Below, one piece after another: positions 1 to 37,102 of a stretch of DNA of 37,102 bases. The notes beneath the pieces were generated by a model. It had not been told where the DNA came from. It saw only the letters and a program-made list of their open reading frames with translations, and did no database searches. How positions within the stretch are numbered: position 1 is the first letter of the stretch; each line of letters starts with the position of its first letter. The translations under genes were made by a program, and so were the position numbers. Origin of the DNA: Pyrinomonadaceae bacterium (GTDB taxonomy: Bacteria; Acidobacteriota; Blastocatellia; Pyrinomonadales; Pyrinomonadaceae). The stretch lies in contig JABDJV010000099.1 of assembly GCA_013003295.1 (NCBI GenBank), positions 1 through 37,102 of the forward strand, read 5' to 3'.

Positions 1-1
1 C

Positions 2-772
2 AATAAGGCTGAGCTTCTGACCCAGATGGGCAAGAAGCTTGAGGATCGTCACCGCCGCGGACTAAGGACCGTATTGATAATTGACGAGGCCCATGAGCTT
101 TCAGATTTTGTTCTTGAAGAAATTCGCCTTCTGATGAATTTTGAATCCGATAATGCCAAGCACCTTCAAATCGTTCTGACGGGTCAGCCGGAATTGCGGG
201 ACAAGCTTAATCAACCAAACCTGCGACAGCTAAAACAGCGGGTTGCGCTTCGCTGCAAGATGCATTCGCTGCCAAACGTCGAAGAAGTTGAAAGATACAT
301 CACCGAGCGCCTTTTGATCGCCGGCTCCGAGCAGCCAAATATCTTTACGCCGGGAGCGATCGACTACGTTTATCAATGCTCAGAAGGAATTCCGCGCTTG
401 ATTAACAACCTTTGCGACAACTCGATGCTTTCTGCCTATGCTTCTGGTGATCTGATCATCGGTAGACGAACGATCGAGACGGTGGCCGATAATCTGGACC
501 TGCTTCCGTACCAGGAAGAGGTTTTAGCCTCAGAAGAAACGGTTGAAGAAGTTGGCTCGTCCCGAGTTCTCAGACCGGATGCCCGGGAAGAACTCTGGAA
601 CAATCAATCTCGTGTTGAGCGAGTTGAAAAAAAGAGCGCCTTCAAGACTGAAATTCCAAAACCAAAGGGAAATCCTGTTCCGACAAAACCGGCGAGCAAC
701 GGAAAAATTCCATTTGACGATCTGGACGATGAGATCAACCTCGAAATTGAAGAGGTTGGAGGATTTTATTAA
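2..772 (+). CDS. ExeA/GspA-like AAA ATPase, exopolysaccharide-locus type (5' truncated by window edge)
   Basis: Frame is open to the window start (NKAELLTQ-MGKK...). Walker B-like LIIDEAHEL, sensor region VLTGQPELRDKL, and RLINNLCDNSMLSAY as in ExeA/XrtA-associated ATPases. Confidence 0.8.
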   Translation, partial: NKAELLTQMGKKLEDRHRRGLRTVLIIDEAHELSDFVLEEIRLLMNFESDNAKHLQIVLTGQPELRDKLNQPNLRQLKQRVALRCKMHSLPNVEEVERYITERLLIAGSEQPNIFTPGAIDYVYQCSEGIPRLINNLCDNSMLSAYASGDLIIGRRTIETVADNLDLLPYQEEVLASEETVEEVGSSRVLRPDAREELWNNQSRVERVEKKSAFKTEIPKPKGNPVPTKPASNGKIPFDDLDDEINLEIEEVGGFY

Positions 773-840
773 AGATCGAGTTTTTGTTCTGAACTTGAAT
801 TCAAAATATTTATCAAAAACCCTACTGGGGAAACAAAGAC

Positions 841-1869
841 ATGAGTATTCTTAAAGCACTAGAAAAACGAAAAATTGAAGGACCCGCGAAAACGCCACAA
901 GAAGACGAGGTCAAACCAAAGGCAAAAAAGCAGGCGAACGTAGTTCAGTTCGAGCAGAATCGGCAGAATGTCGAAGAATTGCCGGAGATGTTTAAGGATA
1001 GGGAATTCAAGATTGGAAAACCAAGTTCAGCGTCCAATGAGCAGTCTACTTCTTTGATCGGGACGGCACTCCCTGGATTAGAGATACAGGATACTGCTGG
1101 GGCAACTTTGGATGCTGTTGGTTCAGCGCGCCCTGCTGCAAAACGACTCCCCGAGTTCGCTCGGTGGGAAGTTGAGGCAGAGCGTGTTGAACCCAGATTA
1201 GTTTCGATCACACAGCCCCATTCCTCGTACTGTGAGGAATATCGGAGTCTGCGAACACACGTATTGCACAAGAGTCAGCGACAGAAGCTGCAGTCGATCG
1301 TTGTAGCAAGCGTAAATCCCTCGGAGGGGAAAAGTGTTACGGCGCTGAATCTCTCGTGGATGCTTGCGCAGACCGATGGGGTAAAAGCTCTGGTAATCGA
1401 TGCGGATTTACGAATGCCGAGTTTAACTGACTACCTTGGAATTGAGACCGACAAGGGCCTTTCCGACGTGTTGGCTGATACAACATCGCTTACTGATTCA
1501 ATCGTGACGCTTGAGCCTTCGGGGTTGCACTTGCTGCCCGGCGGAGAAGCCCGAAGCGACGTTGCCGAGCTGATCTCAGGACCCAAATTCAGGGAGATTT
1601 TGAGACAGGCCAGGGAGCTGTTTGATTTTGTGATAATTGACGCGCCGCCCCTGGGGATTTTTACCGACGCCGCAGTTCTTATCAATCACGCAGATGGTGC
1701 AATGCTCGTAGTTCGCGCCGGGCGTACCAAATATCGAACTGTAGACCGCGTAATGGATACACTGCCGAAAAATCGAATGCTCGGAGTCGTTTTGAACCAA
1801 AGTGAAGAAGTAATGAACGAAAGCCAATATGGCTACGGCTACTATCAAAATCAGCGACTTGGATACTAG
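841..1869 (+). CDS. CpsD/CapB-family tyrosine kinase (BY-kinase), exopolysaccharide biosynthesis
   Basis: P-loop VVASVNPSEGKSVTALNLS, Walker A' LVIDADLRMPS, FDFVIIDAPPLG, C-terminal Tyr cluster SQYGYGYYQNQRLGY. Confidence 0.88.
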   Translation: MSILKALEKRKIEGPAKTPQEDEVKPKAKKQANVVQFEQNRQNVEELPEMFKDREFKIGKPSSASNEQSTSLIGTALPGLEIQDTAGATLDAVGSARPAAKRLPEFARWEVEAERVEPRLVSITQPHSSYCEEYRSLRTHVLHKSQRQKLQSIVVASVNPSEGKSVTALNLSWMLAQTDGVKALVIDADLRMPSLTDYLGIETDKGLSDVLADTTSLTDSIVTLEPSGLHLLPGGEARSDVAELISGPKFREILRQARELFDFVIIDAPPLGIFTDAAVLINHADGAMLVVRAGRTKYRTVDRVMDTLPKNRMLGVVLNQSEEVMNESQYGYGYYQNQRLGY

Positions 1870-1895
1870 ATTCTGCCAATGCTCACTAAATACTG

Positions 1896-3287
1896 ATGAG
1901 TGGAACAAGACTTAGCCCGCGAGTAATTTGGTTAATATTTTCCGACGTCGCAATTATTTACGGCGGGATAATGTTGGCTTTGTATTTGCGTTTGGGTTTT
2001 GCCGGTTCCGCGTTTCAGTTAAATGAGAACAACGGGTGGTACAAGATCGCACTTGCCACTGCCGTTTGCCTCCTTATCCTTTATCTATACGATCTATACG
2101 ATTACACGGTCATCGCAAACCGGCGCGAACTTTTTCTTCGGCTGGTTCAATCACTGGGAATAGCCTGGGCACTATTGGCTCTGCTCTTTTACCTGATTCC
2201 GCAGCTGCTGATCGGTCGTGGGGTTTCGATTTATTCGGTAATAATCGTTCTTGGATTAATTCTCGCGTGGCGCGTGATTATTCATAATCTAACCGGTCAT
2301 CCCGACATTGGGGAGAAAATCCTCATCGTCGGAACCGGGGAAGCTGCGCAGGAGATCGCAAAGGCTACTGAAGAAAGACTCGACGCGGGGTATCGCGTAG
2401 TTGGATTCATTTCGGAGAACACCAAAACGGATCTCGCAGAATTTGAAGGCAAAAGGGTTATCGGAACAACGGACGACCTTGAAGAGATCATCAAAGATTC
2501 GAACGTCGATCGGGTCGTAATCGCACTTCGGGAACGACGAGGTACATTTCCAACCGAAACCCTTCTCCAAATGAGTTTGGCGGGAAACGTGAATATAGAG
2601 GAATGCGCCTCCTTTTTTGAGCGGGTAACAGGCAAAGTACACGCCGGGATGCTGCGCCCTTCCTGGCTGATATTTGAAGGCCGGGGACGCGACACGCGTT
2701 TGAAATCTGCCTTTAGGGATACGATCCATCGATTGGTGGCGCTTGTTGGTTTAATCGCATCATTGCCGATCGCAGTGATCACCGCGGTTTTGATAAAGAT
2801 CGATTCGAAGGGCCCCGTTTTCTATAAGCAGGAAAGGGTCGGGAAAAATGGAAAGACTTTTCACGTCGTAAAATTCAGGTCGATGAAAGTTGACGCGGAA
2901 AAGGACGGACTACCGATCTGGGCGGATTCCAATGATGGACGGGTGACCCGAATCGGACGAATAATTCGTGTTATTCGTGTAGATGAAATACCCCAATTTT
3001 GGAATATAATCAAAGGAGAAATGAGTTTCGTCGGGCCACGGCCGGAGCGGCCGCATTTTGTTTCTCAGCTTGCGGAAGAGATTTTGTTTTATGAACATCG
3101 GCATCTGGTGGCGCCCGGGTTGACCGGTTGGGCGCAGATAAAGTACCCGTACGGATCGTCGGTTGAGGACGCGAAACAAAAGCTGCAGTATGATCTTTTT
3201 TACATAAAAAACCAGAATTTAGTGCTGGATTTTGTTATTTTTTTTGAAACGATAAAAACGGTTCTTTTTGGACGCGGCGGAAGATAG
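1896..3287 (+). CDS. exopolysaccharide biosynthesis polyprenyl glycosylphosphotransferase (WbaP/WcaJ-like)
   Basis: N-terminal TM segments, CoA-binding-like domain, C-terminal KFRSMKVDAE...RVTRIGRIIRVIRVDEIPQFWNIIKGEMSFVGPRPERP...PGLTGWAQI signature. Confidence 0.93.
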   Translation: MSGTRLSPRVIWLIFSDVAIIYGGIMLALYLRLGFAGSAFQLNENNGWYKIALATAVCLLILYLYDLYDYTVIANRRELFLRLVQSLGIAWALLALLFYLIPQLLIGRGVSIYSVIIVLGLILAWRVIIHNLTGHPDIGEKILIVGTGEAAQEIAKATEERLDAGYRVVGFISENTKTDLAEFEGKRVIGTTDDLEEIIKDSNVDRVVIALRERRGTFPTETLLQMSLAGNVNIEECASFFERVTGKVHAGMLRPSWLIFEGRGRDTRLKSAFRDTIHRLVALVGLIASLPIAVITAVLIKIDSKGPVFYKQERVGKNGKTFHVVKFRSMKVDAEKDGLPIWADSNDGRVTRIGRIIRVIRVDEIPQFWNIIKGEMSFVGPRPERPHFVSQLAEEILFYEHRHLVAPGLTGWAQIKYPYGSSVEDAKQKLQYDLFYIKNQNLVLDFVIFFETIKTVLFGRGGR

Positions 3288-3382
3288 TTTTTTGTTGATA
3301 AATAATTGGATATATATAGTTAATAAGAGTTTGTAATGGATGAGTGGTTAGCCATAACGGGTGACCGTACGGAGACGAGAAT

Positions 3383-4174
3383 ATGAGAGCAGTAAAACTA
3401 CTTAAAAGTACGTTGGTATTGATGATTTGCGGATTGGTTTTTCCGGGCGCTGTTTTAGCGCAGGAAAAAGACCCGATAAAGGAACCAGAAAAGATCGCGA
3501 AAGTGGAAAAGATGCCGGATCCGGCTGATACGCCGGAACCAAAAGACGACGATCCGGAGGTAGCCGAGGCAAAAAAGGTCACCAATACCTATACGAATTA
3601 TCTTGAGGATTATAAGCTCGGACCAAATGATGTGATATCGGTTGAAGTATTTGGTCAATGTCCGGATTACTGCAAAACCGGAATCACCGTTCCGCCGACT
3701 GCCAGAATCAATTATCCTTTGATCCGGGAAGGCGTTTTCGTCGGTGGTAAGACGACTTTTCAAATTCAGGATGAAATCACCAAAAAACTCGATGAATACA
3801 TCATTGATCCGAAGGTCACCGTAACTCTGGACAAAGCGGGATCGGCACATTATTCGGTAATGGGGAAAGTAATTGCTCCCGGACCAAGAATCATGGACCG
3901 GCGTATCACCATAAATGAAGCGATCATCGGAGCAGGCGGATTGGCTAAAAATGCGAGCAGAAAAAAGGTTTTCATCGCGCGGTTTAATGCTCAAGGATTT
4001 TATGAAAGGCAGGCGGTTGACTTAGTAGCGATCGAACGCGGCAAGATACCGACCATCTTCCTAAAGCCGGGTGATCAGGTCATCGTTGGTTCAAAGGGAT
4101 TTACATGGGATAAATTCTTCGATTATTTGGGAAGAGCGGGCGCGGCCCGGATTCTTTTTGGCAGCCCGTTTTAG
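3383..4174 (+). CDS. polysaccharide biosynthesis/export (Wza-like, Poly_export + SLBB) protein
   Basis: Signal peptide; YKLGPNDVISVEVFGQ...; SLBB-like GKVIAPGPRIMDRRITINEAIIGAGGLAKNASRKKVFIAR. Confidence 0.88.
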   Translation: MRAVKLLKSTLVLMICGLVFPGAVLAQEKDPIKEPEKIAKVEKMPDPADTPEPKDDDPEVAEAKKVTNTYTNYLEDYKLGPNDVISVEVFGQCPDYCKTGITVPPTARINYPLIREGVFVGGKTTFQIQDEITKKLDEYIIDPKVTVTLDKAGSAHYSVMGKVIAPGPRIMDRRITINEAIIGAGGLAKNASRKKVFIARFNAQGFYERQAVDLVAIERGKIPTIFLKPGDQVIVGSKGFTWDKFFDYLGRAGAARILFGSPF

Positions 4175-4228
4175 ACTTTACCTATTGTTTTATGGAAGGC
4201 GGTCTTGTGCCGCCGTTTTACTTTTGCG

Positions 4229-5242
4229 ATGCGATTCTTTTTGAGACATACGATTATTCTCCTAATAGTTTTCGGGGCCTTTCAGGTGACCAATGCCGGC
4301 TGGCGGCGGCTTAACACGAATACGTTAGCGTGGCTTAAAACGATCCACTTTTCCGATGCGGAAAACGGGTGGATCGGCGGCACCCACGGGACATTGCTAA
4401 AAACTGCTGATGGCGGGAGGACTTGGCGCCAAAGGGCGAGATTCACGGAAGATACAATTCGCCAGGTACACTTCTTCAGTAAATCGACCGGATGGCTGCT
4501 CTGCGAGCGCAATGTTTACACACTTGGTTCTAAATCTCCTTCGTATCTACTAAAAACGACTGACGGCGGCGAAAACTGGACCCAGATCGATTTCGAAAAC
4601 AAACAGCGCCAACGGATCACAAATATTTTCTTTGCAAACAGCGGGTTTGGACTGGCGGTCGGAGAGACCGGAGCTCTTTTTGGCTTAGAAGATGACAATT
4701 ACAGCTGGAAAAAACTTTTAGCTCCAAGCAGATACTTGATTCTAGGCGGGTCATTTTCCGACAACCTGCGCGGCACAATAGTAGGCGGCGGCGGAACGAT
4801 CTTCTTTACCGAGGATGCCGGTGCGAGCTGGAATCCGGCGTATGTTTCGGGGAAAACGAGGTCGAAGTTAAACTCGGTCTATTTTGCCGATGCGAAACAC
4901 GGGTGGGCAGTCGGATCGAAGGGGAAGATCTACCAAACTGTAAATGGCGGTAGATTTTGGCGGGCGCAGCGTTCGAATATCAGCGAAAATCTGAATGATG
5001 TCTTTTTTTCAAATACGGCAAATGGCTGGGCAATAGGTGACAACGGCGTGATCTTAAAAACTACGAGCGGCGGAAACGTCTGGAAGCCGGTTCGTTTCAA
5101 TTCAAGACACAAGCTCGAGAAAATAGTCTTCAACGGAAAGAAGGGTTGGATCGTCGGTTTTGGCGGGACGATCGCCTATTACGAGCCGGAAAATATGTCC
5201 TCAGCAATTCGGCCGAAATTCAATACGAGGTACAAAAAATAA
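4229..5242 (+). CDS. YCF48/BNR-repeat beta-propeller secreted protein
   Basis: Repeated GWIGGTHGTLLKTADGGRTW, LLKTTDGGENW, GWAVGSKGKIYQTVNGGRFW, GWAIGDNGVILKTTSGG motifs; ATG at 4229 precedes a signal peptide (supplied ORF starts at an upstream TTG). Confidence 0.85.
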   Translation: MRFFLRHTIILLIVFGAFQVTNAGWRRLNTNTLAWLKTIHFSDAENGWIGGTHGTLLKTADGGRTWRQRARFTEDTIRQVHFFSKSTGWLLCERNVYTLGSKSPSYLLKTTDGGENWTQIDFENKQRQRITNIFFANSGFGLAVGETGALFGLEDDNYSWKKLLAPSRYLILGGSFSDNLRGTIVGGGGTIFFTEDAGASWNPAYVSGKTRSKLNSVYFADAKHGWAVGSKGKIYQTVNGGRFWRAQRSNISENLNDVFFSNTANGWAIGDNGVILKTTSGGNVWKPVRFNSRHKLEKIVFNGKKGWIVGFGGTIAYYEPENMSSAIRPKFNTRYKK

Positions 5243-5290
5243 GGGTCGCTTAACTTGACATAAAGGGCAAAATTTTCGTAGCATTGCAAT

Positions 5291-5322
5291 TCGCTGTTTG
5301 GCATTTAACAGCGAGTTTTTTT
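5291..5322 (+). terminator. rho-independent terminator
   Basis: TCGCTGTT-TGGCATTT-AACAGCGA followed by GTTTTTTT. Confidence 0.75.
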
Positions 5323-5341
5323 GACAAAAATCTTGAAAATT

Positions 5342-5417
5342 GGGCATATATGTCAATTGGTAGACAGCCTCCCTTACAAGGAGGAAGTTGGAGGTTCGAG
5401 TCCTTCTATGCCCACCA
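5342..5417 (+). tRNA. tRNA-Val(TAC)
   Basis: Acceptor GGGCATA/TATGCCC, anticodon stem-loop CCTCC-CTTACAA-GGAGG with TAC, T-loop GGTTCGAGTCC, encoded CCA. Confidence 0.93.
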
Positions 5418-5427
5418 TCTAGATCTC

Positions 5428-5501
5428 AGATTTCAAATTTAAGATTTCAAACTGCATTGTAGGCAGACTACTTTGGAAATTTTTAATATGAGTTTGAAAT
5501 C
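5428..5501. repeat. short degenerate repeat pair with inverted third copy (family A)
   Basis: AGATTTCAAATTTAAGATTTCAAACT at 5429-5453 and perfect 11-bp inverted copy AGTTTGAAATC at 5491-5501. Confidence 0.6.
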
Positions 5502-5507
5502 GGTTTG

Positions 5508-5587
<80 letters not shown>

Positions 5588-5597
5588 TTAAAATATG

Positions 5598-5629
5598 AAA
5601 GCTGCCGGCAGAAATGCCGGCAGCTTTTT
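5598..5629 (+). terminator. strong rho-independent terminator after tRNA-Asp
   Basis: GCTGCCGGCA-GAAA-TGCCGGCAGC-TTTTT. Confidence 0.95.
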
Positions 5630-5704
5630 GTTTTTACAACATAGGCGGGCGGACGTTCGACTTTTGTCTGGCAGTTTTATACCTCGCATTCGAAGTTCAG
5701 TCTG

Positions 5705-6487
5705 TTAAAGAGATCCCCCAAAGTATTTGTTTACGGTGGGCCGATAATGCGGGCTAAGCTTAAGCTCAGTACCGTCTTTGAGGATAACCCTGTAATTTCC
5801 ACGAAACCATGGCTGCAGTTCACTGACATAATCGATATTGACGATCGTAGAGCGCCCGATGCGTTGGAATTTATGTGGATTCAGCTTTTGCTCAAGCTTG
5901 CTTATCGCTTCACGGAAAATGTGATTAGTGTCTTTAGTGTGAAGCAACACATAATTTCCTTCGGCCTCGATCCAGAAAACTTCATCCTCCTTTAGGAAAA
6001 AAACCCGGCCACCGGATTTGATTACGAAGCGCTCGACAAACTGCTCAGGTGATTTTCGCTCCGCCAAAAACTTTCGAAGCTGCGCGTTGATTTCATTTGC
6101 TCCCCGATTTTCGATCTGTTGAACAGCCCGTTCAAATGCCTGATCAAACCGCTCCTGGCTATAAGGTTTCAGTAGATAATCGGCGGCGTTAACATCAAAT
6201 GCGCGTATTGCGTATTCATCGAAGGCGGTTACAAAAATTACCGCGGGTTGTTGGTCCTCTCCTGCGATTTTCTCGAGAAATTCAAATCCGTTAACTTTTG
6301 GCATTTGAACGTCGAGAAAAACCATATCCGGCATCGCGCCGATCGCCATTTCCGCTGCTTCCTCGCCGTTGAGACACTCGCCCACAATCCGAACATCGGA
6401 ACGCAGTTCGAGCATCTGACGAAGCATGTTTCGACCGAGAGGTTCGTCATCGACTATCAATACGCGAATTTTGCTTTCTGTGGTCAT
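5705..6487 (-). CDS. LytR/AlgR-family response regulator (REC + LytTR)
   Basis: VLIVDDEPLGRNMLRQ, DMVFLDVQMP, AADYLLKPY, LytTR region VFWIEAEGNYVLLHTKDTNHIFREAISKLEQKL...RIGRSTIVNIDYV. Confidence 0.93.
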   Translation of the reverse strand: MTTESKIRVLIVDDEPLGRNMLRQMLELRSDVRIVGECLNGEEAAEMAIGAMPDMVFLDVQMPKVNGFEFLEKIAGEDQQPAVIFVTAFDEYAIRAFDVNAADYLLKPYSQERFDQAFERAVQQIENRGANEINAQLRKFLAERKSPEQFVERFVIKSGGRVFFLKEDEVFWIEAEGNYVLLHTKDTNHIFREAISKLEQKLNPHKFQRIGRSTIVNIDYVSELQPWFRGNYRVILKDGTELKLSPHYRPTVNKYFGGSL

Positions 6488-6491
6488 TGTT

Positions 6492-7607
6492 TTATCCGGA
6501 CGGAATCTGTCTCTTCGTCGGCAGACGCAACGTAATCAATAATCCGCAGTGGCCATTGGGAGCATCGAAATCAAACCGAAAGTTTTCTCCATAGAACTGC
6601 CTGAGCCGGGCCCTCGTATTTGATAGACCAACACCGCTCGAAAAGATGTTGGATTTGTCGGCGATGCCGGGTCCATTGTCTGCGATCTCAACCTTTAACC
6701 AGCCGTTTTCCCGATTTGCGCGGATATCTATTTTCCCGTTTTCGGTCACGGGTGCGATTCCGTGAGTTATCGCATTCTCAACAAGGGGCTGGAGGATCAG
6801 ATTCGGAATCCGAAAATGCAATACATCCGGAGATACGTTTATATTTGTCTTTAGACGATTTCCGAATCGAATTTTTTCGATCTCAAGATAACACCGAAGC
6901 ATTTCGATTTCTTTTTCGACGGCAACCTCTTGAACACCGACATTTTCCAGTGTCATGCGCAAGAAATCCCCAAGTCGAACCGTCATCTCTCTGGCTGTTG
7001 CCGGGTTTTCCGCCTGTAGTGCCGCGATCGAATTTAAGACGTTAAAAAGAAAATGCGGTTGGAGCTGCATCTTTAATGCCTGCAGCTCGGCTCTTGAAAG
7101 CTGTGCTTCCAGTTTCGAATTGCGAACCTCCTCTTCCCGCAGACGTTTATAATAATTTACCGCCTGACCGAAACTCAGGACGAGGGCAAAAAAAACGAGT
7201 CCGATAGAAAAGTCTGTTATCAGAATAAAAATTTTGCCCGGCAGCCAGGTCATCAATTCGGCAAATGGCTCGAAGAAAAGCAAATTTATCAATACAGGAA
7301 AAATCGCTCTTGTTGCTGCAAAAAGTAAACCGAGCGGCAGAAAGATCAAAACGCCGTAAATCCAATTATTCTTATTAAGAGGGAACCGGTTGCAAAGCCA
7401 AAGTGTTAAGGGGATTAAGCCGACCCAAATCAGCCAGCCAACGACATCCCACCTGATCATTTCGTAGATATGTTCTGATCCGTAGAATATCCCATCGTGG
7501 TACGTGCTGGTATATGACCGGAACCCATCGATCAGTCCCAGCACCAAACAAAACGGAAGCAGCAGTAGAATCTGGAGCCTGCGATTAACAAATAATTTTT
7601 TTGACAT
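6492..7607 (-). CDS. LytS/YehU-type sensor histidine kinase
   Basis: TM N-terminus, LKMQLQPHFLFNVLNSIAAL, VENAITHGI, ADNGPGI, GVGLSNTRARL. Confidence 0.93.
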   Translation of the reverse strand: MSKKLFVNRRLQILLLLPFCLVLGLIDGFRSYTSTYHDGIFYGSEHIYEMIRWDVVGWLIWVGLIPLTLWLCNRFPLNKNNWIYGVLIFLPLGLLFAATRAIFPVLINLLFFEPFAELMTWLPGKIFILITDFSIGLVFFALVLSFGQAVNYYKRLREEEVRNSKLEAQLSRAELQALKMQLQPHFLFNVLNSIAALQAENPATAREMTVRLGDFLRMTLENVGVQEVAVEKEIEMLRCYLEIEKIRFGNRLKTNINVSPDVLHFRIPNLILQPLVENAITHGIAPVTENGKIDIRANRENGWLKVEIADNGPGIADKSNIFSSGVGLSNTRARLRQFYGENFRFDFDAPNGHCGLLITLRLPTKRQIPSG

Positions 7608-7733
7608 TTTACTTCTCTATATTCGAATCACCCATTGCTGTTTATCACGTGTCTTTGTTTTACGCATCTCGGATTTTATTATTTCCGTGATCCTGCATTT
7701 GGATACGGAAGATCAGCCGCCTAATTTACCTCG

Positions 7734-8915
7734 TTATTTCAATTTGGCTGTTTCCGGTAATGTCCGTGAAGCGCTAATAGAATAACCGGCTGCATCGACA
7801 CCTATTACCGTTTCCAAAGCCTTGGATTTTGCCCACGAGGGCGATGTTGGCAACCATTTTAGACGCATGATTTCGCCGCTGATCGTTTTTCGCGTAATAT
7901 TTCCCACAACGACATTTTTATTACCTCCCTGATCGATAAAAAATTTCCCTTCAAAGTCAGCCGAATCAGATGTTAAAACGGGCAACTCCGGTTCAAATTT
8001 TATCTTCATCTCCTTTTCCCCTTCGAAGCGCGCTCTCAATTTTACCGAACGTAAATTATAGCCGGATGCAGTAGTGTGGACGACTATTCTTATGGTCGAA
8101 GGGCTGGCAGCGGCAGGATTTATCTCATCAATGACCAGTTCATCTCGGTGATTTGAAATGATCTTCAGATTGCGTTTATAGCCGGAGCCATTGGAAAGAA
8201 CCCATTTCCCTCCCTTTGAAAGTTTTTCGGGTCGGGAAATAACCGTCCACTTCTCGTTCCCTGTTCGTATCATGCCCATGTGTCTTCCGATAGTGAAAGT
8301 TCCATGATACGCATAAAAATAAGGGGGCGAGCTTATTTGCGGCCATGGCTTTGCCTCAAATATCTTGCCGCCGATCTTTAAGGCAGTCCCGTCGCCGATC
8401 GTTGTGCCGATGTCACGATATTCGACGCGCAAATTTTCACTCCGGACATCGTTGATACCCGCGCCGCGAACAGAAGGCGTGCCGGTCGGGATTACGCGCC
8501 ATAAAATGGGTTGGCCATCTTTACCCTTAAAACCAAACCCGTAGATCGGCAATCCTTCGTCAGATTCCGACCGCTTAAAATCGATTTTCGTAAGGATCGG
8601 CTCTTCACCTTGCATTCTTCGCTTCAATGCATTCAGTTCGGAGTTGCAATAATAAATCCTTTTATTCGTAGCCTTTTCGATCAAAATAACCTCTACCGTG
8701 GAGGCGTCGTTTGGATCAAAAACGGCTATGATCTCCTCATATTTGTCGTGTCCCCCGATGTCTTGCGCAAGATAAACCGGCGCGTATTCATACTCGGCAA
8801 TTATCGGAAGGACCGGCATAAATAAATCGGTTCTGATCCGGGCTTCGACAACCGCCGCAGCCGGCAAAAAAATTGACAGTAGAAAAAACGTATATCCGAA
8901 TCTAAATCCTCTCAT
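7734..8915 (-). CDS. secreted protein of unknown function
   Basis: Long ORF with N-terminal signal peptide directly downstream of the TonB-type receptor ORF; no family recognised by eye. Confidence 0.7.
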   Translation of the reverse strand: MRGFRFGYTFFLLSIFLPAAAVVEARIRTDLFMPVLPIIAEYEYAPVYLAQDIGGHDKYEEIIAVFDPNDASTVEVILIEKATNKRIYYCNSELNALKRRMQGEEPILTKIDFKRSESDEGLPIYGFGFKGKDGQPILWRVIPTGTPSVRGAGINDVRSENLRVEYRDIGTTIGDGTALKIGGKIFEAKPWPQISSPPYFYAYHGTFTIGRHMGMIRTGNEKWTVISRPEKLSKGGKWVLSNGSGYKRNLKIISNHRDELVIDEINPAAASPSTIRIVVHTTASGYNLRSVKLRARFEGEKEMKIKFEPELPVLTSDSADFEGKFFIDQGGNKNVVVGNITRKTISGEIMRLKWLPTSPSWAKSKALETVIGVDAAGYSISASRTLPETAKLK

Positions 8916-8930
8916 TGAAATCTCCTTAAA

Positions 8931-11705
8931 TTAAAAGCTAAAACGCAAACCAAACTCGATGCGTCTTGCTGGACCGGCGGAAAACGCCCGACCAAAAAAC
9001 GGTGAATTTAAAACGCCGGTTAAACCGTTTCGGTTGACCCGGTTAAGCAAATTGCTAACCCGAACATTTGCCGTGAGGCTGTAGTGCCTTTCTTTCTGTT
9101 TTCTGAGCACGAAAGTTTTTCCAATATTCATACTCACGGTGAAATTTGCAGGATTCGTGCCGACGTTGCGCCTGAGATTGCCATTTACCACATTGGGGTT
9201 TAGAAAACCGAAATCGGTTTCCAACGCACGGGGATCAGCGGAGGTGGTTATTTCCGGCCGGTCGTTGAAAATACCGTCACCGTTATTGTCTTGCCCGGTA
9301 GTAACATTCAGCGGAATTCCCGAAGCTGCATTGATTGAAGCCGAAAGCCGCAGACTCCATGGGAGATTTACCCGCGAACTAAAAAACATACGATGCCGCG
9401 AATGCCAAACCGGAGGAGAAAATTCGCCGGTTAGTTCGTAGCTCGACTGTGGGAACACAAAGGCTCCGTGAGCATCTGTCTTAAAATCGAAATTCAAATA
9501 GCCCGCATTTATGCTAAAAAGTTTATAGGTGTTTTGATTTACGCCTATATACAGCACCTTTCCCCGTAACTTGCCGGCGGATTCGAATTGCAGAATGTTT
9601 TTGTGCGTTCCAAATGGGCGCGGTGCCGTCAATGGATCGGCGTTAGCCTCACTTACGGCCGGCGCATTAATGTTTCTTGATCGAAATTGGGACCAACCAC
9701 TTGTCCAACTGTAGCTTGAGGACATGCTCCAGCCTTGCGGAAATTTTCTTTGTATTTCGACCCGCATCTGGAGCGAACCGGGCGCTTTTAGGTTCGGGTC
9801 CAGGACGCGGCGAACCGAAATCGGCGTGACTAAAGCTCCTCCCGAAAAAGGGTCCGGATAACCTGGATCCTCAATGAGTATTCGCTGCTGCTTTACGCCG
9901 TCCAATCTTCCCGCGGTCAAAAGGAGCGCATCGCCTATACGTTGATAAAATATCCCAGCCCGCGCGCGGAAAGCCCAGATACGTTTCTTGTCGGGCGAAT
10001 AGGCAATACTTACACGCGGAGCAAACCGGATCCTGTCCTTGGGCAATGTCTGCGATTCGGCCCGAAGCCCAAGGCTTACCAGCAATTTTTTGTTTAAGCG
10101 CCATTCGTCCTGAACAAACGCTGCAAAAAGCCACTGGCTGGTCGAAACGATCGGTTCGCCGAGATTAACCGAAAACTGCGTGGGCACACCGCCCGGCAAA
10201 TCCAAATTTGTGCGGCGATATTGCTCCAGCCCGGAAATGAAAATTGGTTTCCCGCCTTCGACGATTTCCGTACCACCGAAAAAAAATGAACCGTTTTGGT
10301 TTTCGCGTCTGAGATCGCGTGTTCTGAAATTAAATATTTGTGTGCCGATCTTTAGGATGTGACTGCCGACCTCGGTAATAAGATTATTGCTGATTTCGAG
10401 ATCAGTTTCTTCGAGCCTGGATTCCTCTAAATCTGCGCCGCCTGAGGTAAACGCGCCAGCGACCCGAATAATAGGGCCATTCTCGGCGGCGTTTTGATTT
10501 GTATCTCTTAGGGTTAGACCGATTCTGAATTCATTTACAGTTTTCGTGTTTACGACTGCGGTTTCCGAAACGCGAAAGACGTGTTCGGTTTGCCGGTAGT
10601 CGACTGCCCGACTTGGAAGATCGGTTCCTCCAATTCCCTGATTCGATGCCGTGTTGGAATTGAAAATATATCTGAACACGAGCGAATGGTTCTTATCTGC
10701 CTGCAGATCGCCGCGGACCGAGCCGATCGCTAAACGTTTCGGATTGGGGATATTGGCTTTAAAGCTTGTTGGATCGAAAGCGTCATCGAGGGTTGCTGCG
10801 TTTACAGCTGCAGATTCATCAAGGTCCCGTTTTTCAAAATCTACAAAAAAACCAGCGCGATCTTTTCGTATGGGTGCACCAAGCTGAAAGCCGTACCGCT
10901 TCGTTTGGGTGTTTGCACGAGTCGTGGCAAATGCATTTCGGGCGTTAAGTATGTCGTCGTTGAAGTTAATAAAGGCTGAACCTGTTAGGGGTCCTGAGCC
11001 GGGTTTTGTTGTGATCTCGATTCTTCCTCCCCGAAAAGGAGGGAAATTGTATTCAGCCGAGAATAGGTTTGGGTTTACACGAACCTCACGTATCGCGGAT
11101 TTCGATGGAAGCCTGCCCTCATTTAAGAATCCATCTACGGTTACGATAGCGCTGCCCGGAGCGCTGCCTGATGAGGCGGCAAGGTTTTGGAGCTCAGTGT
11201 TTAATTCGTCGGGATCGTCCGGCAAGTCTTCTAGTTTTTTCTGAGAAATAACCAGGGTGCCTGCTAGCGATTCGGGATCCAGTACATCGGAATCGGATTT
11301 TTCTACAGAGACGTTTTCAAGTATTGTTGGATAGAGAACGATTGAAAGCGCAGTTCTACCGGTTGTGTTTGCAGCGATTGCCGCTTTGTGGTCGGCAAAA
11401 CCGGTGGCGGTTACTCTGATCTCATATCTACTGTCGGCAACCAAGTTGTTAAACTCAAACCTTCCAAGTTCATTTGTCACAGAAGATCGATCATCGGCAT
11501 TTTCACCTTTTAGGGAAACCCTCGCTCCAATGATCAAGGCGCCAAGTTCGTCCTTGACCTCGCCTGCAATTGTCGCTGCTTGCTGCTGAGCCTCTATGGA
11601 GACAGTAGTGCAGAAAATAAAAGACAGGCTAATGACGATCAGAAAAAAATGCCTAAACTCCGGTTTATTAATACTTAAAATCGGCCAACGCATAATATTC
11701 CCCAA
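8931..11705 (-). CDS. TonB-dependent receptor with N-terminal carboxypeptidase-regulatory-like domain (Oar-like)
   Basis: Signal peptide; ATIAGEVKDELGALIIGARVSLKGENADDRSSVTNELGRFEFNNL; plug-like region VTVDGFLNEGRLPSKSAIREVRVNPNLFSAEYNFPPFRGGRIEITTKPGSGPLTGSAF; C-terminal ...RRIEFGLRFSF. Confidence 0.9.
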   Translation of the reverse strand: MGNIMRWPILSINKPEFRHFFLIVISLSFIFCTTVSIEAQQQAATIAGEVKDELGALIIGARVSLKGENADDRSSVTNELGRFEFNNLVADSRYEIRVTATGFADHKAAIAANTTGRTALSIVLYPTILENVSVEKSDSDVLDPESLAGTLVISQKKLEDLPDDPDELNTELQNLAASSGSAPGSAIVTVDGFLNEGRLPSKSAIREVRVNPNLFSAEYNFPPFRGGRIEITTKPGSGPLTGSAFINFNDDILNARNAFATTRANTQTKRYGFQLGAPIRKDRAGFFVDFEKRDLDESAAVNAATLDDAFDPTSFKANIPNPKRLAIGSVRGDLQADKNHSLVFRYIFNSNTASNQGIGGTDLPSRAVDYRQTEHVFRVSETAVVNTKTVNEFRIGLTLRDTNQNAAENGPIIRVAGAFTSGGADLEESRLEETDLEISNNLITEVGSHILKIGTQIFNFRTRDLRRENQNGSFFFGGTEIVEGGKPIFISGLEQYRRTNLDLPGGVPTQFSVNLGEPIVSTSQWLFAAFVQDEWRLNKKLLVSLGLRAESQTLPKDRIRFAPRVSIAYSPDKKRIWAFRARAGIFYQRIGDALLLTAGRLDGVKQQRILIEDPGYPDPFSGGALVTPISVRRVLDPNLKAPGSLQMRVEIQRKFPQGWSMSSSYSWTSGWSQFRSRNINAPAVSEANADPLTAPRPFGTHKNILQFESAGKLRGKVLYIGVNQNTYKLFSINAGYLNFDFKTDAHGAFVFPQSSYELTGEFSPPVWHSRHRMFFSSRVNLPWSLRLSASINAASGIPLNVTTGQDNNGDGIFNDRPEITTSADPRALETDFGFLNPNVVNGNLRRNVGTNPANFTVSMNIGKTFVLRKQKERHYSLTANVRVSNLLNRVNRNGLTGVLNSPFFGRAFSAGPARRIEFGLRFSF

Positions 11706-12000
11706 TCTCTTGAGCTATGTTCAGAGTCTAAAAGACATTCGGGGAAAGGAAAATATTTTTGTGACTAACGTGCATTATTGACTAATTAAGTGGTTATTTC
11801 GGGGTTGATTTTGCCCTGCAGCAAAAAAAATGAATCTAGTTACCCCTAATTTGTCGAAGACACTCTCATAAGGGCATTTATCAGCAAGTTTATGAAACAA
11901 AAAGTTCTTCTGTCTTTATAAGTTTGAAGTTAGCAAATCTGCTCACTGCCTAATACATGCTCTTCCTTAAATTTTAATGGAACAGGGAAGGAGAGAAATT

Positions 12001-12669
12001 ATGAAAACACGTATAACACTAATTCTAAGCATTTGTATCGCAGCCGCTTTCGCGCTGGCATGCGCCGAGCCGGGTGCAAAAAAAGCAACGGGCGATGATT
12101 CGAAGTCGGTTTCCAAGAAAGACGACATGAATGATCAAGCTAAAGACGATACGGGTAAGAAAGACGATGAAGAAATGGAGAAAAAGGACAACCCGAAGGT
12201 TGGAGGCGCTGAAATGTCGATGGAAAAAGACATCGTGGACAACGCCGCAAATTCCAAAGATCACACGACGTTGGTCGCTGCTGTAAAGGCGGCCGGGTTG
12301 GTTGAGACCTTGAAAGGCGACGGTCCGTTCACGGTCTTTGCGCCTACCAATGCTGCTTTTGAAAAGCTGCCAAAGGGAACGGTTGATACGCTTTTGAAAC
12401 CTGAAAACAAGGAAAAGCTGAAAGGGATATTGACCTATCACGTTGTCGCCGGAAAATTTGACGCAAAAGCCGTTGGCGAGGCGATCAAGAAGGGCGATGG
12501 AAAAGCATCCTTGAAAACTGTTGCGGGCGGCGAAATAACCGCTTCGATGGATGGCGAAAAGGTTGTAATCACAGACGCCAAGGGCGGTAAATCAACGGTC
12601 ACGATCGCGGATGTCTATCAGAAGAATGGTGTTATCCACGTAGTCGATTCGGTAATGCTGCCGGAATAA
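12001..12669 (+). CDS. fasciclin-domain lipoprotein
   Basis: Lipobox FALAC; charged linker; fasciclin motif DHTTLVAAVKAAGLVETLKGDGPFTVFAPTNAAFEKLPKGTVDTLL...LTYHVVAGK...NGVIHVVDSVMLPE. ATG at 12001 follows an AGGAG-like site. Confidence 0.93.
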   Translation: MKTRITLILSICIAAAFALACAEPGAKKATGDDSKSVSKKDDMNDQAKDDTGKKDDEEMEKKDNPKVGGAEMSMEKDIVDNAANSKDHTTLVAAVKAAGLVETLKGDGPFTVFAPTNAAFEKLPKGTVDTLLKPENKEKLKGILTYHVVAGKFDAKAVGEAIKKGDGKASLKTVAGGEITASMDGEKVVITDAKGGKSTVTIADVYQKNGVIHVVDSVMLPE

Positions 12670-12691
12670 ACGGCCTATCAATCCAAATAGA

Positions 12692-12729
12692 AAAAAGAGA
12701 CGCGAAACTATCATGATCGCGTCTCTTTT
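12692..12729. terminator. bidirectional terminator between convergent genes
   Basis: AAAAAGAGACGCG ... CGCGTCTCTTTT inverted repeat between fasciclin (+) and mglA (-). Confidence 0.8.
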
Positions 12730-12750
12730 CGTCTGCTCTTCGTGCAGAAT

Positions 12751-13335
12751 CTAGCCCTTTCTAAGCTCGGTCAATACTTGTTTAGCAACCGCTTTTAATG
12801 TATCAAAAACCCCATCGCCTTCCGTTGCTACCGCATCAAAAACCGGCTCGCCCTTCTTTTGAAGCTCGGCTGTCAATTCATCAACCGGAATCACATTTGG
12901 GAGATCGCGTTTGTTTAACTGCAAAACATACGGAATCTTCATCAGATCGAATCCCTGCGACTGCAGATTCTCCTCGAGGTTATAAAGCGACTCGATATTC
13001 GCGTCCATACGCTCTTCCTGGCTGTCAGCAACGAATACGACACCGTCAACTCCCTTTAAAATGAGCTTTCGCGATGCATCGTAATAAACTTGTCCGGGTA
13101 CGGTATAGAGATGAAATCGGGTCTTAAATCCTCGAACTGTTCCAAGCTCAAGCGGCATAAAATCGAAGAAAAGAGTCCGATCTGTTTCTGTTGCAAGACT
13201 GATCAGCTTACCTTTCGCCTGAGGCGCCGTCGAATCGTAAATGTACTGGAGATTCGTGGTCTTCCCGCACAGGCCGGGGCCGTAGTAAACGATTTTGCAG
13301 TTAATTTCGCGTGATGCGTAATTTATAAATGTCAT
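12751..13335 (-). CDS. mglA: MglA-like Ras-superfamily GTPase
   Basis: [71 protein letters not shown]. Confidence 0.92.
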
Positions 13336-13356
13336 AGCTTTTATCTAAGTTTCGTT

Positions 13357-13839
13357 TTAAGTAAAGAGGCTGTCTATATCGTCGTCGGTTATTTCGGCAA
13401 AAAACGAAGTCTCGTTGAGCGACTGATTTGCCGATGAATAGGCAATATCTTCCAGGATCTTGGCAACTTCGAAACTCACCTTTTTCGTTCGCAATTTAAC
13501 CAAGCTAAGCGTCGAGCGCTCGTCAAAGACAACAACTAAAAGGCTTCGACCGATCACACTGATAAAAATGCTCTCCCGCTCTCCCTCATGAACGACCGCC
13601 GGAAACTCATCCTCACCGATAAGTTTTGCCATACTGCTCGTTGCAGCAACATTTCCGGCAGCAAGAGAGGAGAAACTTGTCGTATCCATGTCACCGATAT
13701 CACCATGGAAGGCGATGGGCTGCCCATCGCGATCAACTAGGAATACTACCCTTGCTCTGCACGCAACGCAAAGCTGCGCGAGCGAGGATTTGATCCTTCG
13801 AAAATTTTCTTCGTTAATAACTACGGGAGCTTCTGCCAT
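13357..13839 (-). CDS. mglB: roadblock/LC7-domain protein (MglB-like)
   Basis: VVFLVDRDGQPIAFHGDIGDMDTTSFSSLAAGNVAATSSMAKLIGE, adjacent to mglA in same orientation. Confidence 0.85.
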   Translation of the reverse strand: MAEAPVVINEENFRRIKSSLAQLCVACRARVVFLVDRDGQPIAFHGDIGDMDTTSFSSLAAGNVAATSSMAKLIGEDEFPAVVHEGERESIFISVIGRSLLVVVFDERSTLSLVKLRTKKVSFEVAKILEDIAYSSANQSLNETSFFAEITDDDIDSLFT

Positions 13840-14137
13840 TATATCGTCTCGCTATAAAAATCTGCGGCCATCAGAGGAAGTTTAGCCGCTCAAAAAAATT
13901 GTCAGTGATTAAAGTGAAAAAGTTTAGGTTTCTCAGGCAGGGTTTCGTGACAAACCACAACTACTAAATTAGCATAATGCAGCTTTGCGCTTCAAGTGAA
14001 TTTTTTAGTTTTATCAACTTTCAACAACTTTTAGCATAATTCGGGCAGGATGTGCCTGAAATGGCTGATTTTCTCACAACCACGCGGTCCAAATCCGATT
14101 GCTTAGTAAATCGAAAAAATGATAAAATTACCACAAA

Positions 14138-14156
14138 GTAGGCCAGTCTGGCCTAC
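14138..14156. repeat. perfect 9-bp palindrome GTAGGCCAG-T-CTGGCCTAC
   Basis: Direct reading; in the intergenic region upstream of the yvcK-like gene. Confidence 0.85.
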
Positions 14157-14218
14157 CGCCCAGAAATTAAATCCTGCCCTTTAGAATTACGCAAACTTTC
14201 CTATAATTATAAAAGCGG

Positions 14219-15277
14219 ATGAAGAACCATTTATTTTCACAAACATCTCTTGGGTTGAATATTGTCACGATCGGCGGCGGCAATGGCCTCTCTACGCTTT
14301 TATCAGGACTGAAGGAATATGTCGGAGCGGATGAAAATCCGACCTGGATAAAAAATCTTTCGGCGATCGTAGCGGTCTCCGATGATGGAGGAAGTTCAGG
14401 AAGACTCCGTGACGAGCTGAATATGCTCCCGCCCGGCGACATAAGAAATTGCCTGGTTGCGTTATCAGAAGATTCGCATTTACTTTCAAAGATCTTTCGG
14501 CACCGGTTCGAGGGCGACGGCGAGCTTGCCGGACACAATTTCGGAAATTTATTTCTCGCAGCTTTGTCGGAGATCACGGGTGATTTTGCAGAAGCGGTGA
14601 AACTGTCCTCGGAGATCCTGGCGAGCAAAGGCCATATTTACCCAGCGACTACAGAAGATGTTCGGTTGATCGCGGAGTTGGAAAACGGCGATATCGTAAA
14701 AGGTGAAACAAACGTGGCAAAGGTCGGGAATTATATTAAACGGCTGCGTCTGGAGCCCGAGACCTGCCATCCGATGCCGGAAACCCTTCTCGCCATTCAC
14801 GATGCAAATATTATCACTATCGGCCCGGGATCTTTGTTTACCAGTTTACTGCCGCCGATTTTGGTTAAAGGAGTCGCCGAAGCTATCTCTCAATCTTCAG
14901 CGACGAAGATCTACATTTCAAATCTAATGACCCAGCCGGGCGAAACCGATGGATTTAATGCCCATATGCATATTGGAGAGGTCAAGAAATATGCGCCGGA
15001 GATTAAATTTGATTACGTCCTTGTTAACAATCATTCGATACGGGATTCGCAAAAGTCTATGTACAAGATGACGGGAGCAAAGCAAATCGGAATTGCGGAT
15101 TCGATCTCGCCGGAGACCGTTAATCAAGCTAAAGTGATCTATGGTAACCTCTTGGATGAAGGAGAGATGGTTCGCCATGATCCTGCGAAGCTTGCCAAAG
15201 TGGTCATGCTATGCGCACTGCAACAGCCCCAGATGACAAAAATGCGCGATAAAATGCGGGCTTTAGTTACTCCCTGA
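14219..15277 (+). CDS. yvcK: YvcK/CofD-like gluconeogenesis factor (UDP-sugar-binding)
   Basis: VTIGGGNGLSTLLSGLKEY, IVAVSDDGGSSGRLRDELNMLPPGDIRNCLVALS, FGNLFLAALSEITGDF, ITIGPGSLFTSLLPPILV. Confidence 0.93.
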   Translation: MKNHLFSQTSLGLNIVTIGGGNGLSTLLSGLKEYVGADENPTWIKNLSAIVAVSDDGGSSGRLRDELNMLPPGDIRNCLVALSEDSHLLSKIFRHRFEGDGELAGHNFGNLFLAALSEITGDFAEAVKLSSEILASKGHIYPATTEDVRLIAELENGDIVKGETNVAKVGNYIKRLRLEPETCHPMPETLLAIHDANIITIGPGSLFTSLLPPILVKGVAEAISQSSATKIYISNLMTQPGETDGFNAHMHIGEVKKYAPEIKFDYVLVNNHSIRDSQKSMYKMTGAKQIGIADSISPETVNQAKVIYGNLLDEGEMVRHDPAKLAKVVMLCALQQPQMTKMRDKMRALVTP

Positions 15278-15285
15278 AAATTTCT

Positions 15286-16689
15286 ATGGAAACAAACATC
15301 AACGAACGGAAACCGCTGGATGTGCTCATCCTGGCTGCGGGATTGGGAACTCGTATGCGTTCGAATCTGGCGAAGGTTCTGCATCAACTGGATGGGCGTC
15401 CGCTGATCAATCATGTTTGCCTAACGGCGAAGTTACTAAAGCCCCGGAAGATCTATACCGTGATCGGTCACCAAGGCGAAGATGTGAAAGAAGCGGTTTT
15501 GGATCAGATCAGCGGTGAAGAAGCCGAATTTCCTTGGCAAAAAGAACAATTGGGAACGGGTGACGCAGTTAATTCTGCACGCGAATTTCTGGAAAACGAG
15601 AATTCAACACTGCTAGTGCTTTCAGGCGATGTACCGATGATCAGATCCGAGACGCTCGCGAAATTGGTCGAGCAGCATATATACCAAAATGCGAGTTGCA
15701 CGATCTTGACGGTTGAGCTTGATGACCCAACCGGTTATGGAAGAGTCGTTCGGGATTCAAGTGATATTTTCTCCCGGATAGTTGAGCAGAAAGATGCGTC
15801 AGATGAAGAATTGAGGGTCAGTGAAATAAATTCCGGCATTTACTGCTTTGACACCAAAAAGCTTTTCGAAATGCTATCAAGGGTTAGTAATGACAATGCC
15901 CAGGGAGAATATTATCTGACTGACGTTCCCAAGCTTTTGCTGGAATCGGGTGATCGGGTATCTCTCTATAAACATCATGACAGAACGGAGATCGAAGGTA
16001 TCAATAATCGCAAGCAGCTCGCCGAGATGGAAAAAAATCTTCGTGAACGCGTAATTGAACGAACGCTGCTAGAGAGTGGAGCCACCCTGGTCGACCCTGC
16101 GAGTGTTTATATTAGTGCTTCTGCAAAGATCGGCCGGGATACGGTGATCTACCCGAACGTCTCGATCGAGGGCGAAACAGAAATTGGCGCGGGATGTACG
16201 ATTCGTTCGGGAACCCGAATCGCGGATTCGAAGATCGGAAAGAATGTGTCCGTCCTTGATAGTTGTTTGATCACAGAAGCGAAAGTCGGGGATAACTGCA
16301 ATGTCGGGCCGTTCGCCCACCTAAGACCAAACGCGGTTATGAAAGAAGGGGCCAAGGTCGGTAACTTTGTTGAAATGAAAAAGACGATTCTTGGCAAAAA
16401 CTCTAAGGCGAATCACCTGACTTACCTGGGAGACGCGACGGTCGGAGAAAACTCAAACATTGGCGCGGGTACGATCACCTGCAATTACGATGGAAAAAAT
16501 AAACATGAAACCAATATTGGGAACCGGGTAAAAATCGGTTCGGATACTATGTTGGTGGCCCCGATAAAGATTGGTGATGATGCGACCACGGGGGCAGGAA
16601 CCGTTGCTACGAAAGACGTTTTGCCAAATACACTTGTGGTCGGATCTCCTGCCCGCGAGATCAAGACTATTGAGAAAAAGGAAAAGTAG
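15286..16689 (+). CDS. glmU: bifunctional UDP-GlcNAc pyrophosphorylase / glucosamine-1-phosphate acetyltransferase
   Basis: LILAAGLGTRMRSNLAKVLHQLDGRPLI, GTGDAV, hexapeptide repeats, FVEMKKTILGKNSKANHLTYLGDATVGENSNIGAGTITCNYDGKNKHET. Confidence 0.97.
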   Translation: METNINERKPLDVLILAAGLGTRMRSNLAKVLHQLDGRPLINHVCLTAKLLKPRKIYTVIGHQGEDVKEAVLDQISGEEAEFPWQKEQLGTGDAVNSAREFLENENSTLLVLSGDVPMIRSETLAKLVEQHIYQNASCTILTVELDDPTGYGRVVRDSSDIFSRIVEQKDASDEELRVSEINSGIYCFDTKKLFEMLSRVSNDNAQGEYYLTDVPKLLLESGDRVSLYKHHDRTEIEGINNRKQLAEMEKNLRERVIERTLLESGATLVDPASVYISASAKIGRDTVIYPNVSIEGETEIGAGCTIRSGTRIADSKIGKNVSVLDSCLITEAKVGDNCNVGPFAHLRPNAVMKEGAKVGNFVEMKKTILGKNSKANHLTYLGDATVGENSNIGAGTITCNYDGKNKHETNIGNRVKIGSDTMLVAPIKIGDDATTGAGTVATKDVLPNTLVVGSPAREIKTIEKKEK

Positions 16690-16736
16690 TATTGAGGAAA
16701 TTTTAAGGAATCTGCCCTTCATACAAATAGAATATT

Positions 16737-18599
16737 ATGTGCGGAATTGTTGGATACGTTGGAAATAAACAGGTTGTGCCTTTGATCCTTGATGGATTAC
16801 GCAAGCTCGAATACCGAGGTTACGATTCTGCCGGGATCGCGGTTGTCGATGAAGACAATCAGCTGACCCTGCGGCGTGCGGAAGGGAAGCTGCGAAATTT
16901 GGAAGAAGCGATTCGTTTGAACCCTTTGGATGGAAATTACGGGATCGGCCATACGCGCTGGGCGACGCACGGCCGGCCAACGGAAGAAAACGCTCATCCG
17001 CACAGGGACCAGTCGGGCAAGATAGTTGTTGTGCACAATGGCATTATTGAAAACTATCTCGAGTTAAAGAAGCGTCTTGGTGAACTCGGAAGTGAATTCA
17101 AGACGGAAACCGATACCGAGGTTGTCGCTCATTTGATTGGCCACTATGTTGAATCGGAGGGTCTGTCACTCGAAAAGGCGGTTCAGAAAGCGGTCAAAGA
17201 ACTCCGGGGTATTTTTGCGCTTTCGATAATTTCTGTTGACGAGCCTGACACGATCATCGCCGTTCGTGAAGGCCCCCCGGTCGTTATCGGTTTGGGCGAT
17301 GCGGAATTTTTTGTAGCATCCGACATTCCGGCGATCCTGCAGCACACACGGGACGTGTTTTACCTGGGCGAAAAGGAAATTGCCGTTCTCACGAAGGATT
17401 CGGTTCGCGTTACGGATTTTGATGGAAATGTGGTCGAACCAAAGCAGCAGCGTATTACCTGGGATCCGATCATGGCCGAAAAAGGTGGTTTTAAGCACTT
17501 TATGCTCAAGGAGATCTACGAGCAGCCAAGGGCCGTGCGCGATACCGTGCAGGGTCGGGTTTCACTGGACGATGGAAAAGTATATCTCGATCCGATGGAT
17601 ATATCGGAAGAAGATTTTGAAAATCTTACGTCGATCAAGGTCGCCGCATGCGGAACATCATGGCACGCCGGAATTGCCGGAAAATATATGCTTGAAGAGA
17701 TGGCAAGAGTTCCTGTTGAGGTCGATTATGCCTCGGAATTTCGTTACAGAAATCCGGTTTTGACGGAAACGGATCTTTTACTCGTAATTTCGCAATCCGG
17801 TGAAACTGCCGATACGATCGCGGCTATGCGTGAAGCTAAACAGGCCGGATGTAAGGTTCTCGCGATTTGCAACGTTCAGGGCTCAATGATCACGAGAGAA
17901 GCGGAAGGCACCATTCTGACCCACGCCGGACCCGAAATTGGTGTTGCGTCGACAAAAGCTTTTACATCGCAGATGATCGCGATTTATCTCTTTGCACTCT
18001 ATTTGGGCCAGTTGCGCGGCAAGATCGATAAGGCGGAAGCAAAGCATCACGCACAGGAATTAGCAGAATTGCCATTGAAGATCGAACATCTTCTGAGCGA
18101 TGCCGATAATATCGAAGAAATGTCGAAGGAGTTTTTCCGCTCTCAGGATTTCTTATATCTTGGACGCGGGATCAATTTTCCGGTCGCCTTGGAGGGCGCA
18201 TTGAAGCTCAAAGAAATTTCCTATATCCACGCCGAAGGCTACCCGGCGGGGGAGATGAAACACGGACCCAACGCACTGATCGATGAAAAACTCCCGGTTG
18301 TGATCGTTAATACGCGAGAAGAGGGCAACAAAAATAGCGAACTGCGTTACGAGAAAACGCACTCGAACATCGTCGAAGTAAAATCACGCGATGGAATAAT
18401 CTTGTCGGTCTTAACGGAAAACGACGAAATGAGTTCGCTCGTTTCAGATTTTGTTATCGACGTGCCGGAAACAAACGATTTGCTCGCGCCAATTCTTTCC
18501 GTTGTACCTTTGCAGTTGCTCGCATATCATATCGCCGTCCGTCGCGGTTGCGATGTCGATCAACCGCGGAATTTGGCGAAATCGGTGACAGTGGAATAG
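16737..18599 (+). CDS. glmS: glutamine--fructose-6-phosphate aminotransferase
   Basis: [10 protein letters not shown]-terminal Cys, [12 protein letters not shown] domains with [22 protein letters not shown]-terminal NLAKSVTVE. Confidence 0.97.
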
Positions 18600-18748
18600 T
18601 ACACTTCGCAGCGGGACTTTGAGTGCAAATGATTCATTTTTTCTGCGCGATGAAAATTTGGTGAAATGTAAGAATCGGGCAAAATTGGTATATATTTATA
18701 GGGGCTGATTTGCTGTAAGATTCATTGCCGGCGGGTCAACTTAAAACG

Positions 18749-18781
18749 AAAATCTACGTTGAATTTCAACGTAGATTTTTT
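18749..18781 (+). terminator. rho-independent terminator downstream of glmS
   Basis: AATCTACGTTGAA/TTTCAACGTAGATT hairpin followed by T run. Confidence 0.8.
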
Positions 18782-18852
18782 GTCGTTTTTGACGTAAAAA
18801 ATGATTGAAAAAATGCGAGTTAATATCTATACTCAATCAATTATTTAGCCCT

Positions 18853-21800
18853 ATGAATCCTGAGCGCTGGCAAAAATTGGAATCGATATTTCAGGCCGCA
18901 GTCGACCTCAAAATAGAGGACCGCAAAGAATTCCTCAAAAGTGAGTGTAACAAAGATTCAGCACTGAAATCGGAGGTCGAAAATCTACTCAACAATCTCA
19001 ATTCCGTTGACGGCTTCCTCGAAGGAGCCGTTTGGACCGATGAATATTTTGCCGAGTCGTCGGCGAAACGCCGGATCTCGGAATCGATCGCGGATTGGAC
19101 TGAGAAGGCGGACGGGGATTTTTTGATCGGCACGCGAATCGGAGTTTTTGAGATTAAGGAAGAGATCGGGCGCGGCGGCATGGGTACCGTTTATCTGGCG
19201 GAGCGGGCCGATGGTGAATTCAAACAAAAAGTTGCGATAAAGCTCGTCAACCGCGGGATGAACACCGATTTTATCGTTAATCGTTTTCGGAACGAAAGGC
19301 AGATCTTGGCTTCATTTGAGCACCCTCACATTGCCAGATTGCTTGACGGCGGCACGACGCCGGACGGTTTGCCGTATTTTGTCATGGAGTTTGTCGAAGG
19401 CGAGACGCTCTATGATTATTGTGATAAGCACCGACTCGATATAACGAAACGCCTGGAACTGTTTACGCGTGTTTGTGAGGCGATTTCATATGCTCATGAA
19501 AAACAGATCATCCACCGGGATATAAAACCCGGCAACATTCTGGTTACAAAAAATGGTATGCCGAAATTACTCGATTTCGGTATTGCTAAAATTCTCAATA
19601 CCGACCTGATCCATGAATCGCAAAGCCCAACCGCTTCAATCATTCGTTTGTTGACGCCGGACTACGCCTCGCCTGAACAAATTCAGGGACTTGAGATAAC
19701 GCCTGCATCCGATATTTATAGCTTAGGAGTATTGCTTTATGAGCTTCTCACCGGACACCGGCCGTATGATTTCTGCGACCATTCACTTGATGCGATAGCA
19801 AAAGTTATTTGTGAAACTGAACCAAAGCCGCCAAATGAGATACTGGGCAGCGAGGAATATATTCGACCCGAATATCGTGGTGATCCTTCAAAAATAGCTG
19901 AGACGCGGAATACCAGCCTTGCAAGGCTCTGCCAAGACGTCGGCGGTGACCTCGAGAAAATCGTACTGAAAGCACTTTCGAAAGAACCGAATGCGAGGTA
20001 TCGGTCAGCGGATGATTTTTCGGAAGATATCTACCGGTACGCTAATGGAAAGAAAGTCGCATCGAAATATTATCCGGTTCAGCAAAACGGCGATAAGAAA
20101 GGCAGGGTCAGCCATAGTGCTGGTACATCAATAGCGGTATTGCCATTTAAACGAATAAACGTAGGGATGAACGGGGAAACGGAGGATGATTTCCTTGGAT
20201 TGGGTTTGGCCGATGCTCTGATCACGCGATTAAGCAGAGTCAGAGACTTGATTGTCCGTCCGACAAGTTCGATTCAATCATTTACGGAAGTGAAGTTTGA
20301 TTCCTTGCTTGCCGGAAAAGAATTACAAGTCGACCATATTCTGGATGGCAGTATAAAGCGCGCGGGAGATCGTCTGCGTGTCACCGTCCAGCTATTGGAT
20401 ATTGCGAAAAATGCATCAATCTGGGCCACTACGATCGATGAAACGGTTGGCGATATTTTTGCTCTCGAAGATGCGATCTCGCGAAGGGTCGTCGAGGCCC
20501 TGATGCCACAATTGACGCGGAGTGAATTTGCGGTTTTTTCAAAACGCGGAACGAATAATGCGGAAGCTTATGAACATTACCTGCGCGGTCGTTATCATTT
20601 CAATACCTCGACCGAGGACGGTTTTGCAAAGGCTTTTTTATGTTTCAACAAGGCGATCGCGGAGGATCCCAATTACTCAAACGCCTATGTCGGCCTGGCA
20701 GATTATCATTGTTTTCTTGGAATTTATGGTGTTTTGCCGCCACATGAGTGTTTTGCGACCGCAATCGAAATGGCGCATAAGGCTGTCGAATTGGATAGCG
20801 AATCGGCTGAAGCACACGCGACCCTTGGTTTTGCGATCCACGGTGGGAATTATGATTGGTCAAAAGCCGAATATCATCTTGGCCGATCGCTCGAACTAAA
20901 TCCGAATTCGGCAATTGCATTCGGTTGGCTGGCGATCGTTCGCTACACGGAAGGATTTTTTGCCGATGGTCTGGAGTTTGCCCGTAAGTCGATCGAATTA
21001 GACCCGCTGACGCCTTTTAATCATCATAATCTTGGGTGGGGTTTGTATTTTGCCGGACGATTTGACGAAAGTATCGCGCAGTACCAAAACATCATTTCGA
21101 ATTTTCCAGATTACGGCCTGGCCTATTACGGTATATCCAAGAGTTTCCGCATGCTAAATAGAACAAAGGAGGCCTTTGAGGCTATTGAAAAGGCAAAACA
21201 CATTTTTGGCGAAACAAATTTTATCAGATTATCGGAAGCCGAAACGTTTGCCGCCAGTGGTAAGAGCGCAAGAGCTCGAAAAATTCTACGCGATCTAACC
21301 TCAGCCGCTGATAAACGATTTGTCTCTCCATATCAAACGGCTTTGGTCTATTGCAATTTGGGTGACCGGAAATCGGCTTTTGAGTGTTTAGAAACTTCGG
21401 TTGAAATTCGCGATCCGTGGCTGAATTGGTTTGGGACTGAACCGGTTTTTGATTTGTTGAGAGATGACGAAAGAGTTCAACGGATTCTCGAATCGACCGG
21501 ATACGATGTTTTTTTTGGAAGTTCCTCGGTGCCTAAACGCAAACTTATTCAAAAATCTGAGAATTCGGACCTTCATGATCTTCCGACACTTGAAACTCAA
21601 GATGAACCGGTGTCGAATAAAGAGACGCTTGAACCACTTAAATTCCTTTCGGAGACAAATCCAAAACGTCGCTTGGTTATCATCGCCGCAGTTATTCTGG
21701 TTCTGGTTTTTGCAGCAGGCATCTTGCTGCTCGAATTCAATCCGATCGAAAATCAAAAGTCCGCAGGGTCCGTTCCGAGAGCCCCTTCGATCGTGATTTT

Positions 21801-22413
21801 GCCACTTAAAACCCGCGATTCGGCAAACGAGGATCGCGGAATCGGTTTTTCGATCGCGCTAAGCAATCGACTTGGATATATTAAGCGTTTATCGGTTATC
21901 GCGCCGAGTTCGGCGCCAGGGGCAAGGGATAAGAGCTCCGGAGAGATCGGCAAGAAATACGACGTTGGATATGTACTGAGCGGGACGATCGATAATCAGG
22001 CTGATCGAGTTGCAATTACCGCAGAATTGACCGACCCGGCTACTGAAACCGTCATTTGGACCGAAGCATTTGTTGCCGAAGACGGCAATCTCTCTGAGAT
22101 ACAATCTGAAATTGCTGAAAAGATATGGACAACGATCGGGATCGAGCCCATGCCGACCGAAATAAAGCAGGTCTCAAGGGTTTATACAGATAAGCCGGCC
22201 GTTTATGATTTATATTTGAGAGGGCAGTATTATTTGGCGAAACGTTCACCGGAAAATATACGTATCGCGATTAAGACTTTTCAAAAGGCCGTCGAAATAG
22301 ATTCGAATTTTGCGCTGGGTTACGCCGGATTGGCTGATGCCTACGTGCTTCATAAGACTTACGAATTACCCTCGCCGGTCGGTGCTTTTGATAATCAAAG
22401 AAGAATGCGCTGA
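18853..22413 (+). CDS. Ser/Thr protein kinase with TolB/FlgO-like and TPR modules, first part of an apparently frameshifted gene
   Basis: EEIGRGGMGTVYLAERADG, IIHRDIKPGNILVTKNGMPKLLDFGIAK, TPDYASPEQ; TolB-like SIAVLPFKRI...ILDGSIKRAGDRLRVTVQLLD; TPR runs; TM VIIAAVILVLVFAAGILLLEF. Reading frame ends QRRMR* in mid-TPR. Confidence 0.88.
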   Translation: MNPERWQKLESIFQAAVDLKIEDRKEFLKSECNKDSALKSEVENLLNNLNSVDGFLEGAVWTDEYFAESSAKRRISESIADWTEKADGDFLIGTRIGVFEIKEEIGRGGMGTVYLAERADGEFKQKVAIKLVNRGMNTDFIVNRFRNERQILASFEHPHIARLLDGGTTPDGLPYFVMEFVEGETLYDYCDKHRLDITKRLELFTRVCEAISYAHEKQIIHRDIKPGNILVTKNGMPKLLDFGIAKILNTDLIHESQSPTASIIRLLTPDYASPEQIQGLEITPASDIYSLGVLLYELLTGHRPYDFCDHSLDAIAKVICETEPKPPNEILGSEEYIRPEYRGDPSKIAETRNTSLARLCQDVGGDLEKIVLKALSKEPNARYRSADDFSEDIYRYANGKKVASKYYPVQQNGDKKGRVSHSAGTSIAVLPFKRINVGMNGETEDDFLGLGLADALITRLSRVRDLIVRPTSSIQSFTEVKFDSLLAGKELQVDHILDGSIKRAGDRLRVTVQLLDIAKNASIWATTIDETVGDIFALEDAISRRVVEALMPQLTRSEFAVFSKRGTNNAEAYEHYLRGRYHFNTSTEDGFAKAFLCFNKAIAEDPNYSNAYVGLADYHCFLGIYGVLPPHECFATAIEMAHKAVELDSESAEAHATLGFAIHGGNYDWSKAEYHLGRSLELNPNSAIAFGWLAIVRYTEGFFADGLEFARKSIELDPLTPFNHHNLGWGLYFAGRFDESIAQYQNIISNFPDYGLAYYGISKSFRMLNRTKEAFEAIEKAKHIFGETNFIRLSEAETFAASGKSARARKILRDLTSAADKRFVSPYQTALVYCNLGDRKSAFECLETSVEIRDPWLNWFGTEPVFDLLRDDERVQRILESTGYDVFFGSSSVPKRKLIQKSENSDLHDLPTLETQDEPVSNKETLEPLKFLSETNPKRRLVIIAAVILVLVFAAGILLLEFNPIENQKSAGSVPRAPSIVILPLKTRDSANEDRGIGFSIALSNRLGYIKRLSVIAPSSAPGARDKSSGEIGKKYDVGYVLSGTIDNQADRVAITAELTDPATETVIWTEAFVAEDGNLSEIQSEIAEKIWTTIGIEPMPTEIKQVSRVYTDKPAVYDLYLRGQYYLAKRSPENIRIAIKTFQKAVEIDSNFALGYAGLADAYVLHKTYELPSPVGAFDNQRRMR

Positions 22414-23165
22414 AAGCTCTGGAGCTCGACGAAAACCTGGTTGAAGCATACACGTCGCTCGCCTACATCAAATTCAATCGCGACCGCGACCGCACGGGCG
22501 CAGAACTCGACTTTCGCCGGGCGATTCAGTTGAACCCCTCGTATTCTCAGGCTCATCATTGGTTTGGCCTGCTTTTGATCTCGTTGGCCCGACCAATGGA
22601 TGCCGCCGATCAACTCGAAACCGCGGCGAGACTCGACCCGGATTCTCTTATCGTGAAAACTGAACTCGCAATGGCGTTTTTTCACAGCAAGCATTACGAT
22701 GAAGCGAAGAAGATATGTGAAAATGTACTTTCGGAAAACGAAGAATTCGTTCCCGCCCTGAAGGTGCTGCGATGGACATATCTCATGAAAAAGGATTATA
22801 GATCGGCACGCTCGGTTTTCCAAAAAGAATTAAGCTATAGCGGGGGCGATCCGGGCGATCCCGATTGGAACATGATTTCCGCTCAGGTTGAATCATTAGA
22901 AGGCAACAAACGGCGAATTGGCGAAAAATTGGACAGGTCCCTCAAACACTCATCGGCTGGAAAAGCGAACTCGGCTTTTTCGTATGAAAACGCACTCGCA
23001 TATAATTTACTTGGCAATCGGGAAAAGGCACTAAAATGGCTCGAGAAGGCAGAGATTGCACGTGACACCGATTTTATTATGCTGGAAATCGATCCCAGAT
23101 TCGAAAATTTACGGACAGAACCACGCTTTCAAAAACTTCTAAGGAAACTCAAAAAGCGATCCTAA
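22398..23165 (+). pseudogene. C-terminal TPR segment of the same kinase in a shifted frame
   Basis: After the shift the frame reads KKNALKALELDENLVEAYTSLAYIKFNRDRDRTGAELDFRRAIQLNPSYSQAHHWFGLLL..., a direct TPR continuation of the 18853 ORF. Confidence 0.85.
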
Positions 23166-23468
23166 CAAACCGCTATTTCAGGCGAATGCCGGATAAGCCT
23201 GGTTGAGGTGTTTCCGTTGCCGACAAGCAATCCCGTCAGAATTTACGCTTGAAATCATTTTTAAGCCCTCCAGATTTGCATTCCGAATGATGACTTTTGT
23301 CGCGCAGCTGCCATCATTAGTGGATGCCGTTCGCCGGCCATCTTGGTGTCTTCAACTAAAATCGGACAAGCCGATCGGATGAATCCGTTTCTGCGCAAAA
23401 TCGGCAATTGGACAAACACCATTTTCTGAAATTTTGTCCTTCTTTGGGTGTGTAAGCGCACGATAACC

Positions 23469-23768
23469 CTATTCGGGAACAAACCCGTCGATGAGCGAAA
23501 GATTTCCTATTGTGGCATCCAGGCGCAATTGGATTATGTTTTGATACTCATCTGATCGATACCAGGCGAGTGCCTTCTCCTTATTATCAAATCTAATAAG
23601 CACCGGAAACTCAAGGTCTTTCTCACCTTCGAGAATTATTTGGTCACCGCCAAGAATCAGGTAGCGGCCGCCGAATTTCTCGACCGTTGCGAAAACGTGC
23701 TGACGATATTTTTCCATTTTTTCGTCGTCGATAAATTGCGAAACATTAAAAAACATATAAGCTGACAT
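23469..23768 (-). CDS. DUF1330-like small protein
   Basis: MSAYMFFNVSQFIDDEKMEKYRQHVFATVEKFGGRYLILGG...FPVLIRFDNKEKALAWYRSDEYQNIIQLR; likely start internal to the supplied ORF. Confidence 0.8.
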   Translation of the reverse strand: MSAYMFFNVSQFIDDEKMEKYRQHVFATVEKFGGRYLILGGDQIILEGEKDLEFPVLIRFDNKEKALAWYRSDEYQNIIQLRLDATIGNLSLIDGFVPE

Positions 23769-23951
23769 TATAGATTTACACTCCTTTTTTTTTCGGCGCC
23801 CCATTCAAATCAAAGGCGTAGTTCCAATACAATTCATCACAATGGGAATCTTTATCACAATTACTAACTTGAACTGCATACGGTCAGTAAGTAAAAACAA
23901 TACGAATCCAGATATTTGCGAAAACATTTGATAAGCCTCCATTTGCAAATA

Positions 23952-24812
23952 TCAATAAAGCACCGAAGGCAGAAAACTTCCTTTAGGCTCCTGATAGAAT
24001 CCCCTAGCCATCAAAGACAATGGTTGGATTACGCGCATTCCCTTTATTAAACACCATCGAAAAAGTTCGGCTTGCCGGGTTGGAAGAAGGAAAGAAAGCG
24101 GTCTTTCGCTCAATCTAGCCGCACCGGACAGCACGCTTTTCATATCATCCGTGGTTTCGGCAACCGCATGATTTAACTGCCACATATCTGGTGCAGTAAT
24201 ATAACCGACGATTCGATCCCCGCGAACGGCTACAAAAGATTGAAATTGGCCGGCTGTTTGTTTTACTTCGTTTTTTCGGTCAATCCCATGAATCTTCCGG
24301 CACAAAGCGGCTGTTTCTTCAAAATCTTTTTCTTCGATCGCACGAACCCTAACATCGTTTTCCGGATCAAATTCTTTCGGGCTTCCCTCTATCAAAACCA
24401 ATGGCTCGACGATTTCAAATCCCAAGCTCGTATAAAGCGACATCGATGTAGAATTGAAAGCAGCCTGGACGAGTCTAATGCCGGCGGCATTTTTCCCATG
24501 TTCGATAACGTCCTCCATAAGTTTTCGTCCGACGCCGTTTGATTGCAGATCCGGCGCGATCGTGATCGGCCCTACTCCCGCAATTTCGTCATGCTCCCAT
24601 AAAAAGTTCGAACCAATAATTCTGCCCTTTTCTTCGGCTATAACTCCATATATTTTCGGGTCGTTTATAACCAGCTCAGCCATTCCTACACCCGCTTCAA
24701 CTGTCGGAAAATCAATTGGGAAATTGTGCTTTTCCCCGATCGAACGAAAAGCTTCGTAGATAATTTTGCCGGTTTCTTGTATGTCTTCAGTTTTTGGTTG
24801 TCGTAAATTCAT
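23952..24812 (-). CDS. GNAT-family acetyltransferase
   Basis: IGSNFLWEHDEIAGVGPITIAPDLQSNGVGRKLMEDVIEHGKNAAGIRLVQAAFNSTSMSLYTSLGFEIVEP. Confidence 0.88.
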   Translation of the reverse strand: MNLRQPKTEDIQETGKIIYEAFRSIGEKHNFPIDFPTVEAGVGMAELVINDPKIYGVIAEEKGRIIGSNFLWEHDEIAGVGPITIAPDLQSNGVGRKLMEDVIEHGKNAAGIRLVQAAFNSTSMSLYTSLGFEIVEPLVLIEGSPKEFDPENDVRVRAIEEKDFEETAALCRKIHGIDRKNEVKQTAGQFQSFVAVRGDRIVGYITAPDMWQLNHAVAETTDDMKSVLSGAARLSERPLSFLLPTRQAELFRWCLIKGMRVIQPLSLMARGFYQEPKGSFLPSVLY

Positions 24813-25209
24813 TTTGTATAAAAACTCCTGGTAAAAGTATCGAGTGAAAGTAGAAATTCACTTCCTATAAATCAACGCGAAAAACCGTCGCAAAAAGGAT
24901 CAAATGTCTGAAAACATCTGAACAAAGCGGGCGCTGAGCGTTTACAAAACACTTCGCCGGACATCGAGGGAGTGATCTCGCTTGGAGCAACGAATACACT
25001 GGCAAAATAAAAATTTCGTGTAAAAACAAACTCAAAAAAAACGAAAAAAAGTAGTAAAAAGGTGGCAAAAAACTGCTAGAATTGCTTGCTTCAAAACAGT
25101 TTTGTGTAGAAAAGCGGAGCGATCGATTTTCTTAAAAATTTGAATAAGTTGGTAAATTTCGGAATGAATTCTTTTGGAGCTTAACAGTCACTCCGGGAAG
25201 GTTAAAAAA

Positions 25210-25776
25210 ATGGAACCAAAACGATCACCAAACATAACGCAAATGCTGATCGAATTAACCGAAGGCAATAAGGAAGTAGTCGATCAAATACTGCCATTGG
25301 TCTATGCCGAATTGCGGAAATTGGCAAGCGGATATCTAATGAAAGAGCGGCGAAACCACACACTGCAGCCGACTGCATTGGTTCATGAAGCCTATTTGAA
25401 ACTGATCGACCAAAACGCGGTTGAATGGCAAAATCGCTCACATTTTTTTGGGATTGCGGCGCAAATTATGAGACGAATCCTAATCGATCATGCCCGTAAT
25501 CATAAAGCAGAGAAAAGAGGAGGAGCGGACGAAAAAATTTCTCTGGATGATAAGATTATTGTTGTTGACCGGGAGAAGACCCACAAACTTCTCGCTCTTG
25601 ACGAAGCACTTGAAAAGCTTGCAAAAATTGATGAGTTGAAAGCAAAAATTGTCGAACTTCGATATTTTGGCGGGCTTTCGGGAAAAGAAGCTGCGGAAGT
25701 ATTGGGCCTTAGCGAAATCACGGTCAAACGTCATTGGAGGATGGCAAAAGCCTGGCTTTATGGGCAAGTTGTTTGA
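25210..25776 (+). CDS. ECF-family RNA polymerase sigma factor (TIGR02999-like)
   Basis: YAELRKLASGYLMKERRNHTLQPTALVHEAYLKLIDQNAVEWQNRSHFFGIAAQIMRRILIDHARNHKAEKRGG; region 4 LRYFGGLSGKEAAEVLGLSEITVKRHWRMAKAWL. Confidence 0.93.
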   Translation: MEPKRSPNITQMLIELTEGNKEVVDQILPLVYAELRKLASGYLMKERRNHTLQPTALVHEAYLKLIDQNAVEWQNRSHFFGIAAQIMRRILIDHARNHKAEKRGGADEKISLDDKIIVVDREKTHKLLALDEALEKLAKIDELKAKIVELRYFGGLSGKEAAEVLGLSEITVKRHWRMAKAWLYGQVV

Positions 25777-25805
25777 TCCCTGCCAGGCTATTGCAATTCC
25801 GGCGT

Positions 25806-26393
25806 TTAATTTGCCGGTCTTAATTCCGGACTAAAAAAACCAATCAGGTCCAGATTCGGAACCCGGCTAGGCAGCGCAGGCCGGGGCTGCGCTCCATTCA
25901 TATCCGCCATAAACTTTGGATCCATGACCTCAATATAGCGCCTGGTCATTTCCGGTGTAAAAACTTCAAGCAAGAAACGGTTTTCAACCCAGACTTCTAT
26001 CAATTGAAACAACCCCTCGCCTCGGTTACAGGTAAGCGTACGCCAATTTTCACGCCGTGCGAGTTCCTTTACTTCAACCTCACCTAGTTCAGTGTTGATC
26101 GCCAGATGAGTGGCCAAATAGTCTGGAAACCCATCTTCAGGAACGAATTTTGCCTCGAATTCCTCAGTCAGTGTGTTTTTGTCAAAACGAATCTCCGAGG
26201 GAAAACCTTTGCCCGGTTTAAGCACAATGTTGATCGGTGTAATCTCAACTGCCGTTCCCTTTCCGTCACCCGCAATTACAATAAACGAATCAGGACTTGG
26301 AGGAAACGGAAAAACAAAGCCTTTCCAAAGTTCAGCCAGGAATTTTGCGACGTTTTCAGGGTTTTTGACCCCAATTGATATATGGTTAATCAT
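25806..26393 (-). CDS. VOC/glyoxalase-fold family protein
   Basis: MINHISIGVKNPENVAKFLAELWKG...AVEITP. Confidence 0.65.
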   Translation of the reverse strand: MINHISIGVKNPENVAKFLAELWKGFVFPFPPSPDSFIVIAGDGKGTAVEITPINIVLKPGKGFPSEIRFDKNTLTEEFEAKFVPEDGFPDYLATHLAINTELGEVEVKELARRENWRTLTCNRGEGLFQLIEVWVENRFLLEVFTPEMTRRYIEVMDPKFMADMNGAQPRPALPSRVPNLDLIGFFSPELRPAN

Positions 26394-26783
26394 TTCAAAT
26401 ACTCCTTAAGATTAATAAGATGCGAACAATATTTGTTCCTCATATATAAACGCGTTGTCGGGAAAAAAATGGTATCAACGTTTTCAAACGGTTGCATAAA
26501 ACACGAGAAAAGAACCGGAACACCAGACAGAGTCCGTCTCAATTTCAATTTGGAATTACTTTTCCGGTCAGTGTGCTGTCGATTTCGATGACTGTTAAAT
26601 GCTAAAGCAGCGCTAATAATGAGGGTTAATCAGATTCTACCGTAAACATTTCATCGTTTACGCGTGAATCCGCACGGGAAACGGTCAGAGCATCGGAAAA
26701 TTGCGGATGAGGTAACCTGAACGAATCAGGAGCCCTGACTGAAGGCAGCGATATTGTAATTGGGAGAACTCTGGAGAAAAAAA

Positions 26784-26816
26784 GGGAGCCGAAAATTCAG
26801 AATCGATTCGGCTCCC
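26784..26816 (-). terminator. rho-independent terminator of the PepSY gene
   Basis: GGGAGCCGAA/TTCGGCTCCC followed on the minus strand by TTTTTTT. Confidence 0.85.
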
Positions 26817-26856
26817 TCTCCGTCAGCGGCACCCCTACCGCCTTTGCGTTGGAAAA

Positions 26857-27504
26857 CTATTCAAATTCAGCAACCTTTGTCATTTTGAATTTTTTTGCCT
26901 TGCCTGAATTTGCATCTACGCGCACTTGGGTCAACTTGCCTTTTTTGCCTTTGATAACAAATGCAAAATAAGCATTTCGGTTATTGCTTATCAATTCCTC
27001 GCTTTGAATTTCGCCTTTGGATTTCTTGATGGCGATCTTGCGGGCACGTTCGATCGTAATATTGGTTTTGACGCTTGGAGCGTCGTCGTCGGAGACAATT
27101 GCAACCTCTTCAGTCGCTTCATCTTCTGTTTCTTCAACCGGCTCGCTCTCGGTTGATTCTTCTTCCGTAGGATCAGGATCTTCCTCATCCTCGTTCTTTT
27201 GCTCTTCGACGGATATTATTCTACCGTCAACTGAGGAAACCTGAACTTCAAACATCTTGTCTTCCTTGTTTTTAATCAGGAATGCATATGCCACCAAATT
27301 TCCGTCATCATCATCAACCGTGTATTCGTCTTCAACCGTTCCCGGAACCCGCTTTAACGCTATTTTCCTTGCTTGCTCCTTGGTAACTTCAGCGTTTACA
27401 ACGACCGAGATTTCTTGAATGTCCGAAGCATCTTGTGCCACAATCACACCTGCTGAGGCAAGTGATACTAAAAGCCCGAAAGCCACCAACGCATTGTTTT
27501 TCAT
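26857..27504 (-). CDS. secreted double PepSY-domain protein with acidic linker
   Basis: Signal peptide; two repeats of T(K/I)E(Q/R)ARKIA(L/I)K(R/K)...(F)EVQVSSVDGRIISVE / TQVRVDANSGKAKKF. Confidence 0.82.
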   Translation of the reverse strand: MKNNALVAFGLLVSLASAGVIVAQDASDIQEISVVVNAEVTKEQARKIALKRVPGTVEDEYTVDDDDGNLVAYAFLIKNKEDKMFEVQVSSVDGRIISVEEQKNEDEEDPDPTEEESTESEPVEETEDEATEEVAIVSDDDAPSVKTNITIERARKIAIKKSKGEIQSEELISNNRNAYFAFVIKGKKGKLTQVRVDANSGKAKKFKMTKVAEFE

Positions 27505-27654
27505 TATCTGAATCCTCACTATTATTTTTGATACGTTTGATCCGTATCTAATTTTGATTAATTTGCCGGAAATTCTTTCCCAGCTGCGGCAAGATTACAA
27601 TATGAAAGATAAATAGAAGATAAATTATCGAAAACTTTTTTATTGCGTTAAAAT

Positions 27655-27702
27655 AAAGAAAAACTGCGGTGAGTTTTGGATTTACCCATTACCACCGCAG
27701 TT
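27655..27702 (-). terminator. rho-independent terminator
   Basis: Minus strand AACTGCGGTG...CACCGCAGTTTTTC. Confidence 0.75.
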
Positions 27703-27758
27703 ATCTTTCATTTCGACTGATTTTTAACTCGAAAAATTAGTAACTTACGAAATTTGTT

Positions 27759-28085
27759 TTACTGATACGAAGTGTCTTGCTCAGCGTAAAGGATCGCTCC
27801 GTTAGTTGCGTCAACCTGAACTTCCATCACTTTTTTCTTTTCGACGCGGATCTTGAATACGTATGCGATCAATTTTCCGCCTTCTTCCTCAAGACTAAAC
27901 TCTTCTTCGATCTTGCCTTCCGCCTTTTTTAGGGCGATCTTTCTTGCTTCTTCGATCGGGATCGGCGCCTGCCTGACGATCTCCGAATTTACATCTATTT
28001 GGAATACTGCGTTTTTAGCTTCAACTCCACCGACCAAACCAAACGAAACCAACAATCCGAATGCGACCAATTTATTTCTTTTCAT
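27759..28085 (-). CDS. secreted single PepSY-domain protein
   Basis: MKRNKLVAFGLLVSFGLVGGVEAK signal; PIEEARKIALKKAEGKIEEEFSLEEEGGKLIAYVFKIRVEKKKVMEVQVDATNGAILYAEQ. Confidence 0.85.
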   Translation of the reverse strand: MKRNKLVAFGLLVSFGLVGGVEAKNAVFQIDVNSEIVRQAPIPIEEARKIALKKAEGKIEEEFSLEEEGGKLIAYVFKIRVEKKKVMEVQVDATNGAILYAEQDTSYQ

Positions 28086-28206
28086 TTTCTTTTCCTCAGC
28101 TTTTTTTGACTGCCCTTAGGCGTCTGGGTTTTAATTTCGGCTCAGGTTTTTCCTGAGATGTGCGAGAGAATACAGGAAGAAAGATAAACGCAGGATAAAT
28201 TTTTGA

Positions 28207-29661
28207 TTAGTTTTGATTTTTTTTTAAAGTTTTTGGAAGCGTAATTGTGAAGACAGTTTCCGATTCATCCGACTTTGAAAGCAAAAGCTCTCCATGATGC
28301 GTCTCGGCTATCCATTTTCCCATCGCGAGTCCGAGCCCGGCACCCGTGCCGAATTCATAATTATCTTTTTGCGGGCGTGAGGCCTCGGCACGGTAGAACC
28401 GCTCGAAAATTTTCGATCGCTCGGCAGTTGGAATTGGTTCCCCGGAATTGGAGACCGCAACGATATAAGTAGAATTCTCCGCGGAGCATTTTAACGTAAC
28501 TCTTCCGTCTTGCTGCGAATACTTGATCGCGTTATCAAGAAGAATAATGATCAGACGTCTGATCAGAGCTTCGTCGCCTTCAAATGAAAGATCGGTCCCC
28601 GAAGATACTACAAGGGCGAGACCTCTTGTTTTCACGAGCGTTCGAACTGCTTTCGCCGTTTCGTTAATTAGCTCATCGAGGTAAAACGTCGAGAGATCCA
28701 ATTCATATTGGTCGGCGTCTGCCCGTACCAGTGTAAAAAGATCTTCAACGATTTTTGAAAGCCTGGCGCCCTCTTGTTCGATCACTTCCAAAGACTCACG
28801 GTATTCTTCCTCAGGGCGATTCTTTTTCTGAAGGGAAACTTCAGCTTCACCGAGTATTATCGCAAGCGGCGTTCGCAACTCATGTGAAGCATCGGACATA
28901 AATCGTTTCTGAATTTCAAATGAATCCTCGAGACGGCCAAGCATTCGATTAAAAGTGGCAGCAAGGTTTTCAACCTCATCATTGCCGTTTTTCGTAGGCA
29001 AACGCTCGTATAGATTATGAGAAGAAATATAGGAGGCCTTGTCATTCATTTCGTTTAGCGGCCGGAGGCTTTTTTGTGCTATGTAGTAACCGCCAAGAAT
29101 TGACAATAAGAGCGCTGCCGGGATTCCAGAAACCAGCAGAAATCGAATATTTGAGAGAAGTTCGGTCTGGTTTGTAAGAGGCCGCAAGGTTGCAATATTT
29201 ATCTCCCGTCCACCAATTGACGCATTCTCCTGAAATATTCTTATATTGGATTCGTTTTTGATGGTTACTGTTGTGTAAACACCGGACGTTGTAAACTCCG
29301 TGTCGAGTTTCTCAATCGGAACATCTTCTACGGAAATATTGAAAGTCGGGTATTTCAGTTTCGCATTATTTTGAAGGCGCGGGCTGGCGGCTATCAAATT
29401 ATTTTCGCGATCATAAATTACAAAAACAATGTACTGAAAACGAAAATCCTCGAGTACGTCTTCGATCGATTCGTTTGACTGAACGGGGCTATTTGTAAGT
29501 CTTGTAATTAAAGCGTCACTAGCATCGTCGAGGGAGTCATCAGCGAGCTGCATGACTGTTTGGTTGATCAGTATATAAAACACCAGCACGAATACGATAA
29601 GGGTCAATGCCAGGATCAGCGCATACCAAAATGTCAATTTGATTCTTAAGGAATTGAACAT
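28207..29661 (-). CDS. OmpR-type sensor histidine kinase (HAMP)
   Basis: RFMSDASHELRTPLAIILGEAEVS, HAMP region, IILLDNAIKYSQQDG, GTGAGLGLAMGKWIAETHHGEL; start at MFNSLRIKLTFW more likely than the ORF start. Confidence 0.92.
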   Translation of the reverse strand: MFNSLRIKLTFWYALILALTLIVFVLVFYILINQTVMQLADDSLDDASDALITRLTNSPVQSNESIEDVLEDFRFQYIVFVIYDRENNLIAASPRLQNNAKLKYPTFNISVEDVPIEKLDTEFTTSGVYTTVTIKNESNIRIFQENASIGGREINIATLRPLTNQTELLSNIRFLLVSGIPAALLLSILGGYYIAQKSLRPLNEMNDKASYISSHNLYERLPTKNGNDEVENLAATFNRMLGRLEDSFEIQKRFMSDASHELRTPLAIILGEAEVSLQKKNRPEEEYRESLEVIEQEGARLSKIVEDLFTLVRADADQYELDLSTFYLDELINETAKAVRTLVKTRGLALVVSSGTDLSFEGDEALIRRLIIILLDNAIKYSQQDGRVTLKCSAENSTYIVAVSNSGEPIPTAERSKIFERFYRAEASRPQKDNYEFGTGAGLGLAMGKWIAETHHGELLLSKSDESETVFTITLPKTLKKNQN

Positions 29662-29701
29662 CAATATTCTCTTTAATCCGCCCGCGAGTTCCAAAAAATG
29701 T

Positions 29702-30373
29702 CTAGTTCTCAAGGATGTAGCCGGAGCCCCGGCGGGTCTTTAATGTGGGCGCACTCACCGATTTCGCAAGTTTTTGGCGGAGACGGTTTACATAGACTTC
29801 GATCAGGTTTGAGAACGGATCAAAGCTCTCGTCCCAAACATGTTCTGAGATCTCCTCGCGGCCGATCACACGATCAGCGTTTCTGACAAAATACTGCAGC
29901 AAAGCATATTCTTTTGTAGTTAAAACGATATTCTCTCCATTACCTTTTGCTGTTTGCGAGCGGGTATCGATTTCGAGCTCGCCGGCGGTGATCTTGGTTG
30001 GCAGAATTTCACTTCTCGGCCGTCTTAACAGCGCCCGGAGCCTTGCGAGCAATTCGCCGAATTCAAAGGGTTTCGTTAAGTAATCGTCAGCACCGGTATC
30101 AAGGCCATGGATTCTGTCCTCGACCGTGTCCTTTGCCGTGAGCATTAGAACCGGAATTGTGTTTCCGGAGCTGCGAATTTCTTCGCAGACTTCGAAGCCG
30201 TTCTTGGCCGGCATATTTACGTCTAAAATTGCCAGGTCGTAATCGTTGACGTCGATTTGATAAAGCGCGTCTTCACCGTCGGCGACGTGGTCGACGGCAT
30301 AGGCATTCTCTTTCAGACCTTTCTGAATAAATCGGGCAATTCGCTTGTCGTCTTCTGCCAACAATATCCGCAT
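29702..30373 (-). CDS. OmpR-family response regulator
   Basis: MRILLAEDDKRIARFIQKGL, LAILDVNMPAKNGFEV, ADDYLTKPFEFGELLARLRALLRR, winged helix C-terminus. Confidence 0.95.
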   Translation of the reverse strand: MRILLAEDDKRIARFIQKGLKENAYAVDHVADGEDALYQIDVNDYDLAILDVNMPAKNGFEVCEEIRSSGNTIPVLMLTAKDTVEDRIHGLDTGADDYLTKPFEFGELLARLRALLRRPRSEILPTKITAGELEIDTRSQTAKGNGENIVLTTKEYALLQYFVRNADRVIGREEISEHVWDESFDPFSNLIEVYVNRLRQKLAKSVSAPTLKTRRGSGYILEN

Positions 30374-30492
30374 ATAGATATTTTCTCCGAATACTTAAGA
30401 TGCGTAATTATAATCAAAAACGACAAATTTGATATAAAAAAATGAGCGAATGCGGGGAGGCGGTTATTGGTGAGGTATAGAATTTAATTAAT

Positions 30493-31218
30493 TTATTTCC
30501 GGCCGGTATAAATTTCTATTTCCTCAGCGGAGAGTTCTCTTGATACCCCAACCGGAAGTTTGCTGTCGGAAATATGTCCGATTCTTGTGCGGCGGAGTTT
30601 TACGACCGAGTAGCCGATCGCGTCAAACATCTTTCTGATCTGCTGATTGTGTCCCTCGTTTAAGGTGATCTCAAACCAGGCGTTCTTTTCTGTTGCGCGC
30701 AGTTCCTTGATTTGAGCAGGAGCGGTCTTGAAGCCATCCACAAGTCGGATTCCCCGGCGAAGTCTATTGATCGCGTTAGGATTTGGCAATCCTTTAACTT
30801 TTACTTCATAAACCTTTGGTATTTTCCGAGACGACGAGATCAAATTTGCAAACTCGCCATCGTTTGTGAGGATTATCAAACCCTCCGTATTAAAATCCAG
30901 ACGGCCGACGGGAAACAAACGGCCATGTTTTTTGGGAACGAGATCGGTTATGAGTTTTCGGTTTTCCGGATCTGACACGCTCGATAAATATCCTTTTGGT
31001 TTATTGACCAGAATGTAAACGTCTTTGCGGTTTTCCAGGGATGGGTTTATGAGCTTTCCGTTTACCTTAATGTGGTCTTCAGCAGGATCCGCCTTCGACC
31101 CGAGTTTGGTTACCCTTTTGCCGTTGACCGTCACCATGCCGTCGGTGATGAGTTTTTCTGCCTTGCGCCGCGATGTGATTCCGGCCTTGGCGATCAGTTT
31201 TTGTAAGCGTTCTTTCAT
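30493..31218 (-). CDS. rluB: RsuA/RluB-family pseudouridine synthase
   Basis: S4 domain ERLQKLIAKAGITSRRKAEKLI, VNKPKGYLSS, FPVGRLDFNTEGLIILTNDG, GHNQQIRKMFDAIGY. Confidence 0.94.
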   Translation of the reverse strand: MKERLQKLIAKAGITSRRKAEKLITDGMVTVNGKRVTKLGSKADPAEDHIKVNGKLINPSLENRKDVYILVNKPKGYLSSVSDPENRKLITDLVPKKHGRLFPVGRLDFNTEGLIILTNDGEFANLISSSRKIPKVYEVKVKGLPNPNAINRLRRGIRLVDGFKTAPAQIKELRATEKNAWFEITLNEGHNQQIRKMFDAIGYSVVKLRRTRIGHISDSKLPVGVSRELSAEEIEIYTGRK

Positions 31219-31225
31219 TTATCGT

Positions 31226-31263
31226 CAGTGAGCTGTAAGCAGTGAGCCGTAAGCAGTAAGCGG
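31226..31263. repeat. 7-nt degenerate tandem repeat, five units (family B, right-pointing)
   Basis: CAGTGAG|CTGTAAG|CAGTGAG|CCGTAAG|CAGTAAG|CGG; exact 7-nt period. Confidence 0.93.
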
Positions 31264-31500
31264 CTATTTTCGTTTTCCGATGCTCTTTTCCAGTCCGTAT
31301 GTAACGGCTAAACATTCATCGATGAAGTTCTCGACAATCTTATAACGATTTTCGCTCAAATAACCAACTCGGAGTGCAATCTCAGTTTGTGTTTAGTTCA
31401 TTTAACGAACCGATGGCGATGCTCAAAGAGTTTTTGAATTGCCGAGTTGACCGATCAGCTGCTCCCTCCGCAATATTTGACACAAACTTGCACATGGCGG
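31264..31500 (-). pseudogene. C-terminal part of a frameshifted four-helix-bundle (S23/IVP-like) gene
   Basis: Minus-strand conceptual peptide SNIAEGAADRSTRQFKNSLSIAIGSLNELN / TQTEIALRVGYLSENRYKIVENFIDECLAVTYGLEKSIGKRK*, with a 1-nt shift near 31395. Confidence 0.85.
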
Positions 31501-31553
31501 TGTAATCATAGAAACGGGTCGAAATGAATAATCCACGAAAGGACCAGGTCGCA

Positions 31554-32675
31554 ATGAGACATTTCTTATTTATAATAGTGCTGATCTCTGCCACAAGTTT
31601 AATCATTCCGCAGACTGGAATGCGAACTCACGATGATTGGTACTTCACGACAGACGACAGAACGACGAAGATCTATGTTCGCGAAATAGGAATCGGTGAG
31701 CCGTTTATCGTGATTCATGGCGGTTTCGGGGCCGAGCATAGTTACCTGATCGAAGCAGTTCGCGGACTCAGGTCAAAGCATCGGTTTATTTTTTATGACC
31801 AGCGAGGATCGCTCCGTTCTCCAACCGCACCGGAAAATATCTCGGTTGACAAGCACGTCGCCGATATTGAATCTCTGCGGCGGGCTCTTGGCCTGGAACA
31901 GATCAATCTGCTGGGTCATTCGATGGGCACCTTGTTGGCCATGAAATACATGCGCACTTACCCGGGTCGAACCAAGAAAGTTGTACTGGTCGGAGCGCTC
32001 TATCCTCGTGCCGGTCGTTTTCTGAACGATACGGAGCGTGAATTGAAATCGACTTCCGACAAACAGTTCGTCGAATTTACAAAGCGTCCTGAAGTCGCCG
32101 CGGAATTTGAAAAACTTGGGATGAAGGGGGCTGAAAAGCCACCGGCGGAGCGTTCGGCGGAAGAGAATAAGTCTATGGCCGCAGCGTGGCCCAAACTGAC
32201 GCAAAAGCAAAAGGCGCACCTCGACAGGATCAGCAGTGCCGCGCCCAATATCTTTTATATCGAAAGGTGGCCAAGAATGGCTGCCACGCGACCTAATTTC
32301 AAACAAGACGCCGGATCGGCAGCCTTCAAAACGCTCGAAACTGATTACGATTTTGTCGCGGAATTACGTACGCACTCGTATCCGGTTACGGTGATAATCG
32401 GCGATCATGATCTTTCGGATTTTGGAGCACATCGTTGGAGTTGGCTGAACGACGAACTGAATTTAGTGCGGCTGAATGTTATCAAACGAGCCGGCCACAA
32501 TATTTGGATTGATCAGCCGCGGAGCTTCCGTTCGGTTCTTTCAAGGGTCCTTATGGGAGATACCCGGGGCTCCGGATTTGGTTTTCCGCGAGCATCAAAT
32601 TGTTCCTGTCGGCGCATCTGCGAAACGAGACCATACGTTTCCTGCTTCGGAAACTCTTGGGTCAATTATAGATAG
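31554..32675 (+). CDS. alpha/beta-hydrolase (proline-iminopeptidase-like), signal peptide, lying inside the four-helix pseudogene
   Basis: IHGGFGAEHSYL, FYDQRGSLRS, LLGHSMGTLLAMKYM, AGHNIWIDQPRSF. The last ~24 residues are antisense to the four-helix N-terminal fragment. Confidence 0.85.
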   Translation: MRHFLFIIVLISATSLIIPQTGMRTHDDWYFTTDDRTTKIYVREIGIGEPFIVIHGGFGAEHSYLIEAVRGLRSKHRFIFYDQRGSLRSPTAPENISVDKHVADIESLRRALGLEQINLLGHSMGTLLAMKYMRTYPGRTKKVVLVGALYPRAGRFLNDTERELKSTSDKQFVEFTKRPEVAAEFEKLGMKGAEKPPAERSAEENKSMAAAWPKLTQKQKAHLDRISSAAPNIFYIERWPRMAATRPNFKQDAGSAAFKTLETDYDFVAELRTHSYPVTVIIGDHDLSDFGAHRWSWLNDELNLVRLNVIKRAGHNIWIDQPRSFRSVLSRVLMGDTRGSGFGFPRASNCSCRRICETRPYVSCFGNSWVNYR

Positions 32676-32730
32676 TTTCAACAAGGATCATGCCTTTTTG
32701 CCAGGCAATCAGGCGTTTGTGAAGTTTCAT
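32611..32730 (-). pseudogene. N-terminal part of the same four-helix-bundle gene, frameshifted
   Basis: SD AAGGAG then MKLHKRLIAWQKGMILVETIYN / LTQEFPKQETYGLVSQMRR, frame shifted by 1 nt near 32663. Confidence 0.87.
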
Positions 32731-32757
32731 TTTTTTGCTCCTTATCGGGGCCACCCT

Positions 32758-32778
32758 GCTCACCGCTTACCGCTCACT
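32758..32778. repeat. 7-nt degenerate tandem repeat, three units (family B, inverted relative to 31226-31263)
   Basis: GCTCACC|GCTTACC|GCTCACT, reverse complement of the GTRAGCN units; abuts the scpB stop codon. Confidence 0.9.
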
Positions 32779-32779
32779 C

Positions 32780-33337
32780 CTACTGAACCAGATCTTCGAA
32801 GTCTTCAATGCTGGGCAGTTCGGAAAGATCTTTCAAGCCAAACTGTATGAGGAAGTCCTTTGAAGTTCCGTACTGCATCGGGCGTCCGACCGTTTCCTTA
32901 CGCCCCTTTGAAACTATGAGGCGTTTGTCCAGAAGGGTTTTGATCGAAGATGCTGATTGCACTCCGCGAATTTCCAGGATCTCCGGAACCGTTACGGGCT
33001 GTTTGTAGGCGATCACCGAAAGCGTCTCAAGCGACGCGAGAGAGAGCTTCGCTGAAGGGCGGGTCTTTAGAAATTCCCTGATCTCCTCATGGTATTGGGT
33101 TCGAGTAGAAATTTGCCAACCGCCTCCGATCTCGCGAACCTGCAAACCACTTTCGCGTTCTTCATATTCAGCCTGAAGCGCATCGAGAGCGGATTCGATC
33201 GTCTCTTTGTCCTCACCAAGGACATTTATCATCATGCGAACCGTCAAGGGTTCGTCGGCAACAAATATCAGCGCTTCGACCGTTGCGACGAGTTCGCCCG
33301 TTGTTCGTCTTTGTTTTGCGGTAGCTTCTGAGGCCAT
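32780..33337 (-). CDS. scpB: segregation and condensation protein B
   Basis: VATVEALIFVADEPLTVRMMINVLGEDKETIESALDAL, SLASLETLSVIAYKQPVTVPEILEIRGVQSASSIKTLLDKRLI. Confidence 0.95.
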   Translation of the reverse strand: MASEATAKQRRTTGELVATVEALIFVADEPLTVRMMINVLGEDKETIESALDALQAEYEERESGLQVREIGGGWQISTRTQYHEEIREFLKTRPSAKLSLASLETLSVIAYKQPVTVPEILEIRGVQSASSIKTLLDKRLIVSKGRKETVGRPMQYGTSKDFLIQFGLKDLSELPSIEDFEDLVQ

Positions 33338-33351
33338 AAGGTCGGGTTGAA

Positions 33352-34134
33352 TTAAACGGTCTCTAATATAATGTCTTCAAACGTATTCTTTTGCCGGAGT
33401 CGAAAGCTCTCAATTCTGACAATTTCAAGTATTGAAATAAACGCCAAGACCAATTCATATCGGGTTTTAAGCTGCCCAAAGATCTCGAGCACGCTCAAGC
33501 GTTTCTCTTTCAGAATTTTAGCTTTGATCGAGGCGACCATTTCGGCCAGCGTCATTTCTTCTCGTTCGATCTCGAGTTTAACCTCTTCTTTATGACGCTC
33601 CATGATCTTCTGGAAATGCTCAAAAAGGTCAAAGATGGTCGCGCTAACTTCCAGATTATTGTCGTCAGATTCAATCGTTCCGCGCGTAAAAGTCGCCTGC
33701 TCGACAGTGGCGCGCGACCAAAGCATTTCTGCTGCGTTCTTGTATTGTTGATATTCGAGAAGCCGATCAACTAACTCCTGCCGCGGATCCTGAATTTCTT
33801 CCTCGTCCTCAAGGCCTGGTTCTGCCGGCAGAAGCATCTTTGATTTGATCTCGATCAGAGTTGCCGCCATCACCAGAAACTCCGCCGCCACCGCGACGTC
33901 GAATTTCTCCAGCACGCTTATATACTTAAGGTATTCATCAGTAATACGAGCTATCGGGATATCAAAGATGTTTGCCTCTTCCCGGCGAATGAGATAGAGC
34001 AGAAGATCGAGAGGGCCATCAAACTCACCCATGTGCAGCTGAAATTCATCCCTTGATTGGCGGACGATCTGGGGTTTGACGTTCTCAAAATCGAATTCGA
34101 ATTGTTCGTTCTGCTGTTCCATAATTTTTATCAA
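33352..34134 (-). CDS. scpA: segregation and condensation protein A
   Basis: FDGPLDLLLYLIRREEANIFDIPIARITDEYLKYI, AAEFLVMAATLIEIKSKMLLP. Confidence 0.95.
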   Translation of the reverse strand: MIKIMEQQNEQFEFDFENVKPQIVRQSRDEFQLHMGEFDGPLDLLLYLIRREEANIFDIPIARITDEYLKYISVLEKFDVAVAAEFLVMAATLIEIKSKMLLPAEPGLEDEEEIQDPRQELVDRLLEYQQYKNAAEMLWSRATVEQATFTRGTIESDDNNLEVSATIFDLFEHFQKIMERHKEEVKLEIEREEMTLAEMVASIKAKILKEKRLSVLEIFGQLKTRYELVLAFISILEIVRIESFRLRQKNTFEDIILETV

Positions 34135-34152
34135 TGGGAACCAAAATCCCGA

Positions 34153-34614
34153 CTATTGTAAACCACGTTTGTAAATTATGTAATCCAGCACGGGCGGTGT
34201 AAAGCCGGCCTCGCGCAAAACCGTAAGCGCTTGTCCGCGGTGATTCATTGAGTGAAGGAGCACATGGGTCAAAATCTCCCGGAAAGTATTCTCAACCGCT
34301 TCGCCTTTACTCGTGTAGTATCGGACGCTTTGTCCCAGGCCCTCGTCGTCAAATTTCGCCAGCAGGCTCTCGTAAGCCTCCGCATTCTCTTTTGCCAAGT
34401 CACTCAATTCATCAATCGATAATTCCTTCCAGAAATCAAAACCGGTAGAATCTTTGCCGAAAAGCCTTTCGTAGTATTCCTTTTCGGTTACGAGCACGTG
34501 GCATAAGTATTTTTGAGCTTTTTCACATTGTGCGGCTTTTAGCGCTCTGATCAAGCGGCGGTTTGCCCAGTCATTATAAAAGTAGAGGTCATGAAGATGG
34601 TCCTTTGAGTTCAT
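34153..34614 (-). CDS. DinB-family protein
   Basis: YNDWANRRLIRAL, ILTHVLLHSMNHRGQALTVLREAG. Confidence 0.85.
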   Translation of the reverse strand: MNSKDHLHDLYFYNDWANRRLIRALKAAQCEKAQKYLCHVLVTEKEYYERLFGKDSTGFDFWKELSIDELSDLAKENAEAYESLLAKFDDEGLGQSVRYYTSKGEAVENTFREILTHVLLHSMNHRGQALTVLREAGFTPPVLDYIIYKRGLQ

Positions 34615-34967
34615 TGATTGATCAGCTCGATCGCCTTGTCGATCGGCCTCGCGACGACTGCGTTCTCACCGACCTCGACGATCGGACGCTCCAGCAGGCC
34701 CGGATTCTGGACGATGATCTTTATCAACTTATCCGGATCGGTTTCATCTGCGAGGTTCAGCTCTTTATAAACTCTATCGCGCTTACGCAATACTTCCTGC
34801 GGTTTAAGTTTGGCTTTCTTGAGAAGATCCCGGAGTTTATCCTCCGTCATCTCATTGACAAAATAATTTACACGCTCAAATTCAACGCCATTCTCACGGA
34901 AGGCGGTCGCCAATTTGCGGCAGGTCGATCACGTAGGTTTTTCGTATACTATGATTTTTTTTGACAT
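34611..34967 (-). CDS. ArsC/Spx-family protein, candidate selenoprotein with in-frame TGA at codon 13
   Basis: Minus strand ATG at 34967: MSKKIIVYEKPT-[TGA 34931..34929]-STCRKLATAFRENGVEFERVNYFVNEMTEDKLRDLL... TGA replaces the first Cys of the CxxC motif; ATGA overlap with the DinB gene. Confidence 0.75.
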
Positions 34968-34980
34968 TATGTGTTCTCCT

Positions 34981-35119
34981 ATTCGCAAACTCGTAACACG
35001 CGATTCGCTATTCGCAGAATTTCGCGTGGTTAAATATCGAGTGGTCGTCAATTGTTATTGTAAATCCACGTAACGCGAATCGCGTATTACGAATCACGTA
35101 TTGCCTATCCCGAATCACG
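34981..35119. repeat. degenerate short repeats in inverted orientation (family C)
   Basis: CGTAACACGCGATTCGC (34992-35008) versus reverse complement of GCGAATCGCGTATTACG (35075-35091), 16/17 identity; further ATTCG/CGAATCACG units outside. Confidence 0.85.
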
Positions 35120-35124
35120 ACACC

Positions 35125-35508
35125 TCAAATCATATCGCCAAGCCGGGTTTCGACCAAGTTGTCATACTCTTTCGCCGAAAAAACTCTGGATTTTGTAACA
35201 AAACGGATTCCTAGCGGAATTTCTAGCGAAAAACTCGCCCCGCGGCCCGGAACAACGTCGATCGTCAGTTCGGTATGTTTCCAATATTCAAACTGATCTT
35301 TTGACATGTAGAAATCGCAGTCATCTACTTTGCCGAGCCAAACATCTCCGGCACCGACCATAAACTCGCCCTTTGTGTAGCACATCGGAGACGAACCGTC
35401 GCAGCAACCGCCGCTCTGGTGAAACATCAGTTCGCCGTTAGCCTGGCGCAATTCGTCGATGATCTTTTTTGCTTTGTCTGTAACCTTTACTCTTGGAATT
35501 GGATTCAT
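35125..35508 (-). CDS. DUF779-family protein
   Basis: LMFHQSGGCCDGSSPMCYTKGEFMVGAGDVWLG; next to an aldehyde dehydrogenase as is typical for the family. Confidence 0.88.
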   Translation of the reverse strand: MNPIPRVKVTDKAKKIIDELRQANGELMFHQSGGCCDGSSPMCYTKGEFMVGAGDVWLGKVDDCDFYMSKDQFEYWKHTELTIDVVPGRGASFSLEIPLGIRFVTKSRVFSAKEYDNLVETRLGDMI

Positions 35509-35530
35509 AAACTTGCTAATCAGTAAGAGT

Positions 35531-35644
35531 TTCCCGCAAAGGCGCTAAGGCCGCAAAGAAGAGCAAGATATGCCAAAATAGATTCGGAAACTTATCTAGG
35601 TTTATCGATGACTTTTCTTATGCCCGTTTGCGTCTTTGCGGGAA
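35531..35644. repeat. imperfect inverted repeat with short direct units (family D)
   Basis: TTCCCGCAAAGGCGC (35531-35545, followed by TAAGGCCGCAAAG) and GCGTCTTTGCGGGAA (35630-35644), one G.T-type difference. Confidence 0.85.
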
Positions 35645-35664
35645 CCTCCATTATTCTCCTTACC

Positions 35665-37101
35665 CTAGAAAAAGCCCATCGCATTCTTATCATACGAGAT
35701 GAGCATATTCTTTGTCTGCCGGTAATGATCGAGCATCATTTTGTGATTCTCACGGCCAAAACCAGATTTCTTATAGCCGCCAAACGGCGCATGAGCCGGA
35801 TACAAATGGTAACAATTTACCCAAACACGGCCTGCTTTAATTGCCCGCGAGATTCCATACGCCTGATGGGTGTCACGGGTCCAAACCCCGGCGCCCAAGC
35901 CGTAAAGAGTATCGTTGGCGATCTCGATCGCATCTTTCTCGTCTTTAAATGTCGTGATCGAGGTTACCGGTCCGAAAATTTCTTCCTGAAACACCCTCAT
36001 TTTGTTGTGTCCCTTAAATAGGGTCGGCTCGATATAGAAACCTCCCTCAAGACCGCTATTCTGCTTATACGGTTTACCGCCTGACAGAACTTCAGCGCCC
36101 TCTTCCTTACCGATACTTATATAATTCAGGATCTTTTCATACTGATCTTCGCTCGCTTGTGCTCCCATCATCGTTTCGGGGTCAAGTGGGTGGCCCATCT
36201 TGACCATTTTGGTCCGTTCGATCACCCGCTCGATAAACTCATCGGCGATGTCTTCCTGAACCAAAATTCGCGAAGGACAAGTACAAACTTCACCCTGGTT
36301 TAATGCAAACATAGTCGCGCCTTCAAGACACTTGTCAAAAAACTCATCGTCGGCGTCCATTACATTGCTGAAAAAGATATTTGGCGACTTTCCGCCCAGC
36401 TCAAGCGTAACCGGGATCAGATTCTGCGAGGCATACTGCATGATCAACCGACCGGTTGTGGTCTCACCCGTAAAGGCCACTTTCGATATTCTCGGTGAAG
36501 AGGCGAGTGGTTTACCGGCTTCGGGACCGAACCCGTTTACAACGTTTAGTACTCCCGGCGGAAGAACATCCTTGATCAGATCAAGCAGAACCATGATTCC
36601 TGCGGGCGTCTGCTCGGCTGGCTTGACCACGGTGCAATTCCCGGCGGCCAGCGCGGGAGCGATCTTCCAGGTCGCCATCAAGAGAGGAAAATTCCAGGGA
36701 ATTATCTGGCCGACCACGCCGAGGGGCTCTTTGATATTTACGCACAAGGTGTCTGAGTCGAGTTCGGATGCGCTTCCTTCCTCGGCACGAATTACGCCGG
36801 CGAAATATCTGAAATGGTCAATGGCAAGCGGCAGATCAGCATTTAATGTCTCACGGATCGCTTTTCCATTGTCCCAGGTCTCAACGCGAGCCAACAGTTC
36901 CAGATTCTCTTCCATTATATCGGCGATCTTCAAAAGCATATTGCTTCTTTCGGTTGCCGAAGACGCGTTCCAACCCGGCGCTGCCTCATGGGCAGCATCA
37001 AGAGCGAGTTCGATATCCGCGGCTGTTGAACGCGCGATCCTTGTAAACGGCTTGCCGTCGATCGGCGATAAATTGTCAAAATACCTACCCTCAACGGGGG
37101 C
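35665..37101 (-). CDS. NAD-dependent aldehyde dehydrogenase (5' end beyond window)
   Basis: Frame open to the window edge ([26 protein letters not shown]...); [65 protein letters not shown]. Confidence 0.95.
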
Positions 37102-37102
37102 C

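Follow-up and report, generated by a model that had tools for sequence, protein, structure and literature searches.

The window, the whole stretch of 37,102 nucleotides analysed here, comes from a Pyrinomonadaceae bacterium (contig JABDJV010000099.1). Between its scpB and rluB genes lie the remains of an S23/IVP gene, enclosed by two inverted arrays of a GTRAGCN heptamer (Table 1). Read along the minus strand, the order is scpB, the 5′ array, an AAGGAG motif and the S23 start, followed 1.5 kb further on by the S23 end, the inverted heptamers and rluB. An earlier note, made from the sequence alone, had reported two such arrays, one abutting the scpB stop and the other just before the rluB start, and behind the first a ribosome-binding motif and the ATG of an S23-type frame; all of these are present. 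Three GTRAGCN heptamers in a row are matched exactly four times in the window, each time at the arms, against 0.01 matches expected from shuffles. Both inverted arrays at scpB–rluB are real and far above chance.

Table 1. Features of the scpB–rluB locus, in window coordinates
Feature	Position	Strand	Remarks
rluB-type pseudouridine synthase, downstream host gene	30493–31218	−	PseudoU_synth_2 (2e-22) and S4
3′ arm, five GTRAGCN heptamers in inverse orientation to the 5′ arm	31226–31262	+	between S23 stop and rluB start
S23/IVP pseudogene, C-terminal part, residues 48–118	31270–31480	−	frameshift near 31390; PF05635 and TIGR02436 matches
Secondary insert, 1128 nt	31481–32608	not assigned	splits S23 frame, replaces residues 42–47
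Alpha/beta-hydrolase gene (Abhydrolase_1)	31524–32555	+	Pfam 2e-23; signal-like N-terminus
S23/IVP (PF05635/TIGR02436) pseudogene, N-terminal part, residues 1–41	32609–32730	−	frameshift near 32666
SD-like AAGGAG ahead of S23 start	32738–32743	−	read from sequence
5′ arm, three heptamers (AGTGAGC GGTAAGC GGTGAGC)	32757–32778	−	upstream of S23 frame, abuts scpB stop
scpB, upstream host gene	32780–33337	−	SMC_ScpB 8e-53

The same note took the four-helix-bundle gene to be intact, having joined its two ends and missed what lies between. Against the intact S23 protein of G005, a sister species, the frame aligns in four pieces, with two frameshifts and one insert: residues 1–21 are at 32730–32668, 23–41 at 32665–32609, 48–78 at 31480–31388 and 78–118 at 31392–31270. 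Identity to the G005 protein is 67–68% in the N-terminal part (tblastn). The intact protein scores 117 bits against TIGR02436 (cut-off 24) and the C-terminal piece in the window 29 bits. The insert is missing from the intact G005 element. Its hydrolase gene is antisense to S23, with an open frame that continues to 32675 through the S23 antisense strand. Since the nearest relative of the hydrolase among 25 genomes, 54% identical, sits at another place in G005, the insert appears to have arrived separately and later. With its frame broken and an insert within it, the window element is therefore a relic with good arms.

Between the arms there are only S23 pieces and the hydrolase, with no transposase, as the note had remarked, and no ends shared with insertion sequences. 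A search of 30400–33400 against Rfam gave no match at E ≤ 0.1, PADLOC matched no defence system, Y1_Tnp had no match on the contig that holds the window, and none of the phage records matched, giving no sign of a phage-borne origin. No target-site duplication is visible when scpB–rluB is compared with an empty site, the relatives compared being distant ones.

Presence and absence at shared junctions

The bacterium's own genome (G000) has 10 further PF05635 matches. Where their flanks could be read, by eye, they carry inverted short-unit arrays, each with its own unit, including AGGGATA, GGGTTCA, GGAAGTCTA and GTTGACTGA. The unit is thus a property of each element, and any repeat test must be made per element. 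The earlier note had named, as evidence against an element, GTRAGCN heptamers scattered through the genome with no link to S23 genes. Taken literally this is what is found, at about 20 genome sites that are mostly S23-free; the unit differs per element, however, and the element-specific units do track S23 genes.

The contents of scpB–rluB vary among relatives, where the note had advised looking for empty sites. One sister species (L043) has such a site, a 6-nt spacer with no repeat. Another (L049) has an intact S23 gene with 13 GGTGAGC units, and a third (L046) an S23 gene of another subfamily with CAGGGAT units. Several genera (L054, L056, L058, L059) have just a hairpin of inverted arrays, with their own units. 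The queE–queC junction behaves similarly. Our genome has an S23 gene there with GGAGACGC units, and G022 a member of the same S23 clade that has lost its N-terminal part and has a different unit, its arms still matching each other; L273 is empty, and other genomes have hairpins or nothing. When 31 conserved junctions were compared between G002 and G001, arrays were found at four in G002 and at none of those four in G001. All of these empty sites come from different species, and the element borders are therefore inexact. The proposal that repeat, gene and repeat form a discrete insertion is borne out by the sister-species junctions, empty or otherwise filled, and by the matched inverted arrays of many phyla described below.

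The same arms can also be found elsewhere: in L101 an S23 gene 70% identical to that of G005, with the same GTRAGCN arms, lies before a uvrD-like gene and not at scpB–rluB. S23 elements are sense-oriented in operons, both neighbours being co-directional in 72 of 91 cases against 371 of 627 (p = 0.0001). Array bases have in places become coding, near 2020–2040 of L049, where they provide the scpB stop codon, and near 1440–1500 of L268, where they lengthen the QueC N-terminus. A type I-D CRISPR operon on the Anabaena sp. 90 plasmid pANA02 (L223, 700–1500) contains an S23 gene, flanked by GGTGACA arms, between its cas6 and cas4 genes.

Arms and protein of S23 elements

The earlier note had also advised searching other genomes for inverted short repeats that flank S23 genes. 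Among 128 S23 genes from many phyla, a 7–9-nt array was found in 170 of 252 flanks, the loci being partly related, from mostly draft genomes and with crude ORF calls. The best period was 7 in 130 flanks, 8 in 27 and 9 in 13; after shuffling, any such period appeared in 7 flanks. Non-S23 genes of the same contigs had arrays in 71 of 624 flanks, an enrichment at S23 of p about 1e-60, and an inverted score of at least 18 was reached by 36% of S23 genes against 0.3% of those other genes. Arrays are missing from about one-third of S23 flanks, and some loci of Bacteroidota and Patescibacteria do not rise above background.

The two arms of an element match each other. Each 5′ flank was scored against all 3′ flanks in reverse complement. 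Among 35 family loci the own partner scored 22.2 on average, other partners 9.1 and the direct orientation 10.5, and the own partner ranked first in 24. For 77 loci from Acidobacteriota, Bacteroidota, Planctomycetota, Proteobacteria, candidate-phyla bacteria, Chloroflexi and others the scores were 17.6 against 8.7, with the own partner first in 33. Where both arms scored, they had the same period in 56 of 60 genes. In predicted RNA folds the arms pair with each other, over a median of 37 bp against 19.5 for shuffled flanks, so that the pairing is partly a matter of composition.

The unit has a fixed polarity: in 81 of 90 cases G outnumbers C on the sense strand of the 5′ arm, and in 71 of 76 the 3′ arm shows the inverse. 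AGTGANN is the most frequent unit, with the full AGTGA in 28 of 130 heptamers compared to 2% after shuffling letters within units. Aligning the units to AGTGA biases the letters of the consensus upward, and the letter-shuffle control and strand composition are the fair measures. Other arms have 8-mers (AGGCACAA, AGTTGACA) or 9-mers (AGTCTTGNN). The idea that TGA in a 7-nt period insulates by stop codons was dropped because 8-mers such as AGGCACAA have no stop and 9-mers keep one frame. Arrays lie a median of 28 nt from the S23 start.

Unit and gene co-vary. Of S23 pairs at least 60% identical but at unrelated sites, 24% share the unit (6/7 or better), compared to 3% when permuted (p = 0.0005), and S23 clade is associated with unit over all loci (Mantel p = 0.003).

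The S23/IVP protein is common and its structures have been solved, yet to our knowledge it has no known function, and we know of no catalytic site. Our structure model (pLDDT 96) has the four-helix fold of solved members, with a TM score of 0.94 to the S23 protein 2gsc; 2gsc and 2rld, also an S23 protein, were each deposited with five chains. Residues 38, 41, 45, 49, 52 and 75 of the G005 protein (Q, R, S, N, E and E) are invariant across 30 diverse S23 proteins. These six polar residues, five of them along one helix, are likely to form a functional site, judging by their conservation.

Avd, the accessory protein of diversity-generating retroelements (DGRs), has the same fold (TM 0.79 between our model and 4dwl, the sequence match being weak; 24.6 bits against the NCBIfam Avd profile, under its cut-off of 80). 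The window element differs in having no reverse transcriptase in its own genome: RVT_1 is absent from G000 (85% complete). It is absent too from G008 (100% complete, nine S23 genes) and found in just 18 of 60 family genomes, which makes a dedicated reverse transcriptase improbable, and we rejected it as a partner.

We likewise rejected the RAYT transposase as the mover of arrays. RAYT genes from our genome and three relatives have inverted flanks, which REPs would lead one to expect, but arrays of period 7 or 9 in just 4 of 60 flanks, so arrays do not mark small mobile genes in general. G000 itself has 19 matches to Y1_Tnp, RAYT-like and with their own inverted flanks, which make up a separate system of the REP type.

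Arrays without an S23 gene

Arrays also occur alone, and gene-less array hairpins are common. A 400-kb sample of G002 yields 82 short-period arrays where a Markov shuffle yields one; 55 have period 7 and 19 have period 9. The whole genome (4.1 Mb) has eight S23 genes. Recurrent units include AGTGAGC, ACTGAGG, AGTCAGA and ATTGAGA. G002 (L181–L200) also has a second repeat class, of period 9 (AGTCTGTTG, CGTGAAATT), likewise in inverted pairs, some longer than 250 nt, as at 677704–677952 and 742317–742580 of contig 1.

Counted over 60 genomes, the number of arrays shows no correlation with that of S23 genes (rho −0.07), leaving S23 gene dosage unsupported as the driver of array number. No period-7 array was found in 480 kb from two S23-free genomes, a result weakened by the whole-family counts, which were made with a loose pattern whose backward control is high. 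Four near-complete S23-free genomes have almost no AGTGANN arrays, and four others without a detected S23 gene (83–93% complete) have many. Two members of one genus of the family, G060 and G070, have about 1,500–1,700 AGTGANN-array matches each, with two S23 genes detected in the first and none in the second. A genome with few S23 genes can thus be rich in arrays.

A probable intergenic class of S23 elements

The arms of S23 genes are inverted arrays of an element-specific unit of 7–9 nt, of fixed polarity and most commonly AGTGANN. Arm matches arm, presence is lineage-specific, the elements lie in sense orientation in operons, and at unrelated sites the unit varies with the S23 clade. The window element is probably a decayed representative of a class, widespread and intergenic, whose members each consist of one S23/IVP gene and two such arms and resemble intervening sequences (IVSs).

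The anatomy is best read as that of a 23S rRNA IVS placed between genes. Those IVSs, where they carry an S23/IVP frame (Leptospira, Coxiella), likewise have one such gene between inverted repeats able to pair as RNA, as the terminal repeats of S23 elements are predicted to do, and are excised by RNase III; in that of Coxiella, tandem GACAGAT heptamers precede the gene at the RNase III site (PMC4990558). The window element differs in lying between protein genes (scpB and rluB) and not inside 23S rRNA, in having arms that are arrays of an element-specific unit and in the abundance of gene-less hairpins. REPIN/RAYT systems also combine a small gene between inverted repeats with gene-less inverted pairs scattered in spacers; there, however, the gene encodes a Y1 transposase and the repeats are REP palindromes, and the RAYT loci of the same genomes have no arrays.

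Among the tandem repeats of prokaryotic spacers, heptamers are the most abundant, and there is ‘no clear clue’ to what they do, according to the accessible part of PMC6344855. Those of cyanobacteria (STRR), Xanthomonas (GGGAATC) and Beggiatoaceae (TAACTGA) have the same period and the same location, and are described, in the parts of the sources available, as repeats alone with no S23 link. X. campestris, according to the available part of PMC4692102, has 70 inverted pairs of GGGAATC arrays; the structure 2gsc is an S23 protein of this very species. Within open-access literature, part of it accessible in excerpt and with subscription papers outside the scope, no report ties heptamers to S23 genes outside rRNA. 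We provisionally regard the link as new.

Neither a transposase nor a reverse transcriptase partner was found for the element, which the earlier note proposed, and we too infer, to be RNA-linked or repeat-propagating. Gene and arms would move together as one unit. The element would be read within the host operon mRNA, where its arms could pair and leave the S23 frame in the loop, as in a 23S rRNA IVS, and a pentameric S23 protein may bind the repeated unit in its own RNA or in single-stranded DNA. Excision from the transcript might then precede movement, and array-only hairpins would be gene-less derivatives. Mobility itself we infer from these patterns. Several observations count against the element reading: array number is independent of S23 number, four incomplete genomes without a detected S23 gene have arrays, about a third of flanks are array-free, and close strains showed neither a target duplication nor a precise empty site.

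The main rival makes the hairpins older. Heptamer hairpins would be a separate, long-standing feature of operon spacers, and a mobile S23 gene would enter their loops just as IVSs enter at helix tips in 23S rRNA. The S23-less hairpins frequent at the same junctions fit this order of events too; arrays far outnumber S23 genes in the G002 sample and do not follow their number, and rRNA IVSs do replace helix loops (PMC4990558). We nevertheless think it unlikely, though it deserves to be taken seriously: the empty sister junctions (L043, L273 and the four that separate G002 from G001) are free of hairpins, insertion into existing hairpins does not predict that clade and unit co-vary at unrelated sites, and arm polarity is fixed relative to the gene.

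Arrays might instead be binding sites of the S23 protein, with the 5′ array controlling translation of its own gene and scattered arrays forming a regulon. Rings that bind tandem RNA repeats exist (TRAP), and S23 is a pentamer. Arrays lie close to the S23 start and also at many host spacers, and a role in translation has been suggested for TAACTGA heptamers in the accessible part of PMC4679880. This account is improbable: sister species do not keep the same array sites, a single genome has elements with different units, genomes with no detected S23 gene may be array-rich and the inverted 3′ arm is left without a role. That slippage produced ordinary spacer repeats, near S23 genes by accident, would suit their general abundance (PMC6344855, as far as accessible) and their scatter in our genome, and is already contradicted, to the point of being scarcely credible, by the enrichment over other genes of the same contigs, the matched inverted arms and the fixed polarity.

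Returning to the element reading, a larger claim can be made tentatively, and we hold it possible without yet leaning towards it: that S23 elements are a new class of mobile element with neither transposase nor reverse transcriptase. In these the inverted heptamer arms would spread between operon spacers as one unit with their own pentameric four-helix protein, both arms changing unit together and gene-less hairpins being shed; they would be the source of the heptamer excess in spacers, and the rRNA IVS would be the special case that landed in rRNA.

The finding joins two puzzles, that of the S23/IVP protein of no known function and that of the unexplained tandem heptamers in prokaryotic spacers. 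Matched inverted arms around S23 genes in many phyla give the repeats a testable origin and the protein a testable ligand, and suggest that a much larger intergenic family includes the intervening sequences of rRNA as one of its branches.
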